A stretch of 64,000 nucleotides of DNA from Moritella sp. JT01 (GTDB lineage Bacteria > Pseudomonadota > Gammaproteobacteria > Enterobacterales > Moritellaceae). The number at the start of each line of letters is the position of its first letter. The stretch's first letter is position 1. A program made the translations under genes and the position numbers. Under the pieces are notes generated by a model. It was given only the letters and a program-made list of their open reading frames with translations. It was not told the origin of the DNA and searched no databases. The stretch covers positions 261,822 to 325,821 of the forward strand of contig NZ_LOCN01000006.1 in assembly GCF_001574435.1 (NCBI RefSeq), given 5' to 3'. Below are positions 1 to 64,000 of this stretch, piece by piece.

Positions 1-282
1 ATCGTAGTAAGAAACAAAATACTCAACCGCATTATTAGGGAAAAAACCTTTCATTTCGGCATAGAGCTGTGCTGCAAGCGTTTTGTTTGGTGCCATGAGC
101 AATGTAGGACGATTCAATTGCGCAATCATATTAGCGACAGTGTAGGTTTTACCCGACCCTGTTACGCCTAATAAGGTTTGACTGGCAACGCCAGCATTAA
201 AACTATCAACCAGCTTTTCAATCGCTTGAGGCTGATCACCACTCGGGGTATATTCAGAACATAAATCGAATAAAATCGTCAT
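1..282 (-). CDS. uvrB: UvrB, excinuclease ABC subunit B (5' part only)
   Basis: The first 94 codons of UvrB, the helicase-like damage-verification subunit of UvrABC nucleotide excision repair, read leftwards and run off the window. The translation starts [20 protein letters not shown] and holds the Walker A motif GVTGSGKT near residues 39-46. It then continues into the [31 protein letters not shown] block typical of UvrB. The ATG at 280-282 matches the usual start just before the SGDQPQAI motif. No clear LexA box (CTGT-N8-ACAG) is visible just upstream. Identification is firm; only the C-terminal part is missing because of the window edge. Confidence 0.97.
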
Positions 283-986
283 TATTTAAGATCACAACTC
301 GGTTTTTTAATTTATATATAACCCATAATACCAATTTACACTTAGTGCGCCATAAGAATTATCTATCCTCACAGATAGTTTGATGGATAACGCCAATCAA
401 AAACAAAACTCAATATAAAAACAAAAATGTCAAGTAGTTATCAACAGATTTTAAAAACATTGCATCTTCATGGTTGTTTTTGATACAAGCATTTAAACCG
501 ATAAGTTATCAACAGACAAAAATACACATAAAAACACACAAGCCATTGAATTTTAATACATTAAGTGACTTCAGACTAACTGGTAAACCACTTTTTTAAA
601 TCCCTAAATTAGTTGCTTTTTTACTTTTACAGATTTAATCAACAGAGTTACCCACAGATTTAGTGGATAACTCAATAAAAAATGTCATATTCAAAAAGCT
701 CAATAAAAAAGAAACATATCGTTGTGTATAAAATAAAAATTAAACTTGTTTGGTGTCGCTCATATTTATAAAATCAATTCTATATTATTAAATATATCTG
801 CTATATAGAAAGAAGTTAAGGATAAATGGTAGGTACAATATTGTCTGGCATAGAAATACCGCCATATTTAAATGCTTGTCGTATAAATCAATTGTTTACT
901 TAAACTACGCTATCAATATTTCTTAAGCATCATCGTTCAGTTATTCGACAAAAAAAAAGCAAATAACCGTTTTGGCCGTTTTATCA
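283..986. other. AT-rich gene-free stretch with DnaA-box-like 9-mers
   Basis: No supported gene lies between uvrB and the tRNA-Asn array. The stretch contains several one-mismatch relatives of the DnaA box TTATCCACA: TTATCAACA at 438-446 and 506-514, TTACCCACA at 648-656, AGTGGATAA (reverse strand TTATCCACT) at 662-670 and GATGGATAA (reverse TTATCCATC) at 382-390. A weaker match TTAATCAACA sits near 635-644. No exact consensus copy was seen, and AT-rich DNA raises the chance rate. It could be a DnaA-binding or titration site, but this is inference. Confidence 0.4.
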
Positions 987-1015
987 TTGACAGTAGAATC
1001 ATCTAACCTTAATAT
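987..1015 (+). promoter_or_regulatory. Sigma70 promoter of the tRNA-Asn array
   Basis: A perfect -35 TTGACA (987-992), a 17-bp spacer and -10 TAATAT (1010-1015) lie about 30 bp before the first tRNA. The -10 is followed by a GC-rich discriminator (CGCCCCGTC), the pattern associated with growth-rate and stringent control of stable RNA genes. The whole array could be read from this promoter. Confidence 0.8.
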
Positions 1016-1046
1016 TCGCCCCGTCTTCGAAACAAAGACAAGTAAT

Positions 1047-1122
1047 TCCCCTTTAGTTCAGTTGGTAGAACGGTGGACTGTTAATCCATATGTCGCTAGT
1101 TCAAGTCTAGCAAGGGGAGCCA
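1047..1122 (+). tRNA. tRNA-Asn(GTT), copy 1
   Basis: A 76-nt tRNA with an encoded CCA end. The acceptor stem TCCCCTT pairs with AAGGGGA, the D arm is AGTTCAGTTGGTAGAAC, the anticodon loop CTGTTAA has anticodon GTT (Asn), and the T arm contains GTTCAAG. This is the first of six tandem copies and the closest to the promoter at 987-1015. Confidence 0.96.
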
Positions 1123-1254
1123 CATTTTCTTTCTTTAACAGAGAAAGTAACGTTAGTGATTACTACACTGAATTAATATAAACGGTGTATATCATTAATT
1201 GGCTTCAAGAGAAGCACACAAATTATAAGCTTCAAGAGAAGCAAAAAGAATAAT

Positions 1255-1330
1255 TCCCCTTTAGTTCAGTTGGTAGAACGGTGGACTGTTAATCCATATG
1301 TCGCTAGTTCAAGTCTAGCAAGGGGAGCCA
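1255..1330 (+). tRNA. tRNA-Asn(GTT), copy 2
   Basis: Identical in sequence to copy 1, including C5-G68 in the acceptor stem and the encoded CCA. The spacer before it contains two copies of a small hairpin-forming repeat (GCTTC-AAGA-GAAGC at about 1202-1215 and 1229-1242), which may be processing-related. Confidence 0.96.
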
Positions 1331-1377
1331 TATTAATTAAACGGCTTATTACATAGCTGTTTATGAAAACGAATAAT

Positions 1378-1453
1378 TCCCTTTTAGTTCAGTTGGTAGA
1401 ACGGTGGACTGTTAATCCATATGTCGCTAGTTCAAGTCTAGCAAAGGGAGCCA
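1378..1453 (+). tRNA. tRNA-Asn(GTT), copy 3 (compensated acceptor variant)
   Basis: Same as copy 1 except for a compensatory pair change in the acceptor stem: TCCCTTT with AAAGGGA, so position 5-68 is T-A rather than C-G. The stem remains fully paired, so the gene is probably functional. Confidence 0.95.
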
Positions 1454-1500
1454 TATTACCTAAATTGCTTATTACATAGCTGTTTATAAAAACGAATAAT

Positions 1501-1576
1501 TCCCCTTTAGTTCAGTTGGTAGAACGGTGGACTGTTAATCCATATGTCGCTAGTTCAAGTCTAGCAAAGGGAGCCA
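1501..1576 (+). tRNA. tRNA-Asn(GTT), copy 4 (C5.A68 mismatch)
   Basis: The 5' acceptor strand is TCCCCTT (as in copies 1, 2, 5, 6) but the 3' strand is AAAGGGA (as in copy 3). This leaves a C.A mismatch at position 5-68. It looks like a recombinant between the two tRNA types. The spacers after copies 2, 3 and 4 are also close relatives of each other, which supports unequal crossover. The tRNA may still fold, but its stability would be lower. Confidence 0.93.
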
Positions 1577-1623
1577 TATTACCTAAACTCCTTATTACAT
1601 AGCTGTTTATGAAAACGAATAAT

Positions 1624-1699
1624 TCCCCTTTAGTTCAGTTGGTAGAACGGTGGACTGTTAATCCATATGTCGCTAGTTCAAGTCTAGCAAGGGGAGCCA
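1624..1699 (+). tRNA. tRNA-Asn(GTT), copy 5
   Basis: Same sequence as copy 1, with the fully paired TCCCCTT/AAGGGGA acceptor stem, anticodon GTT and encoded CCA. It follows copy 4 after a 47-bp spacer related to those after copies 2 and 3. Confidence 0.96.
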
Positions 1700-1784
1700 A
1701 ATTCTTTATTATCAATATAAAGAGTCATAGTATGTTGTATAAATAATCACAACATATTAGCTTTGCAAGAAGCACACAAGTAAT

Positions 1785-1860
1785 TCCCCTTTAGTTCAGT
1801 TGGTAGAACGGTGGACTGTTAATCCATATGTCGCTAGTTCAAGTCTAGCAAGGGGAGCCA
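1785..1860 (+). tRNA. tRNA-Asn(GTT), copy 6
   Basis: Same sequence as copy 1. Its upstream spacer (1700-1784) is unlike the 47-bp spacers of copies 2-5, but the last bases before the gene resemble those before copy 1. This suggests that copies 1 and 6 flank an internally expanded group. No convincing intrinsic terminator is visible after it. Confidence 0.96.
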
Positions 1861-2085
1861 CTTCTTTTAATATCTAATAATCCCTCTTCATTGCACGCTT
1901 TTTCATCGTACTCTTAACGAGTAAATTAATGTTTATAACTAAAACATCTCTCCTACTAAAGTTTAATTCTTACTGAAATAGTGCCCGTTATCGCATAATC
2001 TATATCCGACTACCTCTTATACGTATTTTTATTGATCTAAACAGGTTAATCTAGCCTAACAAGGATGTAAAATATTATAGGGATA

Positions 2086-3951
2086 ATGAAAATGACGGAT
2101 TATTTTCGCTGCAACCTTTCTATCACATTTATTTTTTTATGTATGTTGATCAGTTCATTAGGTTTTGGCTACCATTCATTAAATTCATCATTGTCGATAC
2201 AAGGCAGTATTGTTAATGATGCATTGAGTCAAAGAATTAGTCTTGATTCAATTACGGATGATAATGCTAAATTATTAACAGAGCGCCTCGGGCTAAGCCA
2301 ATTATTTATTCAAACAGAATCTATATCTTCGAGTTGGGACGCCAATATCAACTACCCTACTCTGATCCAGTTGATCTTCCCTCAACTCGCTAAAAAGTTT
2401 TCAGGTGCCACAGATTTATTTAGTTATAAATTTAAGCTCAGATTTAATGACAAAGATAACGCACAAATTAAATTACTAATCACTTTTATTATTTCACTCT
2501 TTATCGCTTATTTATTGTGCCTTGCATCCATAAAACGATTATTAGTTAAGTTAGAAAGGAATATTCTTAGCGATATTGGTAACACGACAAAACCAAAATA
2601 CCACGCATTCCCAGCTATCACCCGCCGCCTTGCCCAGCATAAAGCAGACCATCATAAAGAATTACAAGATCAGCATGATAAAATTGAAGCCCTATCAAAA
2701 CAAATTAACATGGATAATTTAACTGGTTTATACAATCGATTCTACTTTCGTGGTGAGCTTGTAGATTTATTGTCGAAAAAAAATAAATCCCAATCAGCCA
2801 TTCTCGCATTAATTCGCGCAACAGCGCTTGGACATATCAATAAGCACAGAGGATTTCAGCGCGGCGATACTTACCTAAAAGATATATCTAATATTCTTAA
2901 ACAATGTACAAAACGTTATCCCGATAGTCGATTATACCGTGTTTCAGGCCCTGATTTCACCATTATCATTCCTAATATGACTGCAGCCGTCGCACATAAA
3001 TTGGCACGAGAAATCAAAGCGAATCTTGATGACTATCAATCACTTCATGATCTAGAAAATGTTGCGTATATAGGTATAACGACCGTTCATTCAGGGCAGC
3101 AGCCTGAACAAGTATTAGCGCGTGCGGATACCGCATTAGCGAAAGCACAACTCGAAGGACCTAATTATTGGGCATTCCAACAACAAGATGCCCAGCAAGA
3201 AAATCAAGGACAATCTTATTGGAAAGATGTGATTGAAGAGATTATCAATAAACGCAGCCTGATGTTACTCAGTCAACCAGTACAACCCATCCACCGTAAC
3301 ATGAAAAACTACCAAGAAATTTATACTCGTTTTATTAGTAGCAACAATTCCATGCTGCCAACTCACACCTTGTTTGCAATGGCTCAACGCTTGGACTATA
3401 CAGTTAAACTTGACCAAATAATTATCGAAAACATCATTAGTAATAGCCGGACACAAATGGATGGTTCCAGTCGATGGGGGGTTAATCTAACCTCACAGTC
3501 CGTGCAAAGTAGCGCATTTATTGTCTGGCTAGAACGCTTATTATTACGCGAACCAAGTATCGCGACCAATTTAGTTTTTGAAATTGATGAAGTTATGCTA
3601 GAAAGAAATATAGTCTCAAGTAAGCGTATAGTCGATATGCTGCGCCGCGTTGGTAGCCGCTCAGCAATTAGTAAATTTGGTCATGGTATTAGTTCATTCA
3701 AACTCTTTAGAGAACTAAAGCCAGATTACATAAAAATAGACAGTGGTTTAATTCAATCAATTACAGATGATAATGCAAGTCAGCAGTTTTTACGTATGAT
3801 TGTTGATGTGGCTCATCGTATGAGTTGCCAAGTAATTGCCGAGGGTGTTGAAGACTTAGCGCAAAAGCAATTACTCGAGTCCATGTATGTTGACGGGATA
3901 CAAGGTTATCTCATCTCAAAACCTGCACCATTAAGTAAAATAGCCTGTTAA
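2086..3951 (+). CDS. Membrane protein with degenerate GGDEF and EAL domains (CsrD/LapD-like)
   Basis: A 621-aa inner-membrane protein. There are TM segments near residues 10-30 and 125-150 with a periplasmic loop between them, a short coiled linker, a GGDEF-fold domain (about 205-375) and an EAL-fold domain (about 385-615). The catalytic signatures are eroded: GGDEF reads SGPDF, the EAL position reads EIY, and the DDFGxG motif reads SKFGHG. It is therefore unlikely to make or cleave c-di-GMP. The layout and motifs such as EQVLARADTALAKAQLEG resemble CsrD/MshH (CsrB/C RNA turnover) and LapD (c-di-GMP receptor). I cannot separate these two roles. The Shine-Dalgarno AGGG is better spaced for the ATG at 2092 (third codon) than for the ATG at 2086. 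Confidence 0.85.
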   Translation: MKMTDYFRCNLSITFIFLCMLISSLGFGYHSLNSSLSIQGSIVNDALSQRISLDSITDDNAKLLTERLGLSQLFIQTESISSSWDANINYPTLIQLIFPQLAKKFSGATDLFSYKFKLRFNDKDNAQIKLLITFIISLFIAYLLCLASIKRLLVKLERNILSDIGNTTKPKYHAFPAITRRLAQHKADHHKELQDQHDKIEALSKQINMDNLTGLYNRFYFRGELVDLLSKKNKSQSAILALIRATALGHINKHRGFQRGDTYLKDISNILKQCTKRYPDSRLYRVSGPDFTIIIPNMTAAVAHKLAREIKANLDDYQSLHDLENVAYIGITTVHSGQQPEQVLARADTALAKAQLEGPNYWAFQQQDAQQENQGQSYWKDVIEEIINKRSLMLLSQPVQPIHRNMKNYQEIYTRFISSNNSMLPTHTLFAMAQRLDYTVKLDQIIIENIISNSRTQMDGSSRWGVNLTSQSVQSSAFIVWLERLLLREPSIATNLVFEIDEVMLERNIVSSKRIVDMLRRVGSRSAISKFGHGISSFKLFRELKPDYIKIDSGLIQSITDDNASQQFLRMIVDVAHRMSCQVIAEGVEDLAQKQLLESMYVDGIQGYLISKPAPLSKIAC

Positions 3952-3968
3952 ACAGCAAAAACCCAAGG

Positions 3969-4010
3969 TAACGTAAGGATACTAATTAATTATTAGCCTT
4001 TTTACGTTAT
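3969..4010 (+). terminator. Inverted repeat after the GGDEF/EAL gene
   Basis: TAACGTAA at the left pairs with TTACGTTA at the right, and inner bases (CTAAT/ATTAG, GG/CC) extend the dyad. T-rich DNA lies inside the right arm rather than after it, so its efficiency as a terminator is uncertain. Confidence 0.4.
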
Positions 4011-4089
4011 CAATTTACTTCTTTTCTATTGTAACAATGATACAGATACCCGATAATATGGCCTCCCATAGTAACTGTATTACTTCATC

Positions 4090-4671
4090 ATGACCGAATA
4101 TCTTTTACTGCTAGTAAGCACTGTTCTTGTAAATAACTTTGTACTAGTCAAATTCCTTGGTTTGTGCCCGTTTATGGGTGTATCGAGCAAACTAGAAAGT
4201 GCTATTGGCATGTCGTTTGCGACAACGTTCGTACTGACCATTGCTGCAATGTCTTCATACCTTGTTGAAACCTATATTTTAACGCCGCTCGGCTTAGAAT
4301 ATCTACGTACACTTAGTTTCATTCTCGTCATTGCCGTTGTCGTACAATTTACTGAAATGGTTGTACATAAAACCAGCCCGACCCTTTATCGTTTGTTAGG
4401 TATTTTCTTACCTCTCATCACGACTAACTGTGCGGTACTTGGTGTAGCATTACTCAATATTAATGAAAAACATAACTTTATAGAAAGTGCCGTGTATGGC
4501 TTTGGTGCTGCTGTTGGTTTTTCATTAGTACTTATATTATTTGCCGCTATGCGTGAACGGATCGCAGCAGCAAACGTCCCGGCCCCTTTTAAGGGTACTT
4601 CAATCGCCATGATCACAGCAGGTCTTATGTCACTTGCGTTCATGGGTTTTACGGGCTTGGTTAAACTTTAA
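4090..4671 (+). CDS. rnfA: RnfA/RsxA, Rnf electron-transport complex subunit A
   Basis: A 193-aa integral membrane protein with about six TM helices, and the first gene of rnfABCDGE. The start [32 protein letters not shown] and the loop [22 protein letters not shown] are characteristic of RnfA/NqrE. In the family the paired TM cysteines (here in LGLCPF and TTNCAVLG) bind a membrane-embedded iron-sulfur centre between RnfA and RnfE. The complex couples electron flow between NADH and ferredoxin or a SoxR-type acceptor to ion movement. The stop is 12 bp before rnfB. No strong SD precedes the ATG. Confidence 0.96.
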
Positions 4672-4683
4672 CTATTGATAACT

Positions 4684-5232
4684 ATGACTACTATTCTCAT
4701 TGCAATTATTACCCTTGTTATTCTCGCCGCTTTATTTGGGCTCGGGCTCGGCTGGGCAGCTATTCGTTTTAAAATTGAAGGCAATCCTGTTGTTGAACAG
4801 ATCGATGCCGAGCTACCACAAACACAATGTGGCCAATGTGGCTATCCAGGCTGCAAGCCTTATGCAACAGCCGTGGCTAACGGTGAAGAAGTAAACTTAT
4901 GCGTTCCAGGTGGTGCTGATACCGTTGAAAAACTTGCTGATATTATGGGAGTTGAAGTCAAGCCTATTGCAGAGCAAGAACACGACGCCAGCATAAAAAT
5001 GGTTGCGCGAATTATTGAAGAAGACTGTATTGGTTGTACTAAATGTATTCAGGCCTGCCCTGTTGATGCGATTGCAGGTGCAACACGCGCCATGCACACA
5101 GTGATCGTTGATTCTTGCACCGGCTGTAAATTATGTGTTGCACCCTGTCCTACCGATTGTATCGTGATGGAACCAGTACAAGCTGCATGGAAGTGGCAGT
5201 TAGACTCTATCCCTGTAGTGAATATTAAGTAG
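4684..5232 (+). CDS. rnfB: RnfB/RsxB, iron-sulfur subunit
   Basis: A 182-aa protein with one N-terminal TM segment, a [4Fe-4S] domain with CGQCGYPGC (CX2CX4C plus a later Cys), and two ferredoxin-type clusters ([12 protein letters not shown] and [12 protein letters not shown]). I choose the ATG at 4684 rather than an in-frame TTG at 4675 because it gives the usual Rnf N-terminus leading straight into the membrane anchor. In the family RnfB passes electrons to or from the membrane core. It sits 12 bp after rnfA and 5 bp before rnfC. Confidence 0.95.
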
Positions 5233-5237
5233 GTCAC

Positions 5238-7991
5238 ATGATTTCATTAATCGAACAAATTAAAAATGGTAAACTGTGGCGCTACTTTGGTGGTGTACAT
5301 CCACAAGAGAATAAGATCCAGTCAACGCGTTTAGCAATTACGACGGCGAGTATCCCTAAACACCTGATAATTCCTGTTAAGCAACATATTGGCCAAGGCG
5401 GTCAAATAATTGTGGTTCCAGGTGACAAAGTTTTAAAAGGCCAGCCGCTAACAGCATCCGACTCGTTTATGTCTGTGCCGGTTCATGCCCCAACGTCAGG
5501 TACGATTGAGCATATTGCACAATATCCAAGTACTCACCCATCAGCAATGCCTGAAATTGCAATAAAACTAATTTGCGATCAAGAAGATCAAGCACTCGAA
5601 AGTCAGCCAGCGCTCGATTATAAGCAGCTATCAACAGCTGAATTACAACAACATATAAGCCTAGCCGGTGTTGCTGGTATGGGTGGCGCAGGTTTCCCAA
5701 CGGCTGTAAAATTAAGTGATAAACAGCCAATTGAGTTCTTACTAATCAATGCTGCAGAATGTGAACCTTATATTACTTCTGATGATGTGCTCATGCGTGA
5801 ACGAGCTGATGATATTATTCAAGGGATTGAGATATTACGTCACATGATCAAACCTGCACTTTGTGTCATCGGTATTGAAGATAATAAACCTGATGCCGCA
5901 AATGCGTTAGAAACAGCGATTAAAACAGCCAATCTAAGTGCTGATATCATCGTACGTAAAGTGCCGACAAAATACCCGAACGGTGGCGAAAAACAGTTGA
6001 TTCAAGTATTAACGGGTAAAGAGATCCGTAAAGGTCAGATCCCTGCACAATCAGGGGTCGTCATGCAAAACGTCGGTACTATTTATGCCGTCAAACAAGC
6101 AATCATAGATCGCCAGCCATTATTAAGCCGTATTGTTACCTTAACCGGCAAAGCATTCCCACAACCACGTAATGTAGAAGCGTTAATTGGTACGCCAATC
6201 AGTGCATTACTCAGTGAATTTGAATGCGATGAAGATAAAGCCGCTGCGATTATTTATGGTGGCCCTATGATGGGCTTTACATTACCGCACGGTCAGTTTT
6301 CACTGACTAAAACAGGTAACTGTATTTTAACGCCAATCAAAGATGAAATACCGCAAGTAAGAGAACCTGACGCGTGTATTCGTTGTGGTGAATGCTCTGA
6401 AGCCTGCCCAGTCGATTTATTACCACAGCAATTACATTGGTATAGTCTGGCAAAAGACGTTACTAAGCTTGCCGATTATAATCTAATGGACTGCATCGAG
6501 TGTGGCGCCTGTAGCTATGTTTGCCCGAGTCAAATCCCCCTTGTTCATCAATACCGTATTGCGAAAGTTGAAGTACGCGAAAGTGATGCTGAACTTGCTG
6601 CGGCAGCGATTGCTAAAGAACGTTTTGAGAAACGTAATGAACGCTTAGCATTAGAAAAAGCGCAGCGTGAACAGCGTCAAAAAGAAGCAGCAGAAAAACG
6701 CCGTGCAACAGCAAAAGCGACAACGGGTGAAGATCCTGTTAAAGCCGCGATGGAACGAATCCAAAAAGCCAAAGCTGCAGAACAAACTACAGCCGATGGT
6801 AAAACAAGTAAAGGTTCTGCAGTTGCTGACGCAATTGCCCGCGCTAAGGCGAAAAAAGCCGCGGCCGCATCCACTGATACTGCCGTTCCAGATAATGCAG
6901 CGGTAATTGCAGAGCGTAAAGCGAGAAAAACAGCGGCCAAAGCCAAACGAGAAGCCGAAGGTTCAGAATCAGTACAAGCAGCAACGAGTCCAGCTATCGA
7001 AGCGAAAAAAGCCGCCGTTGCTGCTGCTATCGCTCGTGCCAAAGCCAAAAAATCTGCCGCACAAGCAGGCGAAACCGCAGCATCAACACCAGCGCCAGCT
7101 GTTGATGCCAAGAAAGCCGCCGTAGCTGCTGCAATTGCCCGTGCTAAAGCCAAGAAAGCAGCTGCACAGTCAGCTACCACTGAATCAACCGAAGCAACTG
7201 AGTCTCCTGCGCCAGCGGTTAATGACAAAAAAGCAGCCATCGCAGCTGCGGTTGCCCGCGCGAAAGCTAAAAAAGCCGCAGCGCAGTCAGCTACCACTGA
7301 ATCAACCGAAGCAACTGACTCTCCTGCGCCAGCCGTTAATGACAAAAAAGCAGCCATCGCAGCTGCGGTTGCACGCGCGAAAGCTAAAAAAGCCGCAGCG
7401 CAGTCAGCTACCACTGAATCAACCGAAGCAACTGACTCTCCTGCACCAGCCGTTAATGACAAAAAAGCAGCCATCGCAGCTGCGGTTGCACGCGCGAAAG
7501 CTAAAAAAGCCGCAGCGCAGTCAGCTACCACTGAATCAACCGAAGCAACTGACTCTCCTGCACCAGCCGTTAATGACAAGAAAGCAGCCATCGCAGCTGC
7601 GGTTGCACGCGCGAAAGCTAAAAAAGCAGCTGCACAGTCAGCTACCACTGAATCAACCGAAGTAACTGAGTCTCCTGCGCCAGCGGTTAATGACAAAAAA
7701 GCAGCCATCGCAGCTGCGGTTGCCCGCGCGAAAGCTAAAAAAGCCGCTGCGCAGTCAGCAACCACTGAATCAACCGAAGCAACTGACACTCCAGCACCTG
7801 CTGTTGATGCTAAGAAAGCGGCCATCGCAGCTGCTGTTGCCCGCGCTAAAGCTAAAAAAGCAGCTGCGCAAACAAGCGATTCACCCGACGAGGCTCAACC
7901 AACCGAGCCTGTCGATAAGAAAAAAGCAGCTATTGCCGTGGCGATAGCAAAAGCGAAAGCAAAGAAACTAGCCCAACTTGGTGACAAATAA
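5238..7991 (+). CDS. rnfC: RnfC/RsxC with a long repetitive Lys/Ala-rich tail
   Basis: A 917-aa peripheral subunit of Rnf. Residues 1-440 are the standard RnfC: a glycine-rich GVAGMGGAGFPT nucleotide/FMN loop near 145, the YPNGGEKQLIQVLTGKE block, and two ferredoxin clusters CIRCGECSEACP and CIECGACSYVCP near 380 and 419. Residues from about 440 onward are low-complexity, rich in Ala, Lys and Arg. They end in a tandem 39-residue repeat (AVNDKKAAIAAAVARAKAKK followed by an Ala/Ser/Thr/Glu-rich spacer). Gammaproteobacterial RnfC often has a variable tail of this type, but this one is long. The SD AGGT is 3-6 bp before the ATG. The stop is followed after one base by rnfD. Confidence 0.95.
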   Translation: MISLIEQIKNGKLWRYFGGVHPQENKIQSTRLAITTASIPKHLIIPVKQHIGQGGQIIVVPGDKVLKGQPLTASDSFMSVPVHAPTSGTIEHIAQYPSTHPSAMPEIAIKLICDQEDQALESQPALDYKQLSTAELQQHISLAGVAGMGGAGFPTAVKLSDKQPIEFLLINAAECEPYITSDDVLMRERADDIIQGIEILRHMIKPALCVIGIEDNKPDAANALETAIKTANLSADIIVRKVPTKYPNGGEKQLIQVLTGKEIRKGQIPAQSGVVMQNVGTIYAVKQAIIDRQPLLSRIVTLTGKAFPQPRNVEALIGTPISALLSEFECDEDKAAAIIYGGPMMGFTLPHGQFSLTKTGNCILTPIKDEIPQVREPDACIRCGECSEACPVDLLPQQLHWYSLAKDVTKLADYNLMDCIECGACSYVCPSQIPLVHQYRIAKVEVRESDAELAAAAIAKERFEKRNERLALEKAQREQRQKEAAEKRRATAKATTGEDPVKAAMERIQKAKAAEQTTADGKTSKGSAVADAIARAKAKKAAAASTDTAVPDNAAVIAERKARKTAAKAKREAEGSESVQAATSPAIEAKKAAVAAAIARAKAKKSAAQAGETAASTPAPAVDAKKAAVAAAIARAKAKKAAAQSATTESTEATESPAPAVNDKKAAIAAAVARAKAKKAAAQSATTESTEATDSPAPAVNDKKAAIAAAVARAKAKKAAAQSATTESTEATDSPAPAVNDKKAAIAAAVARAKAKKAAAQSATTESTEATDSPAPAVNDKKAAIAAAVARAKAKKAAAQSATTESTEVTESPAPAVNDKKAAIAAAVARAKAKKAAAQSATTESTEATDTPAPAVDAKKAAIAAAVARAKAKKAAAQTSDSPDEAQPTEPVDKKKAAIAVAIAKAKAKKLAQLGDK
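7143..7868 (+). repeat. Tandem 117-bp repeats inside rnfC
   Basis: The block starting CAGTCAGCTACCAC recurs at 7167, 7284, 7401, 7518, 7635 and 7752, exactly 117 bp (39 codons) apart. The central copies are nearly identical. The period is a multiple of three, so loss or gain of units keeps the reading frame. Slippage or recombination, and assembly collapse, are likely here. Confidence 0.95.
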
Positions 7992-7992
7992 C

Positions 7993-9042
7993 ATGGCATT
8001 TAGATTAGCAAGCTCTCCCCATAATCACAGTGGTAGTAGCACCAGTAACCTGATGCGTACCGTTATTCTGGCGACAATCCCAGGTATTGCCGCACAATGG
8101 TATTTTTTTGGTGCCGGTAACCTCATCCATATTGTTTTGGCCTGTATGACAGCAATTATTGCTGAAGCAGTAATTTTGAAATTACGTAAGCAACCAATAC
8201 TAAGCCGAATACAAGATAACAGTGCTTTGTTAACCGGTTTATTAATCGGTATTTCAATACCCGGCTTTGCCCCTTGGTGGATCAGTGTCATGGGTGCAGT
8301 ATTTGCCATTGGTATTGCAAAACATCTTTATGGTGGATTAGGTCAAAACATCTTTAACCCTGCAATGGTCGCTTATGTGATGTTGCTTGTTTCATTCCCG
8401 CTGCAAATGACAACTTGGCCCCCAGTGAGTGAAATAACAGGTTATGAATTATCATTATGGGATGTCTTTAACGTTATTTTTTCAGGCGTTACCTTAGACG
8501 GCCATACCGCGCATCAGCTGATGCAAAATATTGACGGTATCACGATGGCAACCCCGCTTGACACCTTAAAAACTGGTCTGGCTATGGGCCATACGGTTAG
8601 CGAAATCCAAACCAAAGAACAATTTAGTTGGTTATCAGGTTTAGGCTGGGAATGGATTAATTTAGCCTTCCTTGCAGGCGGTATTTATTTACTGAGTAAA
8701 CGCGCGATCCTCTGGTATATCCCAGTAGGTTTGTTAGGTGGTTTATTTGTAATAAGCTTCATTGGTTACCTGTGGGAACCAGATGCTGTAGGATCTCCAA
8801 TATTTCACCTGTTCTCAGGTGCAACCATGTTAGGCGCGTTCTTTATTGCCACCGACCCGGTATCAGCATCAACAACACCAAAAGGCCGACTCATATTCGG
8901 CGCATTAATTGGTGCATTAGTTTATATAATTCGAACTTGGGGCGGCTATCCTGATGCAATTGCGTTTGCAGTACTACTCGCGAACATGTGCGTACCGTTA
9001 ATTGACTATTACACTCAACCCCGTGTTTACGGTCATAAATAG
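7993..9042 (+). CDS. rnfD: RnfD/RsxD, flavinylated membrane subunit
   Basis: A 349-aa integral membrane subunit related to NqrB. I choose the ATG at 7993, one base after the rnfC stop, over an upstream in-frame TTG. The motif DGITMATPL places a threonine at residue 187, the position that carries covalent FMN in characterised RnfD proteins. The usual small residue before A-T is Met here. Late motifs SGATMLGAFFIATDPVSAST and RTWGGYPDAIAFAVLLAN are typical of the family. FMN attachment would require ApbE, and an apbE gene lies at 13121. Confidence 0.95.
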   Translation: MAFRLASSPHNHSGSSTSNLMRTVILATIPGIAAQWYFFGAGNLIHIVLACMTAIIAEAVILKLRKQPILSRIQDNSALLTGLLIGISIPGFAPWWISVMGAVFAIGIAKHLYGGLGQNIFNPAMVAYVMLLVSFPLQMTTWPPVSEITGYELSLWDVFNVIFSGVTLDGHTAHQLMQNIDGITMATPLDTLKTGLAMGHTVSEIQTKEQFSWLSGLGWEWINLAFLAGGIYLLSKRAILWYIPVGLLGGLFVISFIGYLWEPDAVGSPIFHLFSGATMLGAFFIATDPVSASTTPKGRLIFGALIGALVYIIRTWGGYPDAIAFAVLLANMCVPLIDYYTQPRVYGHK

Positions 9043-9051
9043 GAGATCACC

Positions 9052-9687
9052 ATGTTAGTATCAATGAAAAAAAATGGTGCGATACTCGCCCTATTTGCTT
9101 TTGCTTGTACCTCTGTTGTTGCGATCACGAATACGGTGACAAAAGACCGTATTGCAGAACAAGAACAAACCCAACTACTCAAAATCATAAACCAGTTATT
9201 ACCAGAAAATAGTCATGACAATAATATTTTTCAAAGTTGTAAATTAATGACGAATGAAGCACTACTTGGGACATCTGAACCACAACGTATTTTCACGGCA
9301 ACAAAAAATAATGAACCAGTAGGCTACGCAATTGAAGGTATTGCACCAAAGGGCTATAGCGGTAATATTAAACTCGTTGTCGGTGTTGATACCGTCGGTA
9401 AAGTAACGGGTGTACGTATTCTTGGACACCATGAAACACCTGGATTAGGTGACAAAGTTGAATACCGTAAATCAAACTGGCTAGATGACTTTGTTGACCA
9501 AACGTTAACTAAAGAGAATGCACATACTTGGGCCGTTACTAAAGATGGCGGTGACTTTGATTCATTCACTGGCGCCACTATTACACCTAGAGCCGTTGTG
9601 AGTTCAGTGAAAGATATACTTACTTTTTATCAGTCTGAACAATTTTCTGACCTACAAAGCGCGCCTTCTTGTTGGAGTAAATCATGA
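9052..9687 (+). CDS. rnfG: RnfG/RsxG, covalent-FMN periplasmic subunit
   Basis: A 211-aa protein with one N-terminal TM segment and a periplasmic FMN-binding domain. The [13 protein letters not shown] motif (Thr about residue 176) is the ApbE-recognised flavinylation site (D-x-x-T/S-G-A-T). [10 protein letters not shown] is also family-typical. A good SD (AGGAG) supports the ATG at 9052. The stop overlaps the rnfE start by ATGA, indicating translational coupling. Confidence 0.95.
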
Positions 9688-10391
9688 GCCAATATCGCGA
9701 TATTATCTATCAAGGATTATGGAAAAATAATCCTGGTTTAGTACAAGTATTAGGGCTTTGTCCCCTACTTGCCGTAACGGCAACCGTCACTAATGCAATG
9801 GGGCTAGGGTTTGCAACCTTGTTAGTACTTGTTGCTTCGAATACGACAATATCTCTGATACGTGAATACGTGCCAAAAGAGATCCGTATTCCTATTTTTG
9901 TCATGATTATTGCCTCATTTGTAACAACAGTACAATTACTTATGAATGCCTATGTTTATGAATTGTATCAATCACTTGGTATTTTCATTCCATTAATTGT
10001 AACCAACTGTATTATTATTGGTCGTGCTGAAGCATTCGCATCACGTAATAAAGTCTTACCCTCTGCGGCTGATGGCTTCTTTATGGGTCTGGGTTTTGCA
10101 AGCGTATTAATTGTATTAGGCGCCATTCGTGAAGTGTTAGGTCAAGGTACGCTCTTTGACGGCATGGACCTACTGTTAGGTGACTGGGCAAGTGTATTAC
10201 GTATTGAAGTCTTTCATGCGGATACGAGCTTCTTGTTAGCGATTTTAGCGCCCGGTGCATTCATCGGTATGGGTTTTTTGATGGCCCTAAAGCATATAAT
10301 TGATGAACAGCTAGATAAACGCCATAAAGCACAACCGGTGAGTTCATCTGAATCTGAGCCAGTTTCAGATACTGAATCAACAGCAAATTAA
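9684..10391 (+). CDS. rnfE: RnfE/RsxE, Rnf membrane subunit E
   Basis: A 235-aa paralogue of RnfA with about six TM helices. [20 protein letters not shown] and [23 protein letters not shown] are signature blocks and contain the paired cysteines. The last 25 residues form a Ser/Glu-rich polar tail. It ends the rnfABCDGE unit, and a strong intrinsic terminator follows at 10420. Confidence 0.96.
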
Positions 10392-10419
10392 TCAACACAA
10401 ACCGTTATTAAAACAACTT

Positions 10420-10456
10420 AAGCCATACTGATTTATAATTATCAGTATGGCTTTTA
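10420..10456 (+). terminator. Intrinsic terminator after rnfE
   Basis: A 13-bp perfect stem (AAGCCATACTGAT / ATCAGTATGGCTT) with an 8-nt loop, followed by TTTT. It separates rnf from nth, though nth often shares the operon in related bacteria. Confidence 0.9.
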
Positions 10457-10520
10457 TCCAATTTCATTAAATAAGTGATTATCTATTTATTGTGATTGGT
10501 ATCATATATAGGATCAAGAT

Positions 10521-11162
10521 ATGAACAAGGATAAACGCCGTATTATTTTAGAGCGTCTGCGTGATAATAATCCCCATCCTGAAACTGAGCTAAATTTCTC
10601 CTCAGCATTTGAGCTACTTGTTGCGGTAACGCTGTCAGCCCAGGCTACAGATGTGAGTGTAAATAAAGCGACTAATAAACTTTTTCCTGTTGCAAATACG
10701 CCACAAGCGATCTTTGATTTAGGTGTTGAAGGACTAAAAGGTTATATCAAAACGATTGGTTTATACAACACCAAAGCCAATAACGTCATTAAAGCCTGTC
10801 AGATCTTATTAGAGAAACACAATGGGGTTGTACCCGAAGATCTAGATGCTTTAGTGGAACTACCTGGTGTTGGCAGAAAGACCGCGAATGTTGTATTAAA
10901 CACTGCATTTGGTTGGCCGACAATCGCTGTTGATACGCATATCTTCCGCGTCTCAAACCGCACTAAATTAGCCATGGGTAAAAACGTTGATCAAGTAGAA
11001 GCAAAACTACTAAAAGTGATACCTGCTGAATTTAAAGTAGATGTGCACCACTGGTTAATTTTACTCGGTCGTTATACTTGTATCGCCCGTAAACCGCGTT
11101 GTGGTTCTTGTTTAATTGAAGATCTTTGTGAGTATAAAGACAAAATATACCCTGAAGAATAG
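10521..11162 (+). CDS. nth: Endonuclease III (DNA glycosylase/AP lyase)
   Basis: A 213-aa Nth, which removes oxidised pyrimidines and cleaves at abasic sites in base-excision repair. The helix-hairpin-helix LPGVGRKTA carries catalytic Lys120, VDTHIFRVSNR carries Asp138, and C187-X6-C-X2-C-X5-C binds the [4Fe-4S] cluster. These positions match the E. coli enzyme. SD AGGA precedes the ATG. Its position after rnfE is conserved in gammaproteobacteria. A terminator lies between, so it may have its own promoter. Confidence 0.97.
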   Translation: MNKDKRRIILERLRDNNPHPETELNFSSAFELLVAVTLSAQATDVSVNKATNKLFPVANTPQAIFDLGVEGLKGYIKTIGLYNTKANNVIKACQILLEKHNGVVPEDLDALVELPGVGRKTANVVLNTAFGWPTIAVDTHIFRVSNRTKLAMGKNVDQVEAKLLKVIPAEFKVDVHHWLILLGRYTCIARKPRCGSCLIEDLCEYKDKIYPEE

Positions 11163-11207
11163 CGACTCGCTAGAATGATATTTAATGTAAAGTATACCTT
11201 TTTAACA

Positions 11208-11236
11208 TTGACTTTAAATATCATTAAACTTACAAT
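11208..11236 (+). promoter_or_regulatory. Candidate promoter of the mgtE leader
   Basis: TTGACT (11208-11213), 17-bp spacer and TACAAT (11231-11236) make a good sigma70 promoter 46 bp after nth. Transcription from about 11243 would give mgtE a leader of about 530 nt. No PhoP-type box could be recognised. Confidence 0.65.
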
Positions 11237-11268
11237 CCGCTCGAATTAATCAAACAAAGGAAAATAAT

Positions 11269-11304
11269 ATGGAAAGCGACCATTGTAGGAGAGCCTATAT
11301 ATAG
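11269..11304 (+). CDS. Leader mini-ORF 1 (MESDHCRRAYI)
   Basis: An 11-codon frame starting about 26 nt after the predicted transcription start, with an AAAGGAAAA purine-rich stretch before the ATG. It starts with acidic residues (ME-D), like mini-ORF 2. No homologue is recognised. It may be a leader peptide or chance. Confidence 0.35.
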   Translation: MESDHCRRAYI

Positions 11305-11376
11305 AGATTTGGATTTCACATTATAAAACGACTCCCTCTTCTATTTATACTCTCTCATTATATAAAGCATAAATAA

Positions 11377-11460
11377 TCTGAAATAATAATTATTATTCAG
11401 ACGTATTTGCTATTCACTATAAACACCCCTTACTTCCGATAATTAATCGGTTATGGTAAG
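11377..11460 (+). other. Two stem-loops in the mgtE leader
   Basis: A near-palindrome TCTGAAATAATAATTATTATTCAGA at 11377-11401, then CCGAT-AATTA-ATCGG at 11435-11449 inside an outer CTTAC...GTAAG pair (11429-11460). Neither has a clean U-tract. They are structured elements of the long 5' leader, of unknown role. Confidence 0.5.
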
Positions 11461-11593
11461 TTCAGATTTAATCAATATTAAATTTAATCAACTGTGTTTA
11501 AATGTTAGTTATATGTAATAAGTAACAATTGTTAACCATTACTCTACCACTGACACAAATAATACTTAAACACTTGATTTAACAGGTGATAAA

Positions 11594-11662
11594 ATGGAAA
11601 TTGACATTCCCCCTAGTCCACTACCAATCCCCAAAGCGATATGTAGTGGTATGTTAATTTAG
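11594..11662 (+). CDS. MgtL-like proline-rich leader peptide upstream of mgtE
   Basis: A 22-codon ORF, MEIDIPPSPLPIPKAICSGM then LI, with SD AGGTGA five bases before the ATG. It ends 108 bp before mgtE. Acidic residues right after the start followed by clustered prolines (five within residues 6-13) is the arrangement of MgtL (MEPDPTPLP...) in the Salmonella/E. coli mgtA leader. There, low Mg2+ destabilises ribosomes on the acidic/proline codons and changes RNA folding. Here the codons also overlap a hairpin arm (CCACTAC 11618-11624 with GTAGTGG 11643-11649). The peptide itself is seen; the Mg2+-sensing role is inferred. Confidence 0.65.
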   Translation: MEIDIPPSPLPIPKAICSGMLI

Positions 11663-11690
11663 ACTTTAATATAATTAACACCTAAATTAA
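11618..11690 (+). promoter_or_regulatory. Tandem hairpins of the mgtE leader
   Basis: Hairpin A pairs CCACTAC (11618-11624) with GTAGTGG (11643-11649), inside mini-ORF 2. Hairpin B pairs TTAATTTAG (11654-11662) with CTAAATTAA (11682-11690) directly after it and includes the mini-ORF stop codon. Ribosome position on the proline codons would decide whether hairpin A can form. No U-tract follows, so any termination would have to be Rho-dependent. Confidence 0.55.
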
Positions 11691-11770
11691 ATCACGTAAT
11701 TAATATACCCATCTTCGCTGCTATTAATATTATCAAATATATTTAATCCTATTATATTGGAGGACTTCTC

Positions 11771-13078
11771 ATGTCCAATAATACAGCGCTAAAAAATAAT
11801 ACACACCAACTAACATCAAATGACAACGTAAACTTAAATTTAAATTTAAATTTAAATGATATTAATAACTCGTTTGATCTATGGAGTGATGAAACGAAAA
11901 ACAAATTAATTATATTTTTCAAAAATAATTCCATAGAAGATATACGTTATTGGTTTAGTAATAAAACATTAAATCAATATTATCAAATCAAAAAGTTATT
12001 GTTAGAGGGTGATAATTTAAATTTAAACAAATTATTACCCGCTTGGCTACTTGCCGATATTGAGATTTTAGGTAATGTCGATAGTCCAGTCTTTTCTGTT
12101 ATGTCGCCAGCCCTCCCTCTGCAACTAAATGCTAATATGTCAGTTGCAGAAGCAGTAAACCACGTTAAATCAATGAAAAAAAGTCTCCCCTCTAAAGCCG
12201 CAATAATTGTTGACCAGCATGGACGTTATTATGCTTTATTGGAATTACAAATGCTGCTCCAGCATGATGATAATGTCTTATTAGCAGATATTGCATTGCA
12301 AGTTGAGCCTTGTCATGCTGGTGAGGATCAAGAGTATGCAGTCAGACAATTACAAATGGGCAATACAGAATATTTGCCCATTGTTGATATACGCGGCCAT
12401 CCAGTTGGATTGTTTCAATGGTTGCAAGCCTCTCGAGTGATGCAGCTTGAGTTAACGGAAGATGTAAATTTACAAATGGGGATTCAGAGTAGTCTAAACG
12501 AGCCTAGTTATCTTGATATGTCAGTAATAGATCATGTGCGTAAACGCATATTTTGGGTGCTGGGTTTAGCTGCTATCGGGATCTTCTCTGGCATGATTAT
12601 TCAGAGTTATGACGATGCGATAGCCGCATTAACAATACTCGCTTTATACATGCCTATGATTGCTGACACTGGCGGCAATGCTGGAAGTCAATCTGCGACT
12701 GTAATTGTACGTTCCTTAGCATTAGGAGAACTGAAAATTAAAAACTGGCTCACGGTTGTCTGGAAAGAATTAAAAATAGCGAGTTTAATCGGTTTAGCGT
12801 TGGCAGTCGCTTCATTTATAAAGGTCTCTTTTTTATCTAGTAGCACCGAATTACCGGGCAATATAACGTTGACGTTACTAGGTTCAGCTATTGCATTAGC
12901 ACTGTTTCTACAAGTTCTTACTGCGACAGTTATTGGTGCAATTTTACCTTTAATTGCTAAATCATGTCGATTAGATCCTGCCGTTGTAGCAAGCCCTGCT
13001 ATTACAACCTTTGTTGATATTACGGGATTACTGATTTATTTCTATATCACCACGACCTTACTTGGTATTACGGCTTAA
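11771..13078 (+). CDS. mgtE: MgtE-family Mg2+ transporter
   Basis: A 435-aa protein. The N-terminal cytoplasmic part (about 1-115) has a variable Asn/Leu-rich start, CBS domains span about 115-240, and five TM helices about 255-435. The signature PMIADTGGNAGSQSATVIVRSLALGE and the final DPAVVASPAITTFVDITGLLIYF are diagnostic for MgtE, a Mg2+-gated channel-like importer. SD GGAGGA is 8 bp before the ATG. Residues 19-28 are NLNLNLNLND, encoded by four TTAAAT hexamers. The long leader with an MgtL-like peptide suggests control by cellular Mg2+. The N domain is shorter than in Thermus MgtE. Confidence 0.92.
   Translation: MSNNTALKNNTHQLTSNDNVNLNLNLNLNDINNSFDLWSDETKNKLIIFFKNNSIEDIRYWFSNKTLNQYYQIKKLLLEGDNLNLNKLLPAWLLADIEILGNVDSPVFSVMSPALPLQLNANMSVAEAVNHVKSMKKSLPSKAAIIVDQHGRYYALLELQMLLQHDDNVLLADIALQVEPCHAGEDQEYAVRQLQMGNTEYLPIVDIRGHPVGLFQWLQASRVMQLELTEDVNLQMGIQSSLNEPSYLDMSVIDHVRKRIFWVLGLAAIGIFSGMIIQSYDDAIAALTILALYMPMIADTGGNAGSQSATVIVRSLALGELKIKNWLTVVWKELKIASLIGLALAVASFIKVSFLSSSTELPGNITLTLLGSAIALALFLQVLTATVIGAILPLIAKSCRLDPAVVASPAITTFVDITGLLIYFYITTTLLGITA
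11834..11857 (+). repeat. TTAAAT x4 simple-sequence repeat in mgtE
   Basis: Four perfect TTAAAT hexamers encode alternating Leu and Asn near the N-terminus of MgtE. The unit is two codons long, so slippage would change length without a frameshift. Confidence 0.9.
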
Positions 13079-13120
13079 TTTTCTGTATTTAAATAATAAA
13101 ATTATAATTAAGGAATACAA

Positions 13121-14194
13121 ATGTTAGATTTTAAAGATGTATATACAAGAGTGCAGTATTTACGAATTGTGCATTTAAAATTAGGACTTCAGCTGTTCGT
13201 GGTTACTTTTATTAGCGCAACCATACTTGGCTGTTCAGAGCCTCAGCTAACGAATAGTACTTTTAAAGGTCAAACAATGGGCACATTTTACGACATTAAA
13301 GTGGCCCACTTTCCATTAACTAAAAGCAAACAGTCCTCTATTCACACTGAAATAAATAGACTCTTAGAACAAATAAATGATCAAATGTCGACTTATCGTT
13401 CACACTCCGAGCTATCACGTTTTAATTTGAGTCAAGCGGTTAATTATTTTCCAGTCTCGGAAGGTACCGCTAATGTAGTTGCAGAGTCGATACGAATACA
13501 TAAGATAACATCAGGTGCATTCGATATCACACTTGGCCCTTTAGTTAATTTATGGGGGTTTGGTCCCGATAAGTTACCGCAAGAAAAGCCGACGACGGAG
13601 ATGATCAAAGCAGCACAATCACGTGTTGGCATTGAGCACCTGAGTAATACGGAGAATACCTTAAGTAAGAATATAGATGCGCTTTACATCGATTTATCTG
13701 GCATAGCTAAAGGATATGGAGCAGATGTCATCTCGGAGTATTTGGAATCTTTAGGTATTGAAAATTATATTGTTGGTCTTGGTGGCGATTTACGAGCAAA
13801 AGGAATAAATGGGAATAATATAAACTGGCAAATTGCGATAGAAAAAGCGTCAACAACAGAGCATTCAGTACAGCATGTGGTTACCGTTGGTAATAATGCC
13901 ATAGTAACATCAGGTAGCTACCGTAATTACTATGATCTTAATGATGAACGTTTTTCTCATACTATAGACCCAATAACAGGGCAACCAACACAACATAACT
14001 TAGTTTCAGTGACTGTTATTCACCCTTCAGCTATGACTGCGGATGGTTTTGCCACTGCATTTATGGCGATGGGAAAAGAAAAAGGGATGAAATTAGCAAG
14101 TCAGAAACAGTTAGCTGTATACATGATTTATAAGTCGGATGACCATTTTAAAGAAGTGTATACGGAGGCATTTTCACCATTCTTTCAGAAGTAA
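13121..14194 (+). CDS. apbE: ApbE, FAD:protein FMN transferase (lipoprotein)
   Basis: A 357-aa periplasmic lipoprotein: hydrophobic segment LFVVTFISATILGC with a lipobox (ILGC), then the ApbE domain. Family blocks are TMGTFY, SGAFDITLGPLVNLWGFG, DLSGIAKGYGADVISEYL, GLGGDLRAKG, TSGSYRNYY and MTADGFATAFMAMG. ApbE transfers FMN from FAD to a Thr in the D-x-x-T/S-G-A-T motif, as found in RnfG (residue 176) and, in a variant form, RnfD (187) encoded 3.5-5 kb upstream. The proximity makes Rnf a likely substrate. SD AAGGAA supports the start. The signal region begins about 18 residues later than usual, so a slightly later start is possible. Confidence 0.93.
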   Translation: MLDFKDVYTRVQYLRIVHLKLGLQLFVVTFISATILGCSEPQLTNSTFKGQTMGTFYDIKVAHFPLTKSKQSSIHTEINRLLEQINDQMSTYRSHSELSRFNLSQAVNYFPVSEGTANVVAESIRIHKITSGAFDITLGPLVNLWGFGPDKLPQEKPTTEMIKAAQSRVGIEHLSNTENTLSKNIDALYIDLSGIAKGYGADVISEYLESLGIENYIVGLGGDLRAKGINGNNINWQIAIEKASTTEHSVQHVVTVGNNAIVTSGSYRNYYDLNDERFSHTIDPITGQPTQHNLVSVTVIHPSAMTADGFATAFMAMGKEKGMKLASQKQLAVYMIYKSDDHFKEVYTEAFSPFFQK

Positions 14195-14231
14195 TTTGGA
14201 TTAATTAAAAACACGCGATATTGGCTATCAA

Positions 14232-14263
14232 AAAGGCGCGTTCAAATCATTGAACGCGCCTTT
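14232..14263. terminator. Bidirectional terminator between apbE and satP
   Basis: A perfect 14-bp stem AAAGGCGCGTTCAA / TTGAACGCGCCTTT with a 4-nt loop sits between convergent apbE and satP. A and T tracts on the two sides allow function in both directions. Confidence 0.9.
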
Positions 14264-14318
14264 GTAATATTCATGTTTAACCGCTCTATTTACCTATTAT
14301 ATAAAACAGGCTTCGCGA

Positions 14319-14885
14319 TTATTTAAAAACAGGTTTGCCAACAGGCATAACTTCACGGCCATATTCGCCGTTCAATATTTGCGCCATACTGAAGTACATC
14401 GCACTTAAGCCACAGAAAATACCAACATAACCCGCTATTACACCAATTACTGCACTGCCGCTAAAGTCATGAGCAGCTAAAAGGAAAAATAATGCGGTTA
14501 GAGAAGCAAATACAACTTGTTTTGCACGTGGGTAACGTAATGAGCCAACAAACATACCTGCAGTAAATAAACCCCATAGTAGCAAATACCAAGCCATAAA
14601 CGGTGCTGGAGTTGCAGCTACGCCCATTTTAGGCATTAAGATCAGACCAACTAATGTTAACCAGAAAAAGCCATAAGAGATGAAGGCAGTTGTGCCAAAC
14701 GTATCACCACGTTTGTAGCATAAAATACCCGCGATAATTTGGCTAATACCACCGTAAAAAATACCCATTGCAAGTATCATTGAATCCATAGGGAAAAAAC
14801 CCGCATTATGGATATTTAATAAAACGGTCGTCATACCGAAGCCCATTAGGCCCAGTGGTGCTGGATTAGCTAGTTGTGTAGACAT
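14319..14885 (-). CDS. satP: SatP/YaaH-family acetate/succinate transporter
   Basis: A 188-aa GPR1/FUN34/YaaH family membrane protein with six TM helices. The family signature [14 protein letters not shown] is at residues 7-20, followed by [27 protein letters not shown]. In E. coli SatP is a succinate-acetate:proton symporter. It is monocistronic, ends at the shared terminator, and faces a long AT-rich upstream region. Confidence 0.92.
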
Positions 14886-15419
14886 TAATTATAAAACCTG
14901 TCGAATATAAAGAGGCGGCGATTGTAGATTAATAATTCTAACAGGGCAATTTTTAATAGTTTAAAATATCAACAAAACTATAAATATAATTTAATTCTAA
15001 CGTTATAGCCGATAAAAACAAATTTAAATAAAAAGTTAAATTTTTTAACAAGTAGAATAAAAGTAACAGCGTTAAAACTCAAACTATTGATATTCAAAGC
15101 TTAGCTATATGTTAATTGTTAAATAAAAATAAAGAGAGGAACGTGTACACTATATTTTCATTGAAATAAAGCAGCTAAAATTAATTCAACCACAGTTATT
15201 CTTTTTAATTATAAAAAATAAAATATATATGCCAATCGGTTATATAACGCAGCGTTTATATTTTTAAAGACTAAATGGATGGTTTGATATAACTTTAGAG
15301 TATATTGGATTTGTTAACGTTAAATAGTAGAAAGATTAATTTAGTGTGACTTATTAACGATAATTAAATTTAATAAATCACACTGATAAGCGAGTGATTA
15401 CAACCCAGTAATGAACTGG
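14886..15419. other. AT-rich intergenic region, no gene seen
   Basis: Between divergently placed satP (minus, start 14885) and the 3' end of gloA (minus, stop 15420). No ORF with a credible start was found. It presumably contains the satP promoter. A stem-loop at 15343-15384 lies downstream of gloA. Otherwise only A/T-rich sequence is visible. Confidence 0.6.
15343..15384 (-). terminator. Stem-loop downstream of gloA
   Basis: AGTGTGA (15343-15349) pairs with TCACACT (15378-15384), and the inner TTATTA/TAATAA extends the stem. No strong U-tract follows. TGTGA/TCACA halves look CRP-like, but the spacing is far too wide for a CRP site. Confidence 0.45.
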
Positions 15420-15860
15420 TTACCACTCACCAATATTTTGCATTGAAGCCCAAGGTTCTTGTGGTGCTAATTTAGCGCCTTTTTGTAATAACTCGATAGA
15501 GATGCCATCCGGTGAGCGGATAAATGCCATATAACCATCACGTGGAGGACGGTTGATAATGACACCAGCAGCCTGTAAATCTGCACATGTAGCATAAATA
15601 TCTTCAACTTCGTAAGCCAAGTGACCAAAATTACGACCACCTTCATACACTTCTTCATCCCAGTTATAGGTAAGTTCAAGGGTAGGACGAGATGTTTGTT
15701 TCGCTTGCTCAGCATCGCCAGGAGCAGCTAAAAAGATGAGGGAAAAACGTGCAGCTTCATAGTCATTACGTTTAACTTCGATTAAACCAAGTTTATTACA
15801 ATAAAAGTCTAAAGATGCTTCTAAGTTTTTGACACGAACCATAGTATGTAAGAATTGCAT
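15420..15860 (-). CDS. gloA: Glyoxalase I-type VOC protein (lactoylglutathione lyase)
   Basis: A 146-aa VOC-fold enzyme expected to isomerise the methylglyoxal-glutathione hemithioacetal to S-lactoylglutathione. Metal-ligand positions are visible: His5 in LHTMVRV, Glu in LELTYNW, His in FGHLAYEV and Glu in GISIELLQ. The spacing fits the Ni/Co-type bacterial GloA. SD GGACG precedes the ATG. Neighbourhood with rnt, grxD and sodB matches the conserved gammaproteobacterial order. At 146 residues it is a little longer than E. coli GloA (135). Confidence 0.9.
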   Translation of the reverse strand: MQFLHTMVRVKNLEASLDFYCNKLGLIEVKRNDYEAARFSLIFLAAPGDAEQAKQTSRPTLELTYNWDEEVYEGGRNFGHLAYEVEDIYATCADLQAAGVIINRPPRDGYMAFIRSPDGISIELLQKGAKLAPQEPWASMQNIGEW

Positions 15861-15918
15861 AACACGTCCTATACAGCTGAGTAATATTAAAGAATGGCTT
15901 ATGCTAATGATATCACAA

Positions 15919-15955
15919 TAAAAAGGCGCTAAGAGTATCGTTCTTAACGCCTTTA
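15919..15955 (-). terminator. Terminator between the sulfatase-family gene and gloA
   Basis: On the minus strand AAAGGCGTTAAGA pairs with TCTTAGCGCCTTT (one bulge or mismatch) and is followed by TTTTTATTG. It ends transcription of the gene stopping at 16001, and gloA starts after it. Confidence 0.8.
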
Positions 15956-16000
15956 TGTCATAGCTATATTAACTCAAGCTTAAACCTGCACAAATTAGTA

Positions 16001-17950
16001 CTAATCTACTGGTGTGTATAAGTCATTCTTATAAACTAAACTACCCCATAGTGCATTAGCTTTCGCCATAATGACCATATCTTTCGATACTGGCTTATTG
16101 GTCAAGTTCGTCGTTTTTGCATCGTAGTGGTAGCTAGATTCGGGCTTTTCTGGTTGGAAAATAACGACATCATTATTATTATCCATCCACGCGAAGTTCT
16201 TATAGAACTGCATCATTGCACGTAACTTAGATGGATCGATATCGTGCGTCATGTCGTGACCAATCATCGGCGTCACACTATCAATACCAGCCAGTGATAA
16301 TAATGTTGGTAGCAGATCGATTTGACTTGTTAAGCGATTATCCTGACGCGGCTTCACATCACCACCGAAGATCACTGCAGGAATACGGAAATGGTCAATA
16401 GGTACCAATTGGTTTCCATAAGTACGCGAATCGTGATCCGCAATAACAACGAAAATAGTGTCTTTCCAATACGACGATTTTTTCGCTTTATCAATAAAGC
16501 TTCCTAATGCGTAATCCGAATATTTAGCTGCATTTTCACGTGTTTGCTTCGGTGTATTATATGCTGTAATACGATTATCAGGATAATCATACGGGCTATG
16601 ATTCGATGAAGTAAACACTAAACTAAAGAATGGTTTATTTTGCTTAGACAGCATGGCGAATTGCTCATCAGCTTTATCGTACAAATCTTCATCTGATGCA
16701 CCCCAAGCGCCAACAAACTTAGGATTATTAAAGGTTGGAAAATCTTGCATATCAGCAAAACCATTGCCTAAAAAGAAGCTTTTCATGTTGTCGAAATGAC
16801 TCTCACCACCATAAATGAACTGGGTGTGATAACCTTTTTTCTTCAATAAATCTGCTGCCGTAAAGAAGTTAGTTTGGCTCTTACCTAATTTAACAACAGA
16901 GCGAGCTGGCGTTGGAGAGAATCCAGTTATTACAGCCTCAATCCCCCGTACTGAACGAGTCCCTGTTGCATACATACGATTGAAATTCCACCCTTCTTGT
17001 ATGATAGCGTCAAGGTTTGGCGTCAATGGTAATCCGCCTAAAGCACCGACATATCTCGCACCTAAACTCTCTTGCAACAAAATCACAATGTTTTTTGGTT
17101 TTCCTTGATAAGTCGCTTTACGTGTAGCAAGACTTGGTTGTTCGTCAGACACAAACTGCTCGGCAGAAAGACTAGTCGACTGACGGATCAACTTAACGAT
17201 TTGTTTCGTATCCATCTTACCGTAATATTTAAACGCATCATCTTCGGCTTGCATTTGACTCACGGCGAATAATAATGAATAAGACGAATTCAACGCTAAG
17301 TCATTCATCAGAGGGTCGGTAGAAAAAGCAATCATTGCAGGATTCATCGGACGATGCCCCAAAGACGAACGAGCCCCCATCACACCAATAGCTACCACAC
17401 ACAATGCCAATACAGGACGCCAGTACCAACGAGGGAATGTCAGCCCTTTAACAAGATGGCCACTTAATTTCCATCCACCCCACACGGTAAAAATAGATGC
17501 AACAGTGCCGATGAAAAGTTCGAGTTTGTAAGCACCCCACAACATCGCGAACACTTCTTTCGGGTAAATCAAGTACTCGACAAACAGACGGTTCGGGCGA
17601 ACATCATACTCCATAATAAATGAAGGTGTCGCTAGCTCCATATACATCACAAACCACAAGCCTGCTACTATCCAAAAACGAAGTATTACATGCCAAATTC
17701 GCCCAACCAGACCATCGTTAGAAAGAAAACACGTCAGCATTGCTGGTAATATCAACAAATAAGACAAACTCGCTATATCGACGCGTAAACCACTAAGAAA
17801 AATCGTACCCCAACCGCTGACGTCAGTAACACGGTCAGCATGCCAAAGGCTTAATCCTAGGCGAGAAATGTTTAATATAATGAGGCAAATAAAGAATGTA
17901 GTAACAATGGGGTAAAATACACCCAATCGTCGTTTTGAAGAGTTAAGCAT
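16001..17950 (-). CDS. LTA-synthase-type membrane sulfatase/phosphoglycerol transferase family protein
   Basis: A 649-aa protein with five N-terminal TM helices (about 12-210) and a large periplasmic alkaline-phosphatase/sulfatase-fold domain (about 285-640). NIVILLQESLGARYVGALGG supplies the metal-binding Glu, and TGTRSVRGIEAV carries the likely Thr nucleophile. GGESHFDN, SNHSPYD and IADHDSRTYG are further metal-site blocks. The fold is shared by LtaS and OpgB/MdoB phosphoglycerol transferases. In Gram-negatives of this group the substrate is unknown; envelope glycan or lipid modification is likely. SD AAAGGA precedes the ATG. Confidence 0.85.
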   Translation of the reverse strand: MLNSSKRRLGVFYPIVTTFFICLIILNISRLGLSLWHADRVTDVSGWGTIFLSGLRVDIASLSYLLILPAMLTCFLSNDGLVGRIWHVILRFWIVAGLWFVMYMELATPSFIMEYDVRPNRLFVEYLIYPKEVFAMLWGAYKLELFIGTVASIFTVWGGWKLSGHLVKGLTFPRWYWRPVLALCVVAIGVMGARSSLGHRPMNPAMIAFSTDPLMNDLALNSSYSLLFAVSQMQAEDDAFKYYGKMDTKQIVKLIRQSTSLSAEQFVSDEQPSLATRKATYQGKPKNIVILLQESLGARYVGALGGLPLTPNLDAIIQEGWNFNRMYATGTRSVRGIEAVITGFSPTPARSVVKLGKSQTNFFTAADLLKKKGYHTQFIYGGESHFDNMKSFFLGNGFADMQDFPTFNNPKFVGAWGASDEDLYDKADEQFAMLSKQNKPFFSLVFTSSNHSPYDYPDNRITAYNTPKQTRENAAKYSDYALGSFIDKAKKSSYWKDTIFVVIADHDSRTYGNQLVPIDHFRIPAVIFGGDVKPRQDNRLTSQIDLLPTLLSLAGIDSVTPMIGHDMTHDIDPSKLRAMMQFYKNFAWMDNNNDVVIFQPEKPESSYHYDAKTTNLTNKPVSKDMVIMAKANALWGSLVYKNDLYTPVD

Positions 17951-18214
17951 TAAATGTCCTTTCGCTAAAAACGTCGTTCCATTTCTATGTGGAACGATTA
18001 ATTGAGCTGATTATAAAGGACACAACGAAACCATAAAATGGTTTATTACAATGTCTTACAAACTAATACATTGTCTTACAGAGAAAATATAGATTAATTC
18101 AAATAAATAATACCGGGGATTTAGCTGAAGGCTCTGCGTACAAATTTATTTATAATGATGTTGTACAGACTGTCTACCATGAGAATATCAATATAGACTG
18201 AGAAATAAATGCGA

Positions 18215-19096
18215 TTAAAGAATGGGCTGCCCTAATGATATTACAACGCGTTGATTTTTTTGTCGCTCAATAATATTACTATTCGATGCTATTTGGCTTT
18301 TCTCGCCATAACCATTGGTTTGGATTTCTAGGTTTTTAAGGCCATTGTCTAAAAAATATTGCTTAATGTTTTCGGCACGTAACGAGGATGTTTGTAAATT
18401 TTGTAACTCGTCGCCATAGCTGCCAGTATAACTATCAACGACAACAACATTAATGTCTGGACTGTATTGCAAGAATTCACTGATCATCGCTAAACGTTGT
18501 TGACTTTGCTGTGTTAGCTCATCACTTGCGACATTGAAATCAAGCACTGAATAAGCAATATCATCCAAGCTATAGGGTAATAGGTTACTCACGCATTCTA
18601 GAAATTCTTGGTATTTATTTTGGAAGTTAACCGAAGACAGACCGACACTAATAAACTCACCGCCGCGGTACCAGTCTCGAAAGTAGAATGTAGGATAGTC
18701 GCCAGAATCTAATGCATCAAGCATACGCCAAGCTGGCTGTTCACTCACATACCCAGTAAATTGGCGATACAGTTTAACATCGGCAAGATCTTGGGCTGCA
18801 CTTCCCGGCTTCCAGTTGGGTGGAACAGAACGTAACGAAGCCATTTCAGCTTGCGCAGGTAGACGTTTCATATCTAATTCAAAATCAAGGTTGATTAATT
18901 TCGAGGCACGACTAGTAAAAATGGCTTGGCCGTAACGAGGAATATCATGCTTCAAGCTACATTGTACAGGCGTAGAACGGCTATTTTCCCATTGAGAAAA
19001 TTCGTAATTGGCCGCATAGTTTTTCATGTTAGCAGAAGCACTTGCTGAACCAAAAGCAACAAGTGAAGCAATTATAAAATGTTGGCAGTTGATCAT
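18215..19096 (-). CDS. motY: MotY, Na+-driven flagellar motor T-ring protein
   Basis: A 293-aa periplasmic protein, the same length as Vibrio MotY. It has an N-terminal signal peptide (cleavage near SASA-N), an N-terminal MotY-specific domain (about 20-155) and a C-terminal OmpA-like peptidoglycan-binding domain (about 170-290) with NGYGE near residue 260. MotY forms the T ring that anchors PomA/PomB stators in sodium-driven polar flagella. I choose the ATG at 19096 over an upstream TTG because of SD spacing. It is divergent from rnt, as in Vibrio. It implies a sodium-driven polar flagellum encoded elsewhere. Confidence 0.92.
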   Translation of the reverse strand: MINCQHFIIASLVAFGSASASANMKNYAANYEFSQWENSRSTPVQCSLKHDIPRYGQAIFTSRASKLINLDFELDMKRLPAQAEMASLRSVPPNWKPGSAAQDLADVKLYRQFTGYVSEQPAWRMLDALDSGDYPTFYFRDWYRGGEFISVGLSSVNFQNKYQEFLECVSNLLPYSLDDIAYSVLDFNVASDELTQQSQQRLAMISEFLQYSPDINVVVVDSYTGSYGDELQNLQTSSLRAENIKQYFLDNGLKNLEIQTNGYGEKSQIASNSNIIERQKNQRVVISLGQPIL

Positions 19097-19327
19097 ACGG
19101 TTCAAAATCCTGTTTATTCGAAGCCCATATTAACTTATCGGTATTAGGTTAAATAACTTGAGTTACTTTTCTATAAATATAGAAAAATATCTAAAAAAAT
19201 AAAAAGTGCCTAAAATTGATTCCTTGTTGATTATGCCTACAACTAACAAAAAATTAGTAAAGTTGATTAGAGGACAAGCAATTATTATGGCATAATCCTA
19301 TCCAAGTCAACATTAATTAATGATCAC

Positions 19328-20020
19328 ATGAGCACAACTGAAAAATCAGCTTTTAGCCAACGATTCCGTGGCTACTTCCCTGTTGTTATCGATATCGAAA
19401 CTGCGGGATTTAATGCACAAACAGATGCGATGTTAGAGATCGCCGCTTCTATCCTGGAAATGGATGAAGATGGTTATCTTAAAATTTCGCATACCTTACA
19501 CTTTAACGTTGAGCCATTTGAAGGTGCTAATTTAGAGCAAGCAGCCTTAGACTTTACCGGTATCGACCCAACTAATCCATTACGCGGTGCAGTACCTGAA
19601 CGCGAAGCGATCACCGAGATCTATAAAGCTGTGCGCAAAGGCTTGAAAGATACAGGTTGTCATCGTGCAATAATGGTTGCGCACAATGCGGCATTTGATC
19701 ACAGCTTTTTAAGTGCTGCATCGAATAGAGAAAAGATTAAACGTAATCCTTTCCATCCTTTTGCTACATTTGACACCACGACACTTGCTGGTCTAGCCGT
19801 TGGTCAAACAGTACTTGCTAAAGCATGCATGGCTGCAGGTATCCCTTTTGATCATAAACAAGCGCACTCTGCTAAATATGATACAGAACAAACTGCGCAA
19901 CTATTTTGCTATATAGTGAATAAGTGGAAAGATATGGGCGGTTGGCCACTACCTGTTCCAGAAGAAGAAACAGAACTAGATACTGTAAGTGATGCCACGT
20001 TAAACACTGACAGCGATTAA
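19328..20020 (+). CDS. rnt: Ribonuclease T
   Basis: A 230-aa DEDDh 3'-5' exoribonuclease that trims tRNA CCA turnover ends and stable RNA 3' ends. Exo I DIETAGFN, Exo [12 protein letters not shown] and Exo [17 protein letters not shown] are all present with the catalytic D, E, D, H and D residues. The C-terminus is an acidic tail slightly longer than in E. coli. The start ATG at 19328 fits [19 protein letters not shown]. Confidence 0.96.
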
Positions 20021-20119
20021 ATCATTATGCCCCTTTGTAACAACAAGTATCGCGAACCTTTCGTGACCTATAATGTTGTAGCTGTATAGGGGCAAAATAT
20101 AAGATATGAGTATTACTGC

Positions 20120-20623
20120 TTAAAACTTCCCCTTAATACCGATGATCGTAGTATCTGTATCACTTTCATAATGAAAATGTAACACTGTCGCGCCATAACT
20201 TACTCCAGCCAGACACCCTAATATGTTTGCCACCATGTCATTTTTACTAAACTCATTCCCTTCCTGGCCCGCATCATACGTTTCCTTCAAAACTCCAATA
20301 GATAAACCAACGAGTACCGTCTGCCACCAACTTTCTGTGTACATCATGGTTGCACCGCAAATAACCGTCTCCGCAATAAAATGTTGCTGTTTATCAGTTT
20401 CTATACCTCCGGCATTTACGGAAATAGAAATCAACATGAGTAAGACCAAAAATATACGTCGACACTGTCGCGTCACGAACTCGACCAATTGATGTATAAT
20501 TCGGATAGATTTATTCACATAATCCAAATAGGGAATAGTCTTAAGGATGCAATACCTATAAAAGCGAGTGCTGATTACAATAATATTGATTTTATTGTTA
20601 TTTATTTTCGCTAAATTAATCAT
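20120..20623 (-). CDS. Small exported YfiM/DUF2279-like protein
   Basis: The frame codes up to 167 aa. The recognisable part starts with a hydrophobic export segment (IFLVLLMLISISVNA), followed by DKQQHFIAETVI, a small hydrophobic stretch, LKETYDAG and FSKNDMVANILGCLAG. This order (KHF... KExYD... DMxxNxLG) resembles YfiM/DUF2279 small lipoproteins, though no lipobox Cys is visible. About 45 residues before the signal look spurious, so a GTG start at 20518 or 20476 is more likely than the ATG at 20623. Function unknown. Confidence 0.6.
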   Translation of the reverse strand: MINLAKINNNKINIIVISTRFYRYCILKTIPYLDYVNKSIRIIHQLVEFVTRQCRRIFLVLLMLISISVNAGGIETDKQQHFIAETVICGATMMYTESWWQTVLVGLSIGVLKETYDAGQEGNEFSKNDMVANILGCLAGVSYGATVLHFHYESDTDTTIIGIKGKF

Positions 20624-21035
20624 GAATTATTAAACACCATAAAAAATCTAACAATACAGCCTAAACACACGACTCTAATTCGAGAAATACACCATAAAAC
20701 TGAATAAGCACAGCTTTATTTTATAACCCATTTCCGCACAATTTAGGTACCAACGCTAGATTTAGTTAATTTAAACCCTATAAAGGACCTGTTTACACAA
20801 GAATCATAGAATGAAAACCCAAGTGCATAAAGTAATGCTAGCACTCAAAATACTCTTCGCAACAAATGATAAATATGAAAATAACTATCAAATAGTTAAG
20901 GATTTTCATTTTTAACGGCAATAATTCACTGCATCTGCACAATTACCCATAAATAGACTTAAAATTCACTTATCTTATCCAGGATAGTTTTATATACTAC
21001 ATACAATGAAATTATTAACATTGGAAAGTAGATAA
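20624..21035. other. Intergenic region upstream of the antiporter gene
   Basis: AT-rich, without a credible ORF. It must hold the promoters of the divergent genes at 20623 (minus) and 21036 (plus). I see no clear repeat or operator. Confidence 0.5.
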
Positions 21036-22361
21036 ATGAATCCTGTAGTTATCGCGGTGCTAGCTATGTTAATCCTCAGTTTTATGCGGATTAATGTGGT
21101 TGTAGCACTCACAATTAGTGCCTTTTTAGGTGGCTTAATTGGTGGGTTACCTTTAGAAGAAGTCATTTCGGCGTTTAACTCAGGTTTAGGTGGTGGTGCG
21201 TCAATTGCATTGAACTATGCTATGTTAGGCGCATTTGCAGTTGCAATCTCAAAGTCTGGTATTACAGACCTACTCGCAGCGAAAATTGTTAGCCGTCTAG
21301 GTTCTGCGGGTTCTCAGCGTCAAATTAACGGTTTTAAGTATGGTTTACTCTTCACCTTACTACTCGTTGCTATCTCATCACAAAATGTTATCCCTGTTCA
21401 TATTGCCTTTATCCCTTTACTTGTGCCGCCACTACTTGGCGTGATGACGAAATTAAAATTAGACCGTCGTGCTGTCGCTTGCGTGATCACGTTTGGCCTA
21501 ACTGCAACGTATATGTTCCTACCTATCGGTTTTGGTGGCATCTTCTTAAACAACATCTTACTTAAAAATCTAAATGATAACGGTGCGAATGTTGTTGCTG
21601 AGCAATTACCAACGGCAATGGCTTTACCTGTATTAGGTATGGTTATTGGTTTAATTACTGCCGTGACATTTACCTATCGTAAACCTCGTGAATATTTGGT
21701 TGAAAGCGAATTAACTGCTAAAGAAAATAAACCAGTTGAATTTAACCCTCGTCACATCATTGTTGCTATGGTTGCGATTGTTTCAGCATTAAGCTTACAG
21801 TTAACTTATGATTCAATCATTCTTGGCGCACTCACAGGCTTCATTATCTTCACGCTTGGTGGTGTTATAAAATTCCACGAAACACAAGATATGTTCACTC
21901 GCGGTGTACACATGATGGCAATGATTGGCTTCATTATGATCGCAGCATCAGGTTTTGCTGAAGTAATGAAAGCAACAAGCGGTGTTGAATCATTAGTGAG
22001 TTCAATCGGTGGTGTCATTGGTGACAATAAAGGTCTGGCTGCATTGCTAATGCTAATAACAGGTTTATTGGTAACGATGGGGATTGGTTCATCTTTCTCT
22101 ACAATCCCAATTCTTGCGACTATCTATGTACCTCTTGCTTTACAGTTTGGTTTCTCACCATTAGCAACAGCATCTCTTGTGGGTACCGCAGCCGCGCTTG
22201 GTGATGCAGGTTCACCAGCATCAGACTCAACATTAGGTCCAACATCGGGTCTAAATGTTGATGGTCAACACGATCATATTCGTGACTCGGTGATCCCAAC
22301 GTTCATCCACTATAATATTCCGCTTATTATCTTTGGTTGGATAGCTGCAGTTACGCTGTAA
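21036..22361 (+). CDS. Na+/H+ antiporter family (NhaC/YuiF-like) transporter
   Basis: A 441-aa membrane protein with about 11 hydrophobic helices. Family blocks include [72 protein letters not shown] and [22 protein letters not shown]. The family is annotated as Na+/H+ antiporters, and some relatives are proposed amino-acid transporters, so the substrate is uncertain. SD GGAAAG precedes the ATG. It is monocistronic with a strong terminator at 22435. Confidence 0.82.
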
Positions 22362-22434
22362 GCATCTTAAACAGTGCAGTAAGCTGAATATCGGCACTGT
22401 ACTATGCTGTCGACGGTTCAAATCGCAGACATAG

Positions 22435-22461
22435 AAAAGGGAAGCAATTGCTTCCCTTTTT
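22435..22461. terminator. Bidirectional terminator between the antiporter gene and grxD
   Basis: An 11-bp perfect stem AAAAGGGAAGC / GCTTCCCTTTT with an AATT loop and T/A tracts on both sides, between convergent genes. Confidence 0.9.
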
Positions 22462-22532
22462 AGTATTCTGATTATGCTTACAAGCGATTAATAGCGCTTA
22501 TAACACAACGAACACTTAACGACTATTAACAG

Positions 22533-22862
22533 TTATTCAGCTTTCGTTTTTGCAGCAGCTGCAGCGATTAATGGCTGTAGCTCACCTTGTTGGAACATTT
22601 CCATGATGATGTCACAACCGCCAACAAGCTCGCCGTCAACCCATAGTTGTGGGAATGTAGGCCAGTTAGCGTATTTAGGTAATTCAGCGCGGATATCTGG
22701 GTTTTGTAGAATATCAACGTAAGCAAATTGCTCACCACAATTGATTACTGCTTGTGATGCTTGTGAAGAAAAACCACAGCTAGGTAGTTTTGGAGATCCT
22801 TTCATGTATAGGATGATTGAGTTCTCAGCAAGTTGCTGTTTGATTTTATCTAAAGTTTCCAT
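22533..22862 (-). CDS. grxD: Monothiol glutaredoxin GrxD
   Basis: A 109-aa Grx4-type protein with CGFS at residues 29-32, the WPTFPQLWVDGELVGGCDI block that binds glutathione, and a C-terminal Ala/Lys tail. CGFS glutaredoxins carry a bridging [2Fe-2S] cluster with BolA proteins and take part in Fe-S trafficking. SD GAGGA precedes the ATG. It is divergent from sodB, as in many gammaproteobacteria. Confidence 0.96.
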   Translation of the reverse strand: METLDKIKQQLAENSIILYMKGSPKLPSCGFSSQASQAVINCGEQFAYVDILQNPDIRAELPKYANWPTFPQLWVDGELVGGCDIIMEMFQQGELQPLIAAAAAKTKAE

Positions 22863-23200
22863 TGTGTCCTCACAAATCTTAGCGTTTACATCTATTGTAG
22901 TTATTATTTGAATCTAGTTATTTAAACTCTAACCATAGAATGCATTATATAAATACAAATTTCGCAGCCATTTTATGCTAATTATAGCTTGGTTAACACC
23001 GTTATTTTGTAGGGTTATTTTGTTTTATATTTAGTCTAATTGTTAAAAAATGAATTCACTCGTTACAATTTATTAATTGAACAATACAATTACGGTCAAA
23101 TACTTGAATATATTCAACGCTAGCGTTAGTATTCCTGCAATAATTAAATCAATAATGAGCAATGGATAGCTTTTAGCTATCAATAAATAAGGAAATACCT
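22863..23200. other. grxD-sodB divergent intergenic region
   Basis: A 338-bp promoter region. A 7-bp hairpin GATAGCT-TTT-AGCTATC (23165-23181) ends 20 bp before the sodB ATG, in its 5' UTR, where it could affect translation. No Fur box could be recognised with confidence. Confidence 0.5.
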
Positions 23201-23785
23201 ATGAGTATTACACTACCAGCTTTACCGTACGCACAAGATGCACTTGAACCACATATCTCTGCTGAGACTCTTTCTTTTCACTACGGCAAACACCACAACA
23301 CTTATGTGGTTAAGCTTAACGGTCTAATCGAAGGTACACCTAATGCTGAAAAATCATTAGAAGAGATTGTTAAATCTTCTGAAGGTCCTATTTTCAATAA
23401 CGCAGCACAAGTTTGGAACCACACGTTCTACTGGAACAGCCTTACTCCAAATGCAAAAGGTCAACCAGAAGGCGCGCTAGCTGACGCTATCAACGCTAAA
23501 TTCGGTTCTTTCGAAGCATTCCAAACTGCATTTAACGACAAAGCAGTAAACAACTTCGGTTCAAGCTGGACTTGGTTAGTTAAAAACGCTGAAGGCGAAT
23601 TAGAAATCGTTAACACTTCTAACGCTGGTACTCCTATCACTGAAGCTGGTGTTACGCCACTAATCACAGTTGATCTGTGGGAACACGCTTACTACATTGA
23701 TTACCGTAACTTACGTCCTAGCTACCTTAAAGGTTTCTGGGCACTCGCTAACTGGGATTTCGCTGCCGCTAACTTCGCAGCTTAA
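23201..23785 (+). CDS. sodB: Iron superoxide dismutase
   Basis: A 194-aa cytoplasmic Fe-SOD. Metal ligands are His27 ([12 protein letters not shown]), His74 (QVWNHTFYW), Asp157 and His161 ([11 protein letters not shown]). The [13 protein letters not shown] context is the iron form. The codon usage looks that of a highly expressed gene. SD AAGGAA precedes the ATG, and a strong terminator follows at 23829. Confidence 0.97.
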
Positions 23786-23828
23786 TAAACCTGTTAGTTC
23801 TAGGTTTGTCTTACAGTAGACAATAATT

Positions 23829-23860
23829 AAAAACCGATAGTGAGCACTATCGGTTTTTTT
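23829..23860 (+). terminator. Terminator after sodB
   Basis: Stem AAAACCGATAGTG / CACTATCGGTTTT with a 2-nt loop and a run of seven or more T. Confidence 0.93.
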
Positions 23861-23958
23861 GTTCTTTGGCTAGTATTAGTCATACTAAATTGCTATGCTT
23901 TATCTCATTATATTAATGACAAGGATGTTATTACTTAACTCTTAAGACCGAGGTCTCT

Positions 23959-24048
23959 ATGAATTTTAGTAATACATTCAAAGCAATGTTAACATTGTCT
24001 ATTCCAACGACACTAATGTTCACTGTTCTCTACTTATCAATCAACTAA
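23959..24048 (+). CDS. Possible 29-aa single-TM small protein
   Basis: The frame reads MNFSNTFKAMLTLSIPTTLM then FTVLYLSIN, a short polar start followed by one hydrophobic helix of about 20 residues. A weak GAGG lies before the ATG. It sits alone between the sodB terminator and the convergent recR. Composition fits a small membrane protein but no homologue is recognised, and chance cannot be excluded. Confidence 0.4.
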   Translation: MNFSNTFKAMLTLSIPTTLMFTVLYLSIN

Positions 24049-24077
24049 CTGAATTTACTAACAGTATCGACTGACAA

Positions 24078-24680
24078 TTAACAGATTAGCTGCCGACCAA
24101 GTAATGAATGGGACAAGGTCGTTCCATCTACATACTCTAATTCACCACCCACTGGAACGCCATGCGCAATACGGCTTGCTTTCACGCCATATTCTTGTGC
24201 TATTTCAGCAATATAATAGGCAGTAGCTTCGCCTTCAACGGTAGGATTCGTTGCCAAAATAAGCTCTTCATAGCTACCCGATGCTAATAATTCGGCTAGC
24301 TTATCTAAGCCTATTTCATCCGGTCCGATACCATCTAATGGTGATAAGTGACCCATGAGTACAAAATATTGACCACTAAATTGATTGGTTTGTTCAATCG
24401 CAGCAACATCAGCAGGACCTTCAACAACACAAAGTATTCTTTCAATTTGACGTTTAGGGTTTGCACAAATAGCACAGATATCTAATTCAGTCAGCGTATT
24501 ACACTGCTGGCAATGACCAATCTCAATCATTGCCTTTTCTAAAGAATGCGCCAAAGATACAGCATGATCACGCTTGCGTTCTAAAATATGGAAAGCGATA
24601 CGCTGTGCAGACTTAGGGCCTACACCCGGTAAAATTTGTAAATCATTAATCAGCTGATCTAACAAGGGACTAAACTTCAT
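24078..24680 (-). CDS. recR: Recombination mediator RecR
   Basis: A 200-aa RecR, which with RecF/RecO loads RecA at gaps. Hh[21 protein letters not shown] is near residue 12. The zinc finger [16 protein letters not shown] is near 57-72. The Toprim domain has [12 protein letters not shown] and [14 protein letters not shown], and [15 protein letters not shown] and [13 protein letters not shown] follow. SD GGAG precedes the ATG. In relatives recR directly follows ybaB; here an 8.4-kb block intervenes, so it needs its own promoter. Confidence 0.97.
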
Positions 24681-25014
24681 TTATAACTCCAAAAAGAAAC
24701 CCTGCTCAAGCTGGATTTCGCATCTATATTGAGCGCAATACTACATTAAATAGGATGCTTTAGCATATAATTTTGTCCCCTAGGTGACGAGCATGTTTTG
24801 GAGTGACTCACTCTGGAAGCACTGTTAAAATGGCGATAAACATAAATTATACGGGAACAAAACAGCAGAATGAAAAAACGAGAACAACGCATAATCGACC
24901 AGGTAAGATCATTAAGCCACAACAATGTCGGATTTGTGTTGTGATCTGACCTTTCAGCCGTTAAACTTCTGCCTCCCAAATTATTGGTTGCGCTAATCTG
25001 CCACAGGTAACATT
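24681..25014. other. recR / J-domain operon divergent intergenic region
   Basis: Contains the new promoter regions of recR (minus) and the J-domain operon (plus). Short frames (for example 24 codons from the ATG at 24868) lack convincing signals. No repeat or att-like direct repeat was identified by eye. Confidence 0.4.
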
Positions 25015-25305
25015 ATGATTAACCACTTTAGTGTGCTTGGTATCAAGCCGAACGCAAATGAAGACGACGTTAAGAAAGCCTACAAACGTCTATCGAATCG
25101 GTTTCACCCTGATAAATTACTCGGCGCATCAGACGATGAGAAAGTGCATGCTGAAGCTCAGCTGCAACGAGTAAGAAATGCGTATGAAGTACTTTCAAAT
25201 CCTAAGCTAAAACGCGATTTTGTAAAAAACTTCAGTAACGTTATTGTGACCGACCCTGCTGCCGCAATGCGCGAGCTGTGGGATCAATTTTATTCTATAA
25301 ATTAA
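25015..25305 (+). CDS. Minimal J-domain (DnaJ-type) co-chaperone
   Basis: A 96-aa protein that is essentially one J domain: FSVLGIKPNANEDDVKKAYK, then the HPD motif in NRFHPDKLLG at about residues 33-36, helix III and a short tail. It lacks the G/F, zinc and CTD regions of DnaJ, so it would stimulate an Hsp70 in a specialised role. SD AGGT precedes the ATG. It leads an operon of four closely spaced genes (gaps of 13 bp, 1-bp overlap and 11 bp) closed by a terminator at 27543. The other three are probable partners or clients. Confidence 0.88.
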   Translation: MINHFSVLGIKPNANEDDVKKAYKRLSNRFHPDKLLGASDDEKVHAEAQLQRVRNAYEVLSNPKLKRDFVKNFSNVIVTDPAAAMRELWDQFYSIN

Positions 25306-25318
25306 TTTCTGAGCACTC

Positions 25319-25843
25319 ATGACCACAGCACTAATAACCAAAGCACTCGATCTATCACGTATTGATGAATTAAAAGAAAATGCATATAACAATATCGAAT
25401 CTTATAACGATCCCGATACCCCAAATGCACTCGAAGAGTTTACTAGCCAAATTAAGACTATTTTACAGGCCGATCCTAAGTTACTTGACTCTGTACCAGA
25501 GTACTTACCGATTGCGCTTTATGGTAAGGTTAAATTCCCACCTGAAGCAAAACTCAAGTGGGCTCACTGGATAAAAGAAGGCATCCAGCCTGAATGGAAT
25601 GATTTTAAAACGACAGTCGCTTTTAATAAGGACGACTTACCGCTTGTTTTAGCCGTTCGGGACTACTCTGAAGCATTATTAATAGAAAGCTGTTTCGTTC
25701 TATTTTTGTTGGCAAATGACAATAAGTCAACCGCGACAAATAAAGAGCAAGAGCATGATCGAGATAATGATAATGATGACTACATCGAAGAGCAAGAAGA
25801 AGCTTATTACGACCCATTTGATGAGGAAGAGGAAGAGCGATAA
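25319..25843 (+). CDS. Unrecognised acidic-tailed protein, J-domain operon gene 2
   Basis: 174 aa, mostly helical by composition, soluble, no signal peptide. The first about 135 residues are folded-looking, followed by a highly acidic tail (DRDNDNDDYIEEQEEAYYDP then FDEEEEER). The stop overlaps the next start (TAATG), so translation is coupled to gene 3. I do not recognise a family. An acidic tail and a J-domain neighbour suggest a regulatory or chaperone-linked role, which is inference. Confidence 0.8.
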   Translation: MTTALITKALDLSRIDELKENAYNNIESYNDPDTPNALEEFTSQIKTILQADPKLLDSVPEYLPIALYGKVKFPPEAKLKWAHWIKEGIQPEWNDFKTTVAFNKDDLPLVLAVRDYSEALLIESCFVLFLLANDNKSTATNKEQEHDRDNDNDDYIEEQEEAYYDPFDEEEEER

Positions 25844-26604
25844 TGAATAGCTTAATTGAAACAGCCGTAATCGAAATCAAACAACTTGCCGATGTAGAAC
25901 CTAAGCAGGCGAGTAAGAAATTTGAGTTAATGGCTAACACCATGACTGATGACGTTTTGATTGAAGTTATCGAGCAAATGGATATCGTGACCTTAACGCA
26001 GATTAACAGTCATCATGATATCTCTTGCCCTTCTATCATGTCTGAGCTAATGACCCCTGAACAAATCCGCGATATTGTGTGCCAACAACCCCTATACTGG
26101 GAAGAAAAGGTTAAAAACAATGCCGATGAATTGATCCAGCATACGTTTGATTTTTTAACCTATCTTATCCGTATCCAAGATAGTGAAGCGAAACAAACGG
26201 CTATTTTAGAGTGCATTGCTGAAGACCAAGCTGGTCTTTTTTATCTGTCTATCCCATTTATTGAATATCTATTAGCACCCGCGGTTGAAGCAGATCATCA
26301 CAGCCACATCACTGATAACTATGATGATGAAGATGATGGCGAAACTGTCGGTTATACTGGCCGTAGTGCAGAAGAAGAAACGCACAGCTTAAGTATTGAT
26401 GATCCACGTAGCTTACTCGCCTTGATCCGTGAGCTTGCTCCAGATGTTGAAAAATCAATTAAGAATTTACTGCGTAGCGAAAATTCAAGCTGGGTAGCTA
26501 TCATCGACAGTTTCGTCAATGAATTAGTGCTTCAAGCAAAAGAGAAAAATGAAGTAACTGATGAATATGCTGAAGTAGATGACATGTTTAGTTTTCTTGA
26601 TTAA
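25843..26604 (+). CDS. Unrecognised protein, J-domain operon gene 3
   Basis: 253 aa, soluble, predicted all-helical. It has a negatively charged middle segment (YDDEDDGETVGY near 165-175) and an acidic C-terminus ending DDMFSFLD, which looks like a short docking peptide. Several segments look like repeated helical hairpins (HEAT-like), but I cannot assign a family. Its ATG overlaps the stop of gene 2 by one base, and gene 4 starts 11 bp after its stop. Confidence 0.8.
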   Translation: MNSLIETAVIEIKQLADVEPKQASKKFELMANTMTDDVLIEVIEQMDIVTLTQINSHHDISCPSIMSELMTPEQIRDIVCQQPLYWEEKVKNNADELIQHTFDFLTYLIRIQDSEAKQTAILECIAEDQAGLFYLSIPFIEYLLAPAVEADHHSHITDNYDDEDDGETVGYTGRSAEEETHSLSIDDPRSLLALIRELAPDVEKSIKNLLRSENSSWVAIIDSFVNELVLQAKEKNEVTDEYAEVDDMFSFLD

Positions 26605-26615
26605 GGATCCCGTTA

Positions 26616-27509
26616 ATGCAAATTGTACTAAGAGACAGTAATCAAGGACCTTTTTTAAGTAAAGTATTAGATTATGGTCAAGCCGAAGCGCGATTAGATG
26701 AAGCACAACTTGCCGAAATTAAAGGCAAGGCAGTATTGATGAGCCTTAAGCTGGCAGATAAATTTTATAATAAACACAAGATGCATCTGCTAGAGAACGC
26801 TGCTTACGATGTGATCGGCGTGACAAGCTTAGGACTAATGTCACTCAGTAATCACGATCTAGCGCAAGCACTTAAACTCGTTTTGACACCAAACGGTATT
26901 GTTAAATCCTTCCAAAAAGGTTGGAGCATGCTAAGCCGTGTCAGCAAGTATAAGCTAAACGGTAAGTCAGTATATGGCGATATAGATCCTACGTTACTCG
27001 ATAAAATATCAACCCCGAGTGATGCTGATGAATGGCAAGGCTGGCAGAGCTATCAAGATGCCCTGTTAGAGTTTAACCGTGAAGAGTCTGTTGTGTGCTT
27101 GTTAAAGCAGTTTTATGCCCAAACAAGCTACGATCCTTTAGACTTTTTAAGCCTCGAATGCGTGTTTGCGGAAGTGGTACTGTACCGTCTATTTTTTGGT
27201 CCGGTTAAAGTAAGACCAGATCTTAAGCAACGCGTAGCGAAAATTGAACTTAAAGACGCCTGGTTCTCGATTGAACATCTTGATCAACAAATTAAGTTGA
27301 CGTTGTCCGAGTTGCCATCGGCACTTGTCGAGACCATAAATATTGAACTGGGTCAGTACTTTACGCCAGGTCTACTGCGCACGTTAACGTTTGCTAAAAA
27401 CTATCGAGAGCTGCGCTTAAAAGATGCGAGTCCAGAGCGATTAGAGCGATTTGAATATAAAGAAGGGCTAACAGGTTTGTTAGGTTGGCCAGTCTATATC
27501 GTGATGTGA
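26616..27509 (+). CDS. Unrecognised protein, J-domain operon gene 4
   Basis: 297 aa, soluble, no TM segments. Notable segments are LVLTPNGIVKSFQKGWSMLSR (near 90-110), DEWQGWQSYQDALLEFNREE and the C-terminal YKEGLTGLLGWPVYIVM. No motif I know. SD AAGGA precedes the ATG. It is the last gene before a strong terminator. Its co-transcription with the J-domain gene is clear from spacing; its function is not. Confidence 0.8.
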   Translation: MQIVLRDSNQGPFLSKVLDYGQAEARLDEAQLAEIKGKAVLMSLKLADKFYNKHKMHLLENAAYDVIGVTSLGLMSLSNHDLAQALKLVLTPNGIVKSFQKGWSMLSRVSKYKLNGKSVYGDIDPTLLDKISTPSDADEWQGWQSYQDALLEFNREESVVCLLKQFYAQTSYDPLDFLSLECVFAEVVLYRLFFGPVKVRPDLKQRVAKIELKDAWFSIEHLDQQIKLTLSELPSALVETINIELGQYFTPGLLRTLTFAKNYRELRLKDASPERLERFEYKEGLTGLLGWPVYIVM

Positions 27510-27542
27510 TATCTATAAATATTCACAGAATTAACGAATAAT

Positions 27543-27581
27543 AAAAAGCGGGCATATCCAATCGGGTATTCCCGCTTTTTT
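27543..27581 (+). terminator. Terminator of the J-domain operon
   Basis: AAAAAGCGGG...CCCGCTTTTTT with an imperfect inner stem (ATATCC/GGGTAT) and a six-T tract, 34 bp after the last gene. Confidence 0.9.
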
Positions 27582-27687
27582 ACACCCTCGGATAATTTTT
27601 TAGACTATCAAACACCAAGCTTAAATGTTGTTATAAAACATTGATATACAATGGTATGATATTGTATTTTAAGTCTAGGTATCAATA

Positions 27688-28476
27688 ATGGAATATGAAA
27701 CAGAGTACTCAATTAATAATGTTGTTCAGCAAGATGCTGCGAATTATCTAATTAACATGATTAACCATCCACAACCAAAACGAATTCTAGATATCGGTTG
27801 CGGCAGTGGAAATGTAACCCATAAATTAAGTTTAAAATATCCCAATGCTATAATTGATGCCATAGACCCATCATCAAAAATGATTAATATTGCAAAGAGT
27901 AATTTCCCCTCATCAAACTTCAATTTTATATGTCAAAAAATTGAAGAGTTTACTCCTGAATATGACTATGATTTAATTTTTTCTAATTCATCTTTTCAGT
28001 GGTGGGAACGACATGATATTGCATTAAGCCGAATTGCTGATGTGCTCGCTCCCAATGGCGTTGTAGCAATTCAAACACCATATCGGGATTTATGGTGTGA
28101 AGAAATAATAATACTTGTAGAACACGTTTTTGATATGTATTTCTCCGAATTATACCGACATTTCAAGTGTCCTTGTTTGCATTTAGAAACAAAAGCACAA
28201 TTTAAAGATTTATTAGTACACTCAGGGTTAACACCTTCCACAATTAAAGCTCATAGCTTTACTTATAATGTAACTAATGAAGAACTATTTAGAATTTTTA
28301 AGTCTGGTGCGGTCAAAGTCTATACTTCTAGTGATAACTTTGACGTAGAAGTACCGAAAGATTTTCAGACTGATTTTATACAAAAATTCAAAGCATTAAT
28401 CAGTAATGATAATGTTCGGTCCACATTATCATTACATCGAATGCTATTGCTATGTAATCCACCTAGAACGCGCTAA
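27688..28476 (+). CDS. SAM-dependent methyltransferase (BioC/Tam-like)
   Basis: 262-aa class I methyltransferase. Motif I is LDIGCGSGN at about residues 36-44, motif II is DAIDPSSKMI, then FDLIFSNSSFQWW and VLAPNGVVAIQTPY. The FQWW segment resembles the BioC/trans-aconitate methyltransferase group, which methylates small carboxylic acids, but the substrate cannot be read from the sequence. The gene is visibly A/T-richer than the operon before it and lies in the accessory block. SD AGGT precedes the ATG. Confidence 0.82.
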   Translation: MEYETEYSINNVVQQDAANYLINMINHPQPKRILDIGCGSGNVTHKLSLKYPNAIIDAIDPSSKMINIAKSNFPSSNFNFICQKIEEFTPEYDYDLIFSNSSFQWWERHDIALSRIADVLAPNGVVAIQTPYRDLWCEEIIILVEHVFDMYFSELYRHFKCPCLHLETKAQFKDLLVHSGLTPSTIKAHSFTYNVTNEELFRIFKSGAVKVYTSSDNFDVEVPKDFQTDFIQKFKALISNDNVRSTLSLHRMLLLCNPPRTR

Positions 28477-28577
28477 CCACGTTAAAACTACTAGGGCTAA
28501 TCGTAGCCCTTTCTAATTATTAGCATATGCATGTATCAATTCAACTTTAAATATATTTTCATTCACTTTCGTTAGCT

Positions 28578-28811
28578 TTATTTGAACAAATAGATCACTA
28601 ACATAAACTGTAATGTAAAAAATAATAAACAATGATAAATAATCTTTATATCCCATTCTGATAATCCAGACATAAATTTATTAATACGATTACGATAAGC
28701 AACTAATATATAAATTAAGCCAAATAAAATAAGAAAAAGTAACATTAAAATAATGATGACGAATTTTTCAAATATCACTGTATCCACATTTAAATCTAAA
28801 TTTTTATACAT
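28578..28811 (-). CDS. Possible small two-TM membrane protein
   Basis: 77 aa with hydrophobic helices near 15-38 and 57-76, separated by a basic loop. No clear SD and no family recognised. It lies in AT-rich accessory DNA, where chance hydrophobic frames are common. Confidence 0.4.
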   Translation of the reverse strand: MYKNLDLNVDTVIFEKFVIIILMLLFLILFGLIYILVAYRNRINKFMSGLSEWDIKIIYHCLLFFTLQFMLVIYLFK

Positions 28812-29704
28812 TCACAACAAAAAGCAATGAATAATATTAAAGTATTAGCCATTAACTTTATGAAAAATCATACTCGCCGTTAGTTTTAATTTCGTATATG
28901 CGTAGCTAATTACAGCGGGATAAACAGTATGGTTAAGAGGGTTTGTAATTTATCATTCAATAACTAAAATTTAAATTAGCTAATGATGGTTTTTTTATTA
29001 TAAACAAATTTCCCAAAAAAAATGTACCCAAAAAATGGGGACGGAAATTACCAGTGTAAAAATGGCTGTTTAACCGCTCTTAATCACCTAATGGCCGCTA
29101 TCTAAGGAATGGGATGATGTGAACCATCAAGAGCTCAAACCAAAAATAATGACTCTGCAATTACTATGGAAAGAATACAGAGAACGAAACAGCAATAAAT
29201 TCTACAGTTACAATCACTTCTGCCGATTATATTAAATATGGCTTGGCAGTCAAAAACCATCGATGCGATAACAACGCAATGTTGAGCCAGTACCACGGGT
29301 TTATCTTTTAGGCCTAGTTTTTTTTGTTTGGTGGTATTGTCAGGTCAAACGTCATTGGTTAAATTCAGCGGATAGACGACTGAGCCAATCTTGATTTTTC
29401 ATATCGCTTACTCCAATTTACATGCAATAAGTAAATCAAATTTTTAACGTTAAGTTGAGCTATGTTCTCGTCAGCTCAAATTATAACCTTGAATTAACAG
29501 ATTAAAATATTGCTAAAGTGTCGCTTTGCGATACTTCACCTCGAATTAGATAGTTTGGTTGCTCCACCCTATCTAAACTACCCTAAAAGGGTAACATCCC
29601 GCCAAGTGTTGTAAGTAGGTTGCAAATAAGTAGCAACCAAGCTTGTTTCGTAATGAGTCAAAACAATTGTAGTTATATATTTTTTTGCATCAAGATTATA
29701 ATAA
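28812..29704. other. Gene-free accessory DNA with insertion-sequence debris
   Basis: Contains the IS21 fragment (29092-29235), a reverse-strand scrap starting MKNQDWLSRLSAEFNQ near 29402 that stops after 16 codons, a hairpin TTAGATAG...CTATCTAA near 29547-29577 and GGTTGC...GCAACC at 29618-29638. No intact gene is seen. The region looks like residue from several insertions and deletions. Confidence 0.6.
29092..29235 (+). pseudogene. IS21-family IstA transposase fragment
   Basis: The frame reads WPLSKEWDDVNHQELKPKIM then TLQLLWKEYRERNSNKFYSYNHFCRLY and a stop. TLQLLWxEYRExNxxxYxYSxFCxLY is a hallmark of the N-terminal part of IstA in IS21 elements. The rest of istA and istB are absent and the preceding frame has stops. 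It is a decayed remnant. Confidence 0.8.
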
Positions 29705-30907
29705 ATAGGGGTTACTTGGAAAAGAAGATTAGGTATTATTTCTGGTAATATTTTTGAATACTATGATATTGCTGTTTATGGTGTTATCTATGTTTATATC
29801 GCTGAAAATTTTTTTTCTAATTCCTCTCTTGAACAATCAATTATTTTTGTATGGGGTATTTTTGCAATCCGATTTTTAATGAGACCTATTGGTGGTTTTA
29901 TTATTGGACTTTATGCTGATCAATATGGAAGGAAAAAAGCTTTAATCCTAACGAGTTCTCTTATTGGTGTAGCAACAATTTCAATGGCTATACTCCCGAC
30001 TTACTCTCAAATCGGGATTGCAGCACCACTTATTCTATTACTTCTTCAAATGATACAGTCATTTTGTTTTGGTGGTGAATATCCGGTAATAATATGCTAT
30101 CTACTTGAGACATCAAAAAAAGAAAGTAAGACTAAAGTCTCAGCTTTAATTGTTGCTAGTTGTTTGGTTGGTGTCCTCATGGCGCAATCACTCATCTTGA
30201 TTTTAGAATATAACTTGTCTAGACAGGAGATGGTTGACTTTGGATGGCGAATTCCACTATTTCTAGGTATTTTTAATATAGTATTGAGCTTTTATTTTAA
30301 ATTCAAGTTAGTTGATAGAGTTCCACTGGCGGTCAATAAGAGTAGATACAAGGTTGATAAAAAATCAATTCTTAAGGTATTTTTAATTTCAATACCTGCT
30401 GGAATTGTATTTTATGTGTATGCCACCGCAGGACGAATTCTAATAAATGTGATAAATCCTAGTGACACTATAAAATTATTATTCCCACTTTTAAGTAATG
30501 TTTTTTTTATTATATTTATAGTATTTGTTGGTTGGTTGTTTGATCGATATAGTTCATCAAAAAAAGCAATGGATCTAGGTGTATATTGTTTAATTATATT
30601 ATCTGCCCCTCTCTATACAATACTAGATACAGGAAATGTGGTATATTTGGTTATAGCTAATGCAGGGTTACTTTTTATTTCCGCATTGATTCTAGCACCT
30701 ACATGTGCAGTGATTTTCTCTCAAGTAAAAGGGACACATAAGGCTGTTTCATTAGGGGTTGGATTTAATTGTGCATTATCTATTTTTGGTGGTATTACTC
30801 CATTAGTTATAACGTTATTATCACCTTATGAACTGAAATACACCGGACTTATTATAGGTCTTTTTGGATTTACATATTTATATTCAATGAGAATTAAAAC
30901 TACCTAA
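29705..30907 (+). CDS. MFS transporter (ProP/MHS-like) without a normal start codon
   Basis: The frame is open from 29705, just after a TAA, but the first ATG is at 29879 (342 aa). The 58 codons before that ATG clearly encode the missing first helix (GNIFEYYDIAVYGVIYVYIA, then FAIRFLMRPIGG). Starting at 29879 would therefore remove TM1 and most of TM2 of a 12-TM protein. RPIGGFIIGLYADQYGRKKALIL is the family loop 2-3 motif. No ATG, GTG or TTG exists in the extra segment, so it either starts at ATT/ATA or lost its 5' end next to the IS debris. It is followed 39 bp later by a methyltransferase. Confidence 0.75.
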   Translation: MGVTWKRRLGIISGNIFEYYDIAVYGVIYVYIAENFFSNSSLEQSIIFVWGIFAIRFLMRPIGGFIIGLYADQYGRKKALILTSSLIGVATISMAILPTYSQIGIAAPLILLLLQMIQSFCFGGEYPVIICYLLETSKKESKTKVSALIVASCLVGVLMAQSLILILEYNLSRQEMVDFGWRIPLFLGIFNIVLSFYFKFKLVDRVPLAVNKSRYKVDKKSILKVFLISIPAGIVFYVYATAGRILINVINPSDTIKLLFPLLSNVFFIIFIVFVGWLFDRYSSSKKAMDLGVYCLIILSAPLYTILDTGNVVYLVIANAGLLFISALILAPTCAVIFSQVKGTHKAVSLGVGFNCALSIFGGITPLVITLLSPYELKYTGLIIGLFGFTYLYSMRIKTT

Positions 30908-30946
30908 CTAATATAAATAATTTAATGAAATTGGAGTAAATAACAC

Positions 30947-31696
30947 GTGATTTTAAATTGGCATGCAGGGGATTATTCACAGAACTCCGAAGTACAAAAA
31001 CTATTATCTTTTGAACTTATTGATAAAGAACACCTTGAAAATAAAAGTATTATGGATATTGGTTGTGGGGACGGAGCTATAACATCGTATTTACAAAAAA
31101 AATCTAAAAAAAAGGTTTTAGGTGTTGATTTGTCCATAGATATGCTTAATTTTGCAAAGAAACATTACCCCGAATGTAGGTTTATAATGCAGGATGTAAG
31201 TACATTAAGTATCGAAGAAAAGTTCAATGTTATTACTAGTTTTAATTGTTTACATTGGGTTTCTGATCTAAAAAAAGCATTGGGACTTATTTATAAATCA
31301 TTAGATAAATCAGGGCGTTTTATAGGTTTGATATATCCTAGGTGTGAACATCTTTGGAAAGCATCTGAAAATATTGCGGTTTATGAAAAGTATAAACCGT
31401 ATTTTTCTTCTTTTACAAATCCTTACTTTTTTTATTCTACTTCAGACTTAGAGCTATTTTTAAGCGAAGTAGGATTTGAGAATATAAAGATTAAAGTTGA
31501 GACCCGTACACATCACTTTCATAACGACAATTTATTTTTGCGTTACATAAGCTGTTGGATGCCACATATGCAAGTAGCGCCACCTGAATTTATAACTGAT
31601 TGGATTTATGAATTTAGACGACTAACTAATCAACAGGAAGAAAGCATTAATATGGTTTATGATGTTATTACATTCAATTGTGTTGCTCGAGATTAA
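30947..31696 (+). CDS. SAM-dependent methyltransferase (JHAMT-like)
   Basis: 249-aa class I methyltransferase. Residues 3-9 (LNWHAGDY), motif I MDIGCGDGAIT, VLGVDLSIDML, FNVITSFNCLHWVSDLKKAL and SGRFIGLIYPR match the group that includes juvenile-hormone-acid methyltransferase-type and BioC-type enzymes. It starts at GTG (30947), chosen because it precedes the conserved N-terminus and has a GGAG upstream. It probably shares a transcript with the transporter before it. AT-rich composition suggests acquired DNA. Substrate unknown. Confidence 0.8.
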   Translation: MILNWHAGDYSQNSEVQKLLSFELIDKEHLENKSIMDIGCGDGAITSYLQKKSKKKVLGVDLSIDMLNFAKKHYPECRFIMQDVSTLSIEEKFNVITSFNCLHWVSDLKKALGLIYKSLDKSGRFIGLIYPRCEHLWKASENIAVYEKYKPYFSSFTNPYFFYSTSDLELFLSEVGFENIKIKVETRTHHFHNDNLFLRYISCWMPHMQVAPPEFITDWIYEFRRLTNQQEESINMVYDVITFNCVARD

Positions 31697-31802
31697 TTTT
31701 ATAAATACCTATAAAGTAAATAGTATTTTTTATTTAGTTTAGTTAATTAATTAATTCTAAATTTAACATTTCCATTAATATCTTGTTTTTAAAAGGGATT
31801 TT

Positions 31803-32222
31803 ATGTCGACATATAAAGATGGGTTAATTAGTGATTCCAGACAATTTATGGAATTGATTTGGAGTGAAAAAAATGTTGATGATATATCAAATATAATGTC
31901 ACATAATACTATAATCGGAAGCCCAGTGAAGTTAAGTGTAGGGTACGAACCTTTTATTAACACGCTACATTCTTGGTTTAGAGCTTTCCCAGAATTGAAT
32001 TATAAAGAAAATTCAATTCACTTGTGTGAAGATACTATTATTATTAATTGGGAGTGTAGAGGTAAACATTTAGGGGAGTTTTTATCAGTCTCAGCAACTG
32101 GAAATTCAATTTTCTACGAAGGAGAAACTAAGCTTATTTTTAAAGATAGAAAAATATGTAATTATCAAGCTGATGTTAATATAAATAAATTAATATCTCA
32201 GATTTCAGATTTCATATTCTGA
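31803..32222 (+). CDS. SnoaL-like (NTF2-fold) protein
   Basis: 139 aa. The start SRQFMELIWSEKNVDDISNI, then GSPVKLSVGYEPFINTLHSWFRAFPELNY and INWECRGKHLGEFLSVSATG, matches SnoaL-like polyketide-cyclase/NTF2-fold proteins. Such domains act as small-molecule enzymes or binding modules. SD AAGGG precedes the ATG. A LuxR-type HTH follows immediately in another frame (32194-32517), so this may be the N-terminal half of a frameshifted regulator. Confidence 0.7.
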   Translation: MSTYKDGLISDSRQFMELIWSEKNVDDISNIMSHNTIIGSPVKLSVGYEPFINTLHSWFRAFPELNYKENSIHLCEDTIIINWECRGKHLGEFLSVSATGNSIFYEGETKLIFKDRKICNYQADVNINKLISQISDFIF

Positions 32223-32517
32223 TTTATCTTCACAATACATTACGAATGATAATATAAATTTTTATAAAGTCATTAATGAAATATGGAATAAAAAATTATC
32301 TAACCGTCAAATAGAATGCCTTTCACTTTCAACATTAAATATTACCACTAAAGGAATCGCTAAGTTATTATACATTGGAACAAGTTCTGTTGATACTCAT
32401 TTAAAAAGAGCATTTTATTTATTAGGTATAAATAATAAAAAAATGTTCATGTCTTATATAATAGAGAATAATACAATAGAACTTGTTGTTCGTATTGCTT
32501 TACATCTTAGGTCCTAG
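32194..32517 (+). pseudogene. LuxR/GerE-type HTH fragment, no start codon
   Basis: The frame contains NKKLSNRQIECLSLSTLNITTKGIAKLLYIGTSSVDTHLKRAFYLLGI, a clear LuxR C-terminal DNA-binding domain (xLSxRQxECLxL...IAxxLxIxxxxVxxHLxxxxxKLGI). There is no ATG, GTG or TTG before it. It overlaps the end of the SnoaL-like ORF in a different frame. Either a frameshift split a SnoaL-LuxR fusion or the regulator lost its N-terminus. Confidence 0.7.
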
Positions 32518-33092
32518 ATTCTCAGATTAACCAGCGCGGTTCCATTACATTTTGAGTGATCGAGAATTTCAATTCTCTGATGTGGCGATTGAAACTGTGC
32601 TAATGGTAGAAGGCGTATTCACTCTGCCATTACGCTAACCCATCGAGAGGTGCTATCCGACATATCGCTATCGATTCAACGCTCACGAGCGGAACACTAT
32701 CACTTCGGTGTTACAATGCTCAAGTTAGTGAAGTCTATGTCAATGCTAAGGCGCTCAACAACGTCATTAGACTAAGTATGCCTGAAAGAAATACGAGGTA
32801 TTACTGCCGCAATGATGTCTAGAGATCTTGGTATATCTAGGGAAGAATATCAAGTATGACAACAGGCAGTGTTACAAACACCACGTAAATATCTATCTGT
32901 AATAGTAAGATATTTAGGTATATCCGAACTCAGGATGGAGAATATCGAAGGTGTTAAAATTATTGGATATGTTGATGCTTTTTTAAATAAAGAATTATAT
33001 GAACACTAAAACTTATTATGAGGTAACTAAACCCCAGCTTAACCTCAAAGGAAAAGCCGAGGCTAATTGATCGATATTAAATATCAGTCAAC
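32518..33092. other. Decayed DNA between the accessory block and ybaB
   Basis: Holds the IS5 remnant (32524-32780), a short HTH-like scrap (ITAAMMSRDLGISREEYQV, ending near 32860) and an open tail VIVRYLGISELRMENIEGVK...NKELYEH ending at 33009. None is an intact gene. The last 80 bp form the 3' flank of ybaB. Confidence 0.6.
32524..32780 (+). pseudogene. IS5-family transposase remnant
   Basis: Three scraps of one transposase survive in different frames: INQRGSITF (from about 32526), FQFSDVAIETVLMVEGVFTL ending PLR (32558-32638), then HIAIDSTL and SEVYVNAKALNNVIRLSMPE (to about 32780). The NRGSLTFWxxE, AIxTxLMxKGVFxLPLR and IDSTGLK blocks are typical of IS5/IS903-type transposases. The central catalytic part is deleted and stops are frequent. 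Confidence 0.75.
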
Positions 33093-33422
33093 TTAGAACG
33101 GCATTTTCATACCTGGTGGTAATTTCATACCGCCGGTAACGTCAGCCATTCTTGATTTGTTTTCTTCTTCAACACGACGAGCAGCATCGTTGATAGCAGC
33201 AGCGATAAGATCTTCTAACATTTCTTTATCGTCTTCCATCAATTCAGGATCGATTTGTACACGACGTACGTTATGGCTACCAGTCATAGTAATTTTAACC
33301 ATACCAGCACCTGATTCGCCAACTACTTCCATATTAGCTAGCTCTTCTTGTACTTTAGCCATTTTGTCTTGCATTTGTTGGGCTTGCTTCATTAGCCCGC
33401 CCATTCCGCCTTTACCAAACAT
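33093..33422 (-). CDS. ybaB: YbaB/EbfC nucleoid-associated protein
   Basis: 109 aa, equal to E. coli YbaB. It starts [20 protein letters not shown] and ends [11 protein letters not shown], both hallmarks. It is a DNA-binding dimer linked to the dnaX-recR locus. I use the ATG at 33422 because it gives the conserved N-terminus; an in-frame ATG 21 codons upstream adds only non-conserved sequence. It lies 117 bp downstream of dnaX and would normally be followed by recR, now 8.4 kb away. Confidence 0.96.
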
Positions 33423-33539
33423 ATTAAACTCTCTTTCTATCTGACTGTCGCGAACAACAATAAGTAAATACCGATTGCTTCGCACTGAATACTCATACTA
33501 TATGGGTATCATTAAAAAAAAATCAAGGTTACTAAATCT

Positions 33540-36008
33540 TTATAACGGCACAATTGAACTATCATCAACAACAGCCCCGAGACGGTTCATAAAGAACTGA
33601 ATATACTTATCATCATACAAGTTTTTCGTCGCATTCGCTAAGCGTTGTTGATAAATTATTTCTTCAAGTTGCGCTGGCGTTGATTGGTTTGGGTTTTCAC
33701 CAAAGTTAATCACTAACTCCACAGGCTCAGATAACACTTGTTGTAGCGCTTCGCTTAACTGCTGACGTGACTTGTCATTGGCAAAGTAACGTTGATCTGG
33801 ATTCATGGTTAATGTAACGCGACCAGGCTCCTGCTCCATCACACTGTGCAGCGCCAATTGACGGACACGCCCACCTAAACTCATCTGATTAATATAACAA
33901 CACCACGGGTCTGTTTCATCACGTAGCTTATTATCTAACGGTGCAGTAGCCGTTGATTTACCTGACTTTTGTGCCTGGAAAGCGGGTGACAAATCATTAA
34001 TATCAACCTTAACCTGGCTAAAGCGATCTATTTGACGAACGACGGGTTCAGCAAAGCCTTGCGGTGGATAAGTATTCTGGTCAGGCATTTGGTTATGATA
34101 ATCGCCCTGCCCTTGATCAGGATAGTTACCTTGATCTTGATACGAATCCAACGGTGGTAGATCTTGCCATGCAGGTGCAGACTGTTGTAAAGACGATTGC
34201 TGCATGTTCTGGCTTGCTGGCGGTTCGTTAAAACGATTCTGGCCAGGTTGTGTATTCTGTCTAACAGGTGCTACCGCTTTTTTCGGCGGTACATACGACG
34301 ATGGAGCCTGTTCACTCTTCGCCGCTGTCGACTTTTTTGCAGTTGTACCTAAACGACTACGTAAGAAGTTACGTGTTTTACGACCTTGGTCAACACTGCT
34401 TTCTTCTACTTGCGCTTGCGCAGGAGTTTGACTCTGCGGTTGCTGCTGAGTTGTATTTACTTGCTCATTGTGGACAGGTACGGTTTGTGTCGGTGACATA
34501 TCCATCGGTTGTGGCGTGTATTCTGCTGCTGCGTTATTTTCTTGTGCAACGCTATTCTGTTGTTCAAAACTGTTTTGCGGCGCGATATTACTCTGTGGCG
34601 TTAGATCACCCTGTGGAGCAATACTTTGTGACTCAACTTGTGGCGCTGTATAGCCCTGCGGTTCAGCGGTTTGTTGTTCAAGAGCTTGCGCTTCAACATG
34701 GCCCATCGCTTGCGCTGCTTGTAATAGCTCGTTTTGCTCTAGGTTTAAATTCGTAACCGCTTCATCAATCGGTTCAACAAATGGAGCTGCTGGTTGTTGC
34801 GTTAATTCTTGTATAGGTTGCTGTACTTTCTGCGGCGCTTGTTCAATCTGTGCTGCAACCACCGTCACCGCTGGTGCGATTGCGACAGGTGCTGGCGTCA
34901 CATCCCTTTCTGGCGCTTGTAAGCGACCTTGTGGGCGGAACGCTAACATACGTAATATCGTCATTTCTAGCGCACTACGTGGATCAGGTGCAAGCGGTAA
35001 TTCTTTACGGCCAGTCAGTGTGATTTGATAATATAACTGTACATCTTCTGGTGACATGTCATCACACAAGGCTTTCACTTTATCGGCATGTTCAGTATCA
35101 ACCACTGACGACGGTAAAATTTGCGCCATAGCAATACGGTGTAACAAACTTGCTAACTCGACGTGTAATTGGTCGAAGTCTGGTCCTAGCGAGCTCACTT
35201 CTGCAATCTTCGCCATGCAATTATTCGCATCACCACTGACAATTAAGCGCAGTAGTTGCAACATATGGCTATGATCTAACGTACCTAACATATCTAACAC
35301 AGTTTGGTGTAATACTTCACCTGCACCGTGAGACAAGGCTTGATCCGTCAAACTCAATGCATCACGCATACTGCCATCGGCCGCTTTGGCGATTGAGTTC
35401 AATGCTGACAATTCATATTGGCAATGTTCACGCGATAAAATATGCACCAACTGCTGAGAAATCTGCTCAGTCGTTAGGCTTTTTAAATGAAATTGCAAAC
35501 AACGCGATAAGATCGTAATAGGCAGTTTTTGTGGATCGGTTGTCGCGAGTAAGAACTTCACATATTCAGGTGGTTCTTCTAGCGTTTTTAATAGGGCATT
35601 AAAACTGTGCTTAGAAAGCATGTGTACTTCATCGATTAAGTACACCTTAAAACGACCACGAGCTGGCTTATACTGCACGTTATCGAGTAACTCACGGGTA
35701 TCTTCAACTTTGGTACGTGATGCCGCATCAATTTCGAGTAGATCAACATAAGAACCTTGATCAATCTCGACACACGTTGAGCATTCGCCACAAGGTTTAC
35801 TGGTGATCCCTTTCTCACAGTTTAAGCTCTTCGCTAAAATGCGGGCGATCGTTGTTTTACCAACACCGCGAGTACCACTGAGCAAATAAGCATGGTGTAA
35901 ACGATCTTGCTCTAGCGCATTAACTAAAGCGGTCAGCACATGTTGTTGACCAACAACTTGCTGAAAATTATGCGGGCGCCATTTACGCGCTAAAACTTGA
36001 TAACTCAT
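33540..36008 (-). CDS. dnaX: DNA polymerase III tau (and gamma) subunit
   Basis: 822 aa, against 643 in E. coli. The AAA+ clamp-loader region (1-370) has Walker A GTRGVGKTT at 45-53, zinc cysteines CEKGITSKPCGECSTC near 64-79, and the Walker B IDEVHML. A very long Gln/Pro/Ala-rich linker (about 375-650) follows, then the conserved C-terminal domain (about 670-822) that binds DnaB and the polymerase core. An A AAA AAG slippery heptamer lies at codons 558-559. A -1 shift there adds six residues and stops, giving a gamma-like product of about 565 aa. It is the second gene of apt-dnaX-ybaB. Confidence 0.96.
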   Translation of the reverse strand: MSYQVLARKWRPHNFQQVVGQQHVLTALVNALEQDRLHHAYLLSGTRGVGKTTIARILAKSLNCEKGITSKPCGECSTCVEIDQGSYVDLLEIDAASRTKVEDTRELLDNVQYKPARGRFKVYLIDEVHMLSKHSFNALLKTLEEPPEYVKFLLATTDPQKLPITILSRCLQFHLKSLTTEQISQQLVHILSREHCQYELSALNSIAKAADGSMRDALSLTDQALSHGAGEVLHQTVLDMLGTLDHSHMLQLLRLIVSGDANNCMAKIAEVSSLGPDFDQLHVELASLLHRIAMAQILPSSVVDTEHADKVKALCDDMSPEDVQLYYQITLTGRKELPLAPDPRSALEMTILRMLAFRPQGRLQAPERDVTPAPVAIAPAVTVVAAQIEQAPQKVQQPIQELTQQPAAPFVEPIDEAVTNLNLEQNELLQAAQAMGHVEAQALEQQTAEPQGYTAPQVESQSIAPQGDLTPQSNIAPQNSFEQQNSVAQENNAAAEYTPQPMDMSPTQTVPVHNEQVNTTQQQPQSQTPAQAQVEESSVDQGRKTRNFLRSRLGTTAKKSTAAKSEQAPSSYVPPKKAVAPVRQNTQPGQNRFNEPPASQNMQQSSLQQSAPAWQDLPPLDSYQDQGNYPDQGQGDYHNQMPDQNTYPPQGFAEPVVRQIDRFSQVKVDINDLSPAFQAQKSGKSTATAPLDNKLRDETDPWCCYINQMSLGGRVRQLALHSVMEQEPGRVTLTMNPDQRYFANDKSRQQLSEALQQVLSEPVELVINFGENPNQSTPAQLEEIIYQQRLANATKNLYDDKYIQFFMNRLGAVVDDSSIVPL
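34312..34338 (-). promoter_or_regulatory. Programmed -1 frameshift site in dnaX
   Basis: On the coding strand the in-frame context is GCA AAA AAG, that is the slippery A AAA AAG at 34338-34332, the same heptamer as E. coli dnaX. After a -1 slip the frame reads GTC GAC AGC GGC GAA GAG TGA, with TGA at 34314-34312. This would make the short gamma subunit. Confidence 0.75.
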
Positions 36009-36131
36009 AACAGTTCAATGATTACTTAATATTGATAAGCACTAATATGCTCGGGACTGAAAATAGCTGGCAGTCGGCCACCAGCTAATCATGATAATTA
36101 CGATGATTACTGTTATTACAGTGGCAGCGGA

Positions 36132-36677
36132 TTATTCGCCGGCAAAATCAACTAATTTGGTAATATTAACATTAAGATTATTTAATACAGCTTCACCACC
36201 AAGATCCGGTAATGAGATAACAAATGCAGCATCTTCAACGATACCGCCAAGCTGACGAATTAACGAAACTGTCGCAGCAACAGTGCCACCCGTCGCTAAT
36301 AAATCATCAACGATAAGTACTTTATCACCGGCATCTACAGCATCAACATGGATCTGTAACGTATCTGTACCGTATTCAAGCTCATAGCTTTGCTCGATAG
36401 TTTTACGCGGTAATTTGTTTGGTTTACGTACTAAAATAAAGCCTAAACCAAGCGCTTTAGCAAGCGGAGCACCGAAAATAAAACCACGCGCTTCAGTACC
36501 GGCAATTTTTGTAAAACCAGCATCTTTAAAACGTTCAACAAGTAAGTCGATTGTCGCTGCAAATGCAGGACCGTTTTCAACTAAGCTTGTTACATCACGG
36601 AATATAATGCCTGCTTTCGGGTAGTCTGGAATTGATTTAATACTGTTTTTAATAAACCCGAGTGTATCTTGGTTCAT
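36132..36677 (-). CDS. apt: Adenine phosphoribosyltransferase
   Basis: 181 aa; converts adenine and PRPP to AMP in purine salvage. The start is typical ([24 protein letters not shown]). [12 protein letters not shown] and the PRPP loop [13 protein letters not shown] near 125-137 are diagnostic. SD AGGT precedes the ATG. It is upstream of dnaX in the same orientation with a 123-bp gap, as in E. coli. Confidence 0.97.
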
Positions 36678-36938
36678 GTTTCAACCTGTTAGTTTGATGA
36701 ACTATACCCGAGTTACTTCAAGATGCTTGGGTATATATGTCATATCACCAAATAATTTGGGTATAAAACATGTGCTCATATAAAAATAATATTGGAGATA
36801 AATTTTATGTAACTGCTTGTTGATATGCAAGCGAGTATTAAGATTAACCCTCCTTTTGAAGAAATTATTATACGATATATTTGGCAATTGTGGTTAATTC
36901 TGTTTTAATCGCTCATTTTGCCAACGCAGGACAATAAC

Positions 36939-37877
36939 ATGCGCGTAGTTTTAGCCCCTATGGAGGGCGTTGTTGACAATTTGATGCGCGAGTTACTGAC
37001 AGCGCAAGGCGGTTACGATTTGTGCGTAACCGAGTTTGTTCGAGTCGTTGAACAACTATTACCAGAGAAGATTTTTTATCGTTATTGTGCCGAATTAAAC
37101 AATGGTTGCCGTACGCAGGCAGGTACCCCTGTACGCATTCAATTATTGGGGCAACATCCAGAATGGATGGCAGAAAATGCAGTTCGTGCCATAGACCTTG
37201 GTTCTCACGGGTTAGATATCAACTTTGGCTGCCCGGCGAAACAAGTCAATAAGTCATCTGGTGGCGCGGCATGTTTACGTGAACCTGAACTTGTTTATCA
37301 AATCGTAAAACAAGTACGTGACGCCGTACCCGCAGAGCATATAGTCAGTGCAAAGATCCGCTTAGGTTGGGAAGACAGTAACCAAAAGCTAGAAATTGCC
37401 GATGCAGTGCAACAAGCGGGGGCGAATGAGCTAACAGTACACGGTCGAACAAAAGCAGATGGTTATCGCGCAGCCGCAATTAACTGGGAAGCCATTGCCG
37501 AAATCAAACAATATGTATCAATCCCTGTTATTGCTAATGGTGAAATTTGGAGTCATGCCGATGGCCAACGTTGTTTAGAGGTGACTGGTTGTAACGATTT
37601 AATGGTCGGTCGCGGTGCATTAAACTTACCGAATTTAGGTGAAGTGGTTAAATACAACAAAGCACCCATGCCTTGGGCTGATGTAGTCACTTTATTGCGG
37701 AACTACTGCCAATTAGAAATCCGTGGTGATAAAGAGAAGTATCTACCCAACAGAATAAAACAATGGTTTAGCTACCTACGTAAGCAGTATCCTGAAGCGG
37801 TCGACTTATTTACCCAATTAAGAGCCTTACGTCAGTCAGAAGAAGTGATTAATACACTAAACAACTACCGTGTGTGA
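36939..37877 (+). CDS. dusC: tRNA-dihydrouridine(16) synthase DusC
   Basis: 312-aa FMN enzyme that reduces U16 of tRNAs. It begins MRVVLAPMEGVVDNLMRELL and contains LDINFGCPAKQVNKSSGGAA, KIRLGWED, ELTVHGRTKADGY, IPVIANGEIW and DLMVGRGAL, all in Dus order. The C-terminal helical domain (LRNYCQLEIRGDKEKYLPNRIKQWFSYL) is that of the DusC branch. ATG at 36939 (SD AGGA) is chosen over an upstream TTG. Confidence 0.93.
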   Translation: MRVVLAPMEGVVDNLMRELLTAQGGYDLCVTEFVRVVEQLLPEKIFYRYCAELNNGCRTQAGTPVRIQLLGQHPEWMAENAVRAIDLGSHGLDINFGCPAKQVNKSSGGAACLREPELVYQIVKQVRDAVPAEHIVSAKIRLGWEDSNQKLEIADAVQQAGANELTVHGRTKADGYRAAAINWEAIAEIKQYVSIPVIANGEIWSHADGQRCLEVTGCNDLMVGRGALNLPNLGEVVKYNKAPMPWADVVTLLRNYCQLEIRGDKEKYLPNRIKQWFSYLRKQYPEAVDLFTQLRALRQSEEVINTLNNYRV

Positions 37878-37967
37878 TCGTTTAAGCGAACTTGACTCTG
37901 TTAAATCTCGATGTTAATAATAGTGTTCAACTCGATATCTTATGCATAATTCAAGGATGAATTACCA

Positions 37968-39878
37968 TTGCGCATTACCATAAAAAAAGCCCTTATTAGC
38001 GGTATAATCCTACTGCAATTTGTTACGTTAACGACACTATTAGTGTCGAGCTACATCTCGAATCAACGTTCATTCAATTCTCATGCCCACAAGTTAATGA
38101 TTGATTATGCAGACAATGTTATTAACAATTCGAAACGTTTTCTTGATACTGCAGCAGCAACGACATTATTAAGCAGTGAATTACTCAGCTCAGATGTGTT
38201 ATCAATTGATCGATCCGAAGATCTTGGTTTATATTTTTTTCAACAACTAAAACAATCTCCACATATCTCAGGGATCTACTTTGCAAATACAAGTGGCACC
38301 TTTGTGCATGTGCAACGTGAGCAAGGCTTCAATGAACCATTGTTCTCACGAAAATTCATTACATTTGATACCAACAATGTCTTAAAATCATCACATCTCT
38401 ACACCCATGATAATAACTTTGCACAGCTTTCCGTAAAAGAAATAACCAAAGAAGCTTACGATCCCCGAGACCGTATTTGGTTTAATAAAGCACTCGATAA
38501 CGACGCCTTATCTTGGACTGACCCTTATGTGTTTTTCTCTTCACGTAAACCCGGAATCACCAGTTCAATGCCTGTTTATGACAAAGATAACCAATTAATC
38601 GGTGTTGTAGGTGTCGATCTGTCCTTAGCCACTATTTCATCCTTTTTTGATAACCTTGATCTCGGAGAAAATAGCACCGCGTTTGTCACTAATCGACTTG
38701 GCGAAATCATTGCGTATCCAGACCAAAAAATCATTCAAGATACCGCAAATGAAAGTTTACGTTTTCCACGCATCAATGAAATTAACAATCCAATTGCCTT
38801 AACGGCGTGGCAAGCGCTACAAGAAAAAACACAGCTATTTTCAACCGGAAGTACAGCGACAACCGTTACATTTAATTACGATAATAATAAATACCATGGC
38901 TTGTTTAAAGAGTTTACACATCACAAATGGCCTTGGATAATCGCTATTTATATGCCAGAGAAATTTTTTCTTAATGAGTTAATCGATAATCAAAAACTGA
39001 ATATTTTATTTGGCCTAGTGATCAGTATCATCGCGTGCTTAACCTCATTCTTTTTCATCAATCACATTACCGATTCACTCCGAAAAATAAAAATTATTGC
39101 TGAAAACATTCGTTGTGGCCAATTTATTAAGACGAATATATCGGAATCTACCTTTGTAGAATTACAGCAAACGCAATACGCGTTTAATAATATGATCGAT
39201 AGTTTAATTACATCACGCAAAGAAAATGAACAACTGCATTTAATGCTCGAAAAAACCAATGCCGAAACCATAACTCGGCTTGGACTTGCGACAGAATATA
39301 AGAATGATTCATCACCCAATCACATTCGACGCGTTTCACGTTATTGCGAAATAATTGCGTTAAGCATGGGCATGCCAAAAGATAAAGCGAAAGAATTACG
39401 CGCTGCCGCAAAACTGCATGATTTAGGGAAAATAGGTATTCCGGAGCAAATCTTATCAAAACCCGCAGCATTAACAATGCAAGAGTGGGTAGTGATGAAA
39501 ACAGCTCCGACTATCGGTGCTAAAATTTTGCAAGATGCCGAATCAGCCACGCTTAAAGTGGCTCATGATATTGCACTAACCTTACACGAGCATTGGGATG
39601 GGCATGGTTACCCTAACCAATTACACTACAATGATATACCATTATCCGCGCGTATTGTGGCGGTTGTCGATACCTTTGATACCATGATACATCCCCGTTG
39701 CTACAAAAAGGCAATCCCCATTGAAATCGCAATTAATAAGGTTCGAGCACTATCCGGTAGCAAATTCGATCCAAGTGTTATCGCTGCATTTGATCATTGT
39801 TTAATGGATATTTTGAACATTTATAAAAAATTATCACCGAGTATTGAAGTTCATCAACTGCCTCGGCGATGCCAATAG
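37968..39878 (+). CDS. Cache-HAMP-HD-GYP membrane protein (likely c-di-GMP phosphodiesterase)
   Basis: 636 aa. TM1 is near 10-28, a periplasmic dCache sensor domain about 35-330 (DPRDRIWFNKALDNDALSWTDPYV, GVVGVDLSLATIS), TM2 about 340-360, HAMP-like 362-415 and HD-GYP about 425-620. Catalytic motifs are intact: HDLGKIGIPEQIL, HEHWDGHGYP and ARIVAVVDTFDTM. The likely reaction is hydrolysis of c-di-GMP in response to a periplasmic ligand. The only in-frame start is TTG (37968), with AAGGA upstream, which predicts low expression. Confidence 0.9.
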   Translation: MRITIKKALISGIILLQFVTLTTLLVSSYISNQRSFNSHAHKLMIDYADNVINNSKRFLDTAAATTLLSSELLSSDVLSIDRSEDLGLYFFQQLKQSPHISGIYFANTSGTFVHVQREQGFNEPLFSRKFITFDTNNVLKSSHLYTHDNNFAQLSVKEITKEAYDPRDRIWFNKALDNDALSWTDPYVFFSSRKPGITSSMPVYDKDNQLIGVVGVDLSLATISSFFDNLDLGENSTAFVTNRLGEIIAYPDQKIIQDTANESLRFPRINEINNPIALTAWQALQEKTQLFSTGSTATTVTFNYDNNKYHGLFKEFTHHKWPWIIAIYMPEKFFLNELIDNQKLNILFGLVISIIACLTSFFFINHITDSLRKIKIIAENIRCGQFIKTNISESTFVELQQTQYAFNNMIDSLITSRKENEQLHLMLEKTNAETITRLGLATEYKNDSSPNHIRRVSRYCEIIALSMGMPKDKAKELRAAAKLHDLGKIGIPEQILSKPAALTMQEWVVMKTAPTIGAKILQDAESATLKVAHDIALTLHEHWDGHGYPNQLHYNDIPLSARIVAVVDTFDTMIHPRCYKKAIPIEIAINKVRALSGSKFDPSVIAAFDHCLMDILNIYKKLSPSIEVHQLPRRCQ

Positions 39879-39910
39879 ACGGTATTCTGTAAACTAAACA
39901 AATAGCGAAG

Positions 39911-40645
39911 TTAATGAGCTAGTTCTCCTGCGCCTTGAAGCGATTGTTCACTATTTTCAACCAAGAGTGCTGTTGCGGTTTGTTTCAACGTTTCCCATTC
40001 CGCATCATCAACCAGAATGCCGTCATTCCAAGTATCACGTAGTGCGCTATTTAGTTCTGAAGACTTAATATGTCTCGTGTAACCCGCAGAGTAGCCCGCA
40101 ATATCAAAACTTTTCACTGATAATTGAATGGTCATATCATGTAACCCACTCCCCGCTAAGTTCAGATGGTCAGATAAAAACAATTCCGGAGACACACAAC
40201 CTTGATTCAAAATATACAAGGTATTTTGTGGTGACGAACCATTATTCCATTGTGCTTTACATGCTAGTCCTTTAGCAGCTAGCTTCACTAGTTCATTATA
40301 CGCAAGCCAACGGTTGTGACAATTTTTCAACTCGATAGTCAGGTGTTTTTTACCCACCATTTTTTCAATCGCATAATCAATCACCACAGGCAAGTGACAA
40401 GCTAAACTACAGCCATGTAAATCAACCACTAAGCTACCATCATTCGTGGTGAAAATATCAACTGGGCAATCTTTTTCAGCCGTCAAGAATTGTGCGGCAT
40501 TGTTGAAATGGCCGATACCGTTCAAGCCTACCATCTGCAAACCAGCAACCATATTAGCAATGATATCAGCTTCACCACAGGTACGGCGCATACCAAGAAA
40601 GGCTTTGTTAACAACGGCCGTTAATTCATTATGTGAAACAATCAT
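39911..40645 (-). CDS. DUF3726-type protein of the BCCT/dipeptidase cluster
   Basis: 244 aa, soluble. It resembles DUF3726 proteins, with SHNELTAVVNKAFLGMRRTCGEADIIANMVAGLQMVGLNGI at the start and DIAGYSAGYTRHI late. Function is not known. The ATG at 40645 has a strong SD (AAGGAG, 7-bp spacing) and overlaps the stop of the preceding gene (ATGA), so the two are translationally coupled and probably work together. It is the last gene of the cluster running from ridA. Confidence 0.75.
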   Translation of the reverse strand: MIVSHNELTAVVNKAFLGMRRTCGEADIIANMVAGLQMVGLNGIGHFNNAAQFLTAEKDCPVDIFTTNDGSLVVDLHGCSLACHLPVVIDYAIEKMVGKKHLTIELKNCHNRWLAYNELVKLAAKGLACKAQWNNGSSPQNTLYILNQGCVSPELFLSDHLNLAGSGLHDMTIQLSVKSFDIAGYSAGYTRHIKSSELNSALRDTWNDGILVDDAEWETLKQTATALLVENSEQSLQGAGELAH

Positions 40646-42357
40646 GACGCATCTCCTTCTGCTACTGCTACTGCTTGATTTAATGAATGGGTCGGTAACA
40701 ACGGGAACAACCACTCACCATCATGAATTTCATTAAGCAAAGGGGCGCCTTGGAAAAAGGTAACCCGCACCCAACGCTCTGAACGAGGATCGAACTTAGT
40801 TGCGCCAAATACCGCTAATTTACAACGCAACAAATGCATTGGTAGTGCTGTTTTGTGCAATACGTTCATCTGGATCTCGCCCATGTCTTTATTGCCGAGC
40901 GTCCAAACTCGACGTGAAATAGCACGATATTGAGGATGTAGCACTAAAAACTCAGCCAACTGCATGTTTGGTTTACAGATCAATAATGCATGATAAAGGC
41001 GATAGGCTTGACGACCAATATCCAGCGGTAACTCACGGTCTTCGCCAGGTTCTTCCCCCCGTACGCCTAAACGTGGTTCTTCCTTGTCTTGTGAACGATA
41101 CCAAAACCAATAATTGTTTTCTGGTTGCTTAAAATCAGTGTCGATTGCCCAACGATAACGACTTTCCAAGACCGCTAATAAATCTTCAATCCGTTTACCG
41201 CTCGGTAGATTTAAGCTTTCATCACAATTCATCTTGGTTTCATAGCTGTCCACTAAATCAGGATTAATCTCCATCAAACATGACAACAGGATCTCCTGGG
41301 TTTCCAAGCTATATTGTTGACTGAAATCAACTAACGCCTGCCAGGTAGAGCTCTGGAATAGCACGCTTTCTAACTTATTCAATAAATCATCCAGCTCAAC
41401 TATTGCGGTCGTATTAAGATCTTGTTGCTGTTCATTAATCGTGATAATTTGATCCAAGTGGCAAAGGGCTTTTTGTAATAAACGCTGCAATGGCTCGCGT
41501 TTATTACCAGTAACTGAACTGTTTAATACAGCCGTCAGCGCAGACTCTCGAGATGATAACCACTTATCAACGACACAAGGGTGATTGATTAAGTATGGCG
41601 CCATGCCGAGACCTGTTGCATTACCGATACCAAGGTAGCGTTGTAAATCGACATCTAAACTAACCGCCTTCTCACCACCTTGCTGATTGGCTATGTAATG
41701 AATCCAATCCAGGCTGAATTCACGTAATATATACACAGCACACATCTGCGCACTGAATGACTGGTTGAAATCGTCATTACTCTCAAGCCAGCCAAAATCG
41801 GCAATACCAAACTTGCCATTACCATAAACAGCAGTCGTACGTAGGATGTAACCAACTTCAGCGAGTTCTTTGGTATTCGGTTGTTGACCTTTTGCAAGGT
41901 GCGACACTAAATGTTCAAATACACGAACACTTTTGTTTGCCCGTGCTAATACCAATACCTTATTTGGATTCCGTCCTGCTTCTTGTAACGGCACATTTGC
42001 ACGTAAACATCCCAGTAAATCAGCATCGACATCGCCATAAACAAGGGCGAACGTCACGTCCCATTTTTCGGCAATAACACGATCATTACGCTCTTCATCC
42101 GCGATCTCATCACAAAAAATAACTAAGTGATAAACATGTTCCAACGTAATCAATTTATAAATCACATGACCAAAACCTTGTGGTGATAATTGCCAATCAT
42201 GCTGAGTGACCTGCCAGTTTTGTTGCGCCATTTTACGAACCAAACTGCGCACAAAACTAATTCGATTTTGATGCATTGCACCGAGTCTTTCTGGTGCCAT
42301 GACGATTTCAGGATCACGCATATAAGTGCCACCACAAATTGAGGGACGAGCATCCAT
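40642..42357 (-). CDS. Unrecognised 571-aa protein of the BCCT/dipeptidase cluster
   Basis: 571 aa, soluble, no TM. It starts MDARPSICGGTYMRDPEIVM and has notable segments AVYGNGKFGIADFGWL (near 180-195), RSQDKEEPRLGVRGEEPGEDRE and a hydrophilic C-terminus. I do not know a family. The ATG at 42357 has GGAAG upstream; an ATG at 42372 is possible. Coupling with the DUF3726 gene by ATGA suggests a two-protein unit, perhaps a synthetase- or ligase-like enzyme, but no catalytic motif is recognised. Confidence 0.75.
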   Translation of the reverse strand: MDARPSICGGTYMRDPEIVMAPERLGAMHQNRISFVRSLVRKMAQQNWQVTQHDWQLSPQGFGHVIYKLITLEHVYHLVIFCDEIADEERNDRVIAEKWDVTFALVYGDVDADLLGCLRANVPLQEAGRNPNKVLVLARANKSVRVFEHLVSHLAKGQQPNTKELAEVGYILRTTAVYGNGKFGIADFGWLESNDDFNQSFSAQMCAVYILREFSLDWIHYIANQQGGEKAVSLDVDLQRYLGIGNATGLGMAPYLINHPCVVDKWLSSRESALTAVLNSSVTGNKREPLQRLLQKALCHLDQIITINEQQQDLNTTAIVELDDLLNKLESVLFQSSTWQALVDFSQQYSLETQEILLSCLMEINPDLVDSYETKMNCDESLNLPSGKRIEDLLAVLESRYRWAIDTDFKQPENNYWFWYRSQDKEEPRLGVRGEEPGEDRELPLDIGRQAYRLYHALLICKPNMQLAEFLVLHPQYRAISRRVWTLGNKDMGEIQMNVLHKTALPMHLLRCKLAVFGATKFDPRSERWVRVTFFQGAPLLNEIHDGEWLFPLLPTHSLNQAVAVAEGDAS

Positions 42358-42451
42358 ATTATTAACTTCCATTTTAATTATAAGAGTTTTAATTAGGCGG
42401 CATGCTCACCGCCTTGCTTCACATTACTTTTTTACCACTACAACCTATAAC

Positions 42452-44071
42452 CTATAACCCTTGGTCTTTCGCCATCTGAATCGCTATTTGTGGTGCGTTC
42501 CAAAGTGATGGCAATAAAATTAAAGAAACAGGTACAGCCGTGATAACGATGAAAGATTGCAGTGCCGATATGCCTCCTGAACCAAGTGAAATAAGGACTA
42601 ACGCGGTTATCCCCATAACCACCCCCCAAAATGTACGAATAAATGCATTTGGTTCCTCTTCACCACTAATCACCACACTAATTGTGTAAGTCATCGAGTC
42701 ACCCGTCGTCACGATAAAGATCGTAGTCAGGATAAGAAAAAGGACCGAAGTAACCATAGGAAATGGTAACTGTGTTGTGACAGCAAGCAATGCGCCAGGT
42801 AGATTAAAGCCCTCAAATGCAGAACTGACTGAACCCGGATTTGCAATTTCAAATGCTAAACCCGAACCTCCCACGATGGTGAACCAGAAACACGTTGTTA
42901 GCGGCGCAATAATACTGATCGTGGTCACTAACTGTCGAATTGTTCGACCACGCGAAATGCGAGCAATAAAGATAGCCATCATTGGACCATAACCTAAGAA
43001 CCAGCCCCAGAAAAATACCGTCCACCAGCTCAACCAACCTTCATCACCACGGTACGTCGCCATTGGAATGAAATTATCGATCAGGCTACCCACACCTTGG
43101 ATATAGCCATTAAAAATAAAGTTAGTTGGACCAAAAATAAGGATATAGACCATCAATACACAAGCTAAAACAACGTTGTAACGACTGAGCATTTGCATGC
43201 CACGATTTAAGCCACTCAATGCCGAAATTGTATATAACGTAATTGCAAATAAGATGATGATAAGCTGCGTAGTAAATCCGTCCGGGATCTCAAACAAAAC
43301 GTTTAATGCGTAGCTCACCTGTAAACCAAGAAAACCAATAGGGCCGATAGTCCCTGCCGCAACAGCCACGATACAACAAGCATCAATCAAGGCACCAGTA
43401 TGACCAGTTAGCACGCGTTTACCGAAAACAGGATAAAGTAAAATACGCGGTTTAAGCGGTAAGCCTTTATCATAATGAAGATGCATCACCACGATAGATG
43501 TAAGGCTACCAACAATCGACCAAGCGAGAAAACCCCAGTGCATGAATGATTGTGACAATGCGTTGATAGCGGTTTGCTGAACATTTTCTTGTGCACCATA
43601 CAAGGGTGGTGGACTCACAAAATGTGCAATTGGCTCTGCAGCAGCCCAAAATACACCGCCACCAGCGAGTAAGGTACAGAAGATAATAGCCATCCAACGG
43701 AAGCCATCCATTTCAGGTTTAGGCAGTGCACCTAAAACGACATTACCAGTACGACCAGCAGCTAAACCTATGCCAATCAAAAAAGTTAATAACAACAATA
43801 TTTGCCAATAAGGACCAAAGGCTGTGACAGCCCACGAGAACCCTGTATTCACAAGACTGGATAATAATGCTTCATCGTATAACGCTAAGAGTACAAATAA
43901 GGCAAGAAAACTGCCACTGTACCAAAACGCGGGGTTACTAAAACCCAATTTATCCGCTGTAGAATTACTCTCACTTACTGCGCTTTTATTTGAAGAGCTT
44001 GAAGCGCTAGCGGTATTGCTACCTTCACTATCTAAGCTCGCCGCTTTCACGCTTTTGATTAAATCTGACAT
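42452..44071 (-). CDS. BCCT-family transporter
   Basis: 539 aa with about 12 TM helices after a Ser/Asn-rich polar N-terminus of 45 residues. GGGVFWAAAEPIAHF and WTVFFWGWFLGYGPMMAIFIARISRGRTIR are BCCT signatures. The family takes up betaine, choline, carnitine or other quaternary or zwitterionic compounds by Na+ or H+ symport. Its place between a dipeptidase and two unknown proteins suggests uptake of a substrate for catabolism rather than osmoprotection alone. SD GGAG precedes the ATG. Confidence 0.92.
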   Translation of the reverse strand: MSDLIKSVKAASLDSEGSNTASASSSSNKSAVSESNSTADKLGFSNPAFWYSGSFLALFVLLALYDEALLSSLVNTGFSWAVTAFGPYWQILLLLTFLIGIGLAAGRTGNVVLGALPKPEMDGFRWMAIIFCTLLAGGGVFWAAAEPIAHFVSPPPLYGAQENVQQTAINALSQSFMHWGFLAWSIVGSLTSIVVMHLHYDKGLPLKPRILLYPVFGKRVLTGHTGALIDACCIVAVAAGTIGPIGFLGLQVSYALNVLFEIPDGFTTQLIIILFAITLYTISALSGLNRGMQMLSRYNVVLACVLMVYILIFGPTNFIFNGYIQGVGSLIDNFIPMATYRGDEGWLSWWTVFFWGWFLGYGPMMAIFIARISRGRTIRQLVTTISIIAPLTTCFWFTIVGGSGLAFEIANPGSVSSAFEGFNLPGALLAVTTQLPFPMVTSVLFLILTTIFIVTTGDSMTYTISVVISGEEEPNAFIRTFWGVVMGITALVLISLGSGGISALQSFIVITAVPVSLILLPSLWNAPQIAIQMAKDQGL

Positions 44072-44168
44072 GCTCTGACTCCAGAGGTTTTCTTTGCAAT
44101 TGCAAAGGTGTATTTACGCCAGCCCAATAGCTTAATCATGAGCTGGTGTTCTATATGTGGGTTATAAC

Positions 44169-45158
44169 TTACGAAATAGGCTCTAATCCTTGCTTTAAAA
44201 AGTTAAACCAATTATCACCCAGTACCTGCCCCGCTTCAGACTCTGAGAATCCGTAGCGCATTAATCCGTTATAAATATTCTCCATGCCTGCGCTGCCGCA
44301 GAACCAGGGTAATGAGTCCGGCCAGCCTGCATTACTTGCAGAGCCTTCACCGTAATCCATCGCTTTAGACCAGCGACCATTACGCATCCATTCCAATACA
44401 GTTTGTGGTTGATTGAGACACAAATCGCTACCAATCCCCAAGTGTTCAACACCCACCATATCGGCCGTTTTCGCGACCATTTGGCAAAAATCATCTAAGG
44501 TACACTGGCTACCATTAGGTAAGTGAAATGGGTATAAACTGAACCCCAACAACCCACCACGCGCTGCGAGAGACTTGATCACCGTATCCGATTTGTTACG
44601 CAGTGCTTCAAACGCAAACGTCGGGTTGGCATGACTGATACAAATAGGACGTGACGATAAATCAATCGCTTCAAGTGTAGATCTCTCTGCGCTATGTGAC
44701 ATATCGATGAGCATTCCAACGCGATTCATCTCCGCAATAGCTTGCTTACCAAAACGAGTAATACCATTATCATTTTTCTCATAACACCCTGTCGCCAGTA
44801 AGCTTTGGTTGTTATAAGTCAGCTGCATAATAAGCAGCCCTTGTTGACGCATCACTTCAATTAAACCGATTTCATCATCAATCGATGAGCAGTTTTGTGC
44901 GCCAAAGAAAATACCCACTTTGCCTAATATCTTCGCCTTTTCGATATCAGCAACAGAATGGATCGGCATGATCAAGTCTGCATTTTGTTCAAACCGTAAA
45001 TTCCATTCCGCAAAACGGCTTAATGTTTCACGCGCTGTTTCGTGATAAACAATCGTGGCGTGAACAGCGGTAATACCACTGCTTTTTAATGTCTGGAAGT
45101 ACTCTCGATCCCAATTACAATATTGCAACCCGTCAATAACAATCCTTTGGTGATACAT
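44169..45158 (-). CDS. M19 membrane-dipeptidase-family protein
   Basis: 329 aa. The start VIDGLQYCNWDREYFQTLK, the TYNNQSLLATGCYEKNDNGIT segment, MNRVGMLIDMSHSAERST, PICISHANP and LGIGSDLC follow the renal-dipeptidase (M19) fold with His/Asp/Glu metal sites. The His-x-Asp at the N-terminus is absent (Asp-Gly instead). It resembles the dipeptidase-like protein of the Pseudomonas glycine-betaine catabolic locus (PA5396). The true substrate may be a small amide or betaine derivative. SD AGGAG precedes the ATG. Confidence 0.85.
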   Translation of the reverse strand: MYHQRIVIDGLQYCNWDREYFQTLKSSGITAVHATIVYHETARETLSRFAEWNLRFEQNADLIMPIHSVADIEKAKILGKVGIFFGAQNCSSIDDEIGLIEVMRQQGLLIMQLTYNNQSLLATGCYEKNDNGITRFGKQAIAEMNRVGMLIDMSHSAERSTLEAIDLSSRPICISHANPTFAFEALRNKSDTVIKSLAARGGLLGFSLYPFHLPNGSQCTLDDFCQMVAKTADMVGVEHLGIGSDLCLNQPQTVLEWMRNGRWSKAMDYGEGSASNAGWPDSLPWFCGSAGMENIYNGLMRYGFSESEAGQVLGDNWFNFLKQGLEPIS

Positions 45159-45202
45159 ACCGACTCCTAACTTTTCATTAACTTAGTGATTATTCCAGAA
45201 AC

Positions 45203-46687
45203 TTAATAAGCACGTTGGTAAGCTGTTTTAACCACGGTATAGAATTCTTTTGCATATTGGCCTTGTTCACGAGGTCCAAAGCTAGACTCTTTACGGCCGC
45301 CAAACGGTACATGGTAATCCGTACCCGCTGTTGGCAAGTTAACCATCACACAGCCTGTTTGCGCTTGTTGTTTAAACAAGGTACTGGTACGTAGGCTTTG
45401 CGTGATGATGCCACTCGTTAAACCAAATCGTGTATCGTTGGTTGTTGCGATTGCTTCATCTAAGTCAGTAACACGGATAACACTCGCCATTGGCGCGAAT
45501 ACTTCTTCTTGGTTCACAGTCCAATCATTTTTAGTATTAACAAACAGTGTAGGCGACATATAGAAACCTTCATGCTCTAAACTTAAACGTTCACCACCGA
45601 ATGCCAGTTCACCACCACTCTTACGTGCGGTATCAATCCAGTCAAAGTTAGCATCTAATTGCTTACCATCAACAACAGGCCCCATGAACACACCTTCTTC
45701 TAAGGCATGACCCACTTTTAGTTCACTCATGCGCTTAATTAATGCTTCAACATAGGCATCATGAATACCGTCCATCACCACAAGACGAGAAGAGGCTGTA
45801 CACTTTTGACCAGCGCCAGAGAAAGAACCGGCAATCGTCGCTTCAACAGCAATATTGATATCCGCATCATCTGCAACAATAAGTGCATTCTTACTGCCCA
45901 TTTCTAGCTGGCAACGCACAAAATTAGGGGCTGTTGCAGCTGCAATTTTACGACCCGTATCAACAGAACCAGTAAAGCTGACGCCATTCACTTCGGTTGA
46001 ATTAATCAGGACATTACCCACTGCCGAACCACTACCAAGTACCAGGTTAAAGGTACCTGCTGGTAAACCTTGACGATGAATAATTTCTGTTAATGCCACC
46101 GCACTGGCTGGGGTTAGGTTCGCTGGTTTCCAGATAACGCTGTTACCAAATGCCAATGCTGGCGCAATCTTCCACGCAGCCGTCGCAGTTGGGAAATTCC
46201 ACGGTGAAATAATCGCAACAACACCAACCGCTTCACGTGTTACCTCAACAGAGACACCCGGTCTTACTGACGCCGCACTATCACCAATTTGACGTAGCAC
46301 TTCAGCGGCAAAATACTGAAAGAACTGACCCGCACGATAAATCTCACCACGACCTTCTAAAAACGGCTTGCCCTCTTCACTTGAGAGTAAACGGCCAAGT
46401 TCATCACAGCGGGCAATCAACTCATCACCGATACCTTGTAGTACCGCTTGTTTTTGCTCTAATGGTGTTTTTTCCCATATTGGCTGCGCATGCTTGGCTG
46501 CTGAAATAGCGTGTTGAACTTGCGTTGCACTTGCTTGTGCAAAGTTACCCAGATTTTGGCTAACATCGGACGGATTGATATTAGCGATAGTACTAACACC
46601 GGCTTGCCATTCGCCGCCAATGTAAAGTGAGCTTTCTGGTTGCCATTCACCACCGATATGCAGTGAGTGCTGTGTTTGAGTTGTCAT
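45203..46687 (-). CDS. Aldehyde dehydrogenase, 2-oxoglutarate-semialdehyde type
   Basis: 494-aa NAD(P)+-dependent ALDH. SPWNFP, SFTGSVDTGRKIA, the catalytic Glu in LEMGSKN and Cys in GAGQKCTASSR are present. The C-terminal NLPTAGTDYHVPFGGRKESSFGPREQGQYAKEFYT block is characteristic of alpha-ketoglutarate semialdehyde (2,5-dioxovalerate) dehydrogenases. It would deliver 2-oxoglutarate to the TCA cycle. The N-terminus contains two copies of an IGGEWQ segment. SD AAGGAA precedes the ATG. It is in the same direction as the dipeptidase and transporter. Confidence 0.9.
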   Translation of the reverse strand: MTTQTQHSLHIGGEWQPESSLYIGGEWQAGVSTIANINPSDVSQNLGNFAQASATQVQHAISAAKHAQPIWEKTPLEQKQAVLQGIGDELIARCDELGRLLSSEEGKPFLEGRGEIYRAGQFFQYFAAEVLRQIGDSAASVRPGVSVEVTREAVGVVAIISPWNFPTATAAWKIAPALAFGNSVIWKPANLTPASAVALTEIIHRQGLPAGTFNLVLGSGSAVGNVLINSTEVNGVSFTGSVDTGRKIAAATAPNFVRCQLEMGSKNALIVADDADINIAVEATIAGSFSGAGQKCTASSRLVVMDGIHDAYVEALIKRMSELKVGHALEEGVFMGPVVDGKQLDANFDWIDTARKSGGELAFGGERLSLEHEGFYMSPTLFVNTKNDWTVNQEEVFAPMASVIRVTDLDEAIATTNDTRFGLTSGIITQSLRTSTLFKQQAQTGCVMVNLPTAGTDYHVPFGGRKESSFGPREQGQYAKEFYTVVKTAYQRAY

Positions 46688-46777
46688 ACTACTTTCCTTG
46701 TTTCGGCTATGCGTTAGATTTGTCTGTATTCTATAAATTAGATCATATTCATTATTATGTTCGGGTTTTGTTTACGC

Positions 46778-47179
46778 TTAATTTGGGTTTAGCTCGGCGT
46801 TAACCGCTGCGTAGACAACGAGTTCCACCAGCATTTCTTCACGGGCGAGTCCGGCTACCACGATTGCGGCACGATTTGGATAAGGAGCCTTAAAATATTC
46901 GGCATATACTTGATTAACGGTTGCAAGGTACTCGCGGTCGGTCACGTAGATTAAAACTTGCAGTACAGAATTAAGTGATTCGCCTGCACACTCTAAAGTA
47001 TGCACCAGGTTATCGAGCGTTCGACGTGTTTGAGCCTCAATACCGCCGTCAACAACAACGCCAGTTTGATCAATAGGGATTTGCGCAGTATATAAGGTGC
47101 CATTATTGACAATAGCCCATTCAAGGGGAGCCTTAGACGCAAATAATTCAGTTTGTACAGGGTAGCTTTGAGTTTTCAT
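46778..47179 (-). CDS. RidA/YjgF-family protein
   Basis: 133 aa. Family blocks TLYTAQIPIDQTG, QTRRTLDNLVHTLECAG, YVTDREYLATVNQVYAEYF and PNRAAIVVAGLAREEMLVELVV are present. RidA-type proteins hydrolyse reactive imines or enamines made by amine and amino-acid metabolism. The ATG at 47179 is chosen because the extra 17 residues to 47230 lie outside the family. It is first in the cluster, divergent from the LysR gene, and probably regulated by it. Confidence 0.88.
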   Translation of the reverse strand: MKTQSYPVQTELFASKAPLEWAIVNNGTLYTAQIPIDQTGVVVDGGIEAQTRRTLDNLVHTLECAGESLNSVLQVLIYVTDREYLATVNQVYAEYFKAPYPNRAAIVVAGLAREEMLVELVVYAAVNAELNPN

Positions 47180-47268
47180 GTTTACATCCACTTTGTAACG
47201 GCTTTGTTTCAATATTGTGAATACTGACATTTGACTCTTGATAAATCTAACGGTAAATTCTGTTCGTT

Positions 47269-47287
47269 TGATAAGAAAAATTTATCA
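47269..47287. promoter_or_regulatory. Candidate LysR operator between ridA and lysR
   Basis: TGATAA-N7-TTATCA dyad in the divergent intergenic region, with another TGATAA half-site at 47239-47244. Placement between a LysR gene and its likely target operon fits autoregulated LTTR control, but the binding site is inferred. Confidence 0.5.
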
Positions 47288-47333
47288 CCCTGCAAAAGTG
47301 TGATCACTAATATGTTTATAGGGCATTAAAGAT

Positions 47334-48227
47334 ATGGATATTAAAATACAACAATTGAGACATTTTGTTTTAGTCGTCGAAGAAGGTGGATTTCGCGCGG
47401 CATCGAATCGGGCGAACCGTTCTCAGGCTGCGCTGTCGACCTCAATCAAAGAACTTGAACGTACTTTAGAACAACCACTTTTTGAAAAAGGTAATAAATC
47501 AACTCTCACGCCTTTTGGTCAAATTTGCTTACCAAAAATCACGCAATTTCTGCATATTTACAAGACATTAAATAACGATCTACGCGCTGCGGCAGCAGGC
47601 CAACAGGGACGAGTTCGTATTGCCAGCGTACCATCAGTGGCAGCAAAGCTAATCCCTAACGTGCTGGGGCGATTTTGTAAGGAATACCCCAATGTTGAGG
47701 TCAGTTTAATTGATGATAATGCCGCTGGTGTCGAAGCAAGGTTACTTTCTGGAGAGGTTGATTTAGCATTGGGTAACTGTGCAAACTTGGAAATGGAGGC
47801 TGTGGACTTTACACCACTGATTGCGGATCCGATTGGCGTTGTCTGTTTAAAAGATAACCCGATAACAAAACACACTAACGGTATTGAATGGCGCGAATTA
47901 CTTGATCAACCCTTTATCCACAATGGTACTTGTACCCTGCTCGAACCCACAGCAGCACGGGTTCTCATTGATAAGGCGCTTTATTCAGTAGAGAATATAA
48001 CCTCTTTATTTTCAGTATTAAAACTCGGCATTGGCATAACCACACTGCCTAAATTCGCATTTCCCAACAATGAAACCGATTTGGTGTGGCTACCACTCAT
48101 CGATCCGCCTTTAGAGCGCCAAATTGGTATTTTTAGACTTGCAGATCATACAATTTCGCCCCAAGCACAAGCATTTTATAAATTATGTATTGAACACCTC
48201 ATCTGCTCCGATGAGCTTGATAGCTGA
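47334..48227 (+). CDS. LysR-family regulator of the BCCT/ALDH cluster
   Basis: 297 aa. The winged HTH (residues 6-64: QLRHFVLVVEEGGFRAASNRANRSQAALSTSIKELERTLEQPLFEK) is followed by a LysR effector domain. It is divergently transcribed from ridA, so it is the likely regulator of the ridA-ALDH-dipeptidase-BCCT genes. The effector is probably a pathway intermediate. Its stop codon overlaps an inverted repeat (48219-48227 with 48266-48274) shared with the convergent gene. Confidence 0.9.
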   Translation: MDIKIQQLRHFVLVVEEGGFRAASNRANRSQAALSTSIKELERTLEQPLFEKGNKSTLTPFGQICLPKITQFLHIYKTLNNDLRAAAAGQQGRVRIASVPSVAAKLIPNVLGRFCKEYPNVEVSLIDDNAAGVEARLLSGEVDLALGNCANLEMEAVDFTPLIADPIGVVCLKDNPITKHTNGIEWRELLDQPFIHNGTCTLLEPTAARVLIDKALYSVENITSLFSVLKLGIGITTLPKFAFPNNETDLVWLPLIDPPLERQIGIFRLADHTISPQAQAFYKLCIEHLICSDELDS

Positions 48228-48269
48228 TAAATCTATGGAGCATTTATCCTATTATTAAGGCGTTCTCAG

Positions 48270-48533
48270 CTATCTCGATATTACCAACGGTGAACTGTCA
48301 TTGTGTACTTTAGCTAATGCATCGTCCCACATGAGTCCGAAATCATAAAGAGCGTCTGAACGACTTCTAAAACGAGTATCAGCCATGAACATTATATTTT
48401 GGGTAACATAATCTCTGATACAAATTAAATAACCACAGTCCTCTCTTATACTAACAGCACCAAATATATATTCGTGATTACTGATTAATGTATAAATGAT
48501 ATGGACAAATTCTTTTCTGTGTATTCCTTTCAT
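48270..48533 (-). CDS. Small hypothetical protein
   Basis: 87 aa from the ATG at 48533, chosen because AGGTGG lies 8 bp upstream. Soluble; contains AVSIREDCGYLICIRDY and FGLMWDDALAKV. No family recognised. It is convergent with the LysR gene, and the two ends share an inverted repeat that could terminate both. Confidence 0.65.
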   Translation of the reverse strand: MKGIHRKEFVHIIYTLISNHEYIFGAVSIREDCGYLICIRDYVTQNIMFMADTRFRSRSDALYDFGLMWDDALAKVHNDSSPLVISR

Positions 48534-48631
48534 AGCTATTACCACCTAAGTTCTATTACCGAATATTGCAACTCTGAGTATACATACTCAACTATAGGTA
48601 AAAAATAGCTTTATCACAGAATTTTTTCTAT

Positions 48632-48678
48632 AAAAAAGCCCTCTCACATTATTTATAAAAAACATGCGATAAGGGCTA
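48632..48678 (-). terminator. Terminator after the nfeD-like gene
   Basis: On the minus strand AGCCCT...AGGGCT followed by TTTTTT. The loop is long (about 28 nt) and only partly structured. It lies 75 bp after the nfeD-like stop. Confidence 0.6.
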
Positions 48679-48752
48679 TATATCATATAGATTAGTTTAC
48701 TTAATCTAGTAATTTAATGTCTAAATTATGTCTTGCTTAGTCTGCTTAATGA

Positions 48753-49217
48753 CTACTCAATAATTAAAATAGTGCCATCCACTGCGACGATTTTAACTCG
48801 TAGACCTACCTCTCTGATTTCAACTGCCGCAGACTCACTTAAACGTGCATTCCAATTAATACCAGAATGGCGAACTTTACCACCATTGATAGTGACAGGT
48901 TCACTTACAGGTACCATTTGACCGATCATATCACTACTGGTGTCTGGTACGAATTTATCGCCTTGAAAGTGCTTAAGCGGTTTCCATAAAAGCAGCGTAC
49001 TAGTCGCCGTTAATAGTCCCACAGATAGAACTTCAAGTTCCCATCCTGCAATCACGCTCAAGTTAACTAATAAGCCAGTCGCGAGGCAACCAAGACTGAA
49101 AAATAACAGCGGACCACTTAAACCAATCACACCCAGTTCAACGACTAACGCAATCGCCCCAATAACATAAAGTAATTGATCGTGATTATTTTGTAAGTAA
49201 TCGATTAATGAATCCAT
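48753..49217 (-). CDS. NfeD-like membrane protein (YbbJ type)
   Basis: 154 aa. There are two to three TM helices (about 20-75) and a C-terminal OB-fold domain (about 95-154: DMIGQMVPVSEPVTINGGKVRHSGINWNARL, VGLRVKIVAVDGTILIIE). NfeD proteins partner SPFH proteins, here the gene immediately upstream (34-bp gap). The ATG at 49217 with GGAG at 8-bp spacing is preferred to the TTG at 49235. Confidence 0.9.
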   Translation of the reverse strand: MDSLIDYLQNNHDQLLYVIGAIALVVELGVIGLSGPLLFFSLGCLATGLLVNLSVIAGWELEVLSVGLLTATSTLLLWKPLKHFQGDKFVPDTSSDMIGQMVPVSEPVTINGGKVRHSGINWNARLSESAAVEIREVGLRVKIVAVDGTILIIE

Positions 49218-49251
49218 TTCGTAAACTCCATTCAATGGTTACCCAAGCGTG

Positions 49252-50226
49252 TTATTCCGATAATTTTAATGCGCTAGATATAGCAATCGCTTGCGCGACC
49301 GTATTACCTATATTCTCGCTGGTTTTACCGTCTGTTAATATGACAGAACCTTCCGCGGCAATGGCTTTGTGCGCCGCAATCGCATCTTGGGCAAGCGTTA
49401 AACGTACAGCTTGCTGCCCTTCACTGGTTATTGCTGCAGCACCAACCACACTTAACGCGGCAGAATCGGCATTAGCGACCAATCTAATTGCTTCTGCTTT
49501 ACCTGTTGCTTCCAAAATTTGTGACTCTTTACTCGCTTCTGCTGCTAATACCAGTTCTGCTTTTGCGGCTTCTGCATCGAGAACCCGGGCTTGTTTCAAA
49601 CCTTCAGCTTTGGTAATCGCCGCGGTTTTAACACCTTCCGCAGTCAGGATCACGGAACGTTTTTCACGCTCTGCAGTCATCTGTTTTTCCATGTCTTCTT
49701 TGATTGAGGTAGGTGGCGTAATGTCTTTAATCTCATAACGTGTAACCTGAACACCCCAAGGTTGGGTCGCATCCGTCATCGCGGCCAAAATACTCGCATT
49801 AATCTTATCTCGATTTTGGAAACATTGATCGAGTTCCATCGAGCCAATTGCATTACGCATTGTAGTTGTCGCTAACTGAATAACCGCTAATTTATAGTCG
49901 GTAATATTATTCGTTGCAGCAGACGCATCAATCACTTTCATAAACAAGATGCCATCAATTTCTAATGAAATATTGTCTTTGGTGATAGCGAGTTGTGACG
50001 ATATGTCTAATGATTGTTCTTTTAAGTTACGATCTGCAGCAACCTTTTGCACAAATGGAACGATAAAGTTAAGACCCGCTTGTAATGTGCCGCTATAGCG
50101 CCCAAACGTATAAATAACATAACCTCTATTTTGCGGAACAAAGAGTATGCCTCTTTGAATTGCGTATATAACCACAACAGAGATCCAAAGCCAGGGTGTT
50201 AATAGTATGTCAATTGCAGTTTCCAT
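49252..50226 (-). CDS. SPFH/stomatin-like protein (QmcA-like)
   Basis: 324 aa. One N-terminal TM (about 10-27), an SPFH domain (28-190: FVPQNRGYVIYTFGRYSGTLQAGLNFIVPF, PWGVQVTRYEIKDITPP) and an Ala/Glu-rich coiled coil (190-300). Such proteins form membrane microdomain scaffolds and often modulate FtsH. It forms an operon with the nfeD-like gene downstream, as QmcA-YbbJ in E. coli. SD AAGGA precedes the ATG. Confidence 0.92.
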   Translation of the reverse strand: METAIDILLTPWLWISVVVIYAIQRGILFVPQNRGYVIYTFGRYSGTLQAGLNFIVPFVQKVAADRNLKEQSLDISSQLAITKDNISLEIDGILFMKVIDASAATNNITDYKLAVIQLATTTMRNAIGSMELDQCFQNRDKINASILAAMTDATQPWGVQVTRYEIKDITPPTSIKEDMEKQMTAEREKRSVILTAEGVKTAAITKAEGLKQARVLDAEAAKAELVLAAEASKESQILEATGKAEAIRLVANADSAALSVVGAAAITSEGQQAVRLTLAQDAIAAHKAIAAEGSVILTDGKTSENIGNTVAQAIAISSALKLSE

Positions 50227-50625
50227 AAATTTGTATCCTTAGTATTTGATGTTGCTTTGCAACCATTAAATCATTATTGAGCGAAACGAATGCCAGTATT
50301 GAAATACAGCGTTAAATACACACGTCTCAGTATTATTTATTTAAACAAACAATACCTTATTGTAAGGCGTTCCAATAGTAAAAATCCTTATAAATGACAA
50401 CTAAAGTCTAATTTTATATCTATATTTAGATATTACATCCATAATTAGCATCGGAAATAAGAGCAAGAACACTCGCATTCGTTAATTCCAGCCTTAACTC
50501 CTCCGATGTTTAGTGAAATAAGGCTGTTTTGAGCGTAAACGAACATTTATATATTGAGACCTGACGCTTCGGGCAGTAATATAAGCACTTATTTGAAAGT
50601 ATGTATTTACTGTGTAGGGAATGTG
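50227..50625. other. Intergenic region with an inverted repeat
   Basis: No gene seen. CAGCCTTA (50489-50496) pairs with TAAGGCTG (50519-50526), followed by TTTT, a modest terminator-like structure on the plus strand about 100 bp before the acyltransferase. Divergent promoters for the SPFH and acyltransferase genes are presumably here. Confidence 0.5.
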
Positions 50626-51552
50626 ATGTCATTTATACGAGGCTGTTTAGCTTTTATCTTTTGGGTTATAAATTTATTGTTTTGGGCGACCCCCATCATT
50701 ATTTTAAGCCCAATCAAATTACTGCCAATTAAAGTACTACAGACTCTTTGTTCTTCATTGCTAGTTTGCTTTGCAAGTAATTGGATCAAGGTTAACGGGG
50801 TGATAGAACGCCTAATTCATCCAGTAAAAATTCATCTGCACAATGCTGATGTCGAACTATCTGAAAAAGAATGGTATATGGTCATTGCGAACCATCAATC
50901 TTGGGTTGATATCCTGATCTTGCAGCGTGTATTAAATAAAAAGATCCCCTTCTTAAAATTTTTCTTAAAGAAAGAACTTATCTTTGTTCCTTTCTTAGGC
51001 ATGGCTTGGTGGGCGCTAGACTTCCCGTTTATGCGTCGTTATAGCACTGCTCAACTAAAGAAAAACCCGAAGTTACGCGGTAAAGATATCGAAATAACAC
51101 GCAAAGCTTGCGCTAAATTCAAATCAACCCCTGTCAGTGTGATGAATTTTGTTGAAGGTACACGTTTAACCTCCGAAAAACATAACAAGCAAAAATCACC
51201 ATTCAAGCACCTGCTAAAACCAAAAGCAGGTGGATTAGCGTTTGCACTGTCTGCATTAGGTGATCATATTCATAAAGTGGTTGATGTTGCAATTTATTAC
51301 CCAGAACAAACACCCACATTTTGGCAATATATATGTGGTGAAGTAAAAGACGTACATGTACATATTAGCGTATCTGAAATTGATGCCAAGATGCGCGGCG
51401 ACTATCAAAAAGACCGAGCATTTAAAATTGGTTTTCAGCAACACTTGAATCAACTTTGGATAGAAAAAGACGCCATTCTAGAAACAATGGCGCAAAGTGA
51501 CTCTACAATAACAGATGAAAATAAAACCGTAGAAATCAATTCAACCAATTAA
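50626..51552 (+). CDS. yihG: 1-acyl-glycerol-3-phosphate acyltransferase-like (YihG family)
   Basis: 308 aa. An N-terminal TM segment is followed by a PlsC domain with the catalytic NHQSWVD (HX4D) near 93-99 and the substrate motif VEGTRLT near 175. The YihG/YihG-like group acylates lysophosphatidic acid. I choose the ATG at 50626 (SD GGGA) instead of an upstream in-frame ATG at 50554. Length and motif order match E. coli YihG (about 310 aa). The C-terminus has a polar tail rich in Thr/Asp/Glu. Confidence 0.88.
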   Translation: MSFIRGCLAFIFWVINLLFWATPIIILSPIKLLPIKVLQTLCSSLLVCFASNWIKVNGVIERLIHPVKIHLHNADVELSEKEWYMVIANHQSWVDILILQRVLNKKIPFLKFFLKKELIFVPFLGMAWWALDFPFMRRYSTAQLKKNPKLRGKDIEITRKACAKFKSTPVSVMNFVEGTRLTSEKHNKQKSPFKHLLKPKAGGLAFALSALGDHIHKVVDVAIYYPEQTPTFWQYICGEVKDVHVHISVSEIDAKMRGDYQKDRAFKIGFQQHLNQLWIEKDAILETMAQSDSTITDENKTVEINSTN

Positions 51553-51585
51553 TTCTGCTCTATATTCTCTAGACTGAATCCATCC

Positions 51586-51627
51586 TAAGCCGCTCTATTT
51601 TATTATTAGATATATAGCGGCGGCTTA
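51586..51627 (+). terminator. Inverted repeat after yihG
   Basis: TAAGCCGC (51586-51593) pairs with GCGGCTTA (51620-51627), with CTAT/ATAG pairing inside. No long T-run follows on either side. Confidence 0.55.
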
Positions 51628-51729
51628 ATTGGAATGACTAGTACGATAAAATAGCCTGAAAGATTTTGTATTGATATCATAACGAACCAACGGGCTATTT
51701 TTCTCGTTATCAGTCAGCTTAACTGTCAT

Positions 51730-53445
51730 TTAATAACATTTATTTGCCAATTTTAAATGCTTAGGGGTTTCTGTTGGACAAATTTTATAGACAAAGTCAT
51801 GCCTTAAACGGTGATATTGACTATCTTGAATATAGAAACACTTTTTCATTTCAGCTAATTCTTCATCACGGTAGCTTGCCAATGGTTTTTCAGCTTCATG
51901 TTGTTCGCGCACGGCACGTTTGTTAGCAATTAAACTTCCAAATTGAGCGCTATTAGCAAGTTCACTACAGTTCTGACTTAGCTGCAGGGTAAAATCTAAA
52001 TCATCGTTAGTAAAAACCGAATCCACAAGTCCAATATTAAGTGCTTGTTTGGCTCCCAAGGGTAAACATTGCTGTGTTAACAGCTGAGCTTGCTTTTCCC
52101 CAACACGTTTAGGCAGGCTATATGTCCAATATTCTGAACCGTAAAGACCCATAGATTTATAATGAGGGTTAAGTATAATACCTTCACGGGCAAAGACATA
52201 ATCACAGGCTAATGCGAGCATTACACCTCCAGCGCCAGCATTATTACCAAGTGCGGCAATCGTTAACTTGTCTTTGGTTTCTAGTACAGATTTAACAAAA
52301 TCATTAATCGCATTGATATTTAGCCAAGACTCTTGCGCACTATTTTCTGCTGCTTCAATAGTATTGAGATGGATGCCGTTACTCCAAAATTCATCACCTC
52401 CCATTAAAACGATAGCATTTATATCGCGCTGACAAACCTCATGATAAGCCTCAATAAGAGATTGGCACTGAAGCGTACTCATCGCGCCATTATGGAAATT
52501 AAAATATAAGTAACCAACATTATTCCTTTCCGAATAACTAATTTCTTTAAACGTTTTCAATTTATGATCCGCTAATATTGGCAACGCTAGTTCATCAATT
52601 TCAACGAGTGTTGGGCCTAACACCTCTGTAGCAGGAAGCTTAAAATAACTTTGCTGTTGATTTTTTTGCTGCTTAAGATGGCTGATCCAAATCAAACCAT
52701 CTTTAGTAGCAACTAAAATGGCTCCTCGACGTTTACCAATTATTTGCTTAGGTTTAGCATTAAAGGGCTTTCGCATTTCAGCTTCTATATGTACGCCAAA
52801 CAGATACACTTTGTTATGATTAAACTCGTCCAATACGCCTGGAAAACTATCGGCTGCATTAATTTTAGCAAGGACTTGTTCTGTCGTATCATTTAGCCAA
52901 TCAATAGTCCGTAATGGCTGACGCATTAAAGGCTTAAGCTCACCTCTTACATCATCATTTGAATAATTCAAAGCTTCAGGTTGAAAGTTATCTTGCTCTA
53001 AACAGGTAATTAATTGATCAACTAACTTTATAGCTGTATTTGATACCTCTTTTCGATACAAACTCGCTTTGCTTCCTTTCCGCATAGTAAAGTTATCCGT
53101 GACCCAGATATCACCAGCATCCATTTCAGAATCTGCCTGTAAAGCAGTAACACCCCATTTAGCCTGCCCTTCGATGATAGCCCAATCAAGCGATGAAGGA
53201 CCTCGGTCCCCTTTAATACCAGGGTGAATAATAATGGATAAATAATCACGCCATATATCTTCAGGAATGCGCTCTTTCAGAAATGGACACAAAATTAATT
53301 CTGGTTGAAACTGTGCGAGTGTATTCCGTAGTTCTAATTCGTTTACTGCGAAATTAACATTGATCTGGTGACCTTTATAACTTAAATGTTGCTGGACCCG
53401 TTGCGAAAGACCGTTAAATGCTGTGACTAACAATAGAATGCGCAT
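51730..53445 (-). CDS. hypX: HypX/HoxX-like protein (formyltransferase + enoyl-CoA hydratase fold)
   Basis: 571 aa. The N-terminal part (1-~200) is a formyl-THF-hydrolase/transferase-like domain (IHPGIKGDRGPSSLDWAIIE, ALQADSEMDAGDIW), the middle (200-320) a formyltransferase C-terminal-like subdomain, and the C-terminal part (~325-560) an enoyl-CoA hydratase/isomerase fold (AALGNNAGAGGVMLALACDY, GLYGSEYWTYSLPKRVG). This order is that of HypX/HoxX, which makes the CO ligand of [NiFe]-hydrogenase from formyl-THF under oxic conditions. No hydrogenase genes are in the window. SD GAGGAG precedes the ATG. Confidence 0.85.
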   Translation of the reverse strand: MRILLLVTAFNGLSQRVQQHLSYKGHQINVNFAVNELELRNTLAQFQPELILCPFLKERIPEDIWRDYLSIIIHPGIKGDRGPSSLDWAIIEGQAKWGVTALQADSEMDAGDIWVTDNFTMRKGSKASLYRKEVSNTAIKLVDQLITCLEQDNFQPEALNYSNDDVRGELKPLMRQPLRTIDWLNDTTEQVLAKINAADSFPGVLDEFNHNKVYLFGVHIEAEMRKPFNAKPKQIIGKRRGAILVATKDGLIWISHLKQQKNQQQSYFKLPATEVLGPTLVEIDELALPILADHKLKTFKEISYSERNNVGYLYFNFHNGAMSTLQCQSLIEAYHEVCQRDINAIVLMGGDEFWSNGIHLNTIEAAENSAQESWLNINAINDFVKSVLETKDKLTIAALGNNAGAGGVMLALACDYVFAREGIILNPHYKSMGLYGSEYWTYSLPKRVGEKQAQLLTQQCLPLGAKQALNIGLVDSVFTNDDLDFTLQLSQNCSELANSAQFGSLIANKRAVREQHEAEKPLASYRDEELAEMKKCFYIQDSQYHRLRHDFVYKICPTETPKHLKLANKCY

Positions 53446-53973
53446 GGTACTCCTCTAGCTGCATATTATGCTGATGAATTATGATTTTTTGCTGTAAGAA
53501 GCTTCTGTAGAGCATCTTCTAAAGCTAATTAATCTGCTTGGAATTAAACCGCAGATACCACTTACGAGGTACACACTAAACATTTTATTTCATTTAGCAA
53601 CAACACTTGCCTCTAACCATTTATTTTGTGAGATAGCTTTAATTTATTGCCAACGTTTTATCGTATTACCGCACTAAATTTAAGGTTAAATAAGGGGGTG
53701 TATTCCGGTGCTCAAAGCTCTCTATTTACGACCCAACAAGACACTTAACACTTAGATATCAAAAGCATAACAATATTACAACTACTGCTTAACACCTAAA
53801 TTTCACTCTCACTATAAATATTAAAGAAAATTAAACACCTATATTTAACAACACTTCCATTACTATCCTTACACTCCATGACACTTTGGTACAACCAGTC
53901 AGTTTATAGCTTAACTTTTGTTTCAACTATGTTATAAAACTCTAATCTACTTCAAAAGTATTAAAGGAAAATT
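53446..53973. other. Intergenic region between hypX-like and tpx
   Basis: 528 bp, AT-rich, no credible ORF. It holds the divergent promoters for both genes. No hairpin or repeat worth naming was seen. Confidence 0.5.
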
Positions 53974-54471
53974 ATGTCTACAGTTACATTTCAAGGTAAT
54001 CCAGTGAGTCTTTCTGGTACATTTGCTGAAAAAGGAACACAAGCACCGAACTTCACATTATGTGGTGCAGATCTAGCAGACATTACGCTACAAGATTTTG
54101 CGGGTAAGAACGTTATCTTAAATATCTTCCCTAGTATCGATACGCCGGTATGTGCGACAAGTGTACGTACATTTAATGTTGAAGCTGCAAGTAAAGAAAA
54201 TACCGTCGTACTCTGTATTTCTGCAGACCTACCCTTTGCAACAGGTCGTTTTTGCGAAGCAGAAGGCATTAAAGGTGTTAAAACTGCTTCTTTCTTCCGC
54301 GCACCAACATTTACAGAAGATTATGGCGTTAATTTAAACGAAGGCGCATTAGCTGGTTTAGCGAGTCGTGCAGTTGTTTGTTTAAATAAAGAAGGCCTTG
54401 TTGTACACAGTGAATTAGTCAGTGAAATTACTGATGAACCGAACTATGCAGCAGCGCTAGCAGCACTATAA
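53974..54471 (+). CDS. tpx: Thiol peroxidase Tpx
   Basis: 165-aa atypical 2-Cys peroxiredoxin that reduces alkyl hydroperoxides, using thioredoxin. The peroxidatic Cys60 is in [17 protein letters not shown] and the resolving Cys94 in [26 protein letters not shown] is also typical. SD AAGGAA precedes the ATG. Confidence 0.96.
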
Positions 54472-54746
54472 GTAGCATAAGTTAAGATCGCATTGAGCAA
54501 TTCATAATGTGCCCAATGCTTATTCTGTCCTCCCCCCATCAGATCAGACTATAAACCTTTAGCAAAAACCTCATTATCAATACTTCTAAGCGCTAATCTC
54601 GAATAAGAAAAAGTTAAGTAAACTTAGTAAATTTACATTAATTTAACGTCTTACCCCCTACAATTCATAAATTTAAGGTATCATACCTACAAATAGGAAG
54701 ACGTAAATAAGATGCGTTTTAATCATAAGTTAAGGATAAATAAGTA

Positions 54747-56276
54747 ATGAACAAAAGAAACGCTCAAGTCATGAATGAAGAAGTATCATTCGATGTACAA
54801 GATGAATTAGTTTCTACCACTGATACCCGAGGTATCATTACTTATGCCAATCCCACCTTCTGTCATATTGCGGGTTTTGAACTCGATGAATTAGTCGGTA
54901 AAAACCACAATGTCGTGCGTCATCCTGATATGCCCGCCGCTGCATTTAAAGATCTTTGGACAAATTTACAAGCGGGAAAACCGTGGCGTGGCGCAGTGAA
55001 AAACCGCTGTAAAGATGGTCGCTATTATTGGGTTGATGCCTTTATAACACCCATTCACGAACAAGGTAAATTAGTGGGTTATCAGTCTGTACGTAGAAAA
55101 TTAGCGCACAAAGATAAGCTTACCGCTGAACAGGCTTACAACAAAATTAATAACGGCAAAAGTTTATTTCAGTGGTATCAGCGTCCGCTCTTAAAACCCT
55201 TGTCTTTCTTTATTATCAGTGCATTGATCGTGTTCGCTAGTCAAGATATGCCTTACCTCAGTGTATTATTACCACTGCTGCCTTTTATTATTTTCCATAA
55301 TGAATTGATCACCGTTCCTCGCTATTTTGCTACCTTAAAGCAAAATTATGACAGTGTTTCTCGTTATGTATTCTCTGGATTAAAGCCTCAAGGTATTGTC
55401 GATTTCCAATTAAAAATGGAAAAAGGTAAGATCCAAACTATTTTAGGTCGTGTTGTTGATAGTAGTCGCTCACTTGGAACGGGGGCAGATAACCTCACCG
55501 CTGCAGCCCAAAGAGCGAAAGAAGGCGTTGAACAAGAAACGCTTGAGTTACATCAGGTCGCAACAGCTGTCACTGAAATGTCCTCTACAATTGCAGAAGT
55601 ATCTCAAAATACCTTATTAACATCGCAAAAAGTGCAAATTGCTCATAATGACTGTGAAAGTGCAACGCAAGCGATGTCAGATACTATGACCCAAGTCGGT
55701 AAACTCGCCATTGATGTCGCAGAGTCAGCGACATCAGCCAGTATGCTCTCAGAAGAAGCCAAAAAGATTAGCACTATCATGTTAGAAATTCGAGGTATTG
55801 CCGACCAAACAAATCTGCTTGCATTAAATGCAGCAATTGAGGCTGCACGCGCTGGTGAACATGGCCGTGGTTTCTCTGTTGTTGCCGATGAGGTCAGAGC
55901 ACTATCAACACGGAGCCATAATGCCACTGAGCAGATCCAAACCTCAATTAACGAAATTCAACAAACGCTTGAACAGTGGTCAATAACGATGCAACAAGGT
56001 AAAGAGTCTGCCGAGTTGTGTGTCAATGAATCTAAACGTACACAGACAATGATGCAGAATGTCTATGGGGCTATCACGGATATTTCAGACCTGGCAATAC
56101 AAATATCCACAGCCTCAGAAGAACAAAATATGGTGTCACAAGAAATCAGTCGAAATATCGTCAATATCAGTGATGCTTCACAACACAACCTACAACAAAC
56201 AGAGTTAGTTGAACGTGAAGCAGCCGATATTAACAATAACTCTAAATCACTGGCGGCGTTGGGATTAACCTTTTAA
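54747..56276 (+). CDS. aer: Aer-like PAS methyl-accepting chemotaxis protein
   Basis: 509 aa. A PAS domain (about 18-120; [36 protein letters not shown]) of the FAD-binding Aer type is followed by a TM hairpin (about 155-195), a HAMP-like segment and the MCP signalling domain (about 260-505) with the hairpin tip [36 protein letters not shown]. It would be a redox/energy taxis receptor feeding CheA. SD AAGGA precedes the ATG. Confidence 0.9.
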
Positions 56277-56281
56277 GCTGA

Positions 56282-57493
56282 TTAAGGTCTATCTCGATGG
56301 CTTTTACCGTATAGATTTGAAAAAGGCTGTGCGGTAAAGCCGTGAGCAAAAATGCTCATGAGGATAGTAAGCGTCACAACAGCGTAAACAATATCAAAAC
56401 CACCAATATCACCGACGTTATGCGCCACAATCAACACATATAAAATAGAAGCAATTCCACGCGGTCCAAACCAAGCAATAAACACACGGCTTGCAAAGTC
56501 CAAATTTGTACCGATTAATGAAATCATCACAGGCAACATACGTAATACAGTCAGGCTCAATAATGCATAGATAACCACGTTCACGCTAATATCATGTAAT
56601 GTTAATGGTACAAACGCTAAACCAAACAAAAAGAAGCTAATAAGAATAAATAACTCCCCTTCGCTTTCTGCAAACTCTTCAATATGTGCTCGCGCTTGTT
56701 TACTGGTATTGCCAATATATAAACCCGCAAAAAAAGCAGCAATAAAACCATTACCTAATAATGCTTCGGCAAGATAAAATCCGAGAATAGCAAGGGCGAT
56801 GGGAATCAGGTTTTGATAGCTTTCTTCAATCCAGTTATGTTCGATTGCTTTATTCAATAATTTAGCACCAAGATAACCAACTATACCGCCGACCAACATA
56901 CCAAAGACGATTTGTTCGGCTACATACCAAATCCAGCTATAGTCATTAGCTTTGGTTAGCCCACTGGTTATCAATGCGACCACGGTTAATACAATGGGAA
57001 AAACAATGCCGTCATTTAAGCCACTTTCAACATTGATACTCGATCGGATCATGTTGGGGACTTTGAGGTCTGACACGACCGCTTTACCTAAGGCGGCGTC
57101 CGTAGGTGTAAGCAGTAACGCCAATAGGACCATATAAATAATCGGTTGGTCTGGGAACAACCATACCGCTACAGCAGTGCCTGCGATAATTGTCAAAGGT
57201 AGGCCAATAAAGAGTAATCGTGCAGGTATATGCCATGAACGTCGCAGTAATTTCAGGTCTAACAATGCCGCATCACTAAACAACACCAGTACTAACGCGA
57301 TTTCCACCAGCACAGTGACAAATTCGGCATCCACTTCAACAGCTGTAATGCCTAAACCAAACGGCGAGCAGATAAGCCCCAATACAGTGAATACCATAGG
57401 GCCTGATATATCAAATTGGGCGAGCTTTTTGGATATAAAACCATAGAACAACACGATTAAGGCAATAATCAAAATAACGACATGTTCATCCAT
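56282..57493 (-). CDS. CPA1-family Na+/H+ antiporter (NhaP-like)
   Basis: 403 aa with 12-13 TM helices. FSDAALLDLKLLRRSW, LTPTDAALGKAVVSD and NVESGLNDGIVFPIV are CPA1 landmarks (Asp in the ND/PTD motifs for ion binding). It exchanges Na+ or K+ for H+. It is 5 bp from the convergent aer stop and lies 15 bp downstream of a DUF4144 gene in the same direction. SD GGAG precedes the ATG. Confidence 0.92.
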   Translation of the reverse strand: MDEHVVILIIALIVLFYGFISKKLAQFDISGPMVFTVLGLICSPFGLGITAVEVDAEFVTVLVEIALVLVLFSDAALLDLKLLRRSWHIPARLLFIGLPLTIIAGTAVAVWLFPDQPIIYMVLLALLLTPTDAALGKAVVSDLKVPNMIRSSINVESGLNDGIVFPIVLTVVALITSGLTKANDYSWIWYVAEQIVFGMLVGGIVGYLGAKLLNKAIEHNWIEESYQNLIPIALAILGFYLAEALLGNGFIAAFFAGLYIGNTSKQARAHIEEFAESEGELFILISFFLFGLAFVPLTLHDISVNVVIYALLSLTVLRMLPVMISLIGTNLDFASRVFIAWFGPRGIASILYVLIVAHNVGDIGGFDIVYAVVTLTILMSIFAHGFTAQPFSNLYGKSHRDRP

Positions 57494-57508
57494 GACTAAA
57501 ACTCCGAA

Positions 57509-57850
57509 CTAAAGTGAATTGATTTCTTTGACCATTGCGATCACTTGCTGATACGTTTTGGCATTTAGCTTTGCAGAGCAGCAATAATTTTCAATCACCG
57601 CATGCTTACGAATCAATTCGACAAATTCAGGTACTAATATTCGAGAGTCCAAAGAAACAAACATGCCTGTATCAGAGGGGGATGAGGCGAAAGGAAGTGA
57701 AAATAAAGCACCACTCGCATCGATTAATCGATCTTCTGATTCATAATTAGGCTGGCATAAATCAGGATCATTTTTCCACTCAGTTAACGACTCAACATAA
57801 ATAAGTTCATCTTCACCGTAATATTTGATCACTGCAGGCCACTTTACCAT
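57509..57850 (-). CDS. DUF4144-like small protein
   Basis: 113 aa from the ATG at 57850, which has a strong SD (AGGAG, 7-bp spacing). An ATG at 57922 adds 24 doubtful residues. It starts MVKWPAVIKYYGEDELIYVE and has a central LIDASGALFSLPF and a C-terminal ENYCCSAKLNAKTYQQVIAMV. It resembles DUF4144. Function unknown; it probably shares a transcript with the antiporter 15 bp downstream. Confidence 0.75.
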   Translation of the reverse strand: MVKWPAVIKYYGEDELIYVESLTEWKNDPDLCQPNYESEDRLIDASGALFSLPFASSPSDTGMFVSLDSRILVPEFVELIRKHAVIENYCCSAKLNAKTYQQVIAMVKEINSL

Positions 57851-58032
57851 TTGAGTACTCCTATCATTAACTATTAGCCCACTGTAGCAGCTTGTTATTC
57901 GCATTTCAGTTATCAAATTCAATTACTTAAGTTTTACACTCGTGTTAGCGAGACGATTGTTATCTTTTATCATATTTATGTCCATAAAACTGAGTATAAT
58001 ACTGCCATCATCACCTCACATAACTGACGATT

Positions 58033-58680
58033 GTGGAAACAGAACAAATAACATTAAAAAATAACTTTCGTGCCACCATGGATACCATCTTAGATAATAT
58101 CCATGAGCATGGTTATGCTGTCATCGAAGATGCATTTCCAGAAGGCATTATTGAAGCGTTACAGACTGATTGCCTTGAAAACCAACCTGAATTTAAAGCT
58201 GCAGGTATTGGTCGTCAGCAAGACTCACAATTAAACGCACAAATACGTAAAGATAAAACCTTGTGGTTAACGGGTAACAGTCCTGCCCAAGCTGATTTTA
58301 TGGCGCTAATGGGCGACCTTAGGCTGGAAGTTAATCGTAACTTTTTCTTAGGTTTATTTGATTATGAATGTCATTACGCGAAATATGAAATTGGTGATTT
58401 TTATAAAAAACACCTCGATGCATTTAAAGGTAAATCAAACCGTGTATTTACAACGGTCTGTTACCTGAACACCCCCGATGCCGGTGGTGAATTACTCATC
58501 TATGCACAAGATTCAAATGATGTGATCGCACGCGTTGCACCAAAATCTGGTACCTTGGTGGTATTTGAAAGTGAGCGTTTCCCACATGAAGTACTTGCCG
58601 CTGAATCAGCACGCTATTCAATTGCCGGTTGGTTTAGAATGAACAATTCAATTGCTGGCACGATAGATCCAACGTCATAA
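58033..58680 (+). CDS. 2OG-Fe(II) dioxygenase (prolyl-4-hydroxylase-like)
   Basis: 215 aa. The double-stranded beta-helix core has HLDAF (His and Asp iron ligands), a distal His in FPHEVL and the 2-oxoglutarate-binding Arg in RYSIAGWFR. TTVCYLNTPDAGGELLIY is typical of the PHD-like/PiuC-related group. It starts at GTG (58033); the SD is weak and an ATG at 58078 is an alternative. Substrate unknown. Confidence 0.85.
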   Translation: METEQITLKNNFRATMDTILDNIHEHGYAVIEDAFPEGIIEALQTDCLENQPEFKAAGIGRQQDSQLNAQIRKDKTLWLTGNSPAQADFMALMGDLRLEVNRNFFLGLFDYECHYAKYEIGDFYKKHLDAFKGKSNRVFTTVCYLNTPDAGGELLIYAQDSNDVIARVAPKSGTLVVFESERFPHEVLAAESARYSIAGWFRMNNSIAGTIDPTS

Positions 58681-58684
58681 AAAC

Positions 58685-58720
58685 AAAAGGACGAGTGATA
58701 TTGCTATCCCTCGTCCTTTG
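58685..58720. terminator. Terminator between convergent genes at 58680 and 58776
   Basis: AAAGGACGAG / CTCGTCCTTT with a 14-nt loop, serving the oxygenase gene and possibly the convergent one. Confidence 0.75.
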
Positions 58721-58775
58721 TATCTACAAAACTAACTGTTCATAAACAAGGCCTAGTTCTGCTAAACAAGATCGC

Positions 58776-59150
58776 TTAACGTTCGCCTTGTACTTCAAAG
58801 TCATCTGCTGCTAATAACGCACTGCCATCAGCTTGAATACGCCATTGCTCGTGATGTACCGCACCAAACGCTTTATTCATTGTCCATTTTGCTGTTAATA
58901 CATAGCTATCATCATTCATTACTACCCATTCAACATCAGTATAATCAACAGTATTAAAACCTTGGTCCATGATACCTTGCCAAAATGTTTGGATTTCTTC
59001 ACGCCCAGTAAACGTACCAAACGGACGAGCATGCATAACTGTACCCTCTTCATATTGCGCTGCACAACCCGCTGCATCTTGATTATTAAAGGCTTTCTGC
59101 CATGCTGTGATACCATTTTTACATGCTAATAAAATTTGATCTTGTGTCAT
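58776..59150 (-). CDS. SnoaL-like/NTF2-fold protein
   Basis: 124 aa with the NTF2-like pattern GITAWQKAFNNQDAAGCAAQYEEGTVMHARPFGTFTGREEIQTFWQGIMDQG. The order and the TFTGREEI block match YybH/SgcJ-like SnoaL families. No catalytic assignment is possible. SD AGGAG precedes the ATG. It is divergent from the first tandem LysR gene. Confidence 0.8.
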   Translation of the reverse strand: MTQDQILLACKNGITAWQKAFNNQDAAGCAAQYEEGTVMHARPFGTFTGREEIQTFWQGIMDQGFNTVDYTDVEWVVMNDDSYVLTAKWTMNKAFGAVHHEQWRIQADGSALLAADDFEVQGER

Positions 59151-59312
59151 CGTCTTGCTCCTATGAGTGTCAGGTTGTTATATAAAGTGTATGGCTGTTA
59201 CTTTAGTCTTATCATTACCAAACAAAAACAGACTAATAAGAAAACACTGTTAAGATAAATAGAACAATCTTAAATCCACAGCACAGCTAGCCGATAACAG
59301 GTATATAAAACC

Positions 59313-60266
59313 ATGAGTAAATTGAAGAAAATGACAGTATTTATGTATGTCGTAAAACTTGGCTCTATAACCAAAGCGGCAGAAAAACTCGACGTATCTA
59401 AATCCGTTGTCAGCCAACATTTGAAACAGCTTGAAGCTGAGCTTGCGGTCACCTTGCTTAAGCGTACAACACGTAAACAAAGCCTCACGCCTGCAGGTGA
59501 ACATTTCTATCAACAATGTTGCACTATGCATGAACTGGCAGAACAAGCGTGGCAAGACGCCCAGCAATTACAAGTCTCCCCGCAAGGATTAATCAAGATA
59601 ACAGCACCGCATGCTTTAATGGACCACCTGGTCTTACCCGCATTACATGACGTATTTAATGCTTATCCAAATGTCGAGTTAGAATTAATTAGCCATGATG
59701 GCCAGTTGGATCTCATGCAAGAAGGCATCGACATTGCGATACGTGTGGGCGAATCAAAAATAAGCAACCTCAAGCAAAAGCGGATTGGCGATTTTAGAGA
59801 TGTACTCTGTGGTTCCGTGCAAACCATTAATGCTCATCAAACCGATATAGACGCATTAAAACTTGAAGATAACATTGAGTCTGAAACAACAACCCTCTCG
59901 CTCATTCGGATAAAGTACGTCGCGAATCACTGGCAAGAAAAATCGATTCTTCATCATTTTAGTCTTAAGAAAAGTAACCTTAAACACCGTAAATCTACAG
60001 AAGCCAATAAACAGCGCTGCGAACTTACCTTTAAAGCCAATCATAAAGCCAATACCCTACCTACTTGCGTAACAATGTTAGAACAAGGATTTGGGGTTGG
60101 TATTATTCCAGATTTTATATTTGCTAAACACACAGATGCGTTAGCCGAGCTATTACCCAATTATCAACTCGATAAAGTAAATGTGTATGCGCTGCACTCT
60201 TATCAAGCGGCTGTTCCCATTGGCGTAACGATGGCAATAGAAGCTATCGCCAAAAGGCTAGCATAA
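59313..60266 (+). CDS. LysR-family regulator, tandem copy 1
   Basis: 317 aa; HTH 5-62 (MTVFMYVVKLGSITKAAEKLDVSKSVVSQHLKQLEAEL) and LysR substrate domain. TPAGEHFYQQC and FGVGIIPDFIF are in the expected places. It differs from the next LysR gene at 34 of 317 positions by direct comparison (about 89 percent identity, no gaps). The target may be the divergent SnoaL-like gene. Confidence 0.9.
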   Translation: MSKLKKMTVFMYVVKLGSITKAAEKLDVSKSVVSQHLKQLEAELAVTLLKRTTRKQSLTPAGEHFYQQCCTMHELAEQAWQDAQQLQVSPQGLIKITAPHALMDHLVLPALHDVFNAYPNVELELISHDGQLDLMQEGIDIAIRVGESKISNLKQKRIGDFRDVLCGSVQTINAHQTDIDALKLEDNIESETTTLSLIRIKYVANHWQEKSILHHFSLKKSNLKHRKSTEANKQRCELTFKANHKANTLPTCVTMLEQGFGVGIIPDFIFAKHTDALAELLPNYQLDKVNVYALHSYQAAVPIGVTMAIEAIAKRLA

Positions 60267-60456
60267 TGGACAACTAAAGTTGTGATTTTCATGATGATTT
60301 TTTGATGTTTTTTTGATGCTATTTCTATTTACTAACACATTGAATTAAAGGATATTAACCTCTGTTTTTTTGATGTAACGATGACCCAGCTAGGTTAAGC
60401 ACAAAACAACGATCAAGATACGATGAGCATCATCTTACATATAGGCGATAACCACG

Positions 60457-61410
60457 ATGAGCAAACTTAAGAAAATGACGGTATTTATGTATGTCGTAAA
60501 GCTTGGTTCGATAACCAAAGCAGCAGAGAAGCTGAACGTTTCGAAATCAGTTGTCAGTCAACATCTTAAGAACCTTGAAACCGAGCTTGCGGTGACCTTG
60601 CTTAAGCGCACAACGCGTAAACAAAGCCTGACTTCGGCTGGTGAACATTTTTACCAACAATGCTGCACAATGCACGAGCTTGCAGAAGAAGCATGGCAAG
60701 ACGCTCAACAATTACAAATTTCTCCTCAAGGATTAATTAAGATAACAGCACCGCATGCTTTAATGGAACACCTAGTCTTACCCGCATTACACGATGTATT
60801 TAGTGCACATCCAGATGTGGAGTTAGAATTAATTAGCCATGATCGTCAGCTAGATTTAATGCAAGAAGGCATTGATATTGCGATACGTGTTGGAGAATCG
60901 AATATAAGTAACCTCAAGCAAAAACGGATTGGTGATTTTAGAGATGTACTTTGTGGCTCACTCCAAACCATTAGTGCTCATCAAACCGATATAAACGTAT
61001 TAAAAGTTGAAGATAACATTGAGCCTGAAACAACAATGCTCTCACTCACTCGGATAAAGTACGTCGCGAATCATTGGCAAGAAAAGTCGATTAATCACAA
61101 CTTGAGTCTTAAGAGAAATAACCTTAAACACCGTAAATCTACAGCAACCAATAAGCAGCGCTGTGAACTGAGTTTCAAAACCACCCATAAAGCCAACACC
61201 CTACCCACCTGCGTTATCATGTTAGAACAAGGATTTGGTGTTGGTATTATTCCAGACTTTATATTTGCTAAACACACAGATACGTTAGCTGAACTATTAC
61301 CTCATTATCAGCTCGATAAAGTAAATGTGTATGCACTGCATTCTTATCAAGCGGCGGTACCCATTGGCGTAACGATGGCAATAGAGGCTATAGCCAAGAG
61401 ACTCATATAA
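60457..61410 (+). CDS. LysR-family regulator, tandem copy 2
   Basis: 317 aa, ungapped paralogue of copy 1. Changes cluster in the effector domain (about residues 150-270), while the recognition helix is nearly unchanged. Copies 1 and 2 probably bind similar DNA but sense different or weakened signals. A 14-bp hairpin follows the stop, and the convergent tautomerase is 42 bp away. Confidence 0.9.
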   Translation: MSKLKKMTVFMYVVKLGSITKAAEKLNVSKSVVSQHLKNLETELAVTLLKRTTRKQSLTSAGEHFYQQCCTMHELAEEAWQDAQQLQISPQGLIKITAPHALMEHLVLPALHDVFSAHPDVELELISHDRQLDLMQEGIDIAIRVGESNISNLKQKRIGDFRDVLCGSLQTISAHQTDINVLKVEDNIEPETTMLSLTRIKYVANHWQEKSINHNLSLKRNNLKHRKSTATNKQRCELSFKTTHKANTLPTCVIMLEQGFGVGIIPDFIFAKHTDTLAELLPHYQLDKVNVYALHSYQAAVPIGVTMAIEAIAKRLI

Positions 61411-61413
61411 CTG

Positions 61414-61446
61414 GCTATTGGCTATTAGCTGTTAATAGCCAATAGC
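61414..61446. terminator. Perfect 14-bp hairpin between LysR copy 2 and the tautomerase gene
   Basis: GCTATTGGCTATTA / TAATAGCCAATAGC with a 5-nt loop. There is no T-run, so termination is uncertain, but position between convergent ends fits. Confidence 0.6.
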
Positions 61447-61452
61447 AGACCG

Positions 61453-61659
61453 CTAAGGTTGAGATTTTTGGCGCAGTGCCGTCACCACCTCGCCACCGAT
61501 GCCCCAGTTATCGGTATTTACTTCGTCAATCACCACTACGGTCGTTTTCGGGTTTTTCCCCAATACGTCCACCAGCAATTGTGTCGCACCTACAATTAAC
61601 TGTGCTTTTTGCTCTTTCGTGACTTGCTCATCGGTGATTTTAATATTGATATACGGCAT
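61453..61659 (-). CDS. 4-oxalocrotonate tautomerase family protein
   Basis: 68 aa. It begins MPYINIKITDEQVTKEQKAQ, so Pro1 becomes the catalytic N-terminal proline after Met removal. NTDNWGIGGE also matches the family. It acts on enol/keto acids; the substrate is unknown. SD AAGGAG precedes the ATG. It is downstream of the EamA gene in the same direction (66-bp gap). Confidence 0.9.
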   Translation of the reverse strand: MPYINIKITDEQVTKEQKAQLIVGATQLLVDVLGKNPKTTVVVIDEVNTDNWGIGGEVVTALRQKSQP

Positions 61660-61724
61660 TTAACAACTCCTTTGGTAATAACGGCCAGAATTCCATAATC
61701 TAACCTTGAAATAACAGACTTAAT

Positions 61725-62657
61725 TTATGCGTGATCACTCGTGGAATGAGTTAATTTTTTATTAGCAAAGTACTTTTTATTAACAAAAAACTGAGTATTA
61801 GCAAACCAAACACCAATACTCACCATTGTCATGGCAATGATCAAGCTTACTTTAACAGGTTCATCAAATACAAATAACGCACTCACACCAGCAATAACCG
61901 GTACCATCGCCATCATAGTGCCCATGTTCGCCGCACCAATAATCTGCACAGCGCGAACATATAACAGCATCTGTACTATGGTCGCGAGAAAACCTTGATA
62001 AAAACTTTGCAGTAAAATATCACCCCACAATTCTGACATTCCTAAACTGATATTTTTGGGTAACCAAAGTAAGTAAATCGGCATATAAATAGTACAAGTG
62101 ATAATAGCTAAACTCGCGGTCGCTTGCCATGGCGTGATCTGCCAACGACTCAGTAATACTGAAAATATGCCCCAACAAAACGCAGCACCCGCCAGACTTA
62201 AATGACCAATCGATAATGTGCCTTGCGCAAAAAAGTCTTGTAAAAATAGCACCGCGATGCCCGATGTGATCACCGCAACACCAAACCACTTACTCCAAGC
62301 GTGCTTTTGCTTATTCACCACAACCGACAAGACAATAATCATCACAGGGATCAAACCCGGTAGCAGTACCGCTGACTGTGAACCGGGAGTCGTTTCAAAT
62401 CCTTGAAAGGCAAATAACGCATATCCTAGACCACCAAACAGGCTACAAACAATGAACTTGGGTTGCCATAACTTGAACCGAAATTTAAACCACCAGATCG
62501 GGAGTACCAAAGCTGCACAGGTTGCATAACGAATGGCGATAACATCATAGGACAATAAGGGACTGATCCCACCCATACGTGACACTAAAATAAACCCCGA
62601 CCAAATAAGTACGGCCCCAAATGCAGCCAAATAACCTTGGCGTGTTGAATTATCCAT
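61725..62657 (-). CDS. EamA/DMT-family transporter
   Basis: 310 aa with ten TM helices in two EamA repeats (VLIWSGFILVSRMGGISPLL in the first, GAAFCWGIFSVLLSRW in the second). The C-terminal tail is charged. Metabolite export is the usual role. It is divergent from a LysR gene (62785) that probably controls it. SD AGGAA precedes the ATG. Confidence 0.9.
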   Translation of the reverse strand: MDNSTRQGYLAAFGAVLIWSGFILVSRMGGISPLLSYDVIAIRYATCAALVLPIWWFKFRFKLWQPKFIVCSLFGGLGYALFAFQGFETTPGSQSAVLLPGLIPVMIIVLSVVVNKQKHAWSKWFGVAVITSGIAVLFLQDFFAQGTLSIGHLSLAGAAFCWGIFSVLLSRWQITPWQATASLAIITCTIYMPIYLLWLPKNISLGMSELWGDILLQSFYQGFLATIVQMLLYVRAVQIIGAANMGTMMAMVPVIAGVSALFVFDEPVKVSLIIAMTMVSIGVWFANTQFFVNKKYFANKKLTHSTSDHA

Positions 62658-62784
62658 AATCGATTCCTAACTAAACTTATGAATTAGAGTATAAAAGCAA
62701 TATACTGTTATTAATAATGAATTATTATGAATCTATCTTTCTCATTTGAAGAAGGTAATACAGTGTAACGTGGAGATATCAACA

Positions 62785-63651
62785 GTGGAATTGTCTGACC
62801 TTACTATTTTTTGTGCTGTAGTCGAAATGGGCGGGATAAGTCCTGCAGCACATGCATTAAATCGTGTACCTTCAAACATTACATCACGAGTCAAAAAGTT
62901 AGAAGCCGAATTAAATACCGATCTATTCATTCGAGAAAAAAATCGGTTAAGACCCTCACCCACAGGTGAACAATTTTTTAATCACGCTAAAGAAATTCTC
63001 GCCATGGCTGAGTCCGCGATACTACAAATCAATAATACGACACCATCAGGTAGACTGCGCTTGGGCAGTATCGAAGCTGTCGCAGCATCACGTCTATCTA
63101 ACGTATTAATGGATTTTCATCAAACCTACACTGAAGTCGAGTTAGAAGTAACGACCAGCCCCACAGGTATACTCATCGAACAGATTATTGATGGCCAATT
63201 AGACTTAGCACTCGTGTCTGATCCCCCTCAAGATCAACGGCTGCAAATAACGCCGGTATTTAGCGAGACCCTAGTACTGGTTTCTAGCTTGCGTAATGAG
63301 GATATTAACTCACCATTAGATTTAGGACATAATCCCACGTTGCTGGGTTTCTCAACCCAATGTGTCTATCGCACACGTTTAGTCAACTGGATAAAACAAG
63401 CAGATCTGCACCCCAAGATTGTGGAAATCAACTCCTATACTGCGTTATTAAACTGCGTAACAGCGGGTATGGGGGTTGGTTTTGTGCCAGAAAAATTATT
63501 GACGGTATATCCATTTAAAGACGGTATTAAAACACACCCTTTACCGACCGCGATCGGTACTACAACGACTCATTTAATTTGGCGAAAGGACTCGGTAAAA
63601 TCAAGTATGGAGGCATTTAAGAACATATTAATGGCAACATCAAATATTTAG
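62785..63651 (+). CDS. LysR-family regulator next to the EamA gene
   Basis: 288 aa with the HTH at about 3-62 (LSDLTIFCAVVEMGGISPAAHALNRVPSNITSRVKKLEAEL) and an effector domain. No ATG is available near the conserved start. GTG at 62785 is chosen, with GGAG about 10 bp upstream; GTG at 62770 and TTG at 62746 are alternatives. It is the likely regulator of the divergent EamA transporter gene. Confidence 0.88.
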   Translation: MELSDLTIFCAVVEMGGISPAAHALNRVPSNITSRVKKLEAELNTDLFIREKNRLRPSPTGEQFFNHAKEILAMAESAILQINNTTPSGRLRLGSIEAVAASRLSNVLMDFHQTYTEVELEVTTSPTGILIEQIIDGQLDLALVSDPPQDQRLQITPVFSETLVLVSSLRNEDINSPLDLGHNPTLLGFSTQCVYRTRLVNWIKQADLHPKIVEINSYTALLNCVTAGMGVGFVPEKLLTVYPFKDGIKTHPLPTAIGTTTTHLIWRKDSVKSSMEAFKNILMATSNI

Positions 63652-63773
63652 TTTAACGATTATTTTCAGTTACTTATAAGCATCCGACCAGCTACTTAAA
63701 CAATGAAAAATTATTTTATTGCTTTATACTGCGATGAAATACTGTGTTTTTCGTACTTCAACAAGGACAATCA

Positions 63774-64000
63774 ATGAGCCTGCTGCTTATATCGTTACTT
63801 ATCATTATCTGCCTATTATTACGTTTTTTTAACTTTCATCGCACCAAGTCAGTCGTATTATGCTGCACAATTTTGCTTACAGTGCTTATCAGCATAGGGG
63901 TCGTTCCAAAATATTTATTGGATAAATTACAGCAAGATTATGTAGCGAAAGCCCCGATTCATTGGCAGGAAAATAACGCTATTATCTTACTGGGAGCAGG
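63774..64000 (+). CDS. DUF218/ElyC-YdcF-type membrane protein (5' part)
   Basis: 75 codons to the window end. It starts MSLLLISLLIIICLLLRFFN (TM1), has a second TM (VVLCCTILLTVLISIGVVPKYLL), and then the first DUF218 strand NNAIILLGAG, the nucleotide-sugar-like loop of ElyC/SanA/YdcF proteins that act in envelope metabolism. SD AAGGA precedes the ATG. Confidence 0.75.
   Translation, partial: MSLLLISLLIIICLLLRFFNFHRTKSVVLCCTILLTVLISIGVVPKYLLDKLQQDYVAKAPIHWQENNAIILLGA

Follow-up and report, generated by a model that had tools for sequence, protein, structure and literature searches.

The mgtE gene of Moritella sp. JT01 is preceded by a long leader, and the question raised by this locus is whether a short peptide encoded there controls the transporter gene in the manner of MgtL, as a preliminary description had proposed. 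In the case of MgtL, full translation leaves a Rho site open and ribosome drop-off at EPDP switches mgtA on (PMC11282234), and the same logic is given in PMC11552253. In the stretch of DNA analysed (64,000 nucleotides, hereafter the window), nth ends at 11162 and mgtE starts at 11771, and the 608-base gap between them contains a promoter and two short ORFs, herein referred to as uORF1 and uORF2. The promoter was a good one, as had been claimed: a sigma-70-like TTGACT-17-TACAAT sequence is located at 11208-11236 on the plus strand, and both hexamers are identical in 7/7 Moritella leaders. Its −35 is spanned by an inverted repeat of AATGATAT (11174-11181) and ATATCATT (11218-11225), forming a candidate operator (11174-11225), of which AATGATA...TATCAT was seen in the alignment of the seven Moritella leaders. 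By Rfam scanning, six tRNAs were the sole matches in the window at gathering scores, the leader gave two microRNA matches far under gathering scores at E up to 5, and no match was obtained for seven loci. The leader being a described Rfam RNA family, either Mg2+ riboswitch or other, was ruled out by these scans.

uORF2 (11594-11662, plus strand) encodes the leader peptide MEIDIPPSPLPIPKAICSGMLI, of which M-x-x-D-I-P-P-S (11594-11617) is the conserved unit. The SD noted previously for this ORF corresponds to an SD-like AGGTGA at 11584-11589, the spacing to ATG being 4 nt only. Comparison among relatives confirmed that the ORF is real and conserved well past chance expectation. The peptide start M-x(2-3)-[D/E]-[I/H/Q/Y]-P-P was found in 136 motif-bearing mgtE leaders (117 of Vibrionaceae, 8 of Moritella, 8 of Shewanella, and 3 of Psychromonas), which were chosen by the D/E..PP pattern itself, with failures in 4 of the 123 Vibrionaceae and 0 of the 18 window-type leaders. 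Two codons before PP, 134 of the 136 leaders had D and the other 2 had E, and the proline codons varied synonymously (CCT/CCC for the first; CCT/CCG/CCC/CCA for the second). This synonymous drift, together with the D/E-only variation, indicates that the first 8-9 residues are constrained at the peptide level. The codon after PP was S (AGT) in 134 of the 136 leaders, and an RNA-level constraint on this AGT codon is likely. Beyond PPS, the peptide is unconserved: D-I-P-P-S is present in all seven Moritella uORF2 sequences, but thereafter length and frame diverge, with a total length ranging from 17 to 22 aa. Of the leader peptide as originally given, the acidic-PP start was thus retained but not the remainder, and with both sequence and length varying after PPS, the peptide is unlikely to be a functional product.

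A chance ORF was rejected as the explanation: of 2000 dinucleotide shuffles made from the 450 nt that precede mgtE, 3 gave a short ORF of the type ATG..D-x-P-P; for Vibrionaceae, the motif ORF arose by chance in 2 of 2340 shuffles. When genomes were searched for the D-H-P-P pattern (ATG plus three codons before), matches were obtained in 15 of 275, once in each, and 14 of them were at mgtE leaders. When two codons were allowed ahead of the acidic residue, the pattern matched in 33 of 295 genomes, and the 30 loci inspected consisted of 10 mgtE leaders, 16 CorC-like N-termini, and 4 chance-like matches. The CorC-like loci with the D-I-P-P-S start belong to family f5, identified as Shewanellaceae from the named matches, and one of them was confirmed as CorC by NCBIfam.

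Among 11 genomes of the genus, a close mgtE orthologue was detected in 7 (that of the window included) and only a distant paralogue in 3; the genome G007 carries a different short MgtE, with the leader peptide MNDSDHPPSIKVGNNP. When relatives keeping mgtE were checked for a broken frame, the motif was retained. For window-type leaders taken from whole genomes, the acidic-then-PP start was present in 7/7 of Moritella, 8/8 of Shewanella, and 3/3 of Psychromonas; the short mgtE was found in 8 of 136 genomes of Shewanellaceae and 3 of 24 of Psychromonadaceae (family f11), all 11 with the motif. The motif was also observed in 10/10 named loci of these three genera with readable upstream sequence (9 called by script and S. 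waksmanii by eye), which overlap with the 18 above, and one further locus was truncated. For Vibrionaceae, it was present in 119 of 123 leaders, that is, 80/83 in one genus (where 80 of 118 genomes gave 83 short-MgtE matches) and 39/40 in a further set selected mostly outside this genus, in which five GTG starts were judged by eye. The family f21 was assigned to Vibrionaceae on the basis of its MgtE, which shares 70.8% identity with a Salinivibrio MgtE that has the same leader. The four motif-less leaders (L148-L150 and L249) belong to extra MgtE copies, each of these genomes carrying a further MgtE. These four, and L153 and L284 with divergent leaders (MQNVDFPPSLNGIGNN), were left out of the set of 117 used for codon and folding analyses, but the latter two are still counted within the 119.

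No such ORF was found upstream of longer Vibrionaceae MgtE copies (5 loci, L287-L291) under the filter used, and inspection by eye of 600 nt upstream showed no acidic-PP ORF at any of 15 loci that encode other MgtE paralogues of the genus. Among 69 upstream regions of MgtE genes in distant bacteria, a single weak acidic-PP match was obtained, the gene starts being assigned by script. By the class-level search of 369 genomes, the short MgtE (E<=1e-35) was detected, apart from the genome of the window, in a single further genome, where it lies at a contig edge and its upstream sequence could not be read.

uORF1 (11269-11304, plus strand), preceded by the SD AAAGGAAAATAAT, encodes MESDHCRRAYI, including Glu2-x-Asp4 and tandem Arg codons AGG AGA. 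Both this ORF and the C-rich tracts were overlooked in the preliminary description. uORF1 is present in 7/7 Moritella leaders, with one variant peptide, MESDCCRRAYK. An M[DE][ST]D ORF located 292-375 nt before uORF2 was found in 7/7 of Moritella, 6/8 of Shewanella, and 1/3 of Psychromonas leaders; the Shewanella counterparts start with M-D-[S/T]-D. The strict pattern failed in 4 of the 11 Shewanella and Psychromonas leaders, three lacking uORF1 and one of Psychromonas (L236) having MGTDSCRK. In shuffled sequences, the uORF1 pattern appeared in 1/1400, 2/1600, and 1/600 for Moritella, Shewanella, and Psychromonas, respectively. Vibrionaceae leaders contain one short ORF, in contrast to two in the window type.

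The region 3' of uORF1 (11305-11400, plus strand) is a C-rich, G-poor, Rho-loading-like stretch, with C 15 and G 3 in 80 nt. The 80 nt after uORF1 contain C 15-26 and G 1-5 in the seven Moritella leaders, and the best 60-nt window after uORF1 contains C14-23 and G1-6 in all 14 leaders, these being best windows without a shuffled control. Within this stretch, TCTATTTATACTCTCTCATTATAT (11340-11363) is predicted by RNAalifold to pair with the uORF1 tail (11284-11304), forming a candidate anti-rut helix. The helix keeps the same register in 6 of the 7 Moritella leaders; in most leaders of the genus its energy differs little or not at all from that of shuffles, as is also the case for the uORF1-tail pairing in Shewanella and Psychromonas.

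A stretch with C in excess of G is likewise located 3' of uORF2 (11660-11750, plus strand; C 12 and G 3 per 60 nt from 11660 and from 11690). In the Vibrionaceae-type set of 118 short-MgtE leaders (117 of Vibrionaceae plus that of G007), the 50 nt at uORF+100 contained at least 8 C and at least twice as many C as G in 96. By the same measure, 2 leaders were positive at −200, 2 at −150, 6 at −100, and 0 at −50, and further 3', 14 at +150 and 0 at +180. When the ORF tail was paired with the tract, the mean was -15.1 kcal for the 118 leaders, compared with -11.7 for shuffled tracts. For 72 distinct tails, the own tract gave -16.6 against -14.8 kcal for swapped tracts (z -6.1), where the sequences are related and the swap controls also deviate (z 0.1 for reversed tract, -3.1 for pre-mgtE spacer, -2.3 for upstream, and -2.2 for 5' half). 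A gapless helix of at least 10 pairs was found in 75/118 real tracts against 30/118 reversed tracts and 15.6% of shuffles; at a length of at least 8 pairs, the contrast was poor (106/118 real, 92/118 reversed, 58% of shuffles). The helix is built from differing sequences, such as GGAGAAAAAT/ATTTTTCTCC, TGGAGAAGAAT/ATTCTTTTCCA, GGAAAATC/GATTTTCC, and GGGAAGC/GCTTCCC. Comparative analysis at the sequence level thus showed that the last codons of the uORF covary with the C-rich tract in Vibrionaceae.

Outside this family, downstream pairing surpassed that of almost every shuffle (fraction <=0.02) for 5 of 8 Shewanella tails and for 1 of 3 in Psychromonas. The 42-codon ORF of L246 was cut at codon 14 for the tail in this pairing analysis. 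Among uORF2 tails of Moritella, 2 of 7 stood out against shuffles (0.03 and 0.06), and the other 5 were no better than many shuffles. Support for the pairing, as estimated from sequences, is strong only in Vibrionaceae and weak in Moritella. When a ribosome was placed at the uORF stop in simulations at 25 C, the unpaired fraction of the tract rose from 0.454 to 0.538, up in 84 and down in 12 of the 118 leaders, and with the ribosome at the PP codons the tract was barely altered (0.454 to 0.470).

Two hairpins had been proposed around uORF2. One, CCACTACC/GTAGTGG within uORF2 (11618-11649, plus strand), was predicted by RNAalifold for the seven Moritella leaders, and its arms were verified in the sequence. 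The other, a perfect inverted repeat of TTAATTTAG (11654-11662) and CTAAATTAA (11682-11690) over the uORF2 stop on the plus strand of the window (11654-11690), was recovered in part, since the RNAalifold consensus has a hairpin near the uORF2 stop in a shifted register. In the relatives, the tail/tract pairing is better supported than either hairpin. Downstream, the element TTCGCTGC (11714-11721, plus strand) can pair with AGCGA of the uORF2 tail (11635-11639) or CAGCG of the mgtE codons (11784-11788); the helix with mgtE codons was predicted by RNAalifold, and the alternatives came from a duplex search. This element may act as a hinge between two pairings.

From these sequence comparisons, the leader is probably an MgtL-like attenuator upstream of mgtE, for which we infer a Mg2+ response, ribosome drop-off, and Rho dependence. 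According to this model, the mgtE mRNA leader with its two short ORFs (one in Vibrionaceae) would act as follows. At ample Mg2+, the ribosome would get past the acidic and proline codons, reach the stop, and cover the last uORF codons; the uncovered C-rich tract would load Rho, and transcription would end before mgtE. When Mg2+ is scarce, the ribosome would be destabilised by its acidic-PP nascent chain and drop off at D-[I/H]-P-P, upstream of the last codons, which would then be free to pair with the tract, so that Rho is excluded and mgtE is transcribed.

The protein downstream agrees in part with the MgtE reported earlier. mgtE (11771-13078, plus strand) encodes a protein of 435 aa with the MgtE transporter domain, and PF01769 was its sole Pfam match; it is however divergent, as the TIGR00400 score of 187 bits is under the cutoff of 232.75, and neither MgtE_N nor CBS was recognisable. 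The MgtE_N and CBS domains gate MgtE by Mg2+. Among leader-bearing MgtEs scanned, MgtE_N was detected in 0/7 and CBS above cutoff in 1/7 (L027), whereas MgtE_N was detected in 3/3 leaderless MgtE paralogues, suggesting, for the ten proteins scanned, that loss of the sensor accompanies the leader. Sensing may thus have moved from the protein to the mRNA, which would supply the Mg2+ control lost by MgtE without the N domain. A wider proposal is plausible but somewhat doubtful: that the acidic leader peptides, in tandem in the window type, form a widespread family serving as a Mg2+ gauge through ribosome stability for MgtEs without the N-domain sensor, that the tail codons mask a Rho site, and that D-I-P-P-S on Shewanella CorC tunes uptake and efflux oppositely.

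Other modes of control were considered. A translational switch, in which the ORF codons or tail govern a structure hiding the mgtE ribosome binding site, has a precedent in mgtQ for mgtB (PMC8092293), and the sequence around the start offers material for it. In the window, the binding site GGAGGACTTCTCATGTCC lies with a GGAC/GTCC hairpin (11759-11776, plus strand), and this hairpin is present in 16/18 window-type starts, with GGGC/GCCC, changed on both sides, in L245 and GGAT/GTCC in L237; mgtE starts of L243-L245 were shifted by hand to the downstream ATG after an SD. The block in which the Vibrionaceae mgtE starts, TGGTCGTTACC..CCAATCGGGAGATTCGCCATG..GGTAATGA, is nearly invariant and in some genera includes an internal hairpin that is variable and self-complementary, and exact GATGGTCG, the complement of CGACCATC in the uORF, is found in 74 of 80 Vibrionaceae leaders. 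This long-range CGACCA/TGGTCG pairing is nearly invariant and therefore shows little covariation, and in L264 it contains one mismatch. In simulations at 15 C, a ribosome at PP raised accessibility of the binding site from 0.38 to 0.51 in L009, but for the 117 Vibrionaceae leaders the mean was 0.42 without ribosome, 0.44 with it at the start, 0.43 at PP, and 0.41 at the stop. Under this equilibrium folding, the site went up in 32 and down in 16 leaders with the ribosome at PP, and up in 21 and down in 27 with it at the stop; almost no change was observed for the seven Moritella leaders with a ribosome on the uORF. Simple sequestration of the binding site was rejected as the main switch because of this lack of consistent change, and we regard translational control of this kind as unlikely.

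Sensing of proline or EF-P instead of Mg2+, the P-P pause indicating charged tRNA-Pro or EF-P activity as is reported for mgtP of mgtCBR, would fit the presence of PP in 136/136 leaders of the motif-selected set, and in Salmonella leader ORFs with Pro codons respond to proline (PMC3641672). However, the acidic residue is as invariant as PP and is replaced by Glu only, uORF1 has no proline, and Shewanella CorC has the D-I-P-P-S start as well, all of which make this explanation quite improbable. Still less probable is attenuation in Vibrionaceae by an intrinsic terminator, with hairpin P3 and a U-rich tail as the off switch. P3 is part of the consensus structure of 79 leaders, and its U-rich RNA was scored terminator-like in L029, the sole such leader scanned; but no intrinsic-terminator-like site was detected by the scan of the plus strand of the window leader, and coupling between P3 and the ORF is not obvious since the ORF tail lies outside P3. 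The MgtL-like attenuator remains the preferred reading. If it is true, this mode of control either arose repeatedly or dates back much further, as four marine families would use a conserved version with a different motif for a class of transporters that is unrelated; it would also explain the regulation of MgtEs without the N domain, and more than a hundred natural variants could be used to probe which features of a nascent chain cause translation to be aborted.

This leader is not described in the literature as far as covered by our search, in agreement with what had been supposed. RNA elements before mgtE are known likewise from Thioalkalivibrio, where the mgtE motif is a candidate riboswitch reported in that genus only (PMC11109978), and from Bacillus, where an M-box precedes mgtE (PMC9111926), but these are riboswitches or candidates for such. 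In enteric bacteria, leader ORFs with aborted or inefficient translation are reported for mgtA and mgtB, and partly also for corA. The corL ORF before corA resembles the mgtE leader in that its translation represses a Mg2+ transporter, but CorA is of another transporter class, and the conserved part of CorL is reported to contain a single proline (PMC11552253). For mgtQ before Salmonella mgtB, acidic residues likewise abort translation and favour a Mg2+ transporter; mgtQ is however intergenic and controls translation, whereas the mgtE leader is 5' and its folding gave no support for control at the ribosome binding site. The mgtM and mgtP ORFs of mgtCBR also stand in succession, the second with proline, but the gene downstream here is mgtE and uORF1 has a conserved Glu/Asp-x-Asp, while the mgtM peptide is reported as unconserved, its adenines being the ATP-responsive part (PMC3641672).

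The closest likeness is to MgtL of E. coli and Salmonella. As in the mgtA leader, a Mg2+ transporter gene is preceded by a short SD-bearing ORF with early acidic and proline residues, and Rho-loading-like RNA follows this ORF. Glu2 and Asp4 of MgtL were mutated and matter for function (PMC11282234), and the window peptides have Glu2 and Asp4 at the same positions. The acidic content of Vibrionaceae peptides, with one acidic residue before PP in 93 and two in 24 of the 117, is weaker than that of E-P-D-P in MgtL. The mgtE leader is not MgtL, since both gene and motif are different: it has D-[I/H]-P-P-S in place of E-P-D-P and MgtE in place of MgtA, it matches no Rfam family, it is found in other bacteria, and in most window-type leaders another acidic uORF precedes uORF2. 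The conserved acidic-PP start and the positions of Glu2 and Asp4 altogether agree with the acidic-then-proline logic proposed at the outset, and this anatomy supports an action like that of MgtL; because the downstream gene is mgtE, the peptide stands outside the MgtL/mgtA family and would only work like it.

An inverted repeat, AATGATAT...ATATCATT, was found at positions 11174-11225 of the window, where it flanks the -35 element of the mgtE leader promoter and is a possible operator. Elsewhere in the window, six consecutive tRNA genes with nearly identical scores were observed at 1047-1857.

In the Vibrionaceae leaders, the block GATGGTCGTTACC..CCAATCGGGAGATTCGCCATG..GGTAATGA is near-invariant from about 75 nt upstream of mgtE to 18 nt inside the gene (for example, L029 and L251). 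An AATC-GGGA-GATT mini-hairpin holds the SD in this block, into which a variable self-complementary hairpin is inserted in some genera. On a Salinivibrio kushneri plasmid record (L305), the leader with MNNTDHPPSLNGEK is retained upstream of an MgtE-like ORF of 127 aa, far shorter than the S. proteolyticus gene (L306). In the Psychromonas leaders L025 and L236, uORF2 includes a GGAGG within GGAGGATACTTATGG, which could drive initiation of another, third very short ORF; the complementary CCTCC falls within the Pro-Pro codons of uORF2.

An acidic-PP start is common to the mgtE leader peptides and CorC of Shewanellaceae. The CorC N-terminus is MSDDIPPST at the Shewanellaceae corC-like loci L059-L068, L070-L075, and L292-L294, with the variant MSDDNPPST at L074. 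The corresponding N-terminus is MN[DG]DKPHS in Moritella and MNEENPPSS or MNEDNS in Vibrionaceae. According to Chadani (2021), as cited in PMC12421838, a ribosome-destabilising sequence is present at the N-terminus of CorC (YbeX) in E. coli.
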